The position numbers were made by a program, and so were the translations under genes. Source: an uncultured archaeon (lineage in GTDB: Archaea; Thermoproteota; Bathyarchaeia; Bathyarchaeales; Bathycorpusculaceae). Taken from it: a DNA stretch of 64,000 nt. Shown here piece by piece: positions 1 to 64,000 of the stretch. Each line of letters begins with the position of its first letter. Positions within the stretch are counted from its first letter, which is position 1. The notes beneath the pieces are model-generated. The model worked only from the letters and a program-made list of their open reading frames with translations. It was not told where the DNA came from and ran no database searches. The stretch covers positions 1 to 64,000 of the forward strand of contig CALJDG010000024.1 in NCBI GenBank assembly GCA_938023865.1. The letters run 5' to 3'.

Positions 1-1
1 C

Positions 2-1312
2 ACCTTCGTTTTACACTTAGACACAAACTCCATCGAGGTTTTGGGGAAAGAACCCGAAGCAGCCCTTCCCTCGCCTGAAGAGGAGAAAACGATCCTTGAA
101 CTCGCAAAGGACCCGTGGATACATAGGAAAATAATAAATTCCATTGCGCCCTCGATTTACGGCTACGAGCATGTTAAAGAGGCGATAATGTACCTTCTCT
201 TTGGCGGTGTTCCAAAGACGCTTCCAGACATATCAATAAGGGGCGAGCTAAACATTCTTTTGGTGGGCGACCCTGGAACAGCCAAATCCCAACTATTACA
301 GTATGTGGCGCGAGTTGCTCCTAGAGGTCTTTACACTTCTGGTAGGGGAACCACAGCGGCTGGTTTGACTGCGGCGGTTATACGCGAAAAAGGCGGAGGG
401 ATGAGTCTTGAAGCTGGGGCCCTCGTGCTTGCGGATAAGGGAATCGCGTGCATAGATGAGATAGATAAGATGCGCCCTGAAGACCGAGTTGCAATTCATG
501 AAGCCATGGAACAGCACACGGTTTCTGTGGCGAAGGGTGGCATAGTGGCAACCCTTAATGCACGAACAGCCATACTGGCAGCCGCTAACCCAGCATTGGG
601 CAGATATGAATCTAGACGAACAATTGCGGAGAACATTTCGCTTCCAGTAACAATCCTTTCAAGGTTTGATCTAATATTTGTGTTAAGGGATGTTCCGAAC
701 AAGGAAACCGACGGCAAGATGTCAGAGCACATTCTTGAAATTCACCGTAAGGGCTTAAGCCCAATAGAACCACCCATACCCCTAGAACTTCTAAGAAAAT
801 ATGTTAGCTATGCGAAGACAATAAAGCCAGTCTTAACCAGTGAGGCACTCCAACGCCTAAAAGACTTCTATTTAGCAATGCGTTCAGCAAGCGAATCAGA
901 AGGCTCTCCAATTGCGATAACCGCCAGACAACTGGAATCGCTTATACGCCTAGCTGAGGCCAGAGCTAGGGCCTCTCTAAGAACAGAAGTTTTAGCAGAA
1001 GACGCTGAAGCAGCCATAAACATAATGAAGCGCTCCTTAGAGGAAGTTGGAATCGACTTATCCTCCTACAAATTTGACATAGATCTCATAATGACTGGAA
1101 AACCAAAAAGCCTTAGGGACAAGCTGCAGTTGCTACTTTCGTTGTTAGCGGAAATGGAAAAAGAGATAGGCATGGTTGACAAATCCGCCTTAATCAACAG
1201 GCTTGAAGCGGAATACAAGATTCCCAGGATTGAGGCTGAACGCCTAATCAGCCAGCTTCTACGTGAAGGAACCATATACGAGCCTAGGGAAGGCTACTTG
1301 AAAAAGACATGA
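2..1312 (+). CDS. mcm: Replicative DNA helicase MCM, C-terminal AAA+ and winged-helix part; 5' end truncated by window
   Basis: Walker A GDPGTAKSQLLQ, Walker B IDEIDKM, SRFDLIF arginine-finger motif; frame is open to the window edge upstream of the TTG at 41. Confidence 0.95.
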   Translation, partial: TFVLHLDTNSIEVLGKEPEAALPSPEEEKTILELAKDPWIHRKIINSIAPSIYGYEHVKEAIMYLLFGGVPKTLPDISIRGELNILLVGDPGTAKSQLLQYVARVAPRGLYTSGRGTTAAGLTAAVIREKGGGMSLEAGALVLADKGIACIDEIDKMRPEDRVAIHEAMEQHTVSVAKGGIVATLNARTAILAAANPALGRYESRRTIAENISLPVTILSRFDLIFVLRDVPNKETDGKMSEHILEIHRKGLSPIEPPIPLELLRKYVSYAKTIKPVLTSEALQRLKDFYLAMRSASESEGSPIAITARQLESLIRLAEARARASLRTEVLAEDAEAAINIMKRSLEEVGIDLSSYKFDIDLIMTGKPKSLRDKLQLLLSLLAEMEKEIGMVDKSALINRLEAEYKIPRIEAERLISQLLREGTIYEPREGYLKKT

Positions 1313-1438
1313 ACAAACCCTTCTTAAAGTATTATTAAAAGGAAGATGCGAATTATTCTTACGTCTTCCGATGGCGAACAGAACGATGCGCCCTTCCGAC
1401 GGAAAAGAGGAGCAACCGAACAAAATTTTGCCTAAAAG

Positions 1439-2209
1439 TTAAGAAATGTAGGTGATCTTTTTGTCTTCCTCTCTTCGCATCTCTTCAGCTTGCGTTATTC
1501 TTTTTTCCTCAATTTTCCGAAGTCTTGCCATCATGTTTTCGGCCTTGGTGATTTCAGCGTCTAAACCGGCTAAGTCAACATTAATCCTTAAAATTTCAAG
1601 TAAAACTTCTAAGACGCTTTTGGCCGCCTTCGGATCAGGAAGATATCCGCGTGTTTCACCTAAAAGACACAAAGCGTCGATCTTTCTGAACGGCGCTAGG
1701 CCGAGGATCAATCCAGCTGTGCCGACTATTGGGCTTCCCACGGGGCTTATTACGGCTTTTGCGTGTAAAGCCCAATTGAGGAGGTCTTGGCTTGTGGCAG
1801 CTGCCACAACTTTGGGTTTGTCTGTTTCCACTCTGTAGCCGCCTATTGTTATGATAAGTTTTACGCCGTGCTTTTGGGCGAAGTCAAGTATACTGTTTGA
1901 AATTTCATATTGCCCCTCGATAGTTTGGGCTTGACTGTCTCCGGTGAAAAGGATCAAGTCGTTTTCTCCGTTATTGTTTTTCCAGAAGTAAAAAGTGCCC
2001 CGCACAAGTCTGACGCTTCCCTTCTTGCTTACAAGCACAAAGTACGGAAAATGCGGTGAATACAAATATGCAAGTTTTTGTGCCTTCAACTGTTTAATTA
2101 AGTAGCGGGTGGCAATTTTCCCCACAAGCCCCAATCCTGGAAGACCCTCAATCAATATCGGGTTTTTTAACTCAGTCTTCGTTAACTCCTTAATTATCGT
2201 CTCTTTCAT
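1439..2209 (-). CDS. PAC2-family protein (proteasome assembly chaperone family)
   Basis: ILIEGLPGLGLVGKIA N-terminus, TIGGYR and GETRGYLPDPKAAKSVLEVL typical of archaeal PAC2 proteins; downstream of Nop10/aIF2alpha. Confidence 0.85.
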   Translation of the reverse strand: MKETIIKELTKTELKNPILIEGLPGLGLVGKIATRYLIKQLKAQKLAYLYSPHFPYFVLVSKKGSVRLVRGTFYFWKNNNGENDLILFTGDSQAQTIEGQYEISNSILDFAQKHGVKLIITIGGYRVETDKPKVVAAATSQDLLNWALHAKAVISPVGSPIVGTAGLILGLAPFRKIDALCLLGETRGYLPDPKAAKSVLEVLLEILRINVDLAGLDAEITKAENMMARLRKIEEKRITQAEEMRREEDKKITYIS

Positions 2210-2376
2210 TTAACATGCGCCTCTCTTTTCAAAGCCATTCTGTATTTGAGATATTTATCCTCTGGCGAAAACTTAGGTGGATGCGGCACCCGCACTGGCC
2301 CACCACAGTATGGGCACCATTCCTTTTTTAGGGTATACCTTTTGCATTTCCCACATTTCCTCAGTAGCCAAGCCAC
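2206..2376 (-). CDS. nop10: H/ACA RNP protein Nop10 (56 aa, absent from supplied ORF track)
   Basis: Manual translation: VAWLLRKCGKCKRYTLKKEWCPYCGGPVRVPHPPKFSPEDKYLKYRMALKREAHVK; Zn ribbon CxxC...CxxC; stop overlaps PAC2 ATG (ATGA). Confidence 0.93.
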   Translation of the reverse strand: MAWLLRKCGKCKRYTLKKEWCPYCGGPVRVPHPPKFSPEDKYLKYRMALKREAHVK

Positions 2377-3165
2377 CTACTTTTCCCTTCTAAAAACCCC
2401 TTGTCCGCCAGCCTTAATAACGGTTGAAACAACGTTTTCGGCAACTCTCTGCAAAACCGTCTCTGCATGCTTATAATTATCAGCTAAAACCTCAACGCAG
2501 TACCTTGGCGCCGCCATAACATAAAACCGAATATTGACCCCCCGAGTTTTCTCAGTTTTCTTAGCGTTCAAAAAGGCCTCCTTAATGATTTCCACACCGT
2601 TAGGCTTCAAGCAGTGGAGCTCAACTATCCCCTTAATTTTAACTGTTGGTAGGCGAATCCTTTCCTTTGCAACCTCCACAAAAACCTCAGCCAGTTCCTT
2701 GGAAACACCTATTTTGTTTAAAACTTCTGCGCCCTCTTTTGCGGCTTTCTCAAATCCCTCATACAAGCCATATTCCTTTTCAATGAGTGCCCCAGCCTTC
2801 TCGTAAGTTTCGTCCACGGATAAGCCAGCCTTTTCCGCAACACTTCTGAGAAGTGCCTCAGCTTTTCGCTCCTTTTTCCAAGAAAGCATCTTCTCAATTT
2901 TCTCTCTCTTTGTTACTCTCCTGAGAGATAAATCTATATGACCCTTTTCTTCGTCAACTCGCAAAACTTTTAAAACAACCTTTTGCCCTTCTCGAACAAA
3001 ATCCCGTATATTCCTAATCCATGAAGAGGCAACCTCAGAAATGTGGAGGAGACCCCTCTTATCAAACTCGTCTAGCCTAACATAAGCCCCATAATCAGTA
3101 ATAGTCTCCACAGTAGCTATAACCAAGTCGCCAACTTCCGGCCACTCTTGTTTTCTCAAAGACAT
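2377..3165 (-). CDS. Translation initiation factor aIF2 subunit alpha
   Basis: N-terminal S1 domain (GDLVIATVETITDYGAYVRLDEF...GLLHISEVASSWIRNIRDFVREGQKV); operon context. Confidence 0.95.
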   Translation of the reverse strand: MSLRKQEWPEVGDLVIATVETITDYGAYVRLDEFDKRGLLHISEVASSWIRNIRDFVREGQKVVLKVLRVDEEKGHIDLSLRRVTKREKIEKMLSWKKERKAEALLRSVAEKAGLSVDETYEKAGALIEKEYGLYEGFEKAAKEGAEVLNKIGVSKELAEVFVEVAKERIRLPTVKIKGIVELHCLKPNGVEIIKEAFLNAKKTEKTRGVNIRFYVMAAPRYCVEVLADNYKHAETVLQRVAENVVSTVIKAGGQGVFRREK

Positions 3166-3177
3166 CCTGTAACCATC

Positions 3178-3375
3178 TCACTCAAAAATGATTACAACCT
3201 CACCCTTAACGGTTGCTTTTCCACCAGAAGGCTCAGCCAGCTCAGCACCACAGACATTACACGTAACCTTATTTACGGCGTGGCTGAAAATTATCTGCTC
3301 ATTCCCACACTTCAAACATTTAACCCTAATAAAAGCGCTTTTAGGTTTCGGAATAAGCTTCTCCCACTCGGCCAT
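3178..3375 (-). CDS. Ribosomal protein S27e
   Basis: VKCLKCGNEQIIFSHAVNKVTCNVCGAELAEPSGGKA zinc ribbon. Confidence 0.95.
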   Translation of the reverse strand: MAEWEKLIPKPKSAFIRVKCLKCGNEQIIFSHAVNKVTCNVCGAELAEPSGGKATVKGEVVIIFE

Positions 3376-3398
3376 AGGCTCCTCTCCAAAATATCATT

Positions 3399-3674
3399 TT
3401 ATGCTATAACAAGTTTCCTTAACCTTATCCCTTCTTTATGCCTCGTGTAACCACAAACCTTACACTTCAGCTTCAAAGTCTGTTTCTTGGTAGTTTTAGC
3501 AAATTTCCTTTGCAACGGATACTTCTGCCCACCATAACCCTTCTTCTCCCTTTCATGATGACGTTCCCCTTTAGCCAAAGCCCTACGCTTACCCGCCTTA
3601 TAAAGCGAAACCGAGTGAACCTGATGCACCTTACACCTAGGACAGTAAGTTCTAACCTCCTTCGGCACGTTCAC
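3399..3674 (-). CDS. Ribosomal protein L44e
   Basis: VNVPKEVRTYCPRCKVHQVHSVSLYKAGKRRALAKGERHHEREKKGYGGQ...; GTG start at 3674 preferred over the longer ORF start at 3734. Confidence 0.93.
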   Translation of the reverse strand: MNVPKEVRTYCPRCKVHQVHSVSLYKAGKRRALAKGERHHEREKKGYGGQKYPLQRKFAKTTKKQTLKLKCKVCGYTRHKEGIRLRKLVIA

Positions 3675-3787
3675 CCCAAACACCAGCTTGCATACGAACA
3701 ACGTATATGCTATTATACTTTTCGCAATTTTCAAAAAGGCTTAAGTGATATGTAGTGAAATTATGACATCAAAAAGAAAGGGTCAAA

Positions 3788-4849
3788 ATGCAAGAAAAAC
3801 TGCGAAATCTCATACAAACATTAAAACGCAAAACTCGAAACTTCATACAAACATTAAGAAATCCTACAAATCTAATAAAAATAATTCCAATTTTTTCATT
3901 TAGCATATCATTACTCATACTATATTTCATTTATCCAAAATCCTATGAAGCAACATGGAAAGGAAGAACGTACTACCTTTTCTTTTTATGGCTTATATTC
4001 CTAGAACTCATATTGAATTGGGAAAAGATTCAGGTTAAGATTCAGAAGTTAAAGTCCATTAGATTTATTTCTTTATTAATTTTAGTTTTAATGCCAGTGG
4101 CATACGTTTTCATTGCCAATTTTGCAGGATTAAACATGGCAATCGTGGAAGTATCTCCAAAACATTACTATCCTGGCGCCGATCCCTACTATTGGGCAAG
4201 ATTGATGCCTCTCTCAGTTGAATATTTAGTCTTCGCGTTACTTTTCGCATTAATGATTTTAGCAGCATATGGAAAAGGAAGCCTGAGTATATTTTCACTT
4301 CCACTTTCCTTTATAGTAATTATTGGTTCAATTTACATGATGGATAATATTTATCCATTTGGAGAGTTTGCACCATTTCAAGTTATTGTTCCGACTACAA
4401 CAGCTCTTGCAGCGAAATTTTTGAATTTTATGGGCTATCAGACAAGAATAGCTGGAGAAGTTTACGGGACACCTCGCTTAATTGTTTGGAACGAGAAGGG
4501 TATAGCCTCCTATGGAATAGCTTGGCCGTGTTCGGGTGTTGACAGCCTCTTGTTATACTCGGTCGTTACCATCCTTTTTCTTAATAACAGCTTCATAACG
4601 AGGAAGCGGAGCGTAATATACTTCCTCATAGGTGCAATGGTCACCTACTTGATAAACATTTCGAGAATAGCCACAATCTTTATCATAGCGATAAATCATG
4701 GCACCTATTCTCCCGAAGTTCAACGATTTCACGATTATTACGGTCCATTATATTCCATCACTTGGATCGTATTCTACCCGCTGTTTATACTAATGGTTCA
4801 CTTCTTATGGTCCAAATTGAAGAGGAAGAGCTCAAAGGATTCTGCCTAA
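3788..4849 (+). CDS. Archaeosortase/exosortase-family membrane transpeptidase
   Basis: Multi-TM protein with the Cys...Arg...His signature: WPCSGVDSLLLYS, YLINISRIATIFI, FHDYYGPLYSITW. Confidence 0.85.
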   Translation: MQEKLRNLIQTLKRKTRNFIQTLRNPTNLIKIIPIFSFSISLLILYFIYPKSYEATWKGRTYYLFFLWLIFLELILNWEKIQVKIQKLKSIRFISLLILVLMPVAYVFIANFAGLNMAIVEVSPKHYYPGADPYYWARLMPLSVEYLVFALLFALMILAAYGKGSLSIFSLPLSFIVIIGSIYMMDNIYPFGEFAPFQVIVPTTTALAAKFLNFMGYQTRIAGEVYGTPRLIVWNEKGIASYGIAWPCSGVDSLLLYSVVTILFLNNSFITRKRSVIYFLIGAMVTYLINISRIATIFIIAINHGTYSPEVQRFHDYYGPLYSITWIVFYPLFILMVHFLWSKLKRKSSKDSA

Positions 4850-4853
4850 ATCC

Positions 4854-5405
4854 TTATGAAGAGAGGGAAATCTTTCGAGCTAATTCCCTTTTCATCAGGG
4901 CTTCAGCATTTTCAAAAGGTAGAGATGCAACGTCCTCAACTTTAAATGGACCATACACTTTAAGATCTAAGCCCACAATTGAAGGAGTATCCTTCAAAAA
5001 GCGTACAACAACGTTTTTACGTGTTTGTGTACGTTCAAGACTTATTTTTTGCCTCTGAATGAGTTCAGCTACAAAATTTTTGTAGGAGTGGGCAAGGCCT
5101 GAGATGTCCTTTAAAATTTCTCTTTCTTCGCTTGTTAAATAGTCTATCGGAATTTTTACCCCGATAATCAGTTTTTTCACTAACTTTTTATGACGCAATT
5201 TTGCAAGTTCCCAAATCATATGTTTAACGCCTTCCAATTCTTTCATTAACAAAAACCCTTTTAATGTTCTTTTGTCGATCATCCGCATTTCTTCCCTAAT
5301 TCTCCTTAAGTATTCAGCGATTTGAGGATAAAAGTCGTCGGGGAGTCTCGTAAGCTCGGTATTTTCATTTTCTTTCAGCCAGCACTCATATACTAAGTTA
5401 TACAT
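4854..5405 (-). CDS. Archaeal GINS complex subunit (Gins51/15-type)
   Basis: C-terminal VVVRFLKDTPSIVGLDLKVYGPFKVEDVASLPFENAEALMKRELARKI; ATG at 5405 overlaps the PriS stop (TAATG). Confidence 0.85.
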   Translation of the reverse strand: MYNLVYECWLKENENTELTRLPDDFYPQIAEYLRRIREEMRMIDKRTLKGFLLMKELEGVKHMIWELAKLRHKKLVKKLIIGVKIPIDYLTSEEREILKDISGLAHSYKNFVAELIQRQKISLERTQTRKNVVVRFLKDTPSIVGLDLKVYGPFKVEDVASLPFENAEALMKRELARKISLSS

Positions 5406-6598
5406 TATTCCATAACCTCCGCTTTTCCCTTGCAAATAAGAAGCAGCGCCGCAGCTGTTGGTAACGTAATTTTTTGATTTTTATAAGGACCAAAAGTTTC
5501 ATCTCCAAGCCTGAATTCTGGGGCATCTGATATAAATATGGATACTGTGCCTTTTTCAAAGGCTACAGCCTTGTTGAACGGATCAAAACTTTCAATATTG
5601 CTAACGGGAAGCCACGTTTTTTTAAGCCCGGTTTTTCCATGCAAAGTTCCAGGTAATCTTATTAGACGGTGAATATCAGTGGTCACGACAGTATCGATCT
5701 TTGCGGATTGCATATTACAAACATGTTCCATTATTCGCTTAATCGTTTCCTGACCTAAACCTTTAATTTTTCGCCACGCCTCCAATTGCCAATCTTTGAG
5801 AAGAACACTTTTATTCTGTATAATTGCTTTGGCTACATTACTTCTTATCCCAATTTTTCTGAGGTCATCCTCTTCCGCTTTACAGATGAATTCTAAAATG
5901 CCCATGTAAGCGCGCTTACTCCAACCATGTAGAATTCGTTGAGTTGTTTGGTGTGGTTCAGCATTAAAGCCCAAACCAGTTACATAATCAACAATCTCTT
6001 TTCTTGCTGTAGCGTCCAACGACAAGATTGCTTCGCTTTCAATTTGAACGTGATAGCCACGGTGCCCTGAAAAAAACACTTTAATCTCTTTATCAGAAAA
6101 ACCAAAGTCATCCATTAGCATGCCTAAAAGTTTAATCGTTTCTGCTTTTGCCGATTCGAGGCATATTTCACAAGGCCACGTGATTACACTAAACCTTTCG
6201 CCATTACATACAGGACATTTTTCCGGAGTTATTCCTTTTCCAACGAAACCACAATCACCACAAATCCACTCGTCATGGACTTTATCGCAACTAGTCGGTA
6301 TATGGTCAGCATCAACATCAAAAATTAAATCCGCACCCAACCATCCCTTTTGATCCATCTCCGCCGTCGGATTTTCATAATAAGCACAAGAATAATAAGC
6401 GTCCATAGGAACGGAAGACCTCAGAAAACTCCGCAGAGCTTCAAAATCGTCAAAACTTTTATGGCGAAGCATAAAACCTTCAAATAAGACGAAGCCAAAC
6501 TCACGTTTTTCTATTTTTGAAGGCGTTTCCGAAAAGTAATTTTCTCTATAATATTCACTGAACATGTTTCGAACGAAGTTGCATGGTTTTTGATTCAA
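5405..6598 (-). CDS. priS: DNA primase small (catalytic) subunit PriS
   Basis: LIFDVDADHI catalytic motif, zinc motif, FFSGHRGYHVQI, LIRLPGTLHGKTGL. Confidence 0.95.
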   Translation of the reverse strand: MNQKPCNFVRNMFSEYYRENYFSETPSKIEKREFGFVLFEGFMLRHKSFDDFEALRSFLRSSVPMDAYYSCAYYENPTAEMDQKGWLGADLIFDVDADHIPTSCDKVHDEWICGDCGFVGKGITPEKCPVCNGERFSVITWPCEICLESAKAETIKLLGMLMDDFGFSDKEIKVFFSGHRGYHVQIESEAILSLDATARKEIVDYVTGLGFNAEPHQTTQRILHGWSKRAYMGILEFICKAEEDDLRKIGIRSNVAKAIIQNKSVLLKDWQLEAWRKIKGLGQETIKRIMEHVCNMQSAKIDTVVTTDIHRLIRLPGTLHGKTGLKKTWLPVSNIESFDPFNKAVAFEKGTVSIFISDAPEFRLGDETFGPYKNQKITLPTAAALLLICKGKAEVME

Positions 6599-6714
6599 TT
6601 TCTTCCTCTCCTCTCTTGATATAGATTCAAAGCCTAAAATAGTATCGCCGGAAATTATTTTGCAGGAGTCTGATTATGCATCAAAGCATAATTTAGAAAG
6701 AATTTTATATTCAC

Positions 6715-7884
6715 TTGTATTTCTCATTCTTTCAACTTCGTAATAATTTGATTGATCAAAGTATAACTATGAGGATGATAAATGTGAAGAAAGTATTCAT
6801 AATTACGGATCCTCTGGTAACGAGTTTTGGTTCTGTAAGACCTCCGCTTTTGTTGTCAAAGGAGCTTAGTAGATGCGGGTTTGATGTAATAATTTCGTCC
6901 CCCCGAGTAAGTGACGATGTTAGAAAACTGATTGAAGGGCACGTCAAAATCATATCGTTAAACATGAACTTCTATATTACACGGCAACTTCCTACTTTCG
7001 AAGCATGGTTGCGTTGTCTTGTTAGATTATGTAAAACGCCTTGCCCCTTAGAGGATTTTCTTGTAATCAACTTTTCTTCGTCTGTCATGGTAAGGTCCCA
7101 TGTTTATTACGCTCAAGGTCCTATGACACGGGCGCTTGATGACATGCGCCCTGAAATGCCAAGTCAATACCGTCATTCCTATCGCTTAGCTTCATGGCTT
7201 CTGAGGATTCTGGAAAAGAAAATGGTGTTTAGATATCGCAAATTATCGAATCTCTTTATAGCTAACTCAAAGTTTTGTAAGTCGATGTATGAGGACTGGG
7301 GTGTTAACGTAAACAAGGTCATATACCCTCCCCTCGACCGTAGTCTTTTCAAACCTACAACATCAAAACCCTCAGGCGATTATGTGTTAACATATTTTGG
7401 AGTGTATGGCAAAGAGGCAAAATTTTCTGTTATCAAGAAGGTAGCCGATAAAGGTGTAAAAATCAAGGCCTTCGGCTCAAAAACCCCTCACATACCCGTT
7501 TACATTCTAAAACATCCAAACATAGAAACATTAGGCATGTTGACAAATGAAGAGCTTATTAAGTTATACTCAAATGCGCTCTATACACTTTTTACATTTA
7601 CCCACGAACCTTTTGGCTATGTACCTGCAGAAAGCATGGCATGCGGAACGCCAGTCCTAACATATAATAGACAGGGACCTGGTGAAACTGTAATTAATGG
7701 GCAAACAGGGTGGGCTGTGGACAGCGATTGGGAACTGATAGAAACTGCCTCAAAGTTATGGGTAGAAGGATACCCTCAAGTTATGAGAAGCGAATGCAGA
7801 AAAAGGGTTTTAGAATTTGACTCGAAAGTAATCGCCACGCAATGGCTTGAAACTCTTCAAGAGATAGACGCTCAGAAAAGTTAG
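6715..7884 (+). CDS. Glycosyltransferase, GT4/GT1-like
   Basis: C-terminal EPFGYVPAESMACGTPVLTYNRQGPGETVINGQTGW donor-binding motif. Confidence 0.85.
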   Translation: MYFSFFQLRNNLIDQSITMRMINVKKVFIITDPLVTSFGSVRPPLLLSKELSRCGFDVIISSPRVSDDVRKLIEGHVKIISLNMNFYITRQLPTFEAWLRCLVRLCKTPCPLEDFLVINFSSSVMVRSHVYYAQGPMTRALDDMRPEMPSQYRHSYRLASWLLRILEKKMVFRYRKLSNLFIANSKFCKSMYEDWGVNVNKVIYPPLDRSLFKPTTSKPSGDYVLTYFGVYGKEAKFSVIKKVADKGVKIKAFGSKTPHIPVYILKHPNIETLGMLTNEELIKLYSNALYTLFTFTHEPFGYVPAESMACGTPVLTYNRQGPGETVINGQTGWAVDSDWELIETASKLWVEGYPQVMRSECRKRVLEFDSKVIATQWLETLQEIDAQKS

Positions 7885-9959
7885 GGCGATTGTATTACTT
7901 TGATGCTGTCTAGGTACACCTCGACATTTTTAGCCATGTTTACCGCTCTAATTTCAAAATCAATGAGGAATTGTGTTGTGCTGAAACTAATGGTGTATGT
8001 TTTCCAGGAATTACAAACGACATCAACGTGGGAAAACTGTTTTGTAATCAAAACGTTTTGGCCTTTATTGCAGCATAACTCGATTCTAAATAATTCACCT
8101 GTTCCATTGATTTTCATTTTTAGGTATACTGTGTAGTTGCCCGGAGGAAGCAGAGAGCGTGGGCTACTGAAGAAAAGTGGTGAGTATCCCATCGAGCCAT
8201 TAAAATGAAGTACGTTTAAGTTTGTCGCGTTTGGGTCTATTGTAATCTCTCCCGCATAAACGTTTAGATTGTTGTAGGAGTAGGTAAGTTTGTAGGGCGC
8301 GAGTGTTAATGCCTTCCCATCAAAGTTCCTTTTAAAGAGAATGATGCCATCTGCTGAGGCCAAAACTTTAAAATCCGTTCTCCTATTAAGAATACTAAAC
8401 ATTTTGGCAGATGCGTAATAATCGGTTTTTATGTCAATCAAAACGTAGTCAACACTATTTAAAGTTATGTTGACAAATCTTTCACATTCAGGCTCATTTT
8501 GTTGCCATAACGCCTCAATTGGGATAGCGTAAGCATTTAGTCTATTAGAAACATGCGCAAAGATATTATTTTGCGTCATTATTGAAGCATCACATGGCAC
8601 GCAGGAAAGAATTTCATGTATGAAAAGTTCATGCTGCGTTACCCTTAAACCAGCATCATAGTATTGGCTTACGATGAAACTCGTAGGAGAGGCAAAAAAA
8701 TACGCTATCAGGCTAAATAAGACAATCATTGCCAATCTGCGGATTTTGCCATGTGACGATGGCAAAGCATGAACCGAATATAATGCAGAGATAAAAATGA
8801 AAGCTATAATATAAGCAGGGTACTGAACATAAATTACGTAATACGACTGATAATTTGAAAAGAGAGAATAAACAAACCACGGCAGAGTTGGAAGGAGATA
8901 TTCAGCTTTATAGAACGAAAAGAAAGCTAGAGGACCAAATATTATGAGCAGATACCCAATTTTTACCAAAAATTCGTATTGGAGAGCACTAATAGCTCTT
9001 TGAGGGTGTAGAATGATATAGAGTGGAATATGGATGGGATCAGAAGCGCCGAGAACGCTCCAATTCGCAGATGCTTTAAACGCGGAAAGGAAGGATGGAT
9101 TAATTGGGAAGAAAATGTTTCGCACCCATGAAGTCATGGGATACCAAATTATCGCCAGCAAGATTGTGGCTATAGTGCTCACAAAAACTTTACTTTTATA
9201 GTTTTTTGTTTTTAACGTCTCTATTAGTTGTTTCCTATAACGCAATACTATAAGAAGTCCGATAAAGGCCACAACGAATGCAGTATGTTCCTCACATAAT
9301 AGAGAAAGCATTATAAAGACGAAGTAATTCTTCCAGTTTTGTTTTTCAAGAAAATACATGCTTGATAAAAAGAAGAGTGGCAGAAAAGCTTGAACATGAA
9401 AATCAAACCAATTCACTCCATGAAGTGGAGGATAAAGCAGATAAACAAAAACAAACGTTACAGATGCAATCCTACTTTTCAGTACATGTATGCTTAATTT
9501 GTAAAGTGGCGTGGCTCCCAATGCTAATATAAAGGATTGAAGGATGAGAAGCGTTTCCGGAACTGGATGAATTGCGTAAAGGGGCAATATTATAAAAAGT
9601 ATTGGACTAAAGTGTATCCCCAAAAAATTTCCAGACGGATTAACAAGCAGTTCAGGTGTGTTGTAGAATAGTTTGCCATACTTCATTGTGGACCATAAAG
9701 CTTGGTTAAAAATTCCTAAATCCCATGCATAAGTTCTGAAAGAGTTATGTTTTAAAATCGTGAAACAGGAGAAAGAAATAGTATATAAACAAACCATCAG
9801 GGCTGTAATTAAAGCACTTAAATCCATCCAAAAAATCCTACACGCAAGTATTCTTTCAATTCTCTCTACATTTTTAATAAGCTTTCCAACGAGATATGTC
9901 AAAATTTTCCCTCCATATATTCTCAATAGCATTTTCGGTTGAAGTTTTAAATTTTGCAC
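7881..9959 (-). CDS. DUF2079-family polytopic membrane protein
   Basis: FRTYAWDLGIFNQALWSTMKYGKLFYNTPELLVNPSGNFLGIHFSPILFIILPLYAI; multiple TMs and a C-terminal beta-rich region. Confidence 0.8.
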   Translation of the reverse strand: MQNLKLQPKMLLRIYGGKILTYLVGKLIKNVERIERILACRIFWMDLSALITALMVCLYTISFSCFTILKHNSFRTYAWDLGIFNQALWSTMKYGKLFYNTPELLVNPSGNFLGIHFSPILFIILPLYAIHPVPETLLILQSFILALGATPLYKLSIHVLKSRIASVTFVFVYLLYPPLHGVNWFDFHVQAFLPLFFLSSMYFLEKQNWKNYFVFIMLSLLCEEHTAFVVAFIGLLIVLRYRKQLIETLKTKNYKSKVFVSTIATILLAIIWYPMTSWVRNIFFPINPSFLSAFKASANWSVLGASDPIHIPLYIILHPQRAISALQYEFLVKIGYLLIIFGPLAFFSFYKAEYLLPTLPWFVYSLFSNYQSYYVIYVQYPAYIIAFIFISALYSVHALPSSHGKIRRLAMIVLFSLIAYFFASPTSFIVSQYYDAGLRVTQHELFIHEILSCVPCDASIMTQNNIFAHVSNRLNAYAIPIEALWQQNEPECERFVNITLNSVDYVLIDIKTDYYASAKMFSILNRRTDFKVLASADGIILFKRNFDGKALTLAPYKLTYSYNNLNVYAGEITIDPNATNLNVLHFNGSMGYSPLFFSSPRSLLPPGNYTVYLKMKINGTGELFRIELCCNKGQNVLITKQFSHVDVVCNSWKTYTISFSTTQFLIDFEIRAVNMAKNVEVYLDSIKVIQSP

Positions 9960-9983
9960 TGAGACTGCAGGTTAATGAAAATT

Positions 9984-10805
9984 CTAATGTTTGCTTATGT
10001 TTGTGGCGATTATATAGGAAATAAAATCAAGCACCTCATTTATTGAAAGTTTTGATTTTCCCTTTTTTCTGTTGATGAAGGTTATGGGTGCTTCGGTTAT
10101 TCGATACCCCCGCATAGAAGCCTGTCTTATTGTTTCTATTTGTATCTCATATGTTTGGCTGTGCAACTTGTGGATTATGTTTCTGACAAGCCTTGTTGAG
10201 TAACAACGCATTCCACTTGTGTAGTCAGAAATTTCCGCACCGACAACGAGTTTCGCAACGAAGTTAGCTGTTTTGCTTATAAGCCTCCTTAAGATATTCC
10301 AATTTTTAACGATGCCTCCGTGGCAGTAACGGCTTCCTATGCATAAGTCATATCTATCAGTTTTGACGGGGGCTAGTAGCTTCGGGATTTCAGCTGGGTC
10401 ATGGGAGTAGTCTGCGTCCATTGTTATAATGAATTTAGGCGGATTTTTGAGGGATAGTAGAAGCTTAAAGCCGTCTACTATTGCTGTGCCAAGTCCCATT
10501 TTTCTGGGTCTTATTAAAAGTATAATGTTTTTATATTCCCTCTGCAAGTCACGTACAATGTTCGCTGTTCCATCCGGACTGGAATCGTCTATTACTAGAA
10601 TGGAGAGTTTTAGGTTCAGCTTTTCGATTTTACGTATTATTTCTTCAATATTTTTAGCTTCGCAGTATGTAGGTAGAATAAATCCGACATCTGAAACAAA
10701 ATTAAGGTTTCCTTCAACAACTCCATCAAAACTGGTCTGTGGTTTGACACAGTTAAAATCTCGTAGATGGGAAGCCGTAGCAACTTTCATTTCTATTTCA
10801 CACAA
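9984..10805 (-). CDS. Polyprenol-phosphate mannosyl/glucosyltransferase-like GT2 (DPM1-like)
   Basis: IGFILPTYCEAKNIEEII, VIDDSSPDGTA, ITMDADYSHDPAEIPKL, IGSRYCHGG. Confidence 0.88.
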   Translation of the reverse strand: MCEIEMKVATASHLRDFNCVKPQTSFDGVVEGNLNFVSDVGFILPTYCEAKNIEEIIRKIEKLNLKLSILVIDDSSPDGTANIVRDLQREYKNIILLIRPRKMGLGTAIVDGFKLLLSLKNPPKFIITMDADYSHDPAEIPKLLAPVKTDRYDLCIGSRYCHGGIVKNWNILRRLISKTANFVAKLVVGAEISDYTSGMRCYSTRLVRNIIHKLHSQTYEIQIETIRQASMRGYRITEAPITFINRKKGKSKLSINEVLDFISYIIATNISKH

Positions 10806-10888
10806 GGCTTAGTTTTTATTTGCCTCTCTATATTTAAATTGTGCTATTTCCCTTCAAAATAATCTTAAAAACTAGAAGCTTAAGCGCT

Positions 10889-11938
10889 TTATCTCAAAAT
10901 TTTTAGTCCACTATGCCTCTTATAGAACCCTAAGGGATGACTCACCGCTTTACATAATTCAACGGAGTTTACACATATCCCATGGGTTTTTAGGGTTTGA
11001 CATTTTGGCGGTTTATACCGTGTTCTTGAGCCTCTTTCGCCTGCTATATGTTCAACTTGGTATCGGGTTAGGCGTTCGTTAAAGTCTGACGAGGCTCTGA
11101 ATAGGTCTATTATGCTTTCTACGGGCACACCTATGTTAACAAGGAAGGATGTTAGGGTGAATCTGGCTATGTGGGGTATGTGGCGTCCCTTTTGAGCTGC
11201 TTCATAAAGAGCGGTTATACAGGGCGGAAAAGCCTCTTGTCTTATGGTTTTAGGAATGCCCTCCACTTCGGTTTTGCTCACTTTTTCCAAAGTTAGAGTT
11301 TTTAATGCTTCTGCAGTTTCTGCTATTCTTTGCGGCATTTTGGGAAGATCTCCTATTTCTAGGCGTTTTTCTATATGCCTTCTAACCTCTTCGCTGAGAA
11401 GCCTTGCGGTTTCGTTTTTTGTTAGGTAAACGTTTCCTTGAATTAGTGATCGATTGACAAGTTTCCATTTCTTGTCGCGGAGGTTTGCGACGTTTTTAAG
11501 GTAGTCTGTGAAGTGGATTTTGAACTCGTAGGGCGTTACAATTTCTTCAGCGTTTAGCGTGAAGATTCTACATCCAAAATTTTCTGCTATGGCTAAAATT
11601 TTCTCTTTAGGTTCTAGTTTTAGGTCGTTGTAGGTTTGTTTTGCTTCTGCTAGGGCGTAACGCCTTTTTATGAAGGAGTTTTCGGTGGCCGCTGCAAGCA
11701 TTGTTGCTGTTGGGAATGATAGGATTTCTATTTCTTCGTTTTGGGTTCTTCTTGTTACAATCGTGTACAATATTGCTTCTTCAATTCTTTCTTTGGCGCG
11801 TTCTAAAATTTTTGATAATTCTGGGTTTGCAAGGTCTTCGATTTTTAATTCTAGAGTTTTAACATATTCTGCTGCCTCTTTTAGGAAGGGGTATTTGGCT
11901 AGGTCATTTTTTGTGAATTTAACTGTTGCCGGTTGCAT
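10889..11938 (-). CDS. priL: DNA primase large subunit PriL
   Basis: Fe-S C-terminal domain cysteines (PPKCQTLKTHGICVNSVELCKAVSHPLGFYKR); adjacent to PCNA. Confidence 0.93.
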   Translation of the reverse strand: MQPATVKFTKNDLAKYPFLKEAAEYVKTLELKIEDLANPELSKILERAKERIEEAILYTIVTRRTQNEEIEILSFPTATMLAAATENSFIKRRYALAEAKQTYNDLKLEPKEKILAIAENFGCRIFTLNAEEIVTPYEFKIHFTDYLKNVANLRDKKWKLVNRSLIQGNVYLTKNETARLLSEEVRRHIEKRLEIGDLPKMPQRIAETAEALKTLTLEKVSKTEVEGIPKTIRQEAFPPCITALYEAAQKGRHIPHIARFTLTSFLVNIGVPVESIIDLFRASSDFNERLTRYQVEHIAGERGSRTRYKPPKCQTLKTHGICVNSVELCKAVSHPLGFYKRHSGLKILR

Positions 11939-11950
11939 TTTTTCACTATT

Positions 11951-12715
11951 TTAGGGTGTTTCTATTCTTGGAGCTAAGTAAAAGGTTAGTTTTCCCTCTT
12001 TTGCTTGTTGAAAGTCTATTTTTATGGGCATGTCTGTTGAGAATTCGATGGTTGCTATGTCTGACGTGGCTGAAGCTGCCTTAATTATTTCTGAAAGGTA
12101 GCTAAGGCTAAACGTAGCCTTTGACGCTTCTTTTGCTTCCAGGTCTAGTAGGGCATCGCTTCCCTTTTTTAGTTCTATTGTTGCGCCCATGAGGTCTCCT
12201 GTGGCTTGGAAAACCAGTTTTTCGTTGTCTGCCTCTATGCGGACGTGGTCGCTTACGAGCTCAGCGTCTTCTACTGCCTGGCGTAAGCCGTCTGTTGTGG
12301 CTTTTGCTCTTATGTTAAATGGTATTTTTGGTGTTGGCACCTCCTCTTCTGACGCTTCAAGGGTTGGCATTGTAAAGTTTCGCGTATATTTCCCAGTTAT
12401 CTTTAATTGTAGACGTCCGGTCTTCTCGTCTAGGGCTAATTCGATAATCTCGTCCTTTCCAGCCCGCTTTAGAAGCTTTAACAGTTCGCCTATGTTTATG
12501 CACATCTTTGATGGTTCTGTGCAAACATATTCATCAAAGACCGTTTTCGGCCATTCAAAGTCCACCATGGCGACGCGGGATGGGTCCATTGCCCTAAGCT
12601 TTAGGGCCTCTGGCGTTATTTGGAATGTGGCTTCGTCGACAAGGATGGATATTGCCGTTGCCATGTCCCTTAGCAGTTTGGCGTCTGAAACTTTAAGCTT
12701 AAACACCTGTTTCAC
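11951..12715 (-). CDS. pcn: DNA polymerase sliding clamp PCNA
   Basis: FKLKVSDAKLLRDMATAISILVDEATFQITPEALKLRAMDPSRVAMVDFEWP; C-terminal IDFQQAKEGKLTFYLAPRIE. Confidence 0.97.
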   Translation of the reverse strand: MKQVFKLKVSDAKLLRDMATAISILVDEATFQITPEALKLRAMDPSRVAMVDFEWPKTVFDEYVCTEPSKMCINIGELLKLLKRAGKDEIIELALDEKTGRLQLKITGKYTRNFTMPTLEASEEEVPTPKIPFNIRAKATTDGLRQAVEDAELVSDHVRIEADNEKLVFQATGDLMGATIELKKGSDALLDLEAKEASKATFSLSYLSEIIKAASATSDIATIEFSTDMPIKIDFQQAKEGKLTFYLAPRIETP

Positions 12716-13014
12716 CTTTCAATTTGATATATTTTGAAGGTTATAAAAGGTTTGCACACCATTTCCCTCGGCATGAAAATTAAATATGATAGTGCTACAT
12801 TAAATATTGAATGTATGAAGGGTATGGGATCCACTCAAATCCAAAAAGGCATTGTTGCGTAATCTTGGTAATATTGAGTATTCTCATTTGGGTATTCAAC
12901 CATATGGTTTTCAAGAACTGAGTGTTTTATCAATACCTATTACAATTGTGCTTCTATTACTTGGGAGGATTTATGGAGTAGAATTGCTGATATAATCAAG
13001 TCTTTTCTAAAGGT

Positions 13015-13368
13015 TTATGAGTATTCTCTGAATGTGTAACCGCATTTTGTGCAGCGTAAGAACTGAGTTGAGGATTCGTCTGCTCCGCGGGTTTGTACTT
13101 GCCATACATAGGCTGTGTTGTTTCCGCATTTTGGACATTCAATTCTGACTGTTGGTAGGGTTCGCAGTTTTTGTTCTTCTCTGCCTATTACTGCAACCTG
13201 TTGCTGTGGGTTATGCTGAATGATTTTTGCAACTTTTGGTGTGGCTTTTTCGCTTACAATACGTTTCTTGTAGCCACATTTTGGACAAGTAAGTGTAAGA
13301 GATTCCTTTTTCTCAGATTTTGCCTTCTTTGGTACGAGGCGTGTTCCGCATTTTGGGCAAAATTCCAT
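13015..13368 (-). CDS. tfs: Transcription factor S (TFS/RPB9-TFIIS like)
   Basis: MEFCPKCGTRLVPKK N-terminal ribbon and C-terminal ECPKCGNNTAYVWQVQTRGADESSTQFLRCTKCGYTFREY with the DE catalytic pair. Confidence 0.95.
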   Translation of the reverse strand: MEFCPKCGTRLVPKKAKSEKKESLTLTCPKCGYKKRIVSEKATPKVAKIIQHNPQQQVAVIGREEQKLRTLPTVRIECPKCGNNTAYVWQVQTRGADESSTQFLRCTKCGYTFREYS

Positions 13369-13448
13369 TGTTTTAAACTCCGGTTTCCGTTTGTTTTCCC
13401 ATGACTTTGTGTCTTTTAAACTTTTTCTTTTGATAATTAGGATTAAAG

Positions 13449-14039
13449 CTATATTGTGCTAAGCCCAGATGCAATCAGATGTGCAACGCGAAGTGCTTCA
13501 GGGATATAGCTCCGCGTCGATGTCAACTGCAAAATTTTTCGCGCGTCTTCTGTGGAAATTCCAGATATCTGCATATAAATCTTGCTTTTTCCACCGTGTA
13601 GTGACACTTCGTAAAGTTCTCCCGCGTTAAGTATGGCTTTCCAGCGCTCCTCACTTCTTGGAAGCTTTTTTAGGGCGTTATGGATTTCGTCAAAGTTTGG
13701 TTTATCTCTTGTTACGGTTATCACTGGAAGCCCAGTATCTAAGCTAAGCTTTTTTATGTCCACTACATTGAAGCCCGCAATGGTTACGCCATTAAGCATT
13801 ATAACCCTCAACTGCTTGTAGTGTGGGGAACTCATAATCATAGATGCTATTTTCCTTGTGGCTTCAAATCCGTCAATCCTAACCTTTACGTGCATAACCC
13901 CGTCAAGCCAGTATCCGCCTCGGAAAACAACGCCCACAACAGGCACAAAACCTTTCGTGTGGGGTTTAAATATTCCATCGTCAACCCCCAAAACGCGGAT
14001 TTCAGGCTTTATTACACGAAACTTTCCAATGGTGGACAA
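13449..14039 (-). CDS. DUF99-family protein (endonuclease-V-like fold; endonuclease dU family)
   Basis: IRVLGVDDGIFKPHTKGFVPVVGVVFRGGYWLDGV...RVIMLNGVTIAGFNVVDI. Confidence 0.85.
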   Translation of the reverse strand: MSTIGKFRVIKPEIRVLGVDDGIFKPHTKGFVPVVGVVFRGGYWLDGVMHVKVRIDGFEATRKIASMIMSSPHYKQLRVIMLNGVTIAGFNVVDIKKLSLDTGLPVITVTRDKPNFDEIHNALKKLPRSEERWKAILNAGELYEVSLHGGKSKIYMQISGISTEDARKILQLTSTRSYIPEALRVAHLIASGLSTI

Positions 14040-14184
14040 AATTTTCCCTCAACTGTCTAGCAAAAATTGAGCTTGTACGCGTTATAAGCTTAGCGAAACT
14101 TAAGGATGGCTTGCAGAGTATAAGAAAGTTTAAAAGTTTTTGGAAGCGCAAACTAAAAGCGTTAGGGCTAACATGTGAAGAGTT

Positions 14185-14385
14185 ATGAATAAACAAGAAG
14201 CTATAGGTGCATTTCTAATTGCCATTGGATTCCTGCTGATTATTCATCATACCATTTTCTGGCAGAGACCCTTCGACTTTGCTGACATACTGCACCACGA
14301 GTTTTTTGAGGCAATATTCTTCACGGCTGGCATAACCCTCCTAATAGTAGTGTGGTCGAATAAGCGGAGAGGATGCCAGCATTGA
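14185..14385 (+). CDS. Small membrane protein, unknown
   Basis: 66 aa with two predicted TM segments; 13-nt overlap with the downstream deaminase ORF. Confidence 0.55.
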   Translation: MNKQEAIGAFLIAIGFLLIIHHTIFWQRPFDFADILHHEFFEAIFFTAGITLLIVVWSNKRRGCQH

Positions 14386-15734
14386 ACCTCTTAATTCACG
14401 GCGGAACCATAGTCACAATGCGTGGAGATGAAGTAATCCGCGATGGCGCCATAGCAGTGGAAGATGGAACTATAATCGACGTTGGAAAAGCCGGGCAGAT
14501 GCTGAAAAGATATGCAAGCGGCTATGAGAAGATAAACGCCAAAGGAAAGGTTGTGATTCCGGGTCTTATAAACACTCACCAACATGCAGCTATGAGCCTG
14601 CTAAGGGGTTACGCCGACGACTTACCACTACTAGAGTGGCTTGAAAAATGGATATGGCCCATAGAAAGGCTGATGACCGCTGAAGACATTTATGTTGGCA
14701 GCTTACTGACGGCTATAGAATCCATAATGGGCGGAACAACAACCATTAACACAATGTACCATTACATGCCCGGCGAAAATGAGGCGAAAGCCCTCGCAGA
14801 AGCTGGTGTCAGAGGAGTTGTTGGGCATGTTTGCTTTTCATGGAGGAAGGATGATGATAGAAGGGCGCTAGAGGATTTAGCCAAAAACTGGCATAATAAG
14901 GCTGGGGGGCTTATCCGCGTCAGTGTTGATCCCCACGCGCCTTACACTGTTGACCCAGAATATATGAAAGAGCTGAAGGCTTTATGCGAAGAACTTGATA
15001 GGAAGTATGGTTCTGAAAAGGCGCCAATTATATGGCACATTCATGTGGCAGAAACATTTGAAGAGGCTGACAAGATACGGAAAGCCTTCAATGTTGATGT
15101 TAAAGGCGGCGTAATGGAATATTTAGACTCTTTGGGTGTTCTAGATGGGCGTGTCATTGCAGCGCACTGTGTGGCACTAACGGATAATGATATGGCGGTA
15201 ATGAAAGTTAGAGGCGTTAAGGTTTCCCACAACCCAATTTCGAATCTTAAGCTTGCTTCCGGCATAAGTCCTGTTCCAAAAATGCTGGAGCACGGAGTAA
15301 CGGTCTCGCTTGGCACGGACAGCCCATGTTCCAATAATGCTGCGGACATGTTTGAGGTTATGAAGGTGACAGCCGTACTCCATAAGGGGGTAAGCGGAAA
15401 TCCAACGGCGATGTCTGCCCAGCAAGTTTTGAAAATGGCAACTTTGGATGGGGCTAGGGCTCTTTGCTGGGAGAATGAGATAGGCTCGATAAAAGTGGGG
15501 AAAAAGGCTGATTTAGCCATTATAAACTTTGATAAGCCGCACCTATGCCCACTGTATAATGAGTTTAGTCATCTTATTTATGCTGCAAAATCAGCGGATG
15601 TTGAAACAGTCATAATAAATGGAAAAATAGTGATGGAAGACAGACGCTTAACAACATTGAATAGTGAGAAGGTTATGGAAATTGTTGAGAAGGCTAAAAA
15701 CCGTCTTTTGGAAAAGCTTCAAACACAACATTAA
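14373..15734 (+). CDS. Amidohydrolase of the MTA/SAH deaminase (5'-deoxyadenosine deaminase) family
   Basis: NTHQHAAMSLLRGYADDLPLLEWLEKWIWP, HIHVAET, HCVALTDND, LGTDSPCSNN. Confidence 0.88.
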   Translation: MPALNLLIHGGTIVTMRGDEVIRDGAIAVEDGTIIDVGKAGQMLKRYASGYEKINAKGKVVIPGLINTHQHAAMSLLRGYADDLPLLEWLEKWIWPIERLMTAEDIYVGSLLTAIESIMGGTTTINTMYHYMPGENEAKALAEAGVRGVVGHVCFSWRKDDDRRALEDLAKNWHNKAGGLIRVSVDPHAPYTVDPEYMKELKALCEELDRKYGSEKAPIIWHIHVAETFEEADKIRKAFNVDVKGGVMEYLDSLGVLDGRVIAAHCVALTDNDMAVMKVRGVKVSHNPISNLKLASGISPVPKMLEHGVTVSLGTDSPCSNNAADMFEVMKVTAVLHKGVSGNPTAMSAQQVLKMATLDGARALCWENEIGSIKVGKKADLAIINFDKPHLCPLYNEFSHLIYAAKSADVETVIINGKIVMEDRRLTTLNSEKVMEIVEKAKNRLLEKLQTQH

Positions 15735-15772
15735 ATAATTGTGAGTAGAAATGCATAGCGGAAGGCGATTTA

Positions 15773-17029
15773 ATGGCAAGCTTTAGAGTCAGGGATGAAA
15801 GCTTAGCCCCAAAGGGAATGCTGCAAATAGAATGGGCTTCAAGGCATATGCCCGTTCTAAACCAAATTAAGAAAAGGTTTAGTGAGGAAAAGCCTTTAAA
15901 AGGTGTTGTGCTCGGCGCATGTTTGCACGTGACAAAGGAAACAGCAGTGCTGGTTGACGTTTTCCTCGCTGGCGGTGCAAAAGTCGCCCTTTGCGGTTCC
16001 AACCCGCTTTCGACGCAGGATGAAGCTGCGGCGGCGCTGGCTGAGATGGGTGTTTACGTTTACGCGTGGCGTGGGCAGTCAACCGACGAATACTACTGGT
16101 GCATTGAAAGGGTAATAGATCAAAAACCTCTAATAACATTGGATGACGGGGCAGACCTAGTCAGCACAATCCATAGCAAAAGAACAGACGCGCTTCCAAA
16201 CGTTAAAGGAGGTACCGAAGAGACAACAACTGGCGTTTTAAGGCTTAGAGCCATGGAAAGGTCTGGAACCCTAAAGTATGCGATAATAGCCGTTAACGAC
16301 GCACACACAAAATATTTGTTTGACAACCGTTATGGAACTGGGCAAAGCACGATAGATGGAATTTTAAGAGCGACAAACATTCTCTTAGCAGGTAAAAACT
16401 TTGTTGTCTGCGGTTATGGATGGTGCGGCAAAGGCATAGCCATGAGAGCAAGAGGGATGGGCGCTAACGTCATAGTCACGGAAGTAAATCCCTTAAGGGC
16501 TCTTGAAGCTGTCATGGATGGGTTCCGAGTAATGACCATAAGCGAGGCAGCCAAGATAGGCGACATTTTCCTAACGACAACTGGCGACATAAACGTCATT
16601 AGGAAGGAGCATATGGAGAAGATGCGGGACGGGGCCATTCTCGCTAACAGCGGCCACTTCAACGTTGAAATAAGCCTAAAAGACCTTGAAGAACTAGCAG
16701 CCTCGAAAAGAACTGTTAGACCAAACCTTGACGAATACTTGTTAAGAGATGGCAGTAGGCTTTACTTGCTAGCCGAGGGACGACTTGTAAACTTGGCGGC
16801 AGCTGAAGGACACCCATCCGAGGTTATGGACATGTCCTTTGCAAATCAAGCCTTAAGCGTCGAATACCTTGTCAAAAGTGAGAGAATGGAGCCTAAAGTG
16901 TATCCTGTTCCTGGAGAAATAGACGAAAAAGTGGCGAGGCTGAAGCTTAAGGCGATTGGCGTAAAAATAGACGAGCTAACAGAAGAGCAGAAAAAGTATT
17001 TAACGGAATGGGAAATGGGCACAACTTAA
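15773..17029 (+). CDS. ahcY: Adenosylhomocysteinase (possibly S-inosylhomocysteine hydrolase)
   Basis: [65 protein letters not shown]. Confidence 0.95.
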
Positions 17030-17093
17030 ACATTTATATGTCGTATAACACGGTAAACTTTAAAAGGAAAACAAACAATAAACAAGGCTTTGT

Positions 17094-17475
17094 GTGGTGA
17101 AAGAAATGGTAAGCAAAGACCAATCAATAGGAGGAGCAATATTTATTATTTGTGTGGTTATTGCTGTACTATACACGCTAATAGTGTTCTTTCCACAAGG
17201 AATGCTAGGAATGTTTTTTGCTTCGGTGGATGAAACACAAGTGCGTATCTGGGCGGTGTTAATACCAGTTTTCATAGCGTTCATAGCTATAATGGGTATT
17301 GGTGCTTGGATAGGCTGGACTATGGCCACGACACCGCCGCCAAAGCCTATAGAAGAGATAACAAGTGAAATTGAAGAGGAGGAGAAAAAAAGAAGAAGCA
17401 GCCAAAGAGGCCAAAGAGACTGCTGTGACAGAAGAGAAGACAGAGGAAAAGGGAAAGGGTAAAACCAAAAAGTAA
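17094..17475 (+). CDS. Small two-TM membrane protein; frame appears shifted at an A7 run (17385-17391)
   Basis: 0-frame ORF ends at 17462 with an RSSQRGQRDCCDRR tail; the +1 frame gives a Glu/Lys/Ala-rich tail ending at 17475. Confidence 0.6.
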
Positions 17476-17665
17476 TGCTTTACAATCCCAAAATTTTATT
17501 ACAAAACACTCAATGCTTTTTGAGGCTGTACCAAAAAATAACAGTATTTTTGCGAGAAAAATGCGAGGAAGTCTTCTCCTGAGAACTGCTTACAAAGATG
17601 CGCCCTCCACACATTTTTAGAAGTTGCTGGAGACTCGATAGAAAGTGAGTATATCTTGGGCCTTA

Positions 17666-18049
17666 CTAATCTGTTATGGTTTTTAGCATGCACTGCACCA
17701 TTTTTTCGCAAATAATACACTCTTCTGGGATGCTTTCCTTTGGTGAGCGCTTGCTCAAATATCCAAAATAATGTTTGCATTTAGTTGTCTCTGAAACCGT
17801 CTGATCGACATGCTTTTCCTTAGCTAATGTTTTTTCTTCACTTTTGCTTTCTTCTGCGGTTTTTGGTTTTGCAGATTTTAGAACTTGTTTTTCAGTTGTT
17901 ATTTCAGTTAGACAGTAAGGACACGCCTTATAAACAGTGTTTTTCCTCACGTTTTCAACCTTTATTGGATTTAGGAAGTTTTTCCCGCATAGAGGGTTTG
18001 AACATACGTAACTTTTGTTGTCTGCGCGATGCGTCTTTCTCTTTTTCGT
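17666..18049 (-). CDS. Zinc-ribbon protein; ORF-track start (GTG 17950) removes the N-terminal CxxxxC; candidate ACG start at 18049
   Basis: Extended translation (T)KKRKTHRADNKSYVCSNPLCGKNFLNPIKVENVRKNTVYKACPYCLTEI...; SD AAAGGAGG at 18058-18065. Confidence 0.65.
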   Translation of the reverse strand, partial: TKKRKTHRADNKSYVCSNPLCGKNFLNPIKVENVRKNTVYKACPYCLTEITTEKQVLKSAKPKTAEESKSEEKTLAKEKHVDQTVSETTKCKHYFGYLSKRSPKESIPEECIICEKMVQCMLKTITD

Positions 18050-18143
18050 AGGTATTTCCTCCTTTAAAATTTAGAATTGGCTTCAAGTTTATAGTGTTGA
18101 TGAATCCGGGATACTTATCCTAACTAATCTTTACAAAACAATT

Positions 18144-18722
18144 TTATGGAGATGCAAGTTTTTTGAGGTCCTCTTCGCCTTCAGCGTAGCCTGAAGCAAT
18201 CAGTGTGTCTCCCTCTTGGATTCGCGTTTCTGGTTTTGGACGTATGCATTTGTCCCCCCTTTTTATGGCTAAAATCCACATGCCCGTCTCCTCTGGGATT
18301 TTTGCCTCTCGTAAAGTCTTGTTTGCCAAAGGCGAGTTTTCCGTCACCCTTGTGTACGTGATTGTTTCTTCAGCTTCTTCTATGGCTAGTGCCAACACCG
18401 GATGGGGTTCAATGCCTCTTAAAACAACTTCAGCTATTTGTGCAGCAGCGTCAGCTATCTTCTCTGTTACAACGCCAAGCCTTATCAGTCCTAAGAAGCC
18501 TTTCGCTTCTTCTCTCCTAAATTTACTCGCCAAGACTAGTAGTTCAAATTCTGTGTGGAGTTTGTCCATGTATTCTTCGAGTTTTTGTACCTCTTCGGCC
18601 AGCTCTTTACTATTTAGTAGAAGCGATGAATAAGCTAAGTCTATCATTAGTTCAGATGTGTCTTTAAGTTCTACGAAGCGTTCAACTATTTCCTCAAATT
18701 TTTTAAGGCTTCTCTTTGCCAT
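18144..18722 (-). CDS. PhoU-like + TrkA_C (RCK_C) domain protein
   Basis: Helical PhoU-like N-terminus, C-terminal WILAIKRGDKCIRPKPETRIQEGDTLIASGYAEG. Confidence 0.82.
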   Translation of the reverse strand: MAKRSLKKFEEIVERFVELKDTSELMIDLAYSSLLLNSKELAEEVQKLEEYMDKLHTEFELLVLASKFRREEAKGFLGLIRLGVVTEKIADAAAQIAEVVLRGIEPHPVLALAIEEAEETITYTRVTENSPLANKTLREAKIPEETGMWILAIKRGDKCIRPKPETRIQEGDTLIASGYAEGEEDLKKLASP

Positions 18723-18724
18723 AA

Positions 18725-19333
18725 TTAGTCCACCAGCTTTTCCATTTTTCCTTCACAGAGTTCCTTCAGCTCTCTTAATCCTTCATGGGCACCGCGGGCT
18801 ATGAGGATGTCACCAGCCTTAACCTTCTCTTTTCCTTTTGGATTTATTATCCAATCGTTTTCTCTGAAAATGGCGATTATGTCTATACCCATTCTTGGGG
18901 CAAGTTCAAGCTCGCCTATCTCCTTCCCAACCAGAACTGATTTTTCGCTTACTTTGGCTTTTGCTAAACGCTCCTCAACTCTTTCGAAGATTTCGCTCAC
19001 AATTGGATGTACACCTATATTCTGCGTCACTATTGCAGCTATGTCTGCGGCAGCATCTGAGATTTTGTCGGTTGCGGTAGCAACCTTTGAAACTCCAACG
19101 AGTACTTCTGCGTCTTTTGCGTCTCTTGCAGCCACCATTGTCGTCATCTCCAAATGGTAAGCCAGCGTGTCTATGCGTTTTTCCAGTTCCAAAACGTCTT
19201 CAGCCAAGTCTTTATCATTGAAGAGGGCAGCCGAATAAGCCAAGTCTATCATTAGTTCGGAAAGGTTTTTCATTTCGCGGAGAACTTCCCTCACTGTTAC
19301 GGGCTTATACTCGATTTTTTCAAAGTGAGGCAT
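18725..19333 (-). CDS. PhoU-like + TrkA_C domain protein (paralog of the downstream gene)
   Basis: GIDIIAIFRENDWIINPKGKEKVKAGDILIARG; shared N-terminal LSELMIDLAYSAAL motif with 18144-18722. Confidence 0.82.
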   Translation of the reverse strand: MPHFEKIEYKPVTVREVLREMKNLSELMIDLAYSAALFNDKDLAEDVLELEKRIDTLAYHLEMTTMVAARDAKDAEVLVGVSKVATATDKISDAAADIAAIVTQNIGVHPIVSEIFERVEERLAKAKVSEKSVLVGKEIGELELAPRMGIDIIAIFRENDWIINPKGKEKVKAGDILIARGAHEGLRELKELCEGKMEKLVD

Positions 19334-19416
19334 AGCTTTTTAGGCTCTCCGCCTAGAATATTTAGCGTCAGCGAATATTTTAACTCTTATCCCCAGAGGC
19401 TGGTTTTCGAAGCGGT

Positions 19417-20619
19417 TCAAGCTAATATGCTGGCCCACAAGATAAGCGCCACAAGAAGCGAAATTGTTGTTATGCTATCAGCAAGGGAACTCTCTATGGG
19501 AATTTCAAAATTGTCCGGGTCTAAACCTTTCTGGTAGGTTAGGATGGCAACGGAATAGGAAACCAAAATTATTAGGAATGCGGCGAAAATGTTGACTGTG
19601 AAGAGGAAAAAAGTGAATGTTATTAGGCTTGTTGGGGCAATCGTGCCGGTTATCAGTAGGGCTAGTATAGAGTAGGCAAAATACATTATTAAGGATGCCG
19701 CCCATGCGCCTGAAACTTCTGTTAAATGGTTTTTCATGGATGAAAATGATGCTTTAAGCGTTCCGATGGCAAGTTTTGTTGTAGCTGTTGAGCCGACTGC
19801 GGCGCCTACATCACCTATGGTGTCAATTAACGCTGGATAAACAACGTAGACTTGGCTGAGCCTCTTTCCACGTATAAGTTCTTCCACTCTGCCCAGTGTG
19901 GCTCCGGCGACATTAACTATAAATGAGACTAAAACAAGTGTTAGTAGGGATTCCTTCAATGTTCTGATAAACTCCGGCTCTCTTGCATTTTTAATTAAAA
20001 AGAATATGGAGGTTAAGAGCAGTGCCAAACTTATAAAAGTAAAGACGTAGCCCCCGAGAAGGCTATTGGCTAGATTGAGGCCAAGTACCGCAATATAAAT
20101 TAAGGTTATCAATAGGTCTGCCACTGTGGATTCTATTGGGTATAAGATTATGTCCGGGTCAAGTCCGTGCTTAAAGGAGATGAAAGAAACCGTCAGCGTC
20201 AGCGGTGAAATAACAACCAATGCCAAAGCCATTGTAGCCATAAAAACGTTTACCAAATTAAAAAATTCTTTAAAGCCGCTTAAAAAGGCTGCAATTAGGC
20301 TCATCATTAGGCTTGCTTCAAAAGTCATGATTACAATTGCTTGGAAGAGCAAATAGAAGCTTTTAGTGTTTCCGAAAAGGCGCGGGTGAACAGTTCCAAT
20401 GTGCAGAGCAGTGCTTAAACGTCCACAAAATAAGCCGCCTATGACCCCTCGAGCACTGAGGATAGGTGGATAAATTGCGACTGCCCATGGCGCTTTTGCG
20501 AAAAGTCCAGAATTATAGGCTATTATTGTTCCGGCGGCTATTCCGAAAATGTTGAAGGCGTAGGCCGCCACTGACTGCTTTAAAGTTTCGGCGAATCGCG
20601 GTTTAACCTTCAAGGCCAT
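19417..20619 (-). CDS. MgtE/SLC41-type divalent cation transporter
   Basis: Internal duplication of PPILSARGVIGGLFCGRLSTALHIG / PALIDTIGDVGAAVGSTATTKLAIG and GLDPDIILYPIESTVADLLI / GLDPDNFEIPIESSLADSIT. Confidence 0.85.
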   Translation of the reverse strand: MALKVKPRFAETLKQSVAAYAFNIFGIAAGTIIAYNSGLFAKAPWAVAIYPPILSARGVIGGLFCGRLSTALHIGTVHPRLFGNTKSFYLLFQAIVIMTFEASLMMSLIAAFLSGFKEFFNLVNVFMATMALALVVISPLTLTVSFISFKHGLDPDIILYPIESTVADLLITLIYIAVLGLNLANSLLGGYVFTFISLALLLTSIFFLIKNAREPEFIRTLKESLLTLVLVSFIVNVAGATLGRVEELIRGKRLSQVYVVYPALIDTIGDVGAAVGSTATTKLAIGTLKASFSSMKNHLTEVSGAWAASLIMYFAYSILALLITGTIAPTSLITFTFFLFTVNIFAAFLIILVSYSVAILTYQKGLDPDNFEIPIESSLADSITTISLLVALILWASILA

Positions 20620-21028
20620 AAGCTAACCCTCCTCAAAAAGCTTGCATAAACTCAGTGGAAAAGTACGAACAGGGTAAAAGGAGACTGTAGATGAAAACGC
20701 TGTCCTATAAGCGAATTGTTTTAGGTAGAAGTTTTGATGGGCATAGCTGGGCAGCTGTGAATTCGCGTTCTGTTCTTTTTGTATGCTGTTGGCTAGCATC
20801 ATCGTTTTCGCCTTCTCGGCTTTCCCCGTTGTTCTCCATCCATAGGCACTCCTTCAAAGCGGCTTTTTCCAGCGTGCCCTCAAACTCCACCTTTTATATC
20901 GCTCCCAAACCTCTTACAATTGGTGAGCAACTCCCTTAATTATTTTTCCGACAAATCCAAAATCCATACCCAAAATTCATAACTGTTTTAATTAGCAAGC
21001 CTCTAAATTCGCAGTGCAGCGGTGAAAA

Positions 21029-21214
21029 GTGTTGTATGCCATCTGGGTAAAAATTGATGAAACACTACCATGGATTGAACTCAGCGGAAAATATCAAACC
21101 GAAAAAGAAGCTAGAAAAATGGCGAAGGAGCTTTTAAGCAAAATAAGGATAAGAATCGTTAAAGTTGAGAAAGAGCGAAGACAAATGAAGGCCGTGGTGA
21201 CTGTAAAGCGGTAA
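21029..21214 (+). CDS. Conserved-looking small protein, unknown
   Basis: 61 aa, TTG start, MLYAIWVKIDETLPWIELSGKYQTEKEARKMAKELLSKI. Confidence 0.5.
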   Translation: MLYAIWVKIDETLPWIELSGKYQTEKEARKMAKELLSKIRIRIVKVEKERRQMKAVVTVKR

Positions 21215-21239
21215 ATGAGGCTTAACCCTTAGAAACTTT

Positions 21240-21626
21240 TTATGAAGGATAGCATGTAGTACACTTGCACTCTTTGAGAGTTGGCAAGTCTTCTTCGTGA
21301 AGTTTGCATATAACCTTTTCATATCTTAAAGTAGCGCATATTTCGCAAAGTTTTTCTATAACGTTTTCTGGTGTTGTATCTTCTCTGGCAAGAGTTTCAG
21401 CCAGCTTTGATATCATTCTCATGGCTTCTTTAGATTGGGCTATTTCCTCTGCAAGCGTTTTTCCTCTTTCGCCCTTAAAATATTGGGTTATAGCTGCTGG
21501 AGTTAGCTCCATTTTGTTGGACGCCCTGATTTTTCGCATGTTATGCTTTTCCACAAGCTCTTTTGTTACCAGCGCCCTTATTGCTGGAAGGAGATATTTG
21601 ACTACAACTACGCATGGTGGTTTCAA
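21240..21626 (-). CDS. HTH transcriptional regulator with C-terminal Cys/His motif (COG2522-like)
   Basis: HTH KYLLPAIRALVTKELVEKHNMRKI...AAITQYFKGERG; C-terminus LCEICATLRYEKVICKLHEEDLPTLKECKCTTC; paralog at 44567. Confidence 0.75.
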   Translation of the reverse strand: MKPPCVVVVKYLLPAIRALVTKELVEKHNMRKIRASNKMELTPAAITQYFKGERGKTLAEEIAQSKEAMRMISKLAETLAREDTTPENVIEKLCEICATLRYEKVICKLHEEDLPTLKECKCTTCYPS

Positions 21627-21654
21627 ATGTTCCCCCGTTATTTTTGGCGTTAGG

Positions 21655-21698
21655 TTTATATATTTTTAACGGTGTTAAATAAGGTTTAACGGTGTTAA
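21655..21698. promoter_or_regulatory. Shared TATA (21655-21663) and two palindromic operators TTAACGGTGTTAA (21666-21678, 21686-21698)
   Basis: Two exact copies, each a TTAAC-N3-GTTAA dyad, offset exactly 20 bp, immediately 5' of the ATG at 21700. Confidence 0.75.
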
Positions 21699-21699
21699 A

Positions 21700-23469
21700 A
21701 TGGCTGAAATACACCTAATCAAACTTGCAGAACTCCACGAGCACGAAGAAACAGACCCAGCACACTTGAAAGAGCTAACACAGCAAATAGCCGCGGACAA
21801 AATCCTAAAACACCCAATAGTCGTCGATGAAAAGACAAACACTATGTTGGATGGAGAACATCGTTTCAACGCCCTTAAAAGCCTCGGATGCAAAAGAATC
21901 CCAGTAATCTATGTGGATTATAACTCTCCCAACATAGTGGTTCAAACGTGGAGAAACAATTACAATCTAACAAAAAAGGATGTTGTGGAAGCCGCTCTGT
22001 CAGGTAAGCGTTTTCCACCTAAAACAACATACCACATGATAAAAAATAGTGAAACACTATCACATATATCGTCAATTGAAAAGAGGGTTGACATTCCTAT
22101 TGAGGTGTTAAAAAGTGAACTTACGCTTGCTCCAATTAATAGTATAAAGGTTGCCATGAAAGTTGAACTCGCGGATGCGCTGCCGGCATACACGAAGTTC
22201 TTTAAAACGGGAATCGTTGACGATCCATTAATAGTGGATAGAAAGACGGGTATCTTGCTTTATGGCTATGAGGCCTTTCAAGCTCTTGACCTGCTTTCCG
22301 CGGAAAAAGCGCCCACATTTAAGGCGAACTTAGAGGTTGTGGAAATTAAAACATCAAATCCAAATATGGGAAGCCTGTCTAAAGAGGATATTGTCCAAGC
22401 TGGAACTAAAGGGCCGAAACTCCCACCTAAAAGTTTCACTATTCTTACAGAGCCTGTTAAAATAAGTGTCCCGCTGGAAAAATTGATAGTTAAGAAGAGG
22501 CAAAATCGTAGGGTGCTTAAAGTTTACAGGAGCACTTTAGAACTGCTTCACGAGGGCTGGCCAACTCCCCTTGTGAAACTGAATTCCTTCTCTTCTGCGG
22601 CTCGAAGTGTCTGGGCTAAACTTGAGTGCTATAATCCCTTCAGCAATAGCGTCAAAGATAGAATAGGCTGGGCTATGATTAAAGAGGCCATAGAGAATGG
22701 AGAGCTTAAAACGGTTTTGTATGAGGCCACATCCACAAACACCGGCATAGCCTTAACCTCCATAGCCAACACCCTCGGTATAAAAACAAGGCTTTACATA
22801 CCAAAAACCATACAGAAGGCAAGCGACACCTACCTAGAAGTTCTCGGAGCAGAGGTCGTGCGGCTTCCAGTAGGCTTAACCGTTGAGGCAATAAGCCATG
22901 TAGAAAGGGAGGCAAAAGCTAACAAGGCAGCCCACCTAAACCAGTTCGAAAACGATGCCAACTTCAAGGCTCACCTGAAATATACAGCCAAGGAAATAGG
23001 CGAACAATTAAATAGCCTAGGCTTAAAGCCAACATGCATAATAGGGGGAATTGGCACATCCGGCCATATGAGCGCTATATCCCACTACTTTAAAACCAAA
23101 TACGGAAATAGCGTAAAAATTGTAGGCGTCCAGCCAGCCCAAAACGAGGTTATCCCAGGTATTAGAAGGATAGAGACCGGCATGAAATGGTTCCATAACG
23201 CAGTTTTCGACAAGGTAGTAGACGTGAAGCAAGCAGAAGCCATTGAAGGCGCGATAAAAATAGCCAGAAATGAAGGTCTCCTAATAGGGCTAAGCTCCGG
23301 AGCCGTTGTCTACGCCTTCCAGAAAATCGCCGAAGAGAAAGGCGTATACGTTCTCGTCTTCCCCGACAGTGGATACAAATACGGAGAACAATTCGAAAAA
23401 TATTTGACAAGTGTTTCGCCGAAAAACCAGAGGGGGCTACCCAAATTTAACAATTTTGGAGACAGCTAA
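21700..23469 (+). CDS. Fusion: SerK/ParB-like serine kinase domain(s) + PLP-dependent cysteine synthase (CysK-type)
   Basis: N-terminus LDGEHRFNALKSLGCKRIPVIYVDY...PPKTTYHM; C-terminus NPFSNSVKDRIGWAMIKEA, ATSTNTGIALTSIA, IGGIGTSGHMSAISHYF. Confidence 0.88.
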   Translation: MAEIHLIKLAELHEHEETDPAHLKELTQQIAADKILKHPIVVDEKTNTMLDGEHRFNALKSLGCKRIPVIYVDYNSPNIVVQTWRNNYNLTKKDVVEAALSGKRFPPKTTYHMIKNSETLSHISSIEKRVDIPIEVLKSELTLAPINSIKVAMKVELADALPAYTKFFKTGIVDDPLIVDRKTGILLYGYEAFQALDLLSAEKAPTFKANLEVVEIKTSNPNMGSLSKEDIVQAGTKGPKLPPKSFTILTEPVKISVPLEKLIVKKRQNRRVLKVYRSTLELLHEGWPTPLVKLNSFSSAARSVWAKLECYNPFSNSVKDRIGWAMIKEAIENGELKTVLYEATSTNTGIALTSIANTLGIKTRLYIPKTIQKASDTYLEVLGAEVVRLPVGLTVEAISHVEREAKANKAAHLNQFENDANFKAHLKYTAKEIGEQLNSLGLKPTCIIGGIGTSGHMSAISHYFKTKYGNSVKIVGVQPAQNEVIPGIRRIETGMKWFHNAVFDKVVDVKQAEAIEGAIKIARNEGLLIGLSSGAVVYAFQKIAEEKGVYVLVFPDSGYKYGEQFEKYLTSVSPKNQRGLPKFNNFGDS

Positions 23470-23576
23470 ATTGACTTTGAAAGCAAATGAGAAGTTTCCC
23501 CTTTTTGGTTTTAGTCAATTCAAATAACCTACACCGCTGAGGGAATGAATAACAAACATCTTAAAATGATATGTTT

Positions 23577-23664
23577 TGGCGCCGGGAGTGGGATTTGAAC
23601 CCACGCGGCCCCGAAGGGCCACAGGCTCTCAAGGCCTGCGCGTTATCCACTCCGCCATCCCGGC
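23577..23664 (-). tRNA. tRNA-Ser(UGA), long variable arm, 3' CCA encoded (23577-23579)
   Basis: GCCGGGA/TCCCGGC acceptor, CAGGC-CTTGAGA-GCCTG anticodon arm, GGCCC-TTCG-GGGCC variable arm, GTGGG-TTCAAAT-CCCAC T arm. Confidence 0.96.
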
Positions 23665-23771
23665 AACAACCGCTATTTCACCTAAACCATTTTAAGCCTT
23701 AAATCTTTATCCAATCATTAAGAAACGAATCAGCTATATATCGGGAATGCGAGTAGACTATTCCGGCAGAT

Positions 23772-23846
23772 GGGCCGGTAGTCTAGCTCGGTTAGGACAT
23801 CCGCTTGACGTGCGGAAGGTCACCGGTTCAAATCCGGTCCGGCCCA
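23772..23846 (+). tRNA. tRNA-Val(GAC), no encoded CCA
   Basis: GGGCCGG/CCGGCCC acceptor, TCCGC-TTGACGT-GCGGA anticodon arm, ACCGG-TTCAAAT-CCGGT T arm. Confidence 0.96.
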
Positions 23847-23931
23847 CTCTTTTATCATGATGTTTTAAACTTTTTTATAGATGCATTAGCCCATTAACGG
23901 TTAGGGTGAAGTTTCGTTTGGGGGCTATCTT

Positions 23932-25293
23932 ATGAGTTTGTTTGGTACCTCTGGCTTAAGGGGCTTGGTCAATGCTGACTTGACTCCAGCCTTAGCTGTT
24001 AAAGTTGGGATGGCCTTAGGAACTTTCATTAGGGGTGGTAAAGTTTTTGTGGCGAGGGATACGAGAACTTCTGGTTTAATGATTGAGAACGCTTTAGTTT
24101 CTGGTTTGATGGCTTCCGGATTAGAAGTTTATTGTTTAGGCGTTTTGCCCACTCCAGTTTTGGCATATTTGACTGGGAAACTCGGCGCCGACGCTGGATT
24201 GATGATTACAGCTTCTCATAACCCACCTCAATATAATGGGATAAAAATTTTTGACAAGAATGGCATGGCATACGATAAAAAACGTCAGGATAAGCTTGAA
24301 GGAATTATTGAAGGTGGAGATTTTAGTCTAGCGGGCTGGGGAGATCTGGGCGGGGTTGAGTATGGCGATGAAAGCCAATTGTATGTGAATATGGTGTTGG
24401 AAAGCTTAAGGCTTGATAGGAAGTGGCATGTTGTGATTGACACGGGTTGTGGGGCTACCAGTTACATCGCACCGGAAATTTTTAAGAGGCTGGGATGCAA
24501 GGTTAAGGCCGTAAACTCTCAGCCTGACGGTTTCTTTCCAGGCAGAAGCCCTGAGCCAACTGCTGAATCTCTAGCACACTTAGCGAATATTGTTAAAAAG
24601 CTTGGGGCTGAAGTTGGAATAGCCTATGATGGAGACGGAGATAGAGTTGCTTTCATAGACGAAATGGGCAACTTTGTGGACTTTGATAGAATTTTGTCGG
24701 CGTATGCGGCTTTCGTCTTGAAGAGTTGTGAAGGTGGAACTGTTGTTACAAATGTTGAAGCCTCCATGTGTTTCGAGAAGACGGTTAAGCCAAAAGATGG
24801 AAAAGTCATTAGAACAAATGTTGGAGATGTTTACATCGCAGAAGCTGTGAAAAAGTTTGGGGCAGTTTTTGGCGGCGAACCATGTGGCGCATGGATACAT
24901 CCAAAATATCATCATTGCCCGGACGGAATTCTTTCCTCAGCACTTCTTTTGAAAGCTTTGGAAGATGAAGGTAAAAGCCTTTCAGAATTTGTTGCCAATG
25001 TTCCAGCATATCACATCATCAGAAAGAACATTCATTGTAAAAACGAGGCGAAGCCTGCGATGCTTAGAAGATTGGGCATTCTTTTGAAAAAATCTTTTCC
25101 AGACTATAGGCAGATTTTAACGATTGATGGTGTTCGCTTATCCCTTAAGGATGGATGGATTTTGGTTAGGGCTTCAGGCACAGAACCCCTTATACGATTG
25201 ACGGTGGAGGGCGAATCTTTAAAGACTGCTGAAGCAATAATGGATAAAGCTTCAGCTACTATTAAAAGGGCTTTGGAGGATTTGGAAAAGTGA
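23932..25293 (+). CDS. Phosphoglucosamine mutase / phosphomannomutase family
   Basis: MSLFGTSGLRG, TASHNPPQYNGIK catalytic Ser, AYDGDGDRVAFID. Confidence 0.93.
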   Translation: MSLFGTSGLRGLVNADLTPALAVKVGMALGTFIRGGKVFVARDTRTSGLMIENALVSGLMASGLEVYCLGVLPTPVLAYLTGKLGADAGLMITASHNPPQYNGIKIFDKNGMAYDKKRQDKLEGIIEGGDFSLAGWGDLGGVEYGDESQLYVNMVLESLRLDRKWHVVIDTGCGATSYIAPEIFKRLGCKVKAVNSQPDGFFPGRSPEPTAESLAHLANIVKKLGAEVGIAYDGDGDRVAFIDEMGNFVDFDRILSAYAAFVLKSCEGGTVVTNVEASMCFEKTVKPKDGKVIRTNVGDVYIAEAVKKFGAVFGGEPCGAWIHPKYHHCPDGILSSALLLKALEDEGKSLSEFVANVPAYHIIRKNIHCKNEAKPAMLRRLGILLKKSFPDYRQILTIDGVRLSLKDGWILVRASGTEPLIRLTVEGESLKTAEAIMDKASATIKRALEDLEK

Positions 25294-26567
25294 AGGCTGT
25301 TGTTCTTGCAGCAGGTGAAGGTGTGAGGCTTCAGCCCATCACTTTAACTCGTCCAAAACACCTAGTAAGTGTTGGAGGAAAACCGGTTCTTGATCACTGT
25401 TTAAACGCCATCAAGGCTTGTGGGATAAGCGAAATAGTAATAGTCGTGCATTATATGGCTGAAGCCATCCGCAAGCATTTTGGCTCCGGAGAGGATTTTG
25501 GACTGAAAATTGAATATGCCCATCAACAAGGTGTCTTTGGAACAGGGAATGCTGTAAGCGTTGCTGAGCCATACGTTGACGGAGATTTTTTGTTAGTCTA
25601 TGGTGATTTACTTTTTACGGCTGACGCTTTGAAAAAAGTCTTAGATACGCATAACCGGAAGAAGCCTTCGGCAACACTGTCAGTTGTGCATGTTGAATGC
25701 CCAGAGGATTACGGTATAGTGGAGCTCAAAGATAATGGGGAGGTGAAACGCATAGTTGAAAAGCCTCGCCGAGAAGAAGCGCCCACAAACTTGGCTAATG
25801 CCGGACTATACGTTTTTTCTCCCGAAATTTTTGAAAAGGTGAAGAGGATTTCGGCCTCTTCAAGAGGCGAGTTAGAAATTACAGACGCTATCGGACTTCT
25901 AATTGAGGAAGAAAAGCCCGTTTTTGCTATTGAAATCCAAAAAGATAATTGGTTTGACATTGGAAGACCTTGGGATCTACTGGAGGCTAACCGCTGGGTG
26001 CTTATACGGATGAAACACATCGTATTAGGAAATGTTGAAGAGGGCGCCCACATAACTGGACCAGTGAGCGTTGCCGAAACCGCCCGCATACGCTCAGGAA
26101 CCTACATTGAAGGACCAGCTTACATAGGCGAAAACAGTGATGTGGGGCCTAACTGCTACATACGCCCATGCACAAGCATAGGCAGAGATGTGCGGATAGG
26201 AAATGCCTGCGAAATAAAGAATAGCATAATTATGGATGGAGTGCACATTGGACACTTGTCCTATGTTGGCGACAGCATAATTGGCGAAAACTGCAACTTG
26301 GGCGCTGGAACAATAACAGCAAACTACCGCCTCGACGCTGGAACAATAAAAATGATGGTCAAGGAAAAGCTTGTGGACACTGGAAGAACAAAATTGGGTG
26401 CAGTTTTAGGGGACAACGTTAAAACAGGGATAAACGCACTCCTAATGCCGGGCATAAAAGTTGGAAACGACTGTTGGATAGGACCAAACGTTATAGTTTA
26501 CCGTGACTTACCACCCAACACAGCCGTATTTATAAAGCAAAGCTTAGAAGAGAAGAAAATGAGCTAA
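25290..26567 (+). CDS. Bifunctional sugar-1-phosphate nucleotidylyltransferase/acetyltransferase (GlmU-like)
   Basis: MKAVVLAAGEGVRLQPITLTRPKHLVSVGGKPVLDH; left-handed beta-helix hexapeptides; overlaps the mutase stop. Confidence 0.92.
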   Translation: MKAVVLAAGEGVRLQPITLTRPKHLVSVGGKPVLDHCLNAIKACGISEIVIVVHYMAEAIRKHFGSGEDFGLKIEYAHQQGVFGTGNAVSVAEPYVDGDFLLVYGDLLFTADALKKVLDTHNRKKPSATLSVVHVECPEDYGIVELKDNGEVKRIVEKPRREEAPTNLANAGLYVFSPEIFEKVKRISASSRGELEITDAIGLLIEEEKPVFAIEIQKDNWFDIGRPWDLLEANRWVLIRMKHIVLGNVEEGAHITGPVSVAETARIRSGTYIEGPAYIGENSDVGPNCYIRPCTSIGRDVRIGNACEIKNSIIMDGVHIGHLSYVGDSIIGENCNLGAGTITANYRLDAGTIKMMVKEKLVDTGRTKLGAVLGDNVKTGINALLMPGIKVGNDCWIGPNVIVYRDLPPNTAVFIKQSLEEKKMS

Positions 26568-26578
26568 CTTGAAAAGTT

Positions 26579-27634
26579 TTAGCTGACCATTATTGCGGTT
26601 CCGCAGTATTCACACCGAACTGTTGTTTGTCCCTTATAGATTTCTTTTGTATAGGGTGCCCCACAGTGGGGACACCGGATAACTCGTATCGTTGGCGCTT
26701 CTTTCGGGGTTATCCCCCTTATCGTTGCTATGTCCCTGTCCGCTTCGCCTCCAATAATGTATTGAAAGAACCGCGTTATTACGTCGGCTTCCCAGTCCTT
26801 AACGTCGAATGGAGTTTCATCTAGCCTACATTCCGGCTTAAAACGGATGTAAACGCCTGTCCACGCTACCAATCCTACTCTTCCTTTCGAGATTTCTTGA
26901 AGTGCCCCTATGGGCTGTTCTATTAACACTGTGCGTTCCATCTTCTTTTTAGTGGCGATGAAAAGCTTCTTTTCAAGGACGATCTCCTTCTTTCCCTCGA
27001 AAATAAACCTTTGATTTGTGAAATACAGTGTTCCATCACACTTGTCCTTCGCCATAATCTTACCTTCAATGGCTAGTACTGGGCTTTCTTCAGGCTTTAG
27101 CGGGAAAGACGCGAAAGAGAAAAGCTCCGTAGTTTTTTCGGCTATTTTAAGGTCTCTGTCTATGGCGTCTATGCTTCCCAAAAATTCGCCGAGGGAAACG
27201 TTAATCTTGGCTGTTTCAGCGGCAACTCGCGCCCTTAAAGTTGAGGCTTCTGCTGAAAGACGCCCCACTGAAGCCCAACCGAAAACTGCACCGCCGAAAC
27301 TTGTTCCAGCCTTTAACCTCTGAACTTCAGATTGGAGCGCGCGAATCTGACCTGTTAAGGGTTGAACGTTGCTGTAAAAGTCTTGCTTAATTGTTGGGGA
27401 AACCTCCATCCACTTTTTGGTCAGAAGCTCTATGCTTTTTTCAAGATGCCCCATGGCGGCGTAGCCACGTCCACGAACAGTTGTAAGCCTACTCGGAAGG
27501 GAAGCCATAGCCCCGTCAATGCGGGCAAATTTACTTTCTACATCGCTTATCGCTGCTAAGGCACTTGAGAGGTCAGACTCTATAGACCTAAGCCTCGAGT
27601 ATAGGGCTTCCCTCTCCCTATCAACTTGTGCCAT
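26579..27634 (-). CDS. Coiled-coil + PH/GRAM-like + C-terminal zinc-ribbon protein, unknown
   Basis: DGTLYFTNQRFIFEGKKEIVLEKKLF GRAM-like strand pattern; CPHCGAPYTKEIYKGQTTVRCEYCGT; internal ATG (MAQVDRE) at 27634 preferred to the 27739 start. Confidence 0.65.
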   Translation of the reverse strand: MAQVDREREALYSRLRSIESDLSSALAAISDVESKFARIDGAMASLPSRLTTVRGRGYAAMGHLEKSIELLTKKWMEVSPTIKQDFYSNVQPLTGQIRALQSEVQRLKAGTSFGGAVFGWASVGRLSAEASTLRARVAAETAKINVSLGEFLGSIDAIDRDLKIAEKTTELFSFASFPLKPEESPVLAIEGKIMAKDKCDGTLYFTNQRFIFEGKKEIVLEKKLFIATKKKMERTVLIEQPIGALQEISKGRVGLVAWTGVYIRFKPECRLDETPFDVKDWEADVITRFFQYIIGGEADRDIATIRGITPKEAPTIRVIRCPHCGAPYTKEIYKGQTTVRCEYCGTAIMVS

Positions 27635-27738
27635 CCCACTCGCCAAAACTATTTTGGCTGTATAACCTAATAATGCTTGTGTGAAGTTAAACCCTAAAAT
27701 ACGTGTTCTCATAACGTGTACGTAGAGGAGGATAAGCA

Positions 27739-28161
27739 TTGTCAGTGGCTCAGAGAAGGTTCTTTACGGAGGTTTCGGCTCTCATGGACAAAACCGTAAT
27801 TGTCACAACAACAAGCGGTAAAACATATAACGGAACATTGATAGGAATTAATCCGGACAATTTAAGTTTGTGCTTAGCGGATGCGAAAGATGAAGAGGGT
27901 AAAAAGCTTCATAGAGTTTTCTTGAACGGTAATGTTGTCGCCCAAATTTTAAGTGTTGAAAAGCCCTTCGACTTGAAGGCTTTGGCTGAACGCCTCGAAA
28001 GAGTTTTCCCAACAATGGTTAAGCTTTATGAAGATAAAGGTTTCATCTGGGTTATGGATAAGGTTAAGGTTACGGAGAAGGGCGTTATTGAAGGTTCAGG
28101 TCCGGCTGCTGAAAGGGTACAAAGAGTTTACGAGCAGTTTATTAGCGAAACCAAGGGCTAG
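27739..28161 (+). CDS. Lsm/Sm-like archaeal protein with C-terminal extension
   Basis: MDKTVIVTTTSGKTYNGTLIGINPDNLSLCLADA...RVFLNGNVVAQIL. Confidence 0.88.
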   Translation: MSVAQRRFFTEVSALMDKTVIVTTTSGKTYNGTLIGINPDNLSLCLADAKDEEGKKLHRVFLNGNVVAQILSVEKPFDLKALAERLERVFPTMVKLYEDKGFIWVMDKVKVTEKGVIEGSGPAAERVQRVYEQFISETKG

Positions 28162-28907
28162 ACAAACCAGCGGAATTGCTCTTCCCTTTTCTTTTCTTCC
28201 TTAACAGTTCTAACCCAACCGAAGGATTCCAAAATTTTTGTTGTTTTCTCAGCTGCAATATCGAGCCTTGACAAGTCAACTTTTAGGTTTAAATACTCGT
28301 TTAAGGCGGAGAGGGCACGGCGAGCGGCATTTGCGTCTGGATAAGTGCCTAAAGTTTCCACCAAAAGCGAGAAACCCTTAAAGCCTTTGAGGCTTCCAAG
28401 CCCCACTAGTATGCCAGCCACTCCGAAAATGTTTCCAACCATTATTTTTGCACCTAAGCTTAAAGCTTCCTTTAGAGTTTCCGGATCAGAAGCGGCGCAG
28501 TAGATTTCAGGTGTTTCCTTGACCTCTTCCTGTTTGAATCCTCCAATAGTTATTAAGAAGCGACATCCAAGCTCTTCGGCAATGTCGAGAACCTTCCCGC
28601 AAAGCTCATATTGCCCAAAAGTCGTTAGGGCTTGAGTGTTACCATACCAAATAATAAGATCTCGCTCCTCTTCTTCGCCCTTATAATAATATAACTCATT
28701 TATCGGGGCGCGGGTACTCCCCGTTTCTGTTGTTACAGCTAGGTCTTGAAATGATGCTGAAAGAATTTTTGCGAAGCGTTTCGCTTCCAGCTCATGGATT
28801 AAATGCAATCCCGCTATATTGGCTACGAAGCCTATTCCCGGCAACCCCTCAATTAGAACAGGCTTCTCAAGCTTTGGCTTCTCTTCGATCTGAACAGTTA
28901 AAGCCAT
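28158..28907 (-). CDS. PAC2-family protein (second copy)
   Basis: PVLIEGLPGIGFVANIAGLHLI, TIGGFKQEEV, LLVETLGTYPDANAARRAL. Confidence 0.88.
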   Translation of the reverse strand: MALTVQIEEKPKLEKPVLIEGLPGIGFVANIAGLHLIHELEAKRFAKILSASFQDLAVTTETGSTRAPINELYYYKGEEEERDLIIWYGNTQALTTFGQYELCGKVLDIAEELGCRFLITIGGFKQEEVKETPEIYCAASDPETLKEALSLGAKIMVGNIFGVAGILVGLGSLKGFKGFSLLVETLGTYPDANAARRALSALNEYLNLKVDLSRLDIAAEKTTKILESFGWVRTVKEEKKREEQFRWFV

Positions 28908-28979
28908 TAAATGTATTCCCTCTGCACATAATAAAAACGGGCTGTTGTAATATAAGTTTACGGCTCTATATTTTTAAGC

Positions 28980-30623
28980 ATGTTTAGCGGATTTTGTTTA
29001 GATTCCATAATGAGCTTTGAGGTAAAAGAAAGGGACTTACTCGCCAGAATCGGGAGATTGCGAACAAAAAGTGGTATCATAGAGACTCCGCTTCTTTTGC
29101 CAGTTATAAATCCGGCCGTACAACTCATCCCCCCGAAAAGAATCTGCGAGGATTTTAACTTCAAAGCTCTAATAACCAATGCGTACATTCTTAAAAGACG
29201 CTTCCAAAACCTGCCAGCCGAAAAGGGCCTGCACAACTTTCTAGATTTTAAGGGCGTGATAATGACAGATTCAGGTGCTTACCAGATTCTGGTCTATGGA
29301 GATGTGGAAACAACTCCGGAAGAAATTGTGGATTATCAAGAGCGGATAGATGCTGACATAGCGACAATATTAGATTGGCCGACTGGTTGGAGGGTCTCAA
29401 GGAAACATGCAGAGAAAACAGTTAATGAAACGCTGAAGAGAGCTGCTGAACTCTTCAAGGTTAAAAAGAGGATGGACATCCTATGGGTTGGCCCTGTTCA
29501 AGGTGGACGATATTTAGATTTAGTAGCGATGTCAGCTTTAAAAATGGCTAAGCTTCCATTTGACGTTTATGCCCTCGGAAGCCCAACTGAAGTTATGGAA
29601 AACTATCGCTTCGACGTCTTAGTGGACATGATTTTGACAGCTAAGAAGAATCTCCCCATTGAACGTCCCTTTCACCTTTTTGGTGCTGGACACCCATTCA
29701 TGTTTTCCTTAGCTGTCGCCTTAGGGTGTGATTTTTTTGATTCTGCGGCATACGCTATCTACGCCAGAGAAAACCGGTATATGACGGAAACCGGGACTGT
29801 GAGGCTGGAAGAGCTTGAATTTTTTCCGTGTGCATGCCCAAAATGTTCAAGTAAAAATCCAAAGGATGTTGCAGAATTTTCCAATAAAGAAAGGCAAGTT
29901 TTCATTGCAGAGCATAACCTTTACGTTTGTTCTGCTGAAATTAAGAGGATAAAACAAGCGATTAAAGAGGGAAGACTTTGGGAACATTTAGAGTTTAGGG
30001 TGCACGGCCACCCTGCACTATTGCAAGCATTAAAAAAGCTGAAAAAATACGAAAAGTACATTGAAAAACATAGCCCAACTGTAAAGCGCAGCGGACTCTT
30101 CTACTTTGATTCTGCCGGTTTGATCCGTCCAGAGGTTGTACGGCATAGAATAAGACTCTCTGGGAGATACGCTCCTCCGAAAGAGTCTGAAGTTCTTATA
30201 TTAATGCCTCAGACCAGAACCAAACCATACCATAAATCTGAAGAATATAAAAGACTAGTGAAAGCTCTTCAAGATTTTCAAAAAGAACGTTTAAATAAAC
30301 TACACATTTGTTTCTTTGAAGCACCTTTTGGAGTAATTCCATTAGAGCTTGATGAAGTTTACCCGCTTTCTCAGCATGAAACGGCCATGCCAATGGACAA
30401 GGAGACTGTCGAATATGTGGCGTCAGAGGTGGCAAATTACATAAAAAGAAACAATTACAAAGTAGTGTTGATGCTTTATAATGCGGAGGACCGGGGCGCA
30501 GAAGTCCTGAAGGCATGCAAAAAGGCATGTGCGGCTAAGAGCGTCAACTTTAAATCTTTTAGTATGGACAGGAGATGGGTTAAATCTATGTCAAATTTTT
30601 TAAAGAAAATGGAGACAGACTAG
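28980..30623 (+). CDS. tgtA: Archaeosine tRNA-guanine transglycosylase
   Basis: LPVINPAVQLIPPKRI, MTDSGAYQILVYGDVETTPEEIVDYQERIDADIATILDWPT; C-terminal DUF5591-like domain. Confidence 0.93.
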   Translation: MFSGFCLDSIMSFEVKERDLLARIGRLRTKSGIIETPLLLPVINPAVQLIPPKRICEDFNFKALITNAYILKRRFQNLPAEKGLHNFLDFKGVIMTDSGAYQILVYGDVETTPEEIVDYQERIDADIATILDWPTGWRVSRKHAEKTVNETLKRAAELFKVKKRMDILWVGPVQGGRYLDLVAMSALKMAKLPFDVYALGSPTEVMENYRFDVLVDMILTAKKNLPIERPFHLFGAGHPFMFSLAVALGCDFFDSAAYAIYARENRYMTETGTVRLEELEFFPCACPKCSSKNPKDVAEFSNKERQVFIAEHNLYVCSAEIKRIKQAIKEGRLWEHLEFRVHGHPALLQALKKLKKYEKYIEKHSPTVKRSGLFYFDSAGLIRPEVVRHRIRLSGRYAPPKESEVLILMPQTRTKPYHKSEEYKRLVKALQDFQKERLNKLHICFFEAPFGVIPLELDEVYPLSQHETAMPMDKETVEYVASEVANYIKRNNYKVVLMLYNAEDRGAEVLKACKKACAAKSVNFKSFSMDRRWVKSMSNFLKKMETD

Positions 30624-30633
30624 GCGGTTAAGA

Positions 30634-31221
30634 TTGATTCGTGCGGACCTCCACATTCACACAATGTTTTCGCCTGACGCTTCAATACGCCCAAAAACCA
30701 TAGTGGAACAGCTTTTCACTCACTCCCACATAAAAGCGGCGGCAATAACAGATCATAATACCATTAAAGGATACTACAAGGTGTTAGAGCTGGCTAAAAA
30801 CTACTCAGATATTCTGATTATTCCGGGTATCGAAATCAGCTCTATTTGCGGCGATCTTGTCCTTTTAGGAGTCGCTGAAGTACCACCTCAATCATGGACT
30901 GTTGAAAATGTCATAGATTTTGCGCATGAAAGAGACGGTTTGGTGGTTGCAGCGCATCCCTATAGAGCCTTTGGTTTAGGTGACTCAGCCAAAAAATATG
31001 AAATTGACGCTGTCGAGATTTTGAATGGTAGCTGCTCTCAACAATTAAACATGCTAGCTGAAATATTAGCCAATGAAATGGCTTTGCCCGGCCTGGCTGG
31101 TAGCGACGCCCACAGGGCAGATGAACTTTGGACGGTATACAGCGAAATTCAAGCTTCAATGGATCTGGATGAAATTTTAAGGGCTATTAAACGTAGACTT
31201 GTTAAAGTGGCCCGTACTTAA
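30634..31221 (+). CDS. PHP-domain metal-dependent phosphoesterase
   Basis: RADLHIHTMFSPDAS, AAITDHNTIKGY, LAGSDAHRADEL. Confidence 0.9.
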   Translation: MIRADLHIHTMFSPDASIRPKTIVEQLFTHSHIKAAAITDHNTIKGYYKVLELAKNYSDILIIPGIEISSICGDLVLLGVAEVPPQSWTVENVIDFAHERDGLVVAAHPYRAFGLGDSAKKYEIDAVEILNGSCSQQLNMLAEILANEMALPGLAGSDAHRADELWTVYSEIQASMDLDEILRAIKRRLVKVART

Positions 31222-31281
31222 AAGTCAATACATTTTTAAAACAGCTGTGCCAATGTTAAGTGCGTTAATGGTCGAAAAGAA

Positions 31282-32547
31282 ATGAGTCCACTTCAAATAA
31301 AGTTTTTAGGCGCAACCCAAGAGGTTGGTAGGGCTGCCATATCCGTTAAGACCGAAAAGGCTCAGGTTTTATTGGACTACGGTGTAATGTTAAATCATGA
31401 GCCCGGCTTTCCGATGCATGTTCCTCCTAAAGAGGTGGATGCAATTATTTTGGGACACAGCCACCTGGATCATTCTGGCGCAGTTCCCATATTCTTTATA
31501 CATGGGAAGAAAACCGTTTACGCGAATAAGCTTACAGCAGAGCTTAGCCAATTATTAATTTCGGACTTCATACACCTTTCTAGCTACTACCTTCCCTACG
31601 AATATCTCGAACTAAGAACTATGTTAAGGCACATTAAGCACTTAGATTTTGGCGTAAAAGAAACTATTGGAGATATCACCTTTGAACTTCGAAACGCTGG
31701 ACATATTCCAGGAAGCGCGCAAGTCCTCATAGAGGCTGAAGGGAAGAGGCTACTATACACTGGCGACTTCAGTTTAATAGACACAAGACTTTTAGAGGGG
31801 GCAAAAATGGATTACTGCGATTTGGACGCAGTTATTATAGAAAGTACATATGCTGATGAAGACCATCCAGAGCGCCCAGAACTTGAAAAAAACTTTGTTG
31901 AGGAAGTAACAGAAGTCGTAGAACGTGGGGGAACAGTTCTCATACCAGCCTTCAGCATTGGGAGGTCTCAAGAAATAGCATGCATCCTTGCTGCCTACCA
32001 TTTTGAACACCCAGTTTACCTTGACGGGATGGCGCGAGAAGCCAGCAGAATGATGATGAATTACGTGCAGTTCTTAAGAGATCCAAAACTGTTTATGGAT
32101 GCTATCCATTCTGTCAATTGGGTGGAAGGCTGGCGAGACCGCAGAAAAGCCACAAAAATGCCATGCGTAATAATTTCGCCAGCTGGAATGTTAAAGGGCG
32201 GTCCAGCGGCGTTCTACATATCAAAAATTGGTAAAAAAGCAAATAACGCAGTTTTTCTTGTGAGTTACCAAATTCCCGGCACGCCCGGAAGAGAACTTTT
32301 AGAGAAAGGCATATGCGTCATCGACGGGAAAATGAGAAGGGTTAAGGCTAGAGTTAAACATTTTGACTTTTCTTCCCATTGTGGCGCAAGGGAGCTCAAA
32401 GAAGCCGTAAAAAGGCTTGATGGCAAGGCAAAATTCTATGTAATCCATGGCGCCGAGGGAAACTGTGAGCTTCTCGCAAAATGGATAGAGAAGGAAGCCG
32501 GATTAGAGGCTGTAGCTCCGAGACCTGGAGACACGTTTAAGGTTTAA
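31282..32547 (+). CDS. MBL-fold beta-CASP ribonuclease
   Basis: LGHSHLDHSGAVP, YTGDFSL, IPAFSIGRSQEI, HFDFSSHCGARE, VIHGAEGNC. Confidence 0.92.
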   Translation: MSPLQIKFLGATQEVGRAAISVKTEKAQVLLDYGVMLNHEPGFPMHVPPKEVDAIILGHSHLDHSGAVPIFFIHGKKTVYANKLTAELSQLLISDFIHLSSYYLPYEYLELRTMLRHIKHLDFGVKETIGDITFELRNAGHIPGSAQVLIEAEGKRLLYTGDFSLIDTRLLEGAKMDYCDLDAVIIESTYADEDHPERPELEKNFVEEVTEVVERGGTVLIPAFSIGRSQEIACILAAYHFEHPVYLDGMAREASRMMMNYVQFLRDPKLFMDAIHSVNWVEGWRDRRKATKMPCVIISPAGMLKGGPAAFYISKIGKKANNAVFLVSYQIPGTPGRELLEKGICVIDGKMRRVKARVKHFDFSSHCGARELKEAVKRLDGKAKFYVIHGAEGNCELLAKWIEKEAGLEAVAPRPGDTFKV

Positions 32548-32552
32548 AGAAC

Positions 32553-33092
32553 ATGAAAATAGGAATTTTACGCATAGGACAAATCGACCTAGACTTCCTT
32601 GAAAGAATATGCGAGAACATAAACCTGCCGTTCCCGAAAACACAGTGTCAAATAGTCCCGGAAATATTAACTTTACCTCAAGAAGCCTTCGACAAAGCAA
32701 GGAGGCAGTACCGTTCAGATATGATATTAGGCTTGGTGGCAATTCATGCGGAAAAAGCCCAAAACCTAGACCGTGTTTTAGGCGTGGTTGATGTTGACAT
32801 CTACGTTCCGGGATTAAACTTTGTTTTCGGGGAGGCAGAATGCCCGGGAAAGGCAGCTCTCATATCCCTTTGGAGGTTAAGACCAGAATTTTACGGCCTG
32901 CCATCAAATTTCGAGCTTTTTATAGAAAGAGGCGTAAAAGAAGCTGTGCACGAACTTGGACACACTTTCGGTTTGACCCACTGCAAAAATCCATATTGCA
33001 TTATGTTTTTTTCTAACTCCATCTTTGAAACGGACAGAAAAAAGGGCATATTTTGTAACACGTGTTATTCGAATATTCATAAGCCTCTTTAA
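32553..33092 (+). CDS. amzA: Archaemetzincin metalloprotease
   Basis: HELGHTFGLTHCKNPYCIMFFSNSIFETDRKKGIFCNTC. Confidence 0.93.
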   Translation: MKIGILRIGQIDLDFLERICENINLPFPKTQCQIVPEILTLPQEAFDKARRQYRSDMILGLVAIHAEKAQNLDRVLGVVDVDIYVPGLNFVFGEAECPGKAALISLWRLRPEFYGLPSNFELFIERGVKEAVHELGHTFGLTHCKNPYCIMFFSNSIFETDRKKGIFCNTCYSNIHKPL

Positions 33093-33109
33093 ATCCAGTA
33101 GCTAAACAT

Positions 33110-33226
33110 GGGGGTTTACCCGAGGGTTCGGTGAGTTTTAAGAGGGGAGAAAGGAGAGAAGGGAGTTCCAAAAATAGGAACCACCGAACCCTGTTTGGGC
33201 CCCCTCCCCTTCTTTCAATGGAAAGG
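33110..33226. ncRNA. Candidate structured RNA or bidirectional terminator between convergent genes (strand undetermined)
   Basis: GGGTTCGGTG (33124-33133)/CACCGAACCC (33182-33191); inner GTTCC-7nt-GGAAC (33165-33181); outer CCC/GGG and GGGGG/CCCCC (33110-33114/33200-33204). Confidence 0.5.
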
Positions 33227-33256
33227 AGAAAGAGAAGCACCAATATAAAAGCTTTT

Positions 33257-34309
33257 CTATGAAATAAACGTTCCATAATAATAGCTAGACTCTTTAACAG
33301 CCTTAACGGTTCTTTCTAGGAGAAGTTGGGCTGCCTCTTGTGTTGGCCAACCCCCAAGTCCGCAGTCCGGTCCTGTCAAGGTCATTCTATCCCCAAATTT
33401 TTCCCTAGCTTTTTCGAATCTCTTTCTAATAGTTTTTTCATCTTCAACGAGCTGTTCTGTTTCTGGCTTTGTTATTCCCTTCTCATAAAGCTCTGCGATG
33501 ATGGAGTCGATGTCTGTTCTCGATATTCCGACACGTATGAACTTGTCCATCCTTTCAAGCATGTCTTTTGAAACGAATTCTAAGCTACGTGGAGAGGCTG
33601 CATACTCTATAGATATCACGTCTAGATTTCTAACCTCTAAAACGTCCACAATTCTTGTGGGGGAATGCATGTGAATATGCTTTTGTACATTTTTGTCAAA
33701 ATTTAGGGCTTTTTCTAAAGCTTCCGCTATTATATCTTTGTCTGCTGATATTCCTTGGAAGCCAAAACTCGGCTCGTCTAGGGATACTACTTCCGTTTTG
33801 ACGTATTTTGAGTTTAAAATGGCGTTTTTTGCGAATCGCCTTACAGTTTCTGCAAACATAAATAGTACGTCTTTGTACAATGTCGTTCTAACTTCTTTTA
33901 AGTAAAGCTCCAATGGACCAGTAATACAAACGCGCAGGGCAATCCTCCTTTCCACACTTTCGTAGATTCTTTTTGCCTCTTCATTGATAACGTATACTTC
34001 CGGTATGATGGCGTCTTTCTCCTCAACAACATATGTGCCTTTTTCCATAGCCTTATATATAGGTTCTGTGAACTGCTTGTGTATGTCATAGTGTTGTGGA
34101 TAATTGACGATGTCCAGACCAGATTTGAGCTTTCTAAAAAAGGAATCTGCTACAACTACATAGAAATTTTTAAACAGAAAAGGGTTCTCTTTAAAATTTT
34201 TTCCACTGGCGGCATGTTCTCTTGCCAGCTTGTAGGCTTCATTGAACATTTTTCTCTCAATAGATTTTGGGAGGGGAAAACTCCCAATGTCGTCGACCAG
34301 CACTTCCAT
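33257..34309 (-). CDS. Core-MetE-like cobalamin-independent methionine synthase family
   Basis: VDDIGSFPLP, HIHMHSPTRIVDVL, ISIEYAASPRSLEF, LTGPDCGLGGWPTQEAAQLLL. Confidence 0.82.
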   Translation of the reverse strand: MEVLVDDIGSFPLPKSIERKMFNEAYKLAREHAASGKNFKENPFLFKNFYVVVADSFFRKLKSGLDIVNYPQHYDIHKQFTEPIYKAMEKGTYVVEEKDAIIPEVYVINEEAKRIYESVERRIALRVCITGPLELYLKEVRTTLYKDVLFMFAETVRRFAKNAILNSKYVKTEVVSLDEPSFGFQGISADKDIIAEALEKALNFDKNVQKHIHMHSPTRIVDVLEVRNLDVISIEYAASPRSLEFVSKDMLERMDKFIRVGISRTDIDSIIAELYEKGITKPETEQLVEDEKTIRKRFEKAREKFGDRMTLTGPDCGLGGWPTQEAAQLLLERTVKAVKESSYYYGTFIS

Positions 34310-34405
34310 AAAATGAAATTATTGCGTTTTTAGTAATAAAAGTTAATCTGAAGACTTAAATCTGGAGAGTAACAATTATAAGTGTGTTTATTTTGTGAAC
34401 ATTGA

Positions 34406-35377
34406 ATGGTGAAAGAAATGCCGAGTGTGTGGAAACTTCGTGCATCTATGATTGGAACGCTGGTCCTCATAATAGGATTATCCACGCTAGTGTTTACGCT
34501 AATTTTAAGCTTGATTGGCGTTATAGATATACTAGTTTTAGGAGTTTTAGTTGTGGCGTTTAATGTGGGGCAGTGGCTGATCTCTCCATACATTATTGAC
34601 GCTTTATATCGCACACGTGAAATACCTGAAAACGAGAACCCAAAACTCCATCAGATAGTTGAAAACTTAAGTCGAAAAAGCGGATTGAAAAAGCCAAAGC
34701 TAATGCTTGCCCAAATTCCAATTCCAAACGCCTTCGCATACGGCTCACCAATCGCTGGAAACCGTGTAGCTGTGACAAGTGGGCTTCTTAAAACTCTCGA
34801 TGAAGAAGAGGTCGAAGCCGTTTTAGGTCATGAGCTGGGACACTTGAAACATAGAGACGTACAAATAATGATGTTTGTCTCACTTCTTCCAGCACTATTT
34901 TACTATATTGGCTATTCATTAATGATATCTTCAATGTATGGTAGGCGAAGAGAAGAAGGAAGCGGGGTTGCTGTCTTAGGCATTGGATTTATGATGTTCT
35001 CATGGATTTTAAACATGTTTATACTTTACTTAAGCCGTCTCCGTGAGTATTATGCTGACAGGCACAGCGCCTTGATAGTCGAAAACGGCGCACAAAAACT
35101 TTCAGAAGGCTTGGCAAAAATTGTCTATGCAACGAGAAATATGGGTAGAAAAAGAAAAGAGGTGCAGCATTTAAACGCTTTCAAAGCTTTGTTCATAACG
35201 GACCCTGACTGTGTGGAAACCGACTCTGTGGTTTTATCAGCGGCGGGCTCAGGCGACCAAAAACTTGTCCAAGAGCTTCTGTCAAAAAGGTTAACAACAC
35301 TGGATAGAATAATCGAGATTTTCTCAACACATCCGAATATAGTTAAACGCCTAAAAGCCCTACAAGAATTAAGCTAA
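34406..35377 (+). CDS. htpX: HtpX-like M48 metalloprotease
   Basis: VLGHELGHLKHRDVQIM; IPNAFAYG; STHPNIVKRLKAL. Confidence 0.93.
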   Translation: MVKEMPSVWKLRASMIGTLVLIIGLSTLVFTLILSLIGVIDILVLGVLVVAFNVGQWLISPYIIDALYRTREIPENENPKLHQIVENLSRKSGLKKPKLMLAQIPIPNAFAYGSPIAGNRVAVTSGLLKTLDEEEVEAVLGHELGHLKHRDVQIMMFVSLLPALFYYIGYSLMISSMYGRRREEGSGVAVLGIGFMMFSWILNMFILYLSRLREYYADRHSALIVENGAQKLSEGLAKIVYATRNMGRKRKEVQHLNAFKALFITDPDCVETDSVVLSAAGSGDQKLVQELLSKRLTTLDRIIEIFSTHPNIVKRLKALQELS

Positions 35378-35473
35378 AACCTTTTTAGCATCTTCTTGAC
35401 AACTAGTCAACAAGGTTTTAAAGGTAGTTGCGGTGGTTATTGACGCCTTTCTCTCTCGAACACGATTGAATAT

Positions 35474-36577
35474 TTAATGATAAACTTTTAGCGGCTTTCC
35501 AAGAATTTCGCCGTTTAACTCCCATATTCCCAAACCGTGTAGTTTTGGAAGTATGCGCATCGAATTTTTAACTTTTGTAACGCCTTTGGTGGCTAGCTTG
35601 TCTTTAAGCAGCAGATCAGAGTCTAAGTCTGCATACTGTATGTTTTTTACTGCTGCAGCTAGATGGGTCCCCGCTGCTATGCCTATTTCTGATTCTCCCA
35701 TGCAGCCTATCATGCATGGTATCCCAGCGGCTTCTGCTATGGCGGCTATTTTCTTGGCTTTGTGAATTCCTCCGCCTTTCATCAATTTTATGTTTATTAA
35801 GTCTACAGCTTCAGCCCTTATTAGTTGTAGTGCGTCTTCCGGCGAGTGGACACTTTCATCAGCCATTATTGGTATAGGCGAGTTTCGCTTGACCTCTATT
35901 AGTCCTTTCAAGTTTTCTGCTGGGACTGGCTGTTCTGCAAATTGAATGTTGAACTTTTCAATTTTCTTTAAAACTTCTATGGCTTGTTTCGGCATCCAGC
36001 CTTGGTTCGCATCAATCCTTATCTGTATTTTTTCGCCGACTGCCTCGCGGATAAGCCTAATCCGCTCGACGTCTTCCTCTGGGTTTACGCCAACCTTAAC
36101 TTTTAAGGCTTTAAACCCTTTCTTCACCGCTTTAACAGCGTCTTTAGCCATTTCCCTGGGGGATTTTATGCCCAATGTGATGTCGGTTAAAATTTCTGTC
36201 CTGTAGCCGCCCATAACCATGTAGAGGGGCTTCTTAACAGTCTTGCCTAAAATATCGTGTAGGGCAATGTCTATAGCTGCCTTTGCCGCTGGGTTTCCAG
36301 CCACCATGGAGTCCATAAGCTCAACGTTTTGCTCGATTCTTAAGGGGCACATGCCAATAAGCCTAGGCGCAATTTTATCTAAGACTTTGATAACTGTTTC
36401 CGCTGTTTCGCCAGTAACTCGATCCGACGGAGAGGATTCGCCCCATCCACAAACGCCATAATCCGTAACTATTTTCACGACAACGTTACGGCTTTCAGTG
36501 CTTGCTTCCGTGGCTATTCTAAAAGGTTCACGATAAGCCAAAGTAATCGAATAAACTTCGATTTTCTGGATTCCCAA
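35474..36577 (-). CDS. Enolase superfamily; dipeptide (Ala-Glu) epimerase-like
   Basis: KALKVKVG, IRIDANQGW, MADESVHSPEDAL, INIKLMKGGGIHKA. Confidence 0.88.
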   Translation of the reverse strand: MGIQKIEVYSITLAYREPFRIATEASTESRNVVVKIVTDYGVCGWGESSPSDRVTGETAETVIKVLDKIAPRLIGMCPLRIEQNVELMDSMVAGNPAAKAAIDIALHDILGKTVKKPLYMVMGGYRTEILTDITLGIKSPREMAKDAVKAVKKGFKALKVKVGVNPEEDVERIRLIREAVGEKIQIRIDANQGWMPKQAIEVLKKIEKFNIQFAEQPVPAENLKGLIEVKRNSPIPIMADESVHSPEDALQLIRAEAVDLINIKLMKGGGIHKAKKIAAIAEAAGIPCMIGCMGESEIGIAAGTHLAAAVKNIQYADLDSDLLLKDKLATKGVTKVKNSMRILPKLHGLGIWELNGEILGKPLKVYH

Positions 36578-36629
36578 AGTTGATTTCGCCGAATGATAGT
36601 TTAGCGTTTTCCCTATGAAAAAGTTTTTA

Positions 36630-37919
36630 CTAATGTTCTTCTCTTTTCCGCTGCCCTATTCTTATTCTCTTAAACTTTATTTTTGCTGTTAGAATTTTCT
36701 CTGTTGCGAAAAACCTTGAGGCTGCATACATAACTACCATTGTAAAGACTGAAACATAGATTATGCCTAAAGCTGCGGTCCAATAGTCGCCCATTATGAC
36801 GGCTTTTGAGGCTATTATTGGGTGGCTAAATGGGATGGCGTAAAAAAGAATTCTCATAGCTAATGTCAAGGTGTTAATGTCCAAGTATATTAGGGCAAAA
36901 GATGGGAGAAATATGAGTGGGTAAATGTAACCTACAAAGGATTGGGCGCTTCGAACATCTTCGGCGAAAGCTGACGTTATAACAGCCAAAGCCAAAGCCG
37001 AAAGCATTGTTACGAAAAGGGACACACTTAGGAGCAAATAGCCATAAAATGAAGGCGTAAGCCCTAAAGCGGCTAGATCCAAGTTTATGTTGGCTGGAAT
37101 GCCAGACATGGCCGAGCCTAACAGGTAGCTGTACCCGACCATGTAAGCCACGGCGCCAACAGCGGCAACAATAATTGAGCCGGAAAGCTTTCCCAAAAGA
37201 ATTGAAAGGCGATCCATAGGCAAGGTCAACAAAGTTTCAAGGGTTTTCTCCTCCTTTTCCATGGCTACTGAAGTGGCGGCTATCTGCACTGAATAGGTAA
37301 GTAAAATCATAATTGTGATTGGTAGGGCAATGGACTGGGACATAAGCAAGCCAGAGAGCATGGCTGGATCAACACCACGCTTAACCTCGCCTTTTATAAT
37401 TGCTGACTTTTCAACAGTCAAAACGTCTGGAGCAACTTCTCTGTTAAACTTATTGACTAAAGCATCAATCACAGAGGAGCTAATACCTTCGAAAGTGCTT
37501 GGTCCAAGCAAAACTCCATAAAACCTCACCGTAATATTTACTTTATAACCGCTGTGGTACTCGTTAATAGTGTCATTAAAACCTCTAGGGATTTCAAGAA
37601 TTTGTGTGGCGTTATATTTTGACAATAACATTGTGATGTTTTCATTACCCAATACAATACTGCTTTCATTGAAAATTTTAACACCAGCCTTTTGAAGCGA
37701 AGCCGTAAAGTTGTAAGCCCAATATCCTCCATCATTGTCCACCATGATTATTGCGGTTTTTCCGGCTTTTTCTTGGGCTGATTGCATCGCGTAGTTTATG
37801 ACTCCGCCTAAAACTGGAAACATCACCAGCGGGACAATTATCATTCCCAAGAGGATTTTTGGGTCTCTTACAAGCTCTTTAAGCTCTTTTAATAGGAAGT
37901 TGCCAAAACCCCTAAGCAA
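36630..37919 (-). CDS. ABC-2 type transporter permease (NatB-like)
   Basis: KELKELVRDPKILLGMIIVPLVMFPVLGG; EKEEKTLETLLTLPM. Confidence 0.9.
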   Translation of the reverse strand: MLRGFGNFLLKELKELVRDPKILLGMIIVPLVMFPVLGGVINYAMQSAQEKAGKTAIIMVDNDGGYWAYNFTASLQKAGVKIFNESSIVLGNENITMLLSKYNATQILEIPRGFNDTINEYHSGYKVNITVRFYGVLLGPSTFEGISSSVIDALVNKFNREVAPDVLTVEKSAIIKGEVKRGVDPAMLSGLLMSQSIALPITIMILLTYSVQIAATSVAMEKEEKTLETLLTLPMDRLSILLGKLSGSIIVAAVGAVAYMVGYSYLLGSAMSGIPANINLDLAALGLTPSFYGYLLLSVSLFVTMLSALALAVITSAFAEDVRSAQSFVGYIYPLIFLPSFALIYLDINTLTLAMRILFYAIPFSHPIIASKAVIMGDYWTAALGIIYVSVFTMVVMYAASRFFATEKILTAKIKFKRIRIGQRKREEH

Positions 37920-38646
37920 ACTTAACCACCCGTGCGAAAACCTCTTCTAAGTTTTTGCCTCCGAACTTTTCCTTCAATTCTTTGGGTTCTCCCTCGGCGA
38001 CTACTCTGCCATTGTTAATTAAGGCAACCCTATCGCATAAATACTCAACCTCAAGCATGTTGTGGCTTGAAAGAAGCGCCGTCACGCTATGGCTCTTTAC
38101 ATAGCCCTTTATTATCTCCCTAACATGGTAGGAATGAAGTACATCTAAGCCACTTGTAGGTTCATCAAGTATGGCCAGCTTTGGCTTGGGCATTAGGGCT
38201 CTGGCGACCAGAAGACGGCGCTTCATCCCCTTACTATAAGTTTTAGTTTTGTCCTTTAGTCTTTCCCCTAAACCGGATATTTCGGCTGCCTCCATAACCA
38301 TTTTACGTGCCTCATTTCTGTCGCTTGTATGAAATCTAGCCATAAACTCTAGATATTCTAAACCAGAAAGATAACGGTAAGCGCCAGCCTCCTCTGGAAG
38401 ATAGGAGATTATTCTGCGGACATCATCTGCATTTTGCCCAACATCGTATCCAAAGACCTTAACAGTTCCAGAGGTGGGCAGAAGCAAAGTTGAGACTATC
38501 CGGAGAGCAGTGGTTTTACCAGCGCCGTTCGGGCCGATAAGACCAAAAATTTCGCTGGACTTGACGCGGAAACTTAACTCGTCTAGAGCGCGGATGCTCC
38601 CAAAAACCTTGGTAACATTGTGAGCTTCAACAGCAAACATCGCCAA
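37912..38646 (-). CDS. ABC transporter ATP-binding protein
   Basis: GPNGAGKTT, YSKGMKRRLLVARALMPKPKLAILDEPTSGLD. Confidence 0.95.
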   Translation of the reverse strand: MAMFAVEAHNVTKVFGSIRALDELSFRVKSSEIFGLIGPNGAGKTTALRIVSTLLLPTSGTVKVFGYDVGQNADDVRRIISYLPEEAGAYRYLSGLEYLEFMARFHTSDRNEARKMVMEAAEISGLGERLKDKTKTYSKGMKRRLLVARALMPKPKLAILDEPTSGLDVLHSYHVREIIKGYVKSHSVTALLSSHNMLEVEYLCDRVALINNGRVVAEGEPKELKEKFGGKNLEEVFARVVKFA

Positions 38647-38703
38647 AGCCTCTATTTGAGAACATTTAAATCATCCATAAAATAAATACCATACGTTTAT
38701 GCT

Positions 38704-39852
38704 TTATAATTTCCAGTCTATTTTATGATTCTTTAAGAAGATTCCTGCAATTATGCCAGCAAAAAGTACAGTAAAGGATATTGGCTGATAAAAGAAGTAA
38801 TATACAATAAATTCGGGGAGGCTGAATTGAAATCTAAGCTTCTTTGTGGCTGTATAGAAAATTATCGAGAACATGATGAAACCCAAAAAAAAGTTTGTAA
38901 AGGACGCAAAAACTATGGGGGTCAATGAAGGAGGTAGCATTGGCATACCTGTAAGGTTTAATTGCGATGCCAAAACTCTTGGAACAAAATTGAATAACTG
39001 AACATCTGGGAAAAAGGAGCAAATGTAGTTAAGAAGTATGAGGGCAGCTGTTGGGAAAAGCATAAGAGCGCATGGGAAAACTATGTGTGGATACCTCGCA
39101 ACGTATTTGGCAACTTTTCCTCCATAAGTTTTGATCCATAATCCAGTCCCAATCCCCCACCTCTTCCTCTGAGTCAGCCAGCTTCTCCAGTTTGAAGGAG
39201 CCTTTGTATAAACTTCAACTTTGCTGGTAAACTTAAACCGTTTATTTCGAAGGAAGGCTTTCGCCGCCAAGTCAAGGTCCTCTGAAATCACTTTGGCAAA
39301 TCCGCCAACCTCTTTGAAGGTTTCCTTTTTAATGGCGAAGGCTGTGCCGCCGACAGCAAAACATTTCTGAACAAGCTTTGAGTGTAAGAAGCTTGAAATG
39401 TTTGAGCCAACAAACTCGTAGTTCACCATTCTGGATATAAAGGAATCCTTGATAATTTTTTTCTTTATGTCAAGAACATCCGTATCCTCCATCTCTAAAG
39501 CCACCGTTTTCAGAAAATCCTTACATTCGCCAAGCTTAACATCTGCATCTAAAAAAACAAGAACATCGCTACTGGAAACATCAACAGCCTCGTTTAAAGC
39601 CTCAACCTTGCCTCTCCTATACTCACTTAAAATAAAATGCGCCATACCATTAAAACGCTCAACAACTTTATACGCTTCAGCAGTAGGCTCGTCTATTAAA
39701 ACAAAAATCTCCTTATTTTGATAGGAGTCGTTAACTAACCTTTCAAGGAGCTCCTGCAGCAAATCTGAATTTCTATAAACTGGGATGAATACACTTAATT
39801 TTTTATCCCTGAAATTTGAAACGTCGCCACTTTGCATATCATCCATCTGCAA
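38704..39852 (-). CDS. Membrane GT2 glycosyltransferase (NodC/HAS-like)
   Basis: VLVFLDADVKLG, SEDLDLAAKAF, QRKRWGIG (QxxRW) and C-terminal TMs. Confidence 0.88.
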   Translation of the reverse strand: MQMDDMQSGDVSNFRDKKLSVFIPVYRNSDLLQELLERLVNDSYQNKEIFVLIDEPTAEAYKVVERFNGMAHFILSEYRRGKVEALNEAVDVSSSDVLVFLDADVKLGECKDFLKTVALEMEDTDVLDIKKKIIKDSFISRMVNYEFVGSNISSFLHSKLVQKCFAVGGTAFAIKKETFKEVGGFAKVISEDLDLAAKAFLRNKRFKFTSKVEVYTKAPSNWRSWLTQRKRWGIGTGLWIKTYGGKVAKYVARYPHIVFPCALMLFPTAALILLNYICSFFPDVQLFNFVPRVLASQLNLTGMPMLPPSLTPIVFASFTNFFLGFIMFSIIFYTATKKLRFQFSLPEFIVYYFFYQPISFTVLFAGIIAGIFLKNHKIDWKL

Positions 39853-40014
39853 GTCTCCAGCCCTAAGTTAATAGCTTGGCTTTTTTATTTTACGCATAAC
39901 TACGTTTTCTAGAATATTTCAGGAAAAATGTTCTTTAATTGCTAATTTGGGTTTCCTTAATGGGTGCAAAAAGCTTTTACCTTGAGTAAGTTATGTATTT
40001 TGTGGTGGTTTGTG

Positions 40015-40164
40015 TTGGATGTTAGGCTTCTTGTTGATGGTGAGGAGATAAGCCTTAACAAGTTTGTTGTTAAGATTTTGGGCGGAACCATCGTGGGCGC
40101 CGTGGAAGCTTTGCGTGGCGTTAAGGAGAATTGGAATGAAATTAAAATAGAGATAAGGCGCTAG
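40015..40164 (+). CDS. Small conserved-looking protein
   Basis: TTG start: MDVRLLVDGEEISLNKFVVKILGGTIVGAVEALRGVKENWNEIKIEIRR. Confidence 0.55.
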   Translation: MDVRLLVDGEEISLNKFVVKILGGTIVGAVEALRGVKENWNEIKIEIRR

Positions 40165-40182
40165 TTGTTGGGATGAGCGCGT

Positions 40183-40839
40183 ATGATTTCTGAGGAGCAC
40201 AAAAAGCATTTGCAAGAAGAGTTAGCTAGTAAACTGCAAAGCTTAGTTAGACTCATCGTCTTCACACAAGAGTATGAGTGTCCATACTGTGCGCAAACAA
40301 GAAGGCTTGTCGAGGAGTTAGCCTCTTTAAGCGATCAAATTAGAGTTGAGGTTTATGATTTTGTGGCTGATACAGTTAAGGCTAGGGCTTATGGCGTCGA
40401 TAAGGTTCCAGCAGTGGCTGTTGTTAGCGAGAAGGATTTTGGCGTCCGATTTTATGGTTTGCCTTATGGTTATGAATTTGCAACTTTTTTGGAGGGAATA
40501 ATTGCTGTTTCCCGGGGAAGGACTGATATTTCTGAGAGTGTTAGAGAAAGACTTAAAGAAATTAAGGAGCCTGTGCACATTCAAGTTTTTGTGACATTAA
40601 CTTGTCCTTACTGCCCTTCCATTGCGAGTCTTGCCTATAAATTTGCTGTTGAAAGCGACATGATTAGGGCTGATGTTATCGATGTGAGCGAGTTTCCCCA
40701 TCTTGGCCATAAATACGCTGTTATGGGCGTTCCTAAAACTGTTATTAACGAGAAGGTTGAATTTGTTGGTGCTTTTCCGGAGGACACCTTCTTAGAGCAC
40801 GTTTTGCTTGCAGCTCGTCGTCCAGAATATGTTTTATAA
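40183..40839 (+). CDS. Protein disulfide oxidoreductase, two thioredoxin-fold units (glutaredoxin-like PDO)
   Basis: ECPYCAQT and TCPYCPSI active sites; two cis-Pro motifs (KVPAVA, GVPKTV). Confidence 0.92.
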   Translation: MISEEHKKHLQEELASKLQSLVRLIVFTQEYECPYCAQTRRLVEELASLSDQIRVEVYDFVADTVKARAYGVDKVPAVAVVSEKDFGVRFYGLPYGYEFATFLEGIIAVSRGRTDISESVRERLKEIKEPVHIQVFVTLTCPYCPSIASLAYKFAVESDMIRADVIDVSEFPHLGHKYAVMGVPKTVINEKVEFVGAFPEDTFLEHVLLAARRPEYVL

Positions 40840-40860
40840 ACATTTAAAAGCGGTAAGAAA

Positions 40861-41664
40861 GTGGCTATAAAAAAAGAGTTTTTAACCTTGATTTTTGTTT
40901 ACAGCGGTGAGTTTGCGGAACGCGTTATACGGAATCTTATTAATGACCCGAGCTTCTGCAAGTCTTGTGGCTTATACTGTGACTCGTGCAAGTATGGCGT
41001 CTACACTCATGTGCGCAACATACGTGCTGCCATAGAGCTCCCAAAACCCTCGGATTTGCCAGCCTTCATAGATAAGCCCGAAGAGTACATGCCCAAGAGT
41101 GTTCCGAAGGCGGATTTATGTGTGGCTTCTGGTTTGCATAAAGACTTGCTTTTGGAACTGCCAACTCACCTTGGGAAGGTTGGTGTCAAAGGCTTAATTG
41201 TGCCCATTGAAGACTTTAATGAGGTTCCGTCTGGCTTGAGGAAGCAGTTGGAAGGGCGTTGCCTTGAGCTTCACTTAGAATGTGCCTTTCCAAAGCCCTT
41301 CTGTTCGCTGGAACCGTCAGAAGATAAGCCATTAATCACCCGTTTTGTGGATGAGTTGGGTGTTGGACGGCCGAAACTTGAGATCTCCACTGCTAGGCGG
41401 AGCGGACGCGAGTTTGTAGAAGCTGCAATTGTTAGACGTAGTGCTCCATGCGGCTCAACATGGTATGTGGCGAGAAAACTCATAAGCGTTGAGACAAAAC
41501 GTGAAATTTTGTACGATGCTATTGCAAAAGCACATCATAGCTATCCATGCACGGCGACAATGAACGTTGACCCAGAGGCAAAGGAGCCCATCCTCCACAT
41601 TGGCGGCTACATAATAAGGGAGGAGGTGGAAAAAGCATTAGAAAAGGCTGAAGCGGCCACTTAA
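40861..41664 (+). CDS. DUF166-family protein
   Basis: FCKSCGLYCDSCKYGVYTHVRNIRAAIELP; APCGSTWYVARKL; HHSYPCTATMNVDPE. Confidence 0.85.
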   Translation: MAIKKEFLTLIFVYSGEFAERVIRNLINDPSFCKSCGLYCDSCKYGVYTHVRNIRAAIELPKPSDLPAFIDKPEEYMPKSVPKADLCVASGLHKDLLLELPTHLGKVGVKGLIVPIEDFNEVPSGLRKQLEGRCLELHLECAFPKPFCSLEPSEDKPLITRFVDELGVGRPKLEISTARRSGREFVEAAIVRRSAPCGSTWYVARKLISVETKREILYDAIAKAHHSYPCTATMNVDPEAKEPILHIGGYIIREEVEKALEKAEAAT

Positions 41665-42056
41665 CCTTCGCACAGCCTCTCAATGAGGTCTAGGATTTTG
41701 GCTTTTATGGCGTCCCGCACTTTTCTAGCTTCGTCCAATGGCATTTTGGCCGGGTCTGGCATGTTCCACTCTTCTATACGCTTTGTATAGACTACTGGGC
41801 AGAGGGAGCCGCTGCAGACAATTACGGCTATTTCAGCCTTTTCTTGAAGCTCCCTCGTCATAATTTGGGGTTTTTTGTGGCTTATGTCTATGCCTTCCTC
41901 AAGCATGAGTCTAACAGCGTTTGGATGAACCCTTTCCGCCGGTATTATGCCAGCGCTTGTAGCTTCCCAGCCTTCTGGCGCATACTTGTTAAAGTAGGCT
42001 TCGGCGATCTGACTTCTAAAGCTGTTCTCGACACAGATGAATAGGACGGTTTTCAA
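41661..42056 (-). CDS. arsC: Arsenate reductase / LMW protein tyrosine phosphatase family
   Basis: VLFICVENSFRSQIAEAYFNKYAPEGWEATSAGI (CxnS variant of the PTP loop); MPDPA. Confidence 0.88.
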   Translation of the reverse strand: MKTVLFICVENSFRSQIAEAYFNKYAPEGWEATSAGIIPAERVHPNAVRLMLEEGIDISHKKPQIMTRELQEKAEIAVIVCSGSLCPVVYTKRIEEWNMPDPAKMPLDEARKVRDAIKAKILDLIERLCEG

Positions 42057-42058
42057 TT

Positions 42059-43294
42059 TCAGCCTTCCCAGTCTAAGAGCCGCTTTTCGCCTTCAATTTT
42101 CTTTATGTCTGTTATGTCCTGGGAAACCTCTATTGTTCCTAAATATTTGCCATCCTTGTCCCTCACTGCGAAGTATCTTATGTGGATAAGGCGGTCGCCT
42201 TTCTGTATCCAAAATTCTGCCACGTCTTTTTCGCCCTTCTTAAAGGCTTCTAGAATTCTATTAACCACATGGATGCTTTTCTGCGGGTGGCAGAGCTGAA
42301 CCTTTCTTCCCAAAATAGCCTTTGTCCTAACGAATATGCGCTTATCTGCTTTGCTAAAGTACTTGACAGCGTCATTTTTATCTACAAAGGTTATGTCAAC
42401 GGGAAGCGTGTTCAAAATAGCCTCAATCTCTTCTTTCGCCAAAGAACCAGTCTCAAATTGTATTGTGCCTTCAGGCATGGCTTTCTCCTCGACTGCTGGT
42501 TTTTCAACAGTTTTGATTGGCTTTGTTATAAAGTTTTTCGGAGTGAAGCAGCAATATCCAATTTCGTCAAAATCCTCCCTTATAGTAGACCACTCTTGTT
42601 CGGTGACCACATGTTGAGCTGTTGGAAATAGTATGCTGTTTTCCTTGTAGATGTGGCTGTTAAGCATGTTGCCTATGGCTTTTGCCAATTCGCCAAGCTG
42701 CCTCTTAAAATCTGAAAAACTCATTTTTGCAATGTTCTCGATTAGGGCTTTGAGCCGCTTCTTCTTTTCCCTAAGCTGGTTGTGCTCCATCCACATTATT
42801 GCCGGAGGTTCGCTTATTCCATGCTTCTCTAAGACCGGGAATAGGGTGTTTTCCTCCCTTAAATAGTGCTTTTCAGCGTCTAGAAGCTCATCTGCGACAT
42901 GCTTTAGCTGTGACAGTTCTTCAGCCACTGCATCTGGGCTTTCGGTTTTCTGTACTTTTTCAGCTAAAATGTCAAGCTTTTGGGCGATTTGCTGAATCAT
43001 TTTATGCTCTTCTAGGAGTATGCCAATGGGGCTGGTTGGGGTAGCCTCAACCTTTTGCTTTTCTAATGGTTCCTTAAAAATTGCCAAGTGAACGTCGCAA
43101 AGTCTCTGAAGCTCTTCTCTTGACAAGCCCTCGCTTACGAGTTCTTGTTCTATTTTTGCTATATCAAGAGAGTTTACGCCCTCAAGAAACTGTCTAAAAC
43201 GCTCCTTAACCTGTTCAGGTGGGACGCCGGCATGCAACTGCCTCAAAATCTCTTTTAAAACCTTCTTCCGCTCTTCCTCTGGCACTCCACCCAT
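42059..43294 (-). CDS. DUF438 + hemerythrin HHE + PAS protein
   Basis: DUF438-like N-terminus (HAGVPPEQVKERFRQFL), LLEEHKMIQ / HYLREENTLFPVLEKHG / HIYKENSILFPTAQ; C-terminal PAS VDKNDAVKYFSKADKRIF. Confidence 0.88.
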   Translation of the reverse strand: MGGVPEEERKKVLKEILRQLHAGVPPEQVKERFRQFLEGVNSLDIAKIEQELVSEGLSREELQRLCDVHLAIFKEPLEKQKVEATPTSPIGILLEEHKMIQQIAQKLDILAEKVQKTESPDAVAEELSQLKHVADELLDAEKHYLREENTLFPVLEKHGISEPPAIMWMEHNQLREKKKRLKALIENIAKMSFSDFKRQLGELAKAIGNMLNSHIYKENSILFPTAQHVVTEQEWSTIREDFDEIGYCCFTPKNFITKPIKTVEKPAVEEKAMPEGTIQFETGSLAKEEIEAILNTLPVDITFVDKNDAVKYFSKADKRIFVRTKAILGRKVQLCHPQKSIHVVNRILEAFKKGEKDVAEFWIQKGDRLIHIRYFAVRDKDGKYLGTIEVSQDITDIKKIEGEKRLLDWEG

Positions 43295-43295
43295 T

Positions 43296-44486
43296 TTAGG
43301 TGCCTCTTTCTAAAATTTTATCGGATAATGCTTTCCCAATCTCCGCTATGCGTTTCATGTGCTCGTCTGTTGGAGGCCCATTAATTTCCAGCGCGCCGAC
43401 AATCTCAATTTTGAAGTCGCCGAGTATTTCCTGAATTTGTCGTATTGCTCCTCCACCCCAGCCATAAGAGCTTAAAACAACCGCGAATTTTGTTGGTGGA
43501 CGCAACGCCTTGAAAAGGTATGTGGCGTAAACAGCCAATGGGTGGGCTCCGCCCAGAACTGTTGGGGCGCCCAAAACAATGGCTCTTGAGTCTACAAGGT
43601 CTTTAGCTAAATCACCAATATCAGTTACGACCAGGTTATGGAAGACTAACTCAACGCCTTCTGACACCAGTGTTTCAGCCATCTGTTTAACCATGGCGTC
43701 TGTGCTGTTCCACATGCTTACATAGGCTATTGTTGCCTTAGGCCTTGTTTCGCCGGCCGCCCAACGCTTATACGCACCTAGAATAAGTTCCGGCTTTCTA
43801 TGAATGGGACCGTGGCTTGGCGCTATCATTCTAATGTTTAGGGTGGAAATTTTGTGGAGGGCTTTTTGCGCCATAGCCCTGAAAGGCATCATTATCTCGC
43901 CCCAGTACCGCTGGACATGGACAAGCAAATCCTCAATTTCGTCGCTGTAGACGCCTCCAGCCAAATGAGCACCGAAAAAGTCGCATGGGAACAGAATTCC
44001 ATCCTCCTCTAGGTATGTGAACATTGTTTCCGGCCAGTGAAGCATGGGCGCCTCAATAAAGCGTAAAGTCTTGTCGCCTAGACTTATAGCCTCGTTGTCA
44101 GCCACAACCTTAACCCTTTCCTGTGGAACATGATAATAGACCTGAGCCATTTTTGCGCCTCTGCCAGTAGCCACCAGTTTAGCTTTCGGTGCAATCTTCA
44201 TTATGTGGGGTATGGCGCCAGCATGGTCTGGCTCCGCATGATTCATGACAACATAGTCGATTTCTTCTGGTCTTGCGAGACTTCGGACTTTATCTTCTAA
44301 ATCCTTTTCGAAGCCCGGATTTACAGTGTCTATTAGGGCTTTTCCATTACCGCCAATTACGAAGTAAGCGTTATATGAAGTGCCTTTTGGAAGCGGAATT
44401 AATGCGTCGAAAATTCTGCGGTTCCAATCTCTTACGCCGATCCAGTAAACGTTTTCCGCTATTTTAATAATGTTTCTTTCAGTCAT
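43296..44486 (-). CDS. A-type flavodiiron protein (FprA-like oxidase)
   Basis: MBL motif NHAEPDHAGAIPHI, CDFFGAHLAGG, SHGPIHR; flavodoxin domain AYVSMWNSTDAM; SSYGWGGGA. Confidence 0.93.
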   Translation of the reverse strand: MTERNIIKIAENVYWIGVRDWNRRIFDALIPLPKGTSYNAYFVIGGNGKALIDTVNPGFEKDLEDKVRSLARPEEIDYVVMNHAEPDHAGAIPHIMKIAPKAKLVATGRGAKMAQVYYHVPQERVKVVADNEAISLGDKTLRFIEAPMLHWPETMFTYLEEDGILFPCDFFGAHLAGGVYSDEIEDLLVHVQRYWGEIMMPFRAMAQKALHKISTLNIRMIAPSHGPIHRKPELILGAYKRWAAGETRPKATIAYVSMWNSTDAMVKQMAETLVSEGVELVFHNLVVTDIGDLAKDLVDSRAIVLGAPTVLGGAHPLAVYATYLFKALRPPTKFAVVLSSYGWGGGAIRQIQEILGDFKIEIVGALEINGPPTDEHMKRIAEIGKALSDKILERGT

Positions 44487-44497
44487 GCAAGTTCACT

Positions 44498-44527
44498 TTT
44501 ATTACAATTGTAATAAAGTATATTTAT
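44498..44527. promoter_or_regulatory. 20-bp perfect palindrome TTTATTACAATTGTAATAAA (44498-44517) abutting a shared TATA (44519-44527)
   Basis: Exact self reverse-complement; intergenic between divergent FprA and HTH regulator. Confidence 0.75.
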
Positions 44528-44566
44528 GCCTTTCCCCACACAATAGCAAGGAGGAATGAAGCAAAA

Positions 44567-44962
44567 ATGCTATTACCATGCGAAGTTGCCGTAAAAAGTC
44601 TACTCCCACCAGTAAGGGCAGCACTAGCCAAACAATTAATGACAAAACACAACCTAAAACAGATGGAAGTAGCCAAACTTCTGGGAGTAAGCCAACCAGC
44701 CATAAGCCTCTACAACAAGAAAATTCGAGGAAAAGCCCTAGACCTAGAAAAAGAAGAAGAAATTAAAGGGCTAATTGAAGAGTTGGCGGATTCCATAGCG
44801 GAGCGAGGCTTATCTCACAAAGACTTTACACTAAAGTTTTGTAAAATTTGCAAAGCCACCCGAGCAAAAGGCTTGTTATGCAACATGCACAAGGCTTTAG
44901 ATCCAACATTAGACATCGAAAAGTGCGGACTATGCATAAATCCATCGCTGAAATGCCCCTAA
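44567..44962 (+). CDS. HTH transcriptional regulator with C-terminal Cys/His motif (paralog of 21240-21626)
   Basis: KQMEVAKLLGVSQPAISLYNKKIRGKAL; FCKICKATRAKGLLCNMHKALDPTLDIEKCGLC. Confidence 0.82.
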   Translation: MLLPCEVAVKSLLPPVRAALAKQLMTKHNLKQMEVAKLLGVSQPAISLYNKKIRGKALDLEKEEEIKGLIEELADSIAERGLSHKDFTLKFCKICKATRAKGLLCNMHKALDPTLDIEKCGLCINPSLKCP

Positions 44963-44971
44963 TTTAAGTGG

Positions 44972-45850
44972 TTATTCTGCCAAGAACTTTATTATCTTCT
45001 CATAAACATCCTTATCTCTTAAATCCTCCTGCCCCTTATATATACTTGGGTTATCATTAACCTCAACAACTATATAGTCGCCATTAACTTCCTTAATGTC
45101 GACGCCGTAAAGTCCCTTCCCAACGACGCTGCACGCTTTAAGGGCGGTCTCCTTAAGCTTTTGAGGCGCGTTATCCCGTTTCAGGGTGACAGTTCTACCC
45201 CATATGAAGCTTGGTTTTCCACGGCGTTTTACGCCATGTTTCCATTTTCCCTTTGGCATCATGTACTTGCAAACGTATAGGATTTCGCCGTTTAGCACGC
45301 CCAAACGCCAGTCGAAGCAGGAAGGCATGAACTTTTGCACAACAATGTAGTCCGACCTTCTAAAGAAGCGTTTTGCAACCTCTCTGAAACTTGTTTCGCA
45401 TGAAACTTTCTCTACATATTTCGAAAAACTAGTATAAGGTGCCTTAATAACCACCGGTTTTCCAAAAAGCTCAAAGATTTCCTCTATTTGCCTATGATGA
45501 AATTCATCCTTGTTAAGAAAGATTGTTGGAATGTGTGGTACGTCATGTTTTTCGAGGAGCCGATACTGGTGAATTTTATTTGCGCAAATTTTAATCGAGA
45601 TTGGGTCGTCAACAACTTTTAAGCCAAGCTCCCACGCAGTTTTCGAAACCACATAAGCCGTATAAAGCGGGTCGGTAGTCGCCCGAATAAAAACAGCATC
45701 ATATTTTGGGATTTCAGAAAGCCCACTTCGAAATAAGAAGTTGAACGTGTGCCCCATTTGCTCGGCTGTCCTCTTAAAACATTGGAGAGCCTCAACTTCA
45801 TGTGAGTGTGTAAAATTGTATTTTTCAACAAAGCATGCTATCTGCGTCAA
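44972..45850 (-). CDS. RimK-like ATP-grasp ligase
   Basis: KPVVIKAPYTSFSKYVEKV, CFDWRLGVLNGEI, YGVDIKEVNGDYIVVEVNDNPSI. Confidence 0.88.
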   Translation of the reverse strand: MTQIACFVEKYNFTHSHEVEALQCFKRTAEQMGHTFNFLFRSGLSEIPKYDAVFIRATTDPLYTAYVVSKTAWELGLKVVDDPISIKICANKIHQYRLLEKHDVPHIPTIFLNKDEFHHRQIEEIFELFGKPVVIKAPYTSFSKYVEKVSCETSFREVAKRFFRRSDYIVVQKFMPSCFDWRLGVLNGEILYVCKYMMPKGKWKHGVKRRGKPSFIWGRTVTLKRDNAPQKLKETALKACSVVGKGLYGVDIKEVNGDYIVVEVNDNPSIYKGQEDLRDKDVYEKIIKFLAE

Positions 45851-46554
45851 TCAAACCATCCTTTCCCGGAAACCCGGGAAACAATTTTAGAAATAATATT
45901 AACATCTAAAGGTGTGATTTCCTCCATTTTTAAAGGTTGAAGCCCGGAAAGGTAAGCTTTCCCACCGAAACGTTGAAAGTGCAACTTGCATGCTGGAATT
46001 TTGAAGGTTTCATAGACTTTTTTGGCAATTTCTTTTGTATTGCCATTCTCATAGATACATTCCCCAAAAAAAGATTTAACAGAAATCATTTCGCCGCATA
46101 GTGGTTGAGCGCAGATGGCATAACGGTAATTCATGCTTAGGCTTTTGACGGCTCTGTATAGGGCGGCTCTGTTTTTGGCTGTTTTGAAACCATTAAATGA
46201 GAATGGATTTACTGCGAAAACAACTATTGGAGAGCTGAACTCATCCATTATTTGCTTAACAGAGTCTGTAACGAGGTATGGCATTATTGGCACTCCGTTT
46301 TTGGAAGCTCTAACAAGCAGAACCGGTAGTCTGTAGGCGTCTATGGCGTTTTCTGTTGTTGGAATAACATCGTTTCCGAGGATTTCTGCATGAAGCGAGA
46401 CATAATAACCGGTTTTCATGTATCTGTAGTCATTGTTTATGTTGAGAATGAAGTCTCTAACTGAAGACTTGAGGAAGGCTGATGGTTTTGTTATGGGTGT
46501 GTTTGTTCTTAGGTCGATGTTTGAGACGACCAGCACGCAACAGGCACCAGACAA
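45847..46554 (-). CDS. RLAN-type (RimK-like ATP-grasp N-terminal) domain protein, separate ORF
   Basis: VVSNIDLRTNTPITKPSAFLKSSVRDFILNINNDYRYMKTGYYVSLHAEILGNDVIPTTENAIDAYRLPVLL; 4-nt overlap with the ATP-grasp gene. Confidence 0.75.
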   Translation of the reverse strand: MSGACCVLVVSNIDLRTNTPITKPSAFLKSSVRDFILNINNDYRYMKTGYYVSLHAEILGNDVIPTTENAIDAYRLPVLLVRASKNGVPIMPYLVTDSVKQIMDEFSSPIVVFAVNPFSFNGFKTAKNRAALYRAVKSLSMNYRYAICAQPLCGEMISVKSFFGECIYENGNTKEIAKKVYETFKIPACKLHFQRFGGKAYLSGLQPLKMEEITPLDVNIISKIVSRVSGKGWFD

Positions 46555-46633
46555 CAGAAAACAGCTAACACTATTTAGATATTTAAAATTAACTATGCCT
46601 AACAGCGCTGTTCCAAGCGGAGAAATGTATAAG

Positions 46634-46682
46634 CTTATATTTTGGTTGGCTGCAGAATTTTCTTTAAGAGGAAGTCTATACG
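46634..46682 (+). promoter_or_regulatory. TATA-like CTTATATTTT (46634-46643), SD AAGAGGA and candidate ACG start (46680-46682)
   Basis: Ordered promoter, SD and ACG codon in frame with conserved GCS2 N-terminal residues upstream of the ORF-track start. Confidence 0.5.
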
Positions 46683-47873
46683 TACAGAACCTTAGAGGTT
46701 CTCGGACCAGAACACGAGTTCTCGCTCGTTAACGAAAATTTGAGGGCCTTGCCAATAGTTGACAAAGTCATAAAGGATGTTCACGGGCGAGTTGTAAACT
46801 TTGTAGAATTTGGTAACTTCACCTTTGGAAAAGAGCTTCAACTCCATGTCTTAGAGGTTAAGCCTAACAAGCCTTTCAAATCGCCAAAAACCTTTGAGGA
46901 AAGCATGCATGAGGCTGTTTTGAGGCTTGGTGAAATGCTTGAACACCGTTATGGTGTAAAGCTTTTGGGAACAGGGATGCATCCAACATTGAGACTTGAG
47001 GAGACAGCTGTTTGGCCACACCGCCACAAGCAGATCTACGAAGCTTTTAGCCGAATCTTTAACCTCAGACAGCATGGATGGCTCAATATACAAAGCTTCC
47101 AACTAAATATTCCATACGCTAATGAAGCCAAAGCCGTTCTAGTGCATAACCTGCTTGCTAACGTCTGCGCATATCTACCAGCTGTTTCGGCTTCTTCACC
47201 CATTTATGAGGGGCGTTTTGGCGATTATGTGGATAATAGGCTCCATTTTTATATGAAAAACCAGATGGAAATCCCGTCAGTAACTGGGAACGTTGTCCCA
47301 GAATATGTTCAGTCCTTTAGACAGTATAGGCGGGAAGTTATTGAACAATATTCCGCCGATTTAGCCAAGGTTGGAGCCCACAACTGCATCCTTAACAAGG
47401 AATGGGTAAACTCGAGGGGCGTAATCTTCCGATTTGAGAGGAAATCCCTAGAAATAAGAGTTATGGACGAGCAAGAATGCATAAAATCTGACGTGGCTTT
47501 AAGCTGTTTTATAAGAGCGTTACTTAGGGGCTTGATGAAGGCAGATGAGCCCCTCATGCTGCCGACAGGAGTTTTGGCTGAAGACTTCATATCCGTTATA
47601 AAACGTGGATTAGAAGCCGAAGTGCTCCATCCCAATGGACCCACAGCCAGACATGTGTGCAGACATTTTTTGAATATTGCTTGGAAAAACGCCACGTCCG
47701 AGGAGAAGGAATACCTCCTCATAATAGAGAAACGCATCGAACACGGCAACCTTTCAGACGTCATCAGGAAGAAAGTCAAAGTTAGGGCGCAGAAAACAAA
47801 CTTGAATGAGGCCATAATAGACGTTTATTCGAAACTTTTAAACAGCCTTGAAGCCAATGAACCCCTCTTTTAA
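46680..47873 (+). CDS. GCS2-type glutamate-cysteine ligase family (YbdK-like); likely begins at ACG 46680
   Basis: In-frame extension (T)YRTLEVLGPEHEFSLVNENLRALPIVDKVI; stop codon TAA in frame at 46665; no ATG/GTG/TTG between the stop and 46740. Confidence 0.8.
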   Translation, partial: TYRTLEVLGPEHEFSLVNENLRALPIVDKVIKDVHGRVVNFVEFGNFTFGKELQLHVLEVKPNKPFKSPKTFEESMHEAVLRLGEMLEHRYGVKLLGTGMHPTLRLEETAVWPHRHKQIYEAFSRIFNLRQHGWLNIQSFQLNIPYANEAKAVLVHNLLANVCAYLPAVSASSPIYEGRFGDYVDNRLHFYMKNQMEIPSVTGNVVPEYVQSFRQYRREVIEQYSADLAKVGAHNCILNKEWVNSRGVIFRFERKSLEIRVMDEQECIKSDVALSCFIRALLRGLMKADEPLMLPTGVLAEDFISVIKRGLEAEVLHPNGPTARHVCRHFLNIAWKNATSEEKEYLLIIEKRIEHGNLSDVIRKKVKVRAQKTNLNEAIIDVYSKLLNSLEANEPLF

Positions 47874-47890
47874 GGGAGCTGAAAGCGGTT

Positions 47891-48427
47891 ATGCGAGTTG
47901 AAGACGAACGCCAGAAAAACTTCTTCAACATTTGTGGCACTTGTAAGATTGACTGTTGCTGGAATGCTAGACCGCCAATAACTGAAAAGCGTGAAAAAAT
48001 CATTTTAGAATACTTAAAGGCATATGGCATAAGAATTGAAAATCCCTTCGAGCACGCCGAGTACACTTTCCCGAGAGAAACCTCGGAAGGCTACTGCGTA
48101 TTCTATGATAAGGCAACACGCAAATGTATTGTACATTCAGTCAAACCTGAAACATGCGTGGCGGGACCAGTAACCTTCGATATTAACACCAAAACAGGCA
48201 AAATTGAATGGTATTTGAAGATGGAGAAAATATGTCCACTCGCCGGAGTCATGTATAGCGACAAGGCTTTATTAGCGAAACATTTTGAGGCCGCTAGAAA
48301 AGAAATTTTGCAGTTTATGAGAGAACTGACTCCTAAAGCATTAAAAGCCATACTTAAGCGGGAGGAACCAGATACTTTTAAAATAGGGGAAGAAGAAATA
48401 GAAGGCGAAGTTCTAAACAAGCTTTAG
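47891..48427 (+). CDS. YkgJ-family cysteine-cluster protein
   Basis: CGTCKIDCCWNARPPIT...GYCVFYDKATRKCIVHSVKPETCVAGPVTFD. Confidence 0.85.
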   Translation: MRVEDERQKNFFNICGTCKIDCCWNARPPITEKREKIILEYLKAYGIRIENPFEHAEYTFPRETSEGYCVFYDKATRKCIVHSVKPETCVAGPVTFDINTKTGKIEWYLKMEKICPLAGVMYSDKALLAKHFEAARKEILQFMRELTPKALKAILKREEPDTFKIGEEEIEGEVLNKL

Positions 48428-48443
48428 TTTTAAAACTTGCTAC

Positions 48444-49010
48444 TTATCTTATGTAGTTGATTGCGTCTTTTCTTCTAGGCTTTGCTGATGGATTTTCATC
48501 TTTATATCCTAGTGCCACCATGCAGACATGTTTGTATCCTTGTGGGACTTCTAACTCCTTTTTTAACTTCTTGCCCTTTTCCGAAACGAACAAGAATTCT
48601 GTGAAAGCCATTATGAGTGAACCTAAGCCCAGCGATTCGGCTGCTATTAGGATGTTTTCGGCAGCTAGGGCGCAGTCGATTTCGGCGAAGCGGACTGTTT
48701 TATCAGCCGTAATTAAAATGACCGTTGGAGCATTCCAGAAAGGACTAAGGTTCGGGTCTTGTGCTCGTTCCGCCAAAAAATCTATTCCAAATTCAGCATG
48801 TTCTCCTTCATAATATTGGCCGTCTTTCTCAGCACTTCTTTGTTTTGAATCACAGAGAAGTGCCATTTCTGCTGGTTCCGCGCGTTTGGCGCGAGCAAGG
48901 CACAATTCAGTATTTCCTGCAGCTTATGATCGGGTATTTGTTCCGGTTTGAATTTTCGTATGTTCCCTCTTACGTTTTATAACCTCTATGGTTTCGTTCA
49001 AAACTTGCAC
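48444..49010 (-). pseudogene. Nitroreductase-family gene with two frameshifts (near 48965-48967 and near 48785-48792)
   Basis: Frame-by-frame: VQVLNETIEVIKRKR / NIRKFKPEQIPDHKLQEILNCALLAPNARNQQKWHFSVIQNKEVLRKTANIMKENMLN / GIDFLAERAQDPNLSPFWNAPTVILITADKTV... Confidence 0.8.
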
Positions 49011-49133
49011 GTCTCCCCTTTTTCCATTTCTGTTTTATGGTTTGTTGGTCATACATTTTGGTATTGGCAAGTTACAAAAGGCTTTTACCTTTGGTTTTCC
49101 GCTATTCTATCAGCATTTGGGGTTAACGGCATC

Positions 49134-52010
49134 TTGAAAGAACAGCCTAAAAACGCTTTTGACCTTCTAGTCAAGCCAGTTCGGCGGTTGATTGAGCAGA
49201 AGGGATTCTCTAAGCCAACAGAACCGCAGGAGAAGACTATCCCACTCATTCTTGAAAGAAAAAATGTTTTGCTCATTTCGCCCACAGCCACCGGCAAGAC
49301 TGAAGCTGCTTTCCTGCCAGTTTTAAGCATGCTCTTGCAGGATCCACATGCTCCAGGTATAAAAGTGCTTTACATCACACCTCTGAGGGCTTTAAACCGT
49401 GACATGCTGGAACGTCTCGAATGGTGGTGTAATAATTTAGATGTTAAGCTGGCTGTTAGGCACGGTGACACAGAAACCCGCGAACGGACAAGGCAGGCCA
49501 GGAGTCCACCAGATGTTTTAATAACGACGCCAGAGACTTTGCAGGCTATTTTAGTTGGCTGGATTATGAGGCAGCACCTCCAGCAGGTGCGCTGGGTAAT
49601 TATTGATGAAGTGCATGAGATGGCTGACAGCAAACGAGGGAGCCAGCTTGCCCTAAGCCTTGAAAGACTCCGGACGATTATTGGGAGAGACTTCCAAATA
49701 ATAGGTTTGTCAGCCACAATAGGCAGTCCTGAAAAAGTAGCTCAATTCCTTGTTGGAAGTGGTCGGCAAGTGGAGATTGTGCGGGTTCCAGTTGCAAGAA
49801 AAATGCATTTGAAAATACTCTTCCCGAAGCCTAAACCAGAAGATTTTGGGCTGGCTGAACAGCTTTACACTCACCCAGAAGTGGCAGCCAGGCTTAGGGT
49901 AATTCGCGACTACATAAGCCGCCACAGGTCGGTTCTTCTTTTCACAAATACAAGGGCTATATCAGAGGTTTTGGCAAGCCGCTTCAAAGTCTGGGACATA
50001 GACTTCCCAGTTTCCATACATCATGGTTCTTTGGCTAAGCCCTCCCGCATAGCAGCGGAGAGAGGTCTAAAAAACGGCGAGTTAAAGGGCTTGGTTTGCA
50101 CCAGCAGCCTAGAGCTTGGCATAGACGTTGGTCGCATAGACCTAGTAATACAATACATGAGTCCACGCCAAGTTACAAGGCTTATCCAGCGCGTTGGGAG
50201 AAGCGGCCACAGGATAGGGCATATAGCCGAAGGGATAATTGTTACAATGGACTCCGACGACACGTTGGAGGCTTTAGCCATAGCAAGGCGCGCCCTAAAA
50301 GAAGATTTAGAGCCGGTTGAAATTCCGCCAAAACCTTATGATGCATTAGCCCATCAAATTGCCGGACTACTCCTAAAACAGAAGAGGCTTGAGTTCAGTG
50401 AAATCCTAGAAATGTTTAGGAATGCTTATCCATACACCGGCCTGACAATGGAAGACATTGAAAAAATTCTTAGGTATATGCATGAGCGTTTCCCAAGGCT
50501 CGCATGGGTCTCCTTTGAAGACAAGGTGGTCCTAAAACCGCGCAGAACAAAGGCGCTCTTTGAATACTATTTCGACAATCTATCCATGATACCTGAAGAG
50601 AAACAGTACCTAGTGGTGGACGAGACAACAGACCAAGCCGTAGGAATTTTGGATGAAGCCTTCATGGCGGAGTATGGCAAGCCCGGCATAAAGTTTATAA
50701 TTCGTGGAAGCCCATGGCGAATCCTCCACATTTCAGGCGACAAGGTTTATGTAAAGCCTGTAGACGATCCAACAGGGGCGATTCCAAGCTGGATAGGCGA
50801 AGAAATTCCGGTGCCCTTTGAAGTAGCTCAAGAAGTCGGCTACATCCGTGGTTTTGTGGAAGCACTAACACGCAATGGCCAGCCACCGGAGGGGATAGCA
50901 ACTAAACTTAGCGAAAAATATCCAGCAGAAAAGGAAACAATTTTGGACGCCTTGGCTGAGACCGTTGAGCAGGTGGCTGCTGGGATTCCGGTGCCGACAG
51001 ATAAGCGAATAACCATTGAAGATTGGGAGGACTTCGTCATAGTCCATGTGCATTTTGGCTCCCTTACCAACAGGGCATTAGCCCAGCTTGCCGGGCAGTT
51101 GCTCTCAGAAAGGGTTGGTTATGGCATAGTGATTCAGCACGACCCATACCGCATATTTATACAGACGATGGGCGCTGCAGACGCGGACCAAATTGTTATG
51201 GTGTTTAATGAAATGGCATCAATGGACGAGCAAGCTGTTAGGGATGCTTTGAAAAGAGCTACCGTTAAAACTGGCATTTTTAAAAGGCGAATGATTCACG
51301 TAGCAAGACGCTTCGGCGCTTTGGAGAAATGGGCTGACTTCAGTAATGTAAGCCTCCAAAGACTTTTGAAAAGCTTCGAGGGAACCCCGATATTCGATGA
51401 AGCCCTAAAAGAAGTTTTTACAAAAGACCTGGACGTTGAAAAGCTTGTCCAAGTTCTTCAGAGAATTCGCGCTGGTCAGATGGAAATTGTTAAAGTTGAA
51501 ACCGGCGGAACAGCCACCCCAGTCGCTCGTGTTGGCATTGAACGGGTAAGCATGAAAACAGACCTTATCCCGCCTGAACGGATGCGAGCCGTGCTCATAG
51601 AATCCGCAAAGGCAAGATTGTTAAACGAAACATGCAGCATCATATGTACAAATTGTTGGAGTTATGCTGACATGACACGTGCTAAAGACTTGCCAGCAAA
51701 ACCAAAGTGTCCAAAATGTGGCTCTGAAGCAATTGGGCTTTTAAGAGTTGAAGAGGAGAAGATTCTTCCATTAGTTGAGAAGAAGGGTGAAAGGCTTTCC
51801 AAAAGCGAGGAAAAAATTCAGAGGCAAGCTATTCAAACAGCTCGTCTGATAGAAAAGTATGGCAAGGCGGCGGTAGTAGCCCTCTGTGCAAGAAAAGTTC
51901 AGCCATCTGACGTTAAAGAAGTTCTTGAAAAAGAAGACGCGTTGACTGATAGGTTTTATGAGCTTGTTTTAGAGGCTGAACGAAGAGCCATAAGCAAAAG
52001 ATTCTGGTAA
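49134..52010 (+). CDS. Lhr-type superfamily 2 DEAD/DEAH helicase with C-terminal zinc motif
   Basis: ISPTATGKTEAAFLP, IIDEVHEMADSKRG, LSATIGSPE, QRVGRSGHR; TTG 49134 preferred because the 48948 start overlaps the nitroreductase remnant. Confidence 0.9.
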   Translation: MKEQPKNAFDLLVKPVRRLIEQKGFSKPTEPQEKTIPLILERKNVLLISPTATGKTEAAFLPVLSMLLQDPHAPGIKVLYITPLRALNRDMLERLEWWCNNLDVKLAVRHGDTETRERTRQARSPPDVLITTPETLQAILVGWIMRQHLQQVRWVIIDEVHEMADSKRGSQLALSLERLRTIIGRDFQIIGLSATIGSPEKVAQFLVGSGRQVEIVRVPVARKMHLKILFPKPKPEDFGLAEQLYTHPEVAARLRVIRDYISRHRSVLLFTNTRAISEVLASRFKVWDIDFPVSIHHGSLAKPSRIAAERGLKNGELKGLVCTSSLELGIDVGRIDLVIQYMSPRQVTRLIQRVGRSGHRIGHIAEGIIVTMDSDDTLEALAIARRALKEDLEPVEIPPKPYDALAHQIAGLLLKQKRLEFSEILEMFRNAYPYTGLTMEDIEKILRYMHERFPRLAWVSFEDKVVLKPRRTKALFEYYFDNLSMIPEEKQYLVVDETTDQAVGILDEAFMAEYGKPGIKFIIRGSPWRILHISGDKVYVKPVDDPTGAIPSWIGEEIPVPFEVAQEVGYIRGFVEALTRNGQPPEGIATKLSEKYPAEKETILDALAETVEQVAAGIPVPTDKRITIEDWEDFVIVHVHFGSLTNRALAQLAGQLLSERVGYGIVIQHDPYRIFIQTMGAADADQIVMVFNEMASMDEQAVRDALKRATVKTGIFKRRMIHVARRFGALEKWADFSNVSLQRLLKSFEGTPIFDEALKEVFTKDLDVEKLVQVLQRIRAGQMEIVKVETGGTATPVARVGIERVSMKTDLIPPERMRAVLIESAKARLLNETCSIICTNCWSYADMTRAKDLPAKPKCPKCGSEAIGLLRVEEEKILPLVEKKGERLSKSEEKIQRQAIQTARLIEKYGKAAVVALCARKVQPSDVKEVLEKEDALTDRFYELVLEAERRAISKRFW

Positions 52011-52101
52011 AAGTGCAAATAGACCTACAACAACTTTTAAATGGGAGACCACGTTAATCTGGATGAGTCGCCCTTCAGCAACTGTGGAGAGATAAAGAAG
52101 C

Positions 52102-52428
52102 TTGGAGATAAGCCGAAAAAAGCTCCGAGAAGAAGTTCTAAACAGAATAAAATATGTTAAAAACTGTGTTTTGGCAAGGGAATTATGCCTCCTAATCAGA
52201 ACGAACAGAGCAGTCCTAGAACCTAAAGACGTGCAGGAAATATGCCTTTACATTTCAGGCTTATGCAAGGAAGAAGGATGCGAAGAACCTAGCGAGCTTT
52301 GCCGCAAGGCGGCAGAAGCTATAGGAGCTAGGGATGAAGAGAAATATTTGGAACTATGCGCACAAAGCGCCATGAAATGTGGTGAATCTAGACGCCCAAC
52401 ACCTAAAAGGGCAACATACGTAGCCTAG
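52102..52428 (+). CDS. Cysteine-containing helical hypothetical protein
   Basis: ICLYISGLCKEEGCEEPSELCRKAAEA; TTG start region with single-strand coding context. Confidence 0.5.
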   Translation: MEISRKKLREEVLNRIKYVKNCVLARELCLLIRTNRAVLEPKDVQEICLYISGLCKEEGCEEPSELCRKAAEAIGARDEEKYLELCAQSAMKCGESRRPTPKRATYVA

Positions 52429-52473
52429 CAAAGAAGAAAATCTTTAAAAGAATAAAATATTGGTAAAACCAAG

Positions 52474-52965
52474 ATGGAGGCATGCCTACTGTTCATAGCC
52501 CCATATGTTCCAACACCACTTCCAGTCGTTCGTCACATGCTTATTTTAGCTCAGCTCAAACCCGGCGAAGTTTTCTTCGACTTAGGTGCAGGCGATGGAA
52601 GAACAGTAATAATGGCAGCTAAAGAGTTCGGTGCAAGGGCTGTAGGCATAGAATTACGCGAAGACCTTGCAAAAAGAGCCCTAGGCACGGTCTACGAAGA
52701 AGGTCTTCAAGACAGAGTAACTATAGTTAACGGCGACATGTTTAATGTCGACCTCTCATCGGCTGACGTTGTATTTTTATACTTAACCACAAGCGCCAAT
52801 GAAAAGATAAAACCAAAACTTGAAGCTGAACTTAAACCTGGAGCTCGCGTTGTCTCCCATGACTACGAAATTGTTGGTTGGAGACCGTTTAAAGTGGAAA
52901 ATGTCTGCGAAAACCCCAAACTTGGATACCCATCCCATACAATATACCTATACAAGAAAGTTTAA
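52474..52965 (+). CDS. Class I SAM-dependent methyltransferase
   Basis: VFFDLGAGDGRTVIMAAKEFGARAVGIELRE; NGDMFNVDLSSADVVFLYLT. Confidence 0.88.
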   Translation: MEACLLFIAPYVPTPLPVVRHMLILAQLKPGEVFFDLGAGDGRTVIMAAKEFGARAVGIELREDLAKRALGTVYEEGLQDRVTIVNGDMFNVDLSSADVVFLYLTTSANEKIKPKLEAELKPGARVVSHDYEIVGWRPFKVENVCENPKLGYPSHTIYLYKKV

Positions 52966-53106
52966 GCTTCCAAAAGAAAAGAACAAGAGGCACGCCCAAA
53001 AATGGGGGCTAACTATGGATTAGTGAAGAATATTGCTAAAAAACTTTAAGCTTATCATGTGGCGAAAGAAAAATAAACTTTTATCCAAGAATTAATTTCA
53101 AGATTT

Positions 53107-53655
53107 TTGAAAAATAATGCAGGTTTAAGGGCAAAGAATATGCTGTTCGTTCCATGGCAGTACATTGCAGATTGGAGATGTAACACTTGCGGCTTGTGCT
53201 GCAAAGCTTACAGTGTGGTCCTTAACTTTCAAGAATGGCTAAAAATAATAAAAAATTATGGTGTAGAAACGACAGTTTCAGGCTTCAACAAGCTATACTT
53301 GCGAAGAAAAAGCGACGGCTCATGTATGTTCCTCTACAAAGTAGCGGACATGCAATTATGTGGGCTCCAGCATATGAAGCCTGCGGCATGTAAACTTTGG
53401 CCCTTCAAAATTTTGGAGCACCCAAAATTTGGGTACGCTAAAGAGGCCTTATACGCTTTTGGTGGGAAAGCCTTATACATATATGCTGATTCAGCATGTA
53501 CAGGACTAATCTACGGGAGGCCAACATGGGAGTTTACAAATCAAACCATAAAAGAGTTCATCGAAATCGCTATTGGAATACGCAGTGATCAGAAGCGAAG
53601 CAAAGCTAGCATCGATTTTATCCAACAATATCCTTCAGTAAGGCGACTTTTCTAA
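53107..53655 (+). CDS. YkgJ-family cysteine-cluster protein
   Basis: WRCNTCGLCCKAYSVVLNFQEW...DGSCMFLYKVADMQLCGLQHMKPAACKLWPFKI. Confidence 0.85.
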   Translation: MKNNAGLRAKNMLFVPWQYIADWRCNTCGLCCKAYSVVLNFQEWLKIIKNYGVETTVSGFNKLYLRRKSDGSCMFLYKVADMQLCGLQHMKPAACKLWPFKILEHPKFGYAKEALYAFGGKALYIYADSACTGLIYGRPTWEFTNQTIKEFIEIAIGIRSDQKRSKASIDFIQQYPSVRRLF

Positions 53656-53680
53656 ATGCGATATTTTGTTGCGTGGATAA

Positions 53681-53710
53681 CTTATATATCAAAAAAAGTT
53701 TATATATAAG
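53681..53710. promoter_or_regulatory. Inverted repeat CTTATATAT-N12-ATATATAAG overlapping TATA-like sequence upstream of wHTH operon
   Basis: Exact 9-bp arms (53681-53689 / 53702-53710). Confidence 0.55.
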
Positions 53711-53741
53711 AAATTGTTTACATAATTAGAGGAGAGCTGTT

Positions 53742-54059
53742 TTGAATGAAGATGCAAGCGAGCAGATGGTGAAGAAATTGAAAGCCTTAGCAAACCCTTT
53801 AAGATTAAAAATGATAGCATCTTTATGTGAAAAGCCAAAAAGTGTTTACACATTAGCTAAGGAACTAAATCTTCCGTATCCACTAGCCCACCTACATCTT
53901 AACGGACTTAAAAAGCTTGGACTGGTTGAGGAAGTTAGAGAAGAAAAGAAAAAGGAAGGACTTCCACCTGTTAAATACTATGCGCCAACCGATTTTAAAT
54001 TAGTTTTAACCCCCAAGGAAATTGAGGAGCTTTTCAAAAAGATAACGGAGGCGAAATGA
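53742..54059 (+). CDS. ArsR-like winged-helix regulator
   Basis: VKKLKALANPLRLKMIASLCEKPKSVYTLAKELNLPYPLAHLHLNGLKKLGLVEE. Confidence 0.88.
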   Translation: MNEDASEQMVKKLKALANPLRLKMIASLCEKPKSVYTLAKELNLPYPLAHLHLNGLKKLGLVEEVREEKKKEGLPPVKYYAPTDFKLVLTPKEIEELFKKITEAK

Positions 54060-54389
54060 ATGGCTAGGGCTTCCATTTTAATAGCTCTTACAATAATACT
54101 CCTCGGCTTTGGAGTGCCAGCAATTTCAATATGCTCTTCTGTATTTTACGGCTTTAATGTTATAGTTGCAGGGTTGGTGGCGATATTCGCGCTGATAGTC
54201 GCTGGTGTCCTCGTCATAGTGGGGTTGGCGATGGGCTCTGAAGAATTACCTTCCGCGAAAATTAAGCCGTCAGAAATGGAAAAGTTGAATTTTATGCGCG
54301 CCCATCAAAGAGCAACATTAGAGGAGTTGGATGAAATTATTGTTATACTTAGGGAAATTAGAGACGTGTTAAAGGCTGCACAAGAATAA
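54060..54389 (+). CDS. Two-TM membrane protein with C-terminal amphipathic helix
   Basis: Hydrophobic N-terminal half, then LEELDEIIVILREIRDVLKAAQE. Confidence 0.7.
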   Translation: MARASILIALTIILLGFGVPAISICSSVFYGFNVIVAGLVAIFALIVAGVLVIVGLAMGSEELPSAKIKPSEMEKLNFMRAHQRATLEELDEIIVILREIRDVLKAAQE

Positions 54390-54402
54390 TGGAGGAAATT
54401 AG

Positions 54403-54537
54403 ATGACGAAGGAGTTGAAGTATGTAAAATTTTCTGATGAGGATGTTGTAAGAGAAACCGAAAAGCGCCTTAAAGAAATGAAGGCCCTTCTCATTGAAAT
54501 CCGCGATCTGTTGAAGGTGACCGGAGGATTTGAATAA
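54403..54537 (+). CDS. 44-aa coiled-coil microprotein (absent from ORF track)
   Basis: MTKELKYVKFSDEDVVRETEKRLKEMKALLIEIRDLLKVTGGFE; SD-like GGAGG at 54391-54395; between co-directional genes. Confidence 0.65.
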   Translation: MTKELKYVKFSDEDVVRETEKRLKEMKALLIEIRDLLKVTGGFE

Positions 54538-54543
54538 GGAGGG

Positions 54544-55398
54544 ATGAATTTGAGCGGTGAAGAAATAATGCGTAAATACGAAAAGGAACTCCGTCGGGTG
54601 AATGTCCCGACAACTCATGTTAGTGGTTCTGGGAAAGTTCACATCGATGGTGTTGGTGATATTCAGATATCTGGCTCAGGTTTTGTTTCTCCGCAGGAAA
54701 TAAAAATCAGCGGAAGTGGACGGCTGCCAGCTGGGTTAAAAACTGAAAAATTGAAGTGCGCCGGAAGTGTTTCTATAGAAGGGGATATAGAGGCTGAGGA
54801 AATGGACTTCTCGGGTTCAGCTTCTATCGCAGGCAGCGTCAAAGCTAAAAGTGTATCAGCCTCTGGGAGCTTCTTGGTGGATGGTGATGTGCAAGGTTCA
54901 TCGTTTAGAGTGGCTGGTTCTTGCAGAGTTGAAAGCGCAATTGAATTGGAAAATGCTTTGCATGTTTTCGGTTCATTCAGGGTGTCAGGTGATGTTAGAG
55001 CTGGAAAGTATACGGAACTCCGTGGGAAATTCGACATTGGTGGTAAAATAGTAACTCAGGATTTTAAGGCTGAGTTAGATAGGCATGAATCTTATGCACA
55101 TGGTGGAATTGAAGCGGAGAACGTTGACATTAAAAAGAGGGGCATTGAAGGCATAGTGATTTTTGGAATACCGATTTTTGGTATACTTTCGCGCTACGGA
55201 AAATTGTACACCAGCGATGTTATAGCCAAAGAAAAAGTTTACTTGGAAAATGTTTGCTGCGAGAATGTCATTGGAAGAGATGTAAACATAGGTGAAGGTT
55301 GCATCGTTAAAGGAAGCGTTAAGTACTCAAATACCATATCTGTTCATCAAAAAGCAAAACTCGCGAGTCCTCCAGAGAAAATAGACTTGAAAGGGTGA
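54544..55398 (+). CDS. Bactofilin-like / polymer-forming beta-helix protein
   Basis: Repeated short beta strands: SGSGKVHIDGVGDIQISGSGFVSPQEIKISGSGRLPAGLKTEKLKCAGSVSIEGDIEAEEMDFSGSASIAGSVKAKSVSASGSFLVDGDVQG. Confidence 0.78.
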   Translation: MNLSGEEIMRKYEKELRRVNVPTTHVSGSGKVHIDGVGDIQISGSGFVSPQEIKISGSGRLPAGLKTEKLKCAGSVSIEGDIEAEEMDFSGSASIAGSVKAKSVSASGSFLVDGDVQGSSFRVAGSCRVESAIELENALHVFGSFRVSGDVRAGKYTELRGKFDIGGKIVTQDFKAELDRHESYAHGGIEAENVDIKKRGIEGIVIFGIPIFGILSRYGKLYTSDVIAKEKVYLENVCCENVIGRDVNIGEGCIVKGSVKYSNTISVHQKAKLASPPEKIDLKG

Positions 55399-55479
55399 AC
55401 ACGTATCCTTTTACTTATGCCCGCGTTTTTTAATCTATGATCCATTTTAAGAAGTAATCAAGACATGTGAGGACACTTT

Positions 55480-56391
55480 ATGGAAGCTGTAAAATCCATA
55501 GACCTTCGAAAAACATATCATGGAAAGGAGACCATCGACGCATTAAAGGGCATTAATATATTCATCAAAAAAGGTGAGCTTTTTACCTTATTAGGCCCTA
55601 ATGGGGCTGGAAAAACCACCTTTTTGAGGATTATTTCTACGCAGTTGCTGCCAACCAGTGGCGAAGCCTATGTTTTAGGTTTTAACGTTCTAGGGGAAGC
55701 TGAAAAAGTGCGGGAGCACATAGCTGTTGTCCCCCAGGATGTTGCCACTTACGGTAATTTTACGCCTTGGGAGTACTGCTACTATTTTTCGCTGCTTCGC
55801 GGCATGACCAAGCAGAAAGCAAAAGAAATGTCTGAGAAAGCATTAAAAGCTGTTGAATTGTGGGAACTGCGAAATCGAACGTGTGCTACGCTTTCTGGTG
55901 GCGAAAAGAAGAGGGCGATAATTGCGTCTGTTTTAGCTTCAGACGCTGAGGTTTTGATGTTGGATGAGCCTACAAGCGGTTTAGACGCTGTTGCACGAAG
56001 AAAAGTTTGGACTGTTTTAAGGGAGATGGTTGAACAGGATAAAACTATAATTTTAACAACTCACATAATGGAGGAGGCGGAGATGGTTTCTGACAGACTA
56101 GCCATAATTAATAGGGGTGAATTAATAGCGCAGGGAACGGTTGAGGAAATAAAAGGCCTAGTAAAGGAAAGGTTTAGGGTTGTGGTTGAAGGTAACTTTG
56201 AAGCTTTAGAAAAATTCGTAAATATCCATTCGACAGTAGCTTTTGGCAGTAAACGAGTAATTTACGTTGACGATGGAGAAGAAGCTATAGAGTTTGTTAG
56301 AAAAGCCTTAAAAAATGGGCTCAGAGCCGAAACCTCGCCCATCACTCTTGAAGATGTGTTTGTGAAACTTGTTGGAGGGGAGTTTGAATGA
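55480..56391 (+). CDS. ABC transporter ATP-binding protein
   Basis: GPNGAGKTTFLRI, LSGGEKKRAIIASVLASDAEVLMLDEPTSGLD. Confidence 0.95.
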   Translation: MEAVKSIDLRKTYHGKETIDALKGINIFIKKGELFTLLGPNGAGKTTFLRIISTQLLPTSGEAYVLGFNVLGEAEKVREHIAVVPQDVATYGNFTPWEYCYYFSLLRGMTKQKAKEMSEKALKAVELWELRNRTCATLSGGEKKRAIIASVLASDAEVLMLDEPTSGLDAVARRKVWTVLREMVEQDKTIILTTHIMEEAEMVSDRLAIINRGELIAQGTVEEIKGLVKERFRVVVEGNFEALEKFVNIHSTVAFGSKRVIYVDDGEEAIEFVRKALKNGLRAETSPITLEDVFVKLVGGEFE

Positions 56392-57131
56392 ATCTTAGAA
56401 AAATGTTTAGAGATGCTGTCATAATCGCTGCTTTGAAGGCTATTCCCGACCTAAAACGCCAACCATTAATATTGATGGTTATGGGCTTGATAAGTGGTAT
56501 TCCGCTTTTCTTCATGCTTGTCTTCGGAGGGCAGATAAGCTATGGCTTAATAGGCGCCATGATATCAGCTGTTGGATTTATTGGCATAGCCTCAGCTATA
56601 CAAGATATAACGTGGGATAGATATGTGAAAATTAGGGAAATGATTGTTGCAATGCCAGTCCACCCAATTTCATACATGGTTGGAGCAGCATTAGCCCCTT
56701 TAATATTCTCATGTCCAGGGATTGTTTTCTTTATGGCGTTGGCGATTTGGCTTGGTTTTATACCCATACATGTTTTGGGATGGATTGTTGCAGTTTTACT
56801 TTTATGCTGGGCTGTTTTAAGCTGCATTGGGTTTGTTATATCAACATATATGCGGAGGGCAAGCGTATACACTTTGAATAACTTGTCTAACATTCTTGGA
56901 ATAGGCTTAATTTTTCTTCCACCAGTCTATTATCCCGAAGAAATATTAGGTGAATTAAGCTGGATAGCAATTGCGTTTCCAACGTCCAATGCTGCGGGAC
57001 TTGTAAGGGCTTATTCTGGTCTTGCTGTTTTTTCGCAAGAAAGGGTTTTAATCCGTTGGGTTGTCCTCTTGATAACAATGGTTGTTTCTGTCTTATTCGT
57101 TGTTTTTAAAGCTAAATGGCGAGAAGCTTAA
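56388..57131 (+). CDS. ABC-2 type transporter permease
   Basis: 6-TM-like; 4-nt overlap with the ATPase gene. Confidence 0.88.
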   Translation: MNLRKMFRDAVIIAALKAIPDLKRQPLILMVMGLISGIPLFFMLVFGGQISYGLIGAMISAVGFIGIASAIQDITWDRYVKIREMIVAMPVHPISYMVGAALAPLIFSCPGIVFFMALAIWLGFIPIHVLGWIVAVLLLCWAVLSCIGFVISTYMRRASVYTLNNLSNILGIGLIFLPPVYYPEEILGELSWIAIAFPTSNAAGLVRAYSGLAVFSQERVLIRWVVLLITMVVSVLFVVFKAKWREA

Positions 57132-57138
57132 CGAGATT

Positions 57139-58953
57139 TTAAATGGACTTTGTTGGGAATCGTTCATATTGCAACTCATAAAGTTTTGTAAGCTTGTCTA
57201 ATGTGTCGATTTCATCTATTGTCTTATCTGTTCTGAAGCGGACTATTTTTGGCACTCTTAGGGCATATCCGCTAGTGTATTCGTCTGTTTCTTGAATCTC
57301 TTGGTATGTCACCTCTACAATCACTGTTGGTTTAACGTAAACGCCTTCTTCATCTTCGCCTGTCATTGTCCTTTCAACTATTGTTCGAATCGCGTCCATG
57401 GTTTGTTCCGGTAGGTTAGAGACTTTTCCTATAGTGTAGAGTTTTTTCTCTTCTGGGTCGCGGACCGCCAAAAGAAAGGATGAGTATAGACCTGCGCGTC
57501 TTCCCTTTCCGTATAGGGCTTTCACTATTGTGCAGTCTAGTGTGTCGCGTTCTGGTTTCAGCTTAAGCCACGTATAAGTGCGCTGTCCAATTTCGTAAGG
57601 TGAATTTAAGTCTTTAACAACTATGCCCTCGAAACCTTTTTTCAAGGCTTCGTCGTAGAATCGCATGAGTTCAATTTCGTTTCTACATTCAACGCCTTCA
57701 GCCAGATACTCTGATGGTATAACTTCCACTAAGTATTTGCGCCTTTCAGAGAGCGGCAAACCGATGAGTTCTCGCCCATTTAAGAAGAGGATATCAAAGG
57801 CTCTGAAAGTTACACGGACTTTCTCCATTCTTTCCGTAAGCTCTTCCGTTGTCAGTTCCCTTGGCACCGTTCTCTCCAGCATAACTTGGAATGGTAAAGG
57901 GCTGCCACTTTGGTCTACAGCTAAGATTTCACCATCCACGATGCAGCTTTGGGCATTTAACCTCATGGCTATTTCTACAATTTCGGGAAGCGTCTTAGAC
58001 TTTTCAACGCCACGCCTTGAAAAAATCCATGTTTGGGTTCCCCACTTATGGATTTGGAGGCGGCTTCCATCAATCTTGTATTCTGCTCTAACCGGATAGA
58101 CAACTTTGTCCGGCTCGTAGAGGTGGGCTAGTTGGGGTCTTATGAACTGTCCTGGGCGCATTTTCACCTCTGCCAGTTTCGGCAGCCCTTCCGACGCCAG
58201 ACTTATTCCTTCTGCTATACCCATTATGGTGCACGCATTTTGGATAAGTTCTACTGGAACTTGGTAGGCTCTTGCAGCAGCTCTCATAACAGTGCTTGCA
58301 TAGTAGCCAAGCTTCAAATCGCCCAGTAGAAGCCTAACAATGTATTTAGCCTCTTGAGGCGTTGCAGTCCTCAGTAGGCTTGCAACGTAGAGTTCACGTT
58401 CTTTCACGCCTTTCAGTTTTGGTAGAAGCCTAATCGCCTCATAAACCTCACTTACAGACAGTTTCGGCTCTGAAGGCGTTTTGAGAAGGTAGGCTACCTC
58501 GCCATGTTCCCCATAGTCAATGAGAAGTTTTCTAACGTCGCTTTTTGACACGCCAGTGGATAGACTTAGGCTTCTCTCCACTAAGCCAGGTCCAACTTTT
58601 AGGCTTTCGTCTGTTATTATTCCTAGCGCTAGGCGCGCCTTAACCTCGAGAGAAAGCTCCATTGTTTGGAAGAATTTGGCTAGTTCCGTCTCTTTCCCCT
58701 TCTTACCCCGGAGCACGGCTAGTCGCTCATAGACATCAACAATTTTTGAGAAAGGAAGATCTTTCCTGGGATCTTTTCCCTCCATGTATAGGCGTATAAG
58801 ATAGTATGGTATGCCTGCTCTCCACTCTATTTGTTCTGGGGAGAAGCCAGCCTCGATTAGGCGAAGAACAGCCTCCTTCTGTGAGCCGTAGATTTCTATT
58901 AGCTCTTTTATCGTTGGCGGCTTAATCAGCGACATTTGCTTTTGTCCTGTCAC
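57139..58953 (-). CDS. lig: ATP-dependent DNA ligase
   Basis: EYKIDGSRLQIHKWG active-site Lys motif; DGEILA; FEGIVVKDLNSPYEIGQRTYTWLKLK. Confidence 0.96.
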   Translation of the reverse strand: MTGQKQMSLIKPPTIKELIEIYGSQKEAVLRLIEAGFSPEQIEWRAGIPYYLIRLYMEGKDPRKDLPFSKIVDVYERLAVLRGKKGKETELAKFFQTMELSLEVKARLALGIITDESLKVGPGLVERSLSLSTGVSKSDVRKLLIDYGEHGEVAYLLKTPSEPKLSVSEVYEAIRLLPKLKGVKERELYVASLLRTATPQEAKYIVRLLLGDLKLGYYASTVMRAAARAYQVPVELIQNACTIMGIAEGISLASEGLPKLAEVKMRPGQFIRPQLAHLYEPDKVVYPVRAEYKIDGSRLQIHKWGTQTWIFSRRGVEKSKTLPEIVEIAMRLNAQSCIVDGEILAVDQSGSPLPFQVMLERTVPRELTTEELTERMEKVRVTFRAFDILFLNGRELIGLPLSERRKYLVEVIPSEYLAEGVECRNEIELMRFYDEALKKGFEGIVVKDLNSPYEIGQRTYTWLKLKPERDTLDCTIVKALYGKGRRAGLYSSFLLAVRDPEEKKLYTIGKVSNLPEQTMDAIRTIVERTMTGEDEEGVYVKPTVIVEVTYQEIQETDEYTSGYALRVPKIVRFRTDKTIDEIDTLDKLTKLYELQYERFPTKSI

Positions 58954-58960
58954 GCTTGTG

Positions 58961-60202
58961 CTATTTTACTTGGGCTTCTGGGGCTTTTGGTATTGGTTCT
59001 ATTGCTCTTAGGAATCCGTCCCTTGTTATGTCGACCCTTATTCTTCGGCGTTCAAAGTTGCACATTCTACAGTCTAAAACTCGGGTTATGCGGACAAATT
59101 CTCCCCTGTCAACACCTAAATCCACCTGCTGGTCATACCAGTAGACACGTCCATAATCCACTATTATTGTTCCATCCAGGTTGTGTGCTAAGCCTATACC
59201 GCCCGCCATGTCGTAGCTGTCCCAAACTTCTGAGCTTCGCTGGTTCACGTAGAGGGCTGTTATGCCATGCACCTGGTTGTAGCGGGCCAACTCCATAACA
59301 CGGTATTTTAGGGCTCCCCGATAGGCCTCCAGCACTGTTACAGAGTCTATTATGGCTAATTCGATCTTCTCTTTTTCAGCAACATAGCGGTAAGTTTCCG
59401 CGAAGGTGTTCCAATCACGGAGTTCAGGGTAAGCTACAGTATCCAAAACAAAAAGGTTTTCGCGTATCTTATTCCAATTTAAGCCCAAAATGTCAGCTTT
59501 CTGCTTAAGCCTAGACTGCAAATCAAAACGTGGAGTGGCGCTTTTCCAGGTGTCCTCAGCCGTTGCATAAAGAACCTTTCTGCCCGAGGCAGCTGTCCTC
59601 ACGGCTATCTCTTCAACAAGTATCGATTTTCCAGCCCCGGGTAATCCTGTGATAGCAAATTGTCCACATATCGGAATTCCTCCTAAGCTTTTCCCGTCTG
59701 GTGTTAGGAAAAGCTGATCAATGAAGGTGCCTGTTGGAAAACCCAGAAGAGGCTTTTTAGCCTCTATTGCCTCGTCTGGTTTCAGCACAAGAGTGCTTAG
59801 CTTCTCTTTACCCTCCTCAATGGTCGTCGTCATAGGCTTTGTGGCGAGCTCCCACTCATCTGCTGGTGTCCTAGCACTTTTCATGGCTTCCGCAAGCGTC
59901 TGAGCCATAGCCCTAACGAGACTTTCGATTTCCGGGGCGCCTGCTTCAAGCTTCGGTTGCTCTGGGAGCTTTGCTGCGGCTTCTGTTGGCTTTTCTGTTG
60001 GTTTTGGCTTTGTCTCCTCGATGATTAGCACCCATAATTCGCCTCGACGCTCCACGGCTCCCTTATTCTTGAGTGATTGTAGAAGTGCATAAGCGGATTT
60101 TGGTCCATATTTTGGTATGTTCAAGCCTTCTGCAATATCGTTTAGGGAGGCTTGCCCGCTGTGGGATTTGAGAAATTCAACTATGTCATTTTCCTCAACC
60201 AT
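58961..60202 (-). CDS. KaiC/RadA-like RecA-superfamily ATPase with N-terminal wHTH
   Basis: AITGLPGAGKSILVEEIAVRTA Walker A; KIELAIIDSVTVLEAYRG Walker B; N-terminal SHSGQASLNDIAEGLNIPKYGPKSAYALLQSLKNKG. Confidence 0.85.
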   Translation of the reverse strand: MVEENDIVEFLKSHSGQASLNDIAEGLNIPKYGPKSAYALLQSLKNKGAVERRGELWVLIIEETKPKPTEKPTEAAAKLPEQPKLEAGAPEIESLVRAMAQTLAEAMKSARTPADEWELATKPMTTTIEEGKEKLSTLVLKPDEAIEAKKPLLGFPTGTFIDQLFLTPDGKSLGGIPICGQFAITGLPGAGKSILVEEIAVRTAASGRKVLYATAEDTWKSATPRFDLQSRLKQKADILGLNWNKIRENLFVLDTVAYPELRDWNTFAETYRYVAEKEKIELAIIDSVTVLEAYRGALKYRVMELARYNQVHGITALYVNQRSSEVWDSYDMAGGIGLAHNLDGTIIVDYGRVYWYDQQVDLGVDRGEFVRITRVLDCRMCNFERRRIRVDITRDGFLRAIEPIPKAPEAQVK

Positions 60203-60409
60203 AAACTCTCCCCAGTTTTAACGGCGACTTTTTCTAAATATTTTTGTAAAAGTTTAAGCTTTTAAATATGCCCCCAATAAGGCTTTAAATGCTCTTTTAA
60301 ACGAGGTTTAATAAACTTTATGATAACGATCTTCCAGTCTTTTGAGAAGAGCCAGAAAGCAATTATAAGTGAGAAAAACGCATGGGGTAAATCTAAAAAG
60401 CATGAGATG

Positions 60410-61198
60410 AAAACCTTGAGCAAACTAGAAATTGGGTTATCAACCCTTTACCTATTAGGTAAACCATTCAACGAAATGGTCAAAAAAATTACAAATGTAA
60501 ACGTCAGCCATATAGAGATCGTGGATGACGGCCTTCATGCCTTAAACAGGCGTAGAGTCGCAATTCTTACGGATGTAAAGGAATCTTATAACATGAAATT
60601 CTCAGTTCATGCGCCCTTCGCTGACATAAACATTGCCTCACCGTCGCGTAGTGTTTTAAAAGCTATGCTTGAACGGCTGGAAAGCTCCATGAAATTGGCA
60701 AGTCTCTTGGAGGCTTATGTTTGGGTTTTTCATCCAGGATTAAAAACTGGCGTGAGCATGTTTTATCCATGCGAAGACTGGAAACAGAACTGCAAAACCG
60801 CGCGGCTTCTCTGCAAAATCGCCGACGATTACGGTTTAGAAATAGCCATAGAAAATGTTCCGGAACCATATCCATTCTTAATGAAAAGTGTTGAAGATTT
60901 TGAGAAGTTTTATGGTGAAGTTTCAGAGCCCATAGGCTTAGCCCTTGACGTTGGGCATTCAAACATTAATGGGCAGACAGAACGGTTTCTTAAAGCGCTT
61001 GCGGACTGGATTATGCATATCCACGCCCACGACAATGATGGAAGGGATGATTCGCATTTAGGAATAGGCTGTGGAACGGTGAACTGGCATAGGTTTGTAA
61101 ACCTTTTGAGGGAAATATCCTACGATAAAGTTGTGGTTGTGGAGTCTGTTGATCAAATTGCGGAAAGCGTCAACTTTTTGAGGTCCATGTTTAAGTAA
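60410..61198 (+). CDS. Sugar phosphate isomerase/epimerase-like TIM barrel (AP endonuclease 2 family)
   Basis: FSVHAPFADINIASPS, WVFHPG, LEIAIENVPEP, GLALDVGHSNI, HIHAHDNDG; internal ATG preferred over 60320. Confidence 0.85.
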   Translation, partial: KTLSKLEIGLSTLYLLGKPFNEMVKKITNVNVSHIEIVDDGLHALNRRRVAILTDVKESYNMKFSVHAPFADINIASPSRSVLKAMLERLESSMKLASLLEAYVWVFHPGLKTGVSMFYPCEDWKQNCKTARLLCKIADDYGLEIAIENVPEPYPFLMKSVEDFEKFYGEVSEPIGLALDVGHSNINGQTERFLKALADWIMHIHAHDNDGRDDSHLGIGCGTVNWHRFVNLLREISYDKVVVVESVDQIAESVNFLRSMFK

Positions 61199-61218
61199 AA
61201 TATAGCGGTTAACGTGAC

Positions 61219-61986
61219 ATGAGCACTCCAAAGGCAGAGTATGCACTCGTCCGTCCAGTGCCAAACTCTTACGACAAATGCATAAGAACTAATACTGAAA
61301 GAATAGATGTTGAACTTGCCAAAAAGCAGCACATAGAGTACTGCAAAGCACTAGAGAATCTTGGTTTAAAACTCCTTTGGGCTCTGAGCGACGACGCATT
61401 GCCAGACAGCTGCTTTGTTGAAGATACAGCCGTTGTTTTTGGCCAAAAGGCGGTTATATGCAATATGAAAATGGAGTCCCGAAAAAAGGAAGTTGTCGAA
61501 ATAGCGAAAATTCTTGAAAAAATAAAAAGGGTATACCGCATAAAACCGCCAGCAGTAATTGAAGGCGGAGATGTCCTCAAAATTGGCAGCGAAGTTTTTG
61601 TGGGTCTTACAGCCAGAACTAATTTTTACGCTGTAGACCAGCTGCGGAAAATTTTGGAGAATGATGGGTTTAACATAATCTCTGTCAGAGTCAATGGTGC
61701 CACCCATTTGAAGTCTGTGTGCACACTCCTTGGAGACGGTTATGTTGTACTGGCGAAGGGCTACTTTGATGCGGACATTTTTAAGGGCTATAATAAGCTT
61801 TTAGTTCCGAAGGAGGAGCAGTATGCCGCAAACTGTTTAGCTGTTAACGAGGTGGTTTTGATGGCGAAGGGTTATCCAGAAACAAGGAGGCTTATAGAAG
61901 GGGAAGGCTTTACCGTACAAGAGCTAGAAATGTCAGAATTTAGAAAGGGGGAAGGCGCCCTAACATGCCTCTCAATACTTTGGTGA
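61219..61986 (+). CDS. Amidinotransferase/DDAH-like arginine-modifying enzyme family
   Basis: SCFVEDTAVVFGQKAVIC, IEGGDVLKIGSEVFVGLTARTN, C-terminal catalytic-type Cys GALTCLSILW. Confidence 0.88.
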   Translation: MSTPKAEYALVRPVPNSYDKCIRTNTERIDVELAKKQHIEYCKALENLGLKLLWALSDDALPDSCFVEDTAVVFGQKAVICNMKMESRKKEVVEIAKILEKIKRVYRIKPPAVIEGGDVLKIGSEVFVGLTARTNFYAVDQLRKILENDGFNIISVRVNGATHLKSVCTLLGDGYVVLAKGYFDADIFKGYNKLLVPKEEQYAANCLAVNEVVLMAKGYPETRRLIEGEGFTVQELEMSEFRKGEGALTCLSILW

Positions 61987-61989
61987 ATT

Positions 61990-62913
61990 TTAGCCTATTA
62001 GAAGCGGGACCTCAAGCGTCATGAAGTCCTCTGCCACCTGGGTTTTTTTGAAAATCCTCTTCGCCTGTCTTAAGAGCATTTTTGGGTTTTCATATCGTGC
62101 ACTTATATGGGTTAGAATCAACAGTTTTGCTCTTGAATTTTTGGCGTTCTCCGCCGCTTGACTTGGGGTTGAGTGTCCATCCTCGCAGGCTCTTTCAGCT
62201 AGTTCATCATCCAAAGTGGCGTCGTGAATTAGCAAATCGGCATCAGCTGCAAAATCCGTTAAGCCCTCGAATGGTCTTGTGTCCCCAGTATAAACTATTT
62301 TTCTTCCGGGTCTTGGCGGACCCGTGACATCTTCTGGTTTAACAACTTTCCCATTTGGAAGCTTGACTTCACTTCCGTGTTGGAGCCTAGACCATAAAGG
62401 TCCTTCTGGAACGCCTAAGGCTCTGGCTTTTTCTGGATAAAATTTTCCAGGGCGGGGCTTCTCCACCAAGGCGTAGGCTAGGCTTGGTATTGCATGGTTT
62501 GCCCATACCGCCTCAACAGTGTATTCTTCCTCTCCACATACTTTTCCAGCGTCGTGGATTTCGTGGATTTCTATGGGGAAAGTTAAGCCGAACGGAACCG
62601 TCTCTCTTATGCCTTCCATGAATCTTCTTATTCCGGGAGGTCCATAGATTTCGAGTTTTTTGTCGCGGTCAAGCAGAGCCATTGTCTGTATTAGTCCGGG
62701 CAAGCCTAGCACGTGGTCTCCGTGCATGTGCGTTATGAACACTTTCATTTTCCTATTGAAGCTGGCCCTAGCAATTACTATCTGCCTTTGCACGCCCTCG
62801 CCGCAGTCAAACAGCAGTTGCTCGCCCTTACGCTTTATCAATATGGCTGGCAAACTCCTCTTTGGAGTCGGGATACTTCCAGCTGTTCCCAGAAACACGA
62901 CCTGCAAGCTCAT
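61990..62913 (-). CDS. rnz: Ribonuclease Z
   Basis: LGTAGSIPTPKRSLPAILIKRKGEQLLFDCGEGVQRQ; FITHMHGDHVLGLPGL; LLIHDATL; GHSTPSQAAENA. Confidence 0.95.
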   Translation of the reverse strand: MSLQVVFLGTAGSIPTPKRSLPAILIKRKGEQLLFDCGEGVQRQIVIARASFNRKMKVFITHMHGDHVLGLPGLIQTMALLDRDKKLEIYGPPGIRRFMEGIRETVPFGLTFPIEIHEIHDAGKVCGEEEYTVEAVWANHAIPSLAYALVEKPRPGKFYPEKARALGVPEGPLWSRLQHGSEVKLPNGKVVKPEDVTGPPRPGRKIVYTGDTRPFEGLTDFAADADLLIHDATLDDELAERACEDGHSTPSQAAENAKNSRAKLLILTHISARYENPKMLLRQAKRIFKKTQVAEDFMTLEVPLLIG

Positions 62914-62920
62914 GGCCCGG

Positions 62921-63958
62921 TTACATCCTTTCGAAAGTTGCTATCTCTCTTGTTAGGCTTCTGTGTACATAAACAAAGTGGGATTCCACATGTCGGTAGC
63001 CCAGCTCCTTGCCAATTTGGCTTATTTCAATGGTTTTTGGTGCTGCCATGCAAATTCTCTTTCCATCACTAAGCATGTCGTGGACAGCCTTTAAACAGTC
63101 TTCGATTATCTGCTTTGTGGTTCGCCTAAAAGTTGTTGCACTTCGCCCATAAGGGGGGTCTGCAACCACAGCATCCACGGTTTTTACTGGCGGGTTTTTT
63201 GCGTCGGCAACTATAAGCCCTTCTGGTTCAATGCCGAAATATGCTAAGTTTTTACGGCTTCCCTTTACCATGCGTCTTTGAATGTCCATGCCTAGAACGC
63301 GACAGCCTATTAGTGCCGCCTCTATAAGGATGCTTCCTGTTCCGCAGAAGGGGTCAAGTACTAAATCGCCAGCTTTTGGCTTGGTTAGGTTCACCATACA
63401 TCTTGCCAGTTTCGGCGGCATGGCTGATGGATGGAAGAAGGGCTTTTTCTTAGGGCGCCTCTCCACGAAGGATTTTGACGGAACATCCGCTAATTTTAAG
63501 CCGAAAACAAGCTTGTTGTCTGTTAGAATTCCTGCAAAGGTTTTTTGTGGGTTTTTAAGGTTTACTTTCACGTCTTCAGCTGTGTTTATGATTATTTCGC
63601 CGAGTTTACGCTCTAAAGCCATTCCATCGACTTCTCTGGCGTGGTTTTTCACATGTTTTATCCGAACAGCAAAACTTTCACCGCTTTCCAGGAAATTGCT
63701 GATGCTTGATGAGCGAAGAGTTTTAACTGCCTCGCTTTGCTTAGCTTCGCATGTGAAAAGTTCTAATGCACAGAGTCTCGTCAGGGCTGCACGCATCTTC
63801 ACGGCCTCAATGCATTTTAAGTCAGCTTCAGCCCTTAAAACTTGGTCCGGTTCTTCCAAAATCTTGTAGTTGCAGCCTTCAGCCTCAAGTATGGCTTTCA
63901 GTTCGGCTGTTGGTAGGGTTTCATGCTCACCGGATAGGAGGAAGAAGAGTCTAGCCAC
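62921..63958 (-). CDS. THUMP-type tRNA (guanine-N2-)-methyltransferase (Trm11/Trm-G10 family)
   Basis: HPSAMPPKLARCMVNLTKPKAGDLVLDPFCGTGSILIEAALIG; VADPPYGRSAT catalytic motif. Confidence 0.92.
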   Translation of the reverse strand: MARLFFLLSGEHETLPTAELKAILEAEGCNYKILEEPDQVLRAEADLKCIEAVKMRAALTRLCALELFTCEAKQSEAVKTLRSSSISNFLESGESFAVRIKHVKNHAREVDGMALERKLGEIIINTAEDVKVNLKNPQKTFAGILTDNKLVFGLKLADVPSKSFVERRPKKKPFFHPSAMPPKLARCMVNLTKPKAGDLVLDPFCGTGSILIEAALIGCRVLGMDIQRRMVKGSRKNLAYFGIEPEGLIVADAKNPPVKTVDAVVADPPYGRSATTFRRTTKQIIEDCLKAVHDMLSDGKRICMAAPKTIEISQIGKELGYRHVESHFVYVHRSLTREIATFERM

Positions 63959-64000
63959 TGTGAAGCTCCCGTAATGCTTGAGCGATGAGTGGAGCCAGTG

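Follow-up and report, generated by a model that had tools for sequence, protein, structure and literature searches.

A conserved serK-cysO gene fusion in Bathyarchaeota, encoding a probable serine kinase joined to an O-phosphoserine sulfhydrylase

Introduction

Can a single polypeptide carry L-serine through O-phosphoserine to cysteine? The question is raised by a gene in the genome of an uncultured archaeon of the Bathyarchaeia (GenBank assembly GCA_938023865.1), where we analyzed the first 64,000 nucleotides of contig CALJDG010000024.1, called the window below. A reading made from the letters and predicted open reading frames of this stretch (the sequence-only reading) had proposed that the gene encodes one active SerK-like unit, one degenerate SerK-like unit, and a cysteine synthase.

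Three known systems bear on the question. The characterized SerK of Thermococcus uses ADP as its phosphate donor. In Thermococcus kodakarensis, this ADP-dependent kinase (TK0378; PDB 5x0b series) feeds a phosphoserine-dependent cysteine synthase, and its gene is described as stand-alone and outside any operon (PMC5120207). In staphyloferrin B synthesis, the free-serine kinase SbnI, which has the same fold, gives phosphoserine to the fold-type II pyridoxal phosphate (PLP) enzyme SbnA, but the two are separate proteins and the product is a different one. The O-phosphoserine sulfhydrylase (OPSS, or CysO) of Aeropyrum pernix (PDB 1wkv, 3vsc, and 6l0q) is a 389-aa protein without a fused kinase. 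Fusions of the ParB/SerK fold to other domains are known in archaea from a survey of ParB-CTPase-fold proteins (PMC12704722), which names CBS, ASCH, MT-A70, and HTH partners and does not mention a cysteine synthase partner in its main text. We found no published account of a serK-cysO fusion in the open-access literature.

Results

The gene occupies positions 21700 to 23469 of the forward strand of the window as a single ATG-started open reading frame with no internal stops, encoding 589 aa, and full-length homologues occur in 10 other genomes. Residues 1 to 139 (21700 to 22116) form a compact SerK-like unit, delimited by PDB and NCBIfam matches, alignments, and an AlphaFold model, and residues 140 to 589 correspond to a complete CysO-type OPSS, made up of the CysO N-terminal domain (aa 140 to 284; 22117 to 22551) and the PLP fold-type II sulfhydrylase domain (22552 to 23466), all on the forward strand. 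A Pfam search of the whole protein returned PALP at residues 285 to 555 (E 4.5e-50), and upstream of PALP it returned only a sub-threshold ParB_N match at aa 4 to 78 (23.6 bits against a gathering score of 26.3). Because that gathering score was missed and the HTH and dimerization domains of ParB were not found by Pfam, we rejected the identity of a ParB partition protein. The junction falls at the natural end of the compact SerK (VDIPIEVLK), exactly where stand-alone compact SerKs stop.

The motifs on which the sequence-only reading relied (LDGEHRF, LTKKDVVEAALSGKRFPPKTTYHM, LLYGYEAFQALDLL, NSVKDR, and ATSTNTGIA) are all present where it had placed them, and its central claim, that kinase-like and sulfhydrylase-like units share one polypeptide, is upheld by the domain matches. 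The proposed pathway link gains strength from operon neighbors in other lineages and from the conservation of the fusion. Its division of the protein has to be redrawn. It was right that the C-terminal part is a PLP-dependent synthase, but the natural unit is longer than the ~310 aa assigned to it, beginning at about residue 140 and taking in the second SerK-like segment. It was also right that the first SerK-like unit is intact and the second degenerate; the latter, however, is the standing N-terminal domain of CysO and not a separate pseudokinase added by the fusion.

Several observations identify that domain. The two SerK-like units match each other (32% identity, E = 5e-10), their family profiles align in hhalign with 99.4% probability (E = 6e-22), and in the structural model residues 140 to 284 repeat the helix and strand order of the first unit. 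YGYEA (aa 188 to 192) stands in the place of DGxHR, a motif kept at the CysO N-domain in 0 of 13 aligned proteins. Stand-alone CysO genes (390 to 460 aa), including that for A. pernix OPSS, already carry a domain of this type, so that a tandem duplication of SerK within the fusion is ruled out. Judged by these matches, the CysO N-terminal domain is a SerK homologue without the catalytic residues, and the N-domain of A. pernix OPSS can accordingly be understood as related to SerK. Since the degenerate unit is a standing part of CysO-type OPSS, the fusion, by its domain makeup, is simply serK plus cysO and not kinase plus pseudokinase plus synthase. When SerK and CysO were aligned together, the SerK rows appeared to fall on the CysO N-domain; this joint alignment was set aside, and the models were made from separate alignments.

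The SerK-like signature claimed for residues 1 to 115 was recovered both by domain searches and by structure prediction. Against PDB sequences, these residues match SbnI (E 1.6e-9) and Thermococcus SerK (E 7.4e-8), and the NCBIfam SerK model NF053625 gives 62.2 bits (3.9e-17) over model positions 15 to 101 of 244, below its equivalog cut-off of 380; stand-alone compact SerKs score likewise. In the alignment with Thermococcus SerK, HE (aa 15 and 16) corresponds to H29-E30, DGEHR (aa 51 to 55; 21850 to 21864) to D69-G-H-H-R73, Trp84 (21949 to 21951), which is kept in all 11 fusions, to Trp102, and KTTYH (aa 108 to 112; 22021 to 22035) to K221-T-T-R-H225, all on the forward strand. Glu16 (21745 to 21747, forward strand), the counterpart of Glu30, is invariant in 68 of 68 SerK-like rows, and PDB entries 5x0j, 5x0k, 5x0e, and 5x0g are, by their titles, SerK structures with Glu30 mutated to Q or A. 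Equivalents of SerK E30, D69, H72, R73, W102, K221, T222, and H225 are retained in every one of the 11 fusions.

The unit here shares with T. kodakarensis SerK a common ParB-like core and the equivalents of Glu30, Asp69, Trp102, and His225, but it has only 139 residues, is fused to a synthase, and scores below the NCBIfam cut-off. The ~90 to 100 residues between the ParB core and KT-x-x-H in the Thermococcus enzyme (~116 to 203) have no clear counterpart, leaving a gap in the fold alignment as well, and the full-length (~240-aa) SerK architecture is therefore not what residues 1 to 139 present. The same internal segment is missing from the aligned stand-alone compact SerKs, which at about 140 to 190 aa are widespread in the phylum; a search of the open-access literature found no biochemistry of any compact SerK. 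The AlphaFold model of the compact unit (pLDDT 96) has as its nine nearest solved folds SerK, SbnI, and the SerK-like Pyrococcus protein 1vk1, with ParB/Noc and sulfiredoxin behind. The best matches are 1vk1, 5x0g, and 5x0k (E down to 1e-9, probability 1.00), and the predicted fold compares with that of T. kodakarensis SerK at a query-normalized TM score of 0.75 to 0.80. Residues 1 to 139 are thus probably a complete compact SerK-like kinase that phosphorylates free serine. In a 2025 survey (PMC12704722), one SerK-like fusion from archaea was found to bind CTP rather than ATP, so the nucleotide donor of the fused kinase may differ from ADP.

The C-terminal part has A. pernix CysO/OPSS (1wkv) as its nearest solved relative, at 2e-58 against 9e-36 for the next enzyme. 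Lys319 (22654 to 22656, forward strand), within NSVKDR, aligns with the PLP lysine K127 of the A. pernix enzyme, and Arg489 (23164 to 23166, forward strand) aligns with its Arg297, to which phosphoserine recognition is credited (PMC5120207); ATSTNTGIA carries T344-S345. Over 36 CysO rows, K319, S345 (S153 in A. pernix), and R489 are invariant and T344 (T152) is nearly so. The full-length model is closest to 1wkv and 3vsc (445 to 453 columns, target-normalized TM 0.85 to 0.87), and the fold alignment spans nearly the whole 382-residue A. pernix chain, including the N-domain, which has the same position in both proteins and is shorter in A. pernix.

Full-length fusions of 572 to 598 aa were found in 11 genomes (the window genome, G347, L070/G340 [Bathyarchaeota A05DMB-3], G335, L071/G333, L078/G334, G332, L074/G336, L072, L073, and L075), and the family search found one in 8 of 91 genomes. 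The SerK tree groups the fusions in a single clade (support 99/94), and so does the CysO tree (support 100/99), where the clade also takes in two genomes that have lost the kinase half. On the evidence of both trees, the fusion arose once, in one Bathyarchaeota lineage. In the first of the two kinase-loss genomes (ILS 200; L076, 3902 to 5509), the SerK half is cut to a ~65-aa remnant in which KTTYH has become ENSEH, and the genome has a separate intact SerK elsewhere that belongs to another lineage of the SerK tree, a situation that fits a continued need for the kinase step. In the second (L077, 4007 to 5377), the kinase half is reduced to its last residues. A compact SerK was not found in this genome, its sole SerK-like gene being a diverged one, and the kinase half is therefore not essential in every case.

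Four of the bins in this clade (L072, L073, L075, and L077) are titled "uncultured Sulfolobales" and nest within the Bathyarchaeota fusions; their titles are probably misassigned. A different N-terminal partner of CysO was seen in Bathyarchaeota SKYB89 (L104, 1991 to 3610), where a CysO-type OPSS carries a ThiS/MoaD-like sulfur-carrier domain (PF02597, E 1.2e-15) in place of SerK, the sequence running ...FIPAVSGG and then into CysO. Another CysO-type OPSS (L083, 3962 to 5320) retains only the tail of a sulfur carrier. Together, L104 and L083 are sister to the SerK fusions, one of which is also present in SKYB89.

At 16 loci outside the fusion clade, serK is followed directly by cysO in the same orientation, often with a gap or overlap of 0 to 4 nt, in Pyrodictium, Pyrodictiaceae, Acidilobaceae, Thermodiscus, Ignisphaera, Desulfurococcales, Thermofilum, Geocrenenecus, a Nitrososphaerales bin, and others, and at 6 further loci the two genes are divergent neighbors. 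In Desulfurococcales, serA and an aminotransferase gene are reported to adjoin serK; a serK-cysK operon is not described in that report's passages on serK location (Makino et al., PMC5120207). The combination of operon neighbors with a conserved fusion is a Rosetta-stone case, which by gene order and gene structure strengthens the link of serK and cysO in one pathway.

The window genome also encodes a second SerK-like protein of 214 aa, whose gene follows a TrpB2 gene after about 20 nt (L038 3347 to 5386, C19). In all 13 other family loci with neighboring sequence (L150 to L156 and L158 to L163), TrpB2 likewise adjoins a second SerK-like gene of about 200 to 250 aa, which lies downstream and often overlaps it. 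All 12 aligned proteins of this kind keep Glu30 and the D-G-x-H-R positions, and Arg replaces SerK Trp102. TrpB2 is an O-phosphoserine-dependent tryptophan synthase (Busch et al. 2014, as cited in PMC11917138), and the pair looks like a serine-kinase/tryptophan-synthase operon. This pairing, with the reported use of O-phosphoserine by TrpB2, ties SerK-like proteins independently to phosphoserine-consuming PLP enzymes.

We also looked at the metabolic setting. No serine acetyltransferase scored over its cut-off in eight fusion genomes; serine hydroxymethyltransferase is present in 8 of 8, which would supply serine, and CysRS, the presence of which implies a need for free cysteine, is present in 7 of 8, the exception being the window genome. 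A ~550-aa SerA-like gene, a candidate for the 3-phosphoglycerate route, was found only in G332, G334, and G336, the window genome having a 347-aa dehydrogenase. Among the PALP genes of the window genome, no other cysteine synthase was found, the remaining full-length members being threonine synthase, TrpB, and TrpB2; one further member, a contig-end fragment (C93), was left unclassified. No SepRS scored over its cut-off there, and on this ground the tRNA-dependent cysteine route was rejected; the assembly is about 80% complete, which makes absences from this genome weak.

Upstream of the gene, a pair of palindromes (TTTAACGGTGTTAAA), 20 bp apart, lies at 21665 to 21679 and 21685 to 21699, the second abutting the ATG, beside a TATA-like sequence (TTTATATAT) at 21655 to 21663. 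Genome-wide, six relatives have matches to the pattern TTTAACNNNGTTAAA solely as this pair at the fusion promoter. The window genome has one extra match, in a region under a long open reading frame, which looks like chance; the exact pattern is absent from the eighth fusion genome, G336. A reversed control pattern gave 0 matches in these genomes. We regard the paired palindromes as a probable operator. Divergently transcribed from the fusion is a gene for a 128-aa protein with a Cys-rich C-terminus (21240 to 21626, reverse strand), conserved beside most fusions (67 to 85% identity by tblastn at the fused loci). It has no Pfam match and no confident NCBIfam match, is HTH-like by eye, and is presumed to be a regulator and the natural candidate to bind TTTAACGGTGTTAAA.

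Discussion

The fusion itself, the identities of its domains, the conservation of their key residues, the single origin, and the operon link are all read from sequence, and they point to a bifunctional enzyme. We think it likely that this one polypeptide converts L-serine and a nucleoside diphosphate to O-phosphoserine and then, with sulfide, to L-cysteine; both activities, the order of the reactions, and any benefit from proximity or channeling are what we infer. The compact SerK unit would transfer a nucleotide phosphate to free L-serine, with Glu16 acting as the counterpart of SerK Glu30. The C-terminal domain would then take up O-phosphoserine, with PLP on Lys319 and the phosphate recognized by Arg489, eliminate the phosphate, and add sulfide to give L-cysteine, and the catalytically dead SerK-like domain between them may be a structural or docking element. 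The gene probably came about when, in a single Bathyarchaeota lineage, read-through merged two neighboring genes and so placed an active SerK ahead of CysO.

The alternative that survives best is that the SerK-like N-terminus phosphorylates no serine and instead regulates the cysteine synthase, as a sensor that binds nucleotide or as an allosteric switch. Proteins of the ParB fold are often switches, as in the ParB-type CTPases, the archaeal SerK-like fusion mentioned above bound CTP (PMC12704722), and the adjoining middle domain is already a noncatalytic member of the fold. However, none of the 11 fusions has lost the SerK-specific Glu of the HE motif or the C-terminal KT-x-x-H, SerK and SbnI are the nearest folds, well ahead of ParB/Noc, a separate SerK adjoins CysO in many lineages, and ILS 200, where the fused unit has decayed, encodes an intact SerK elsewhere. 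We therefore consider a purely regulatory role unlikely.

Less likely still is that the enzyme makes from phosphoserine some other beta-substituted alanine, whether a 2,3-diaminopropionate precursor, as SbnI/SbnA do and as the sequence-only reading had allowed, or cysteate. O-phosphoserine is a substrate of SbnA and cysteate synthase too, and their profiles do match, but more weakly, at 127 bits (TIGR03945, cut-off 349.95) and 102 bits, both far short of their cut-offs, as is the SbnI model NF033589 (47.6 bits against 350). Among solved enzymes, A. pernix CysO is by far the nearest (201 bits against about 127 for the next non-CysO enzyme), no cysteine-synthase-type gene other than the fusion was found in the window genome, and 0 of 8 neighboring proteins checked are related to siderophores or coenzyme M. 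The diaminopropionate alternative thus loses its footing, cysteate chemistry was rejected on the profile score, and we give products other than cysteine very little weight. Finally, the idea that two adjacent genes were merged in assembly or annotation, by a stop codon lost to sequencing error, can be rejected with near certainty, for although serK and cysO of relatives are spaced by 0 to 4 nt, the identical junction recurs in 11 genomes, whose fusions group as a single clade in both trees, joined in the CysO tree by the two remnants.

Given a bifunctional serine kinase-sulfhydrylase, one may ask what the covalent link achieves. A tentative possibility, which we hold to be less probable than its opposite, is that the joined enzymes channel O-phosphoserine and that the dead SerK-like domain of CysO provides the surface on which a separate SerK formerly docked. 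If so, the N-terminal domain of CysO would derive from a SerK captured long ago, and partnership with SerK would be a general device of archaeal phosphoserine-consuming PLP enzymes, CysO and TrpB2 among them.

Thus, a two-step pathway that is usually spread over two neighboring genes appears here on a single protein. With a conserved fusion and repeated operons, the serine-kinase route becomes directly testable with one recombinant protein. The findings extend this route, for which SerK had been described in Thermococcales and Desulfurococcales, to further lineages, Bathyarchaeota and Nitrososphaerota among them, and they point to a minimal kinase of ~140 aa for a free amino acid.
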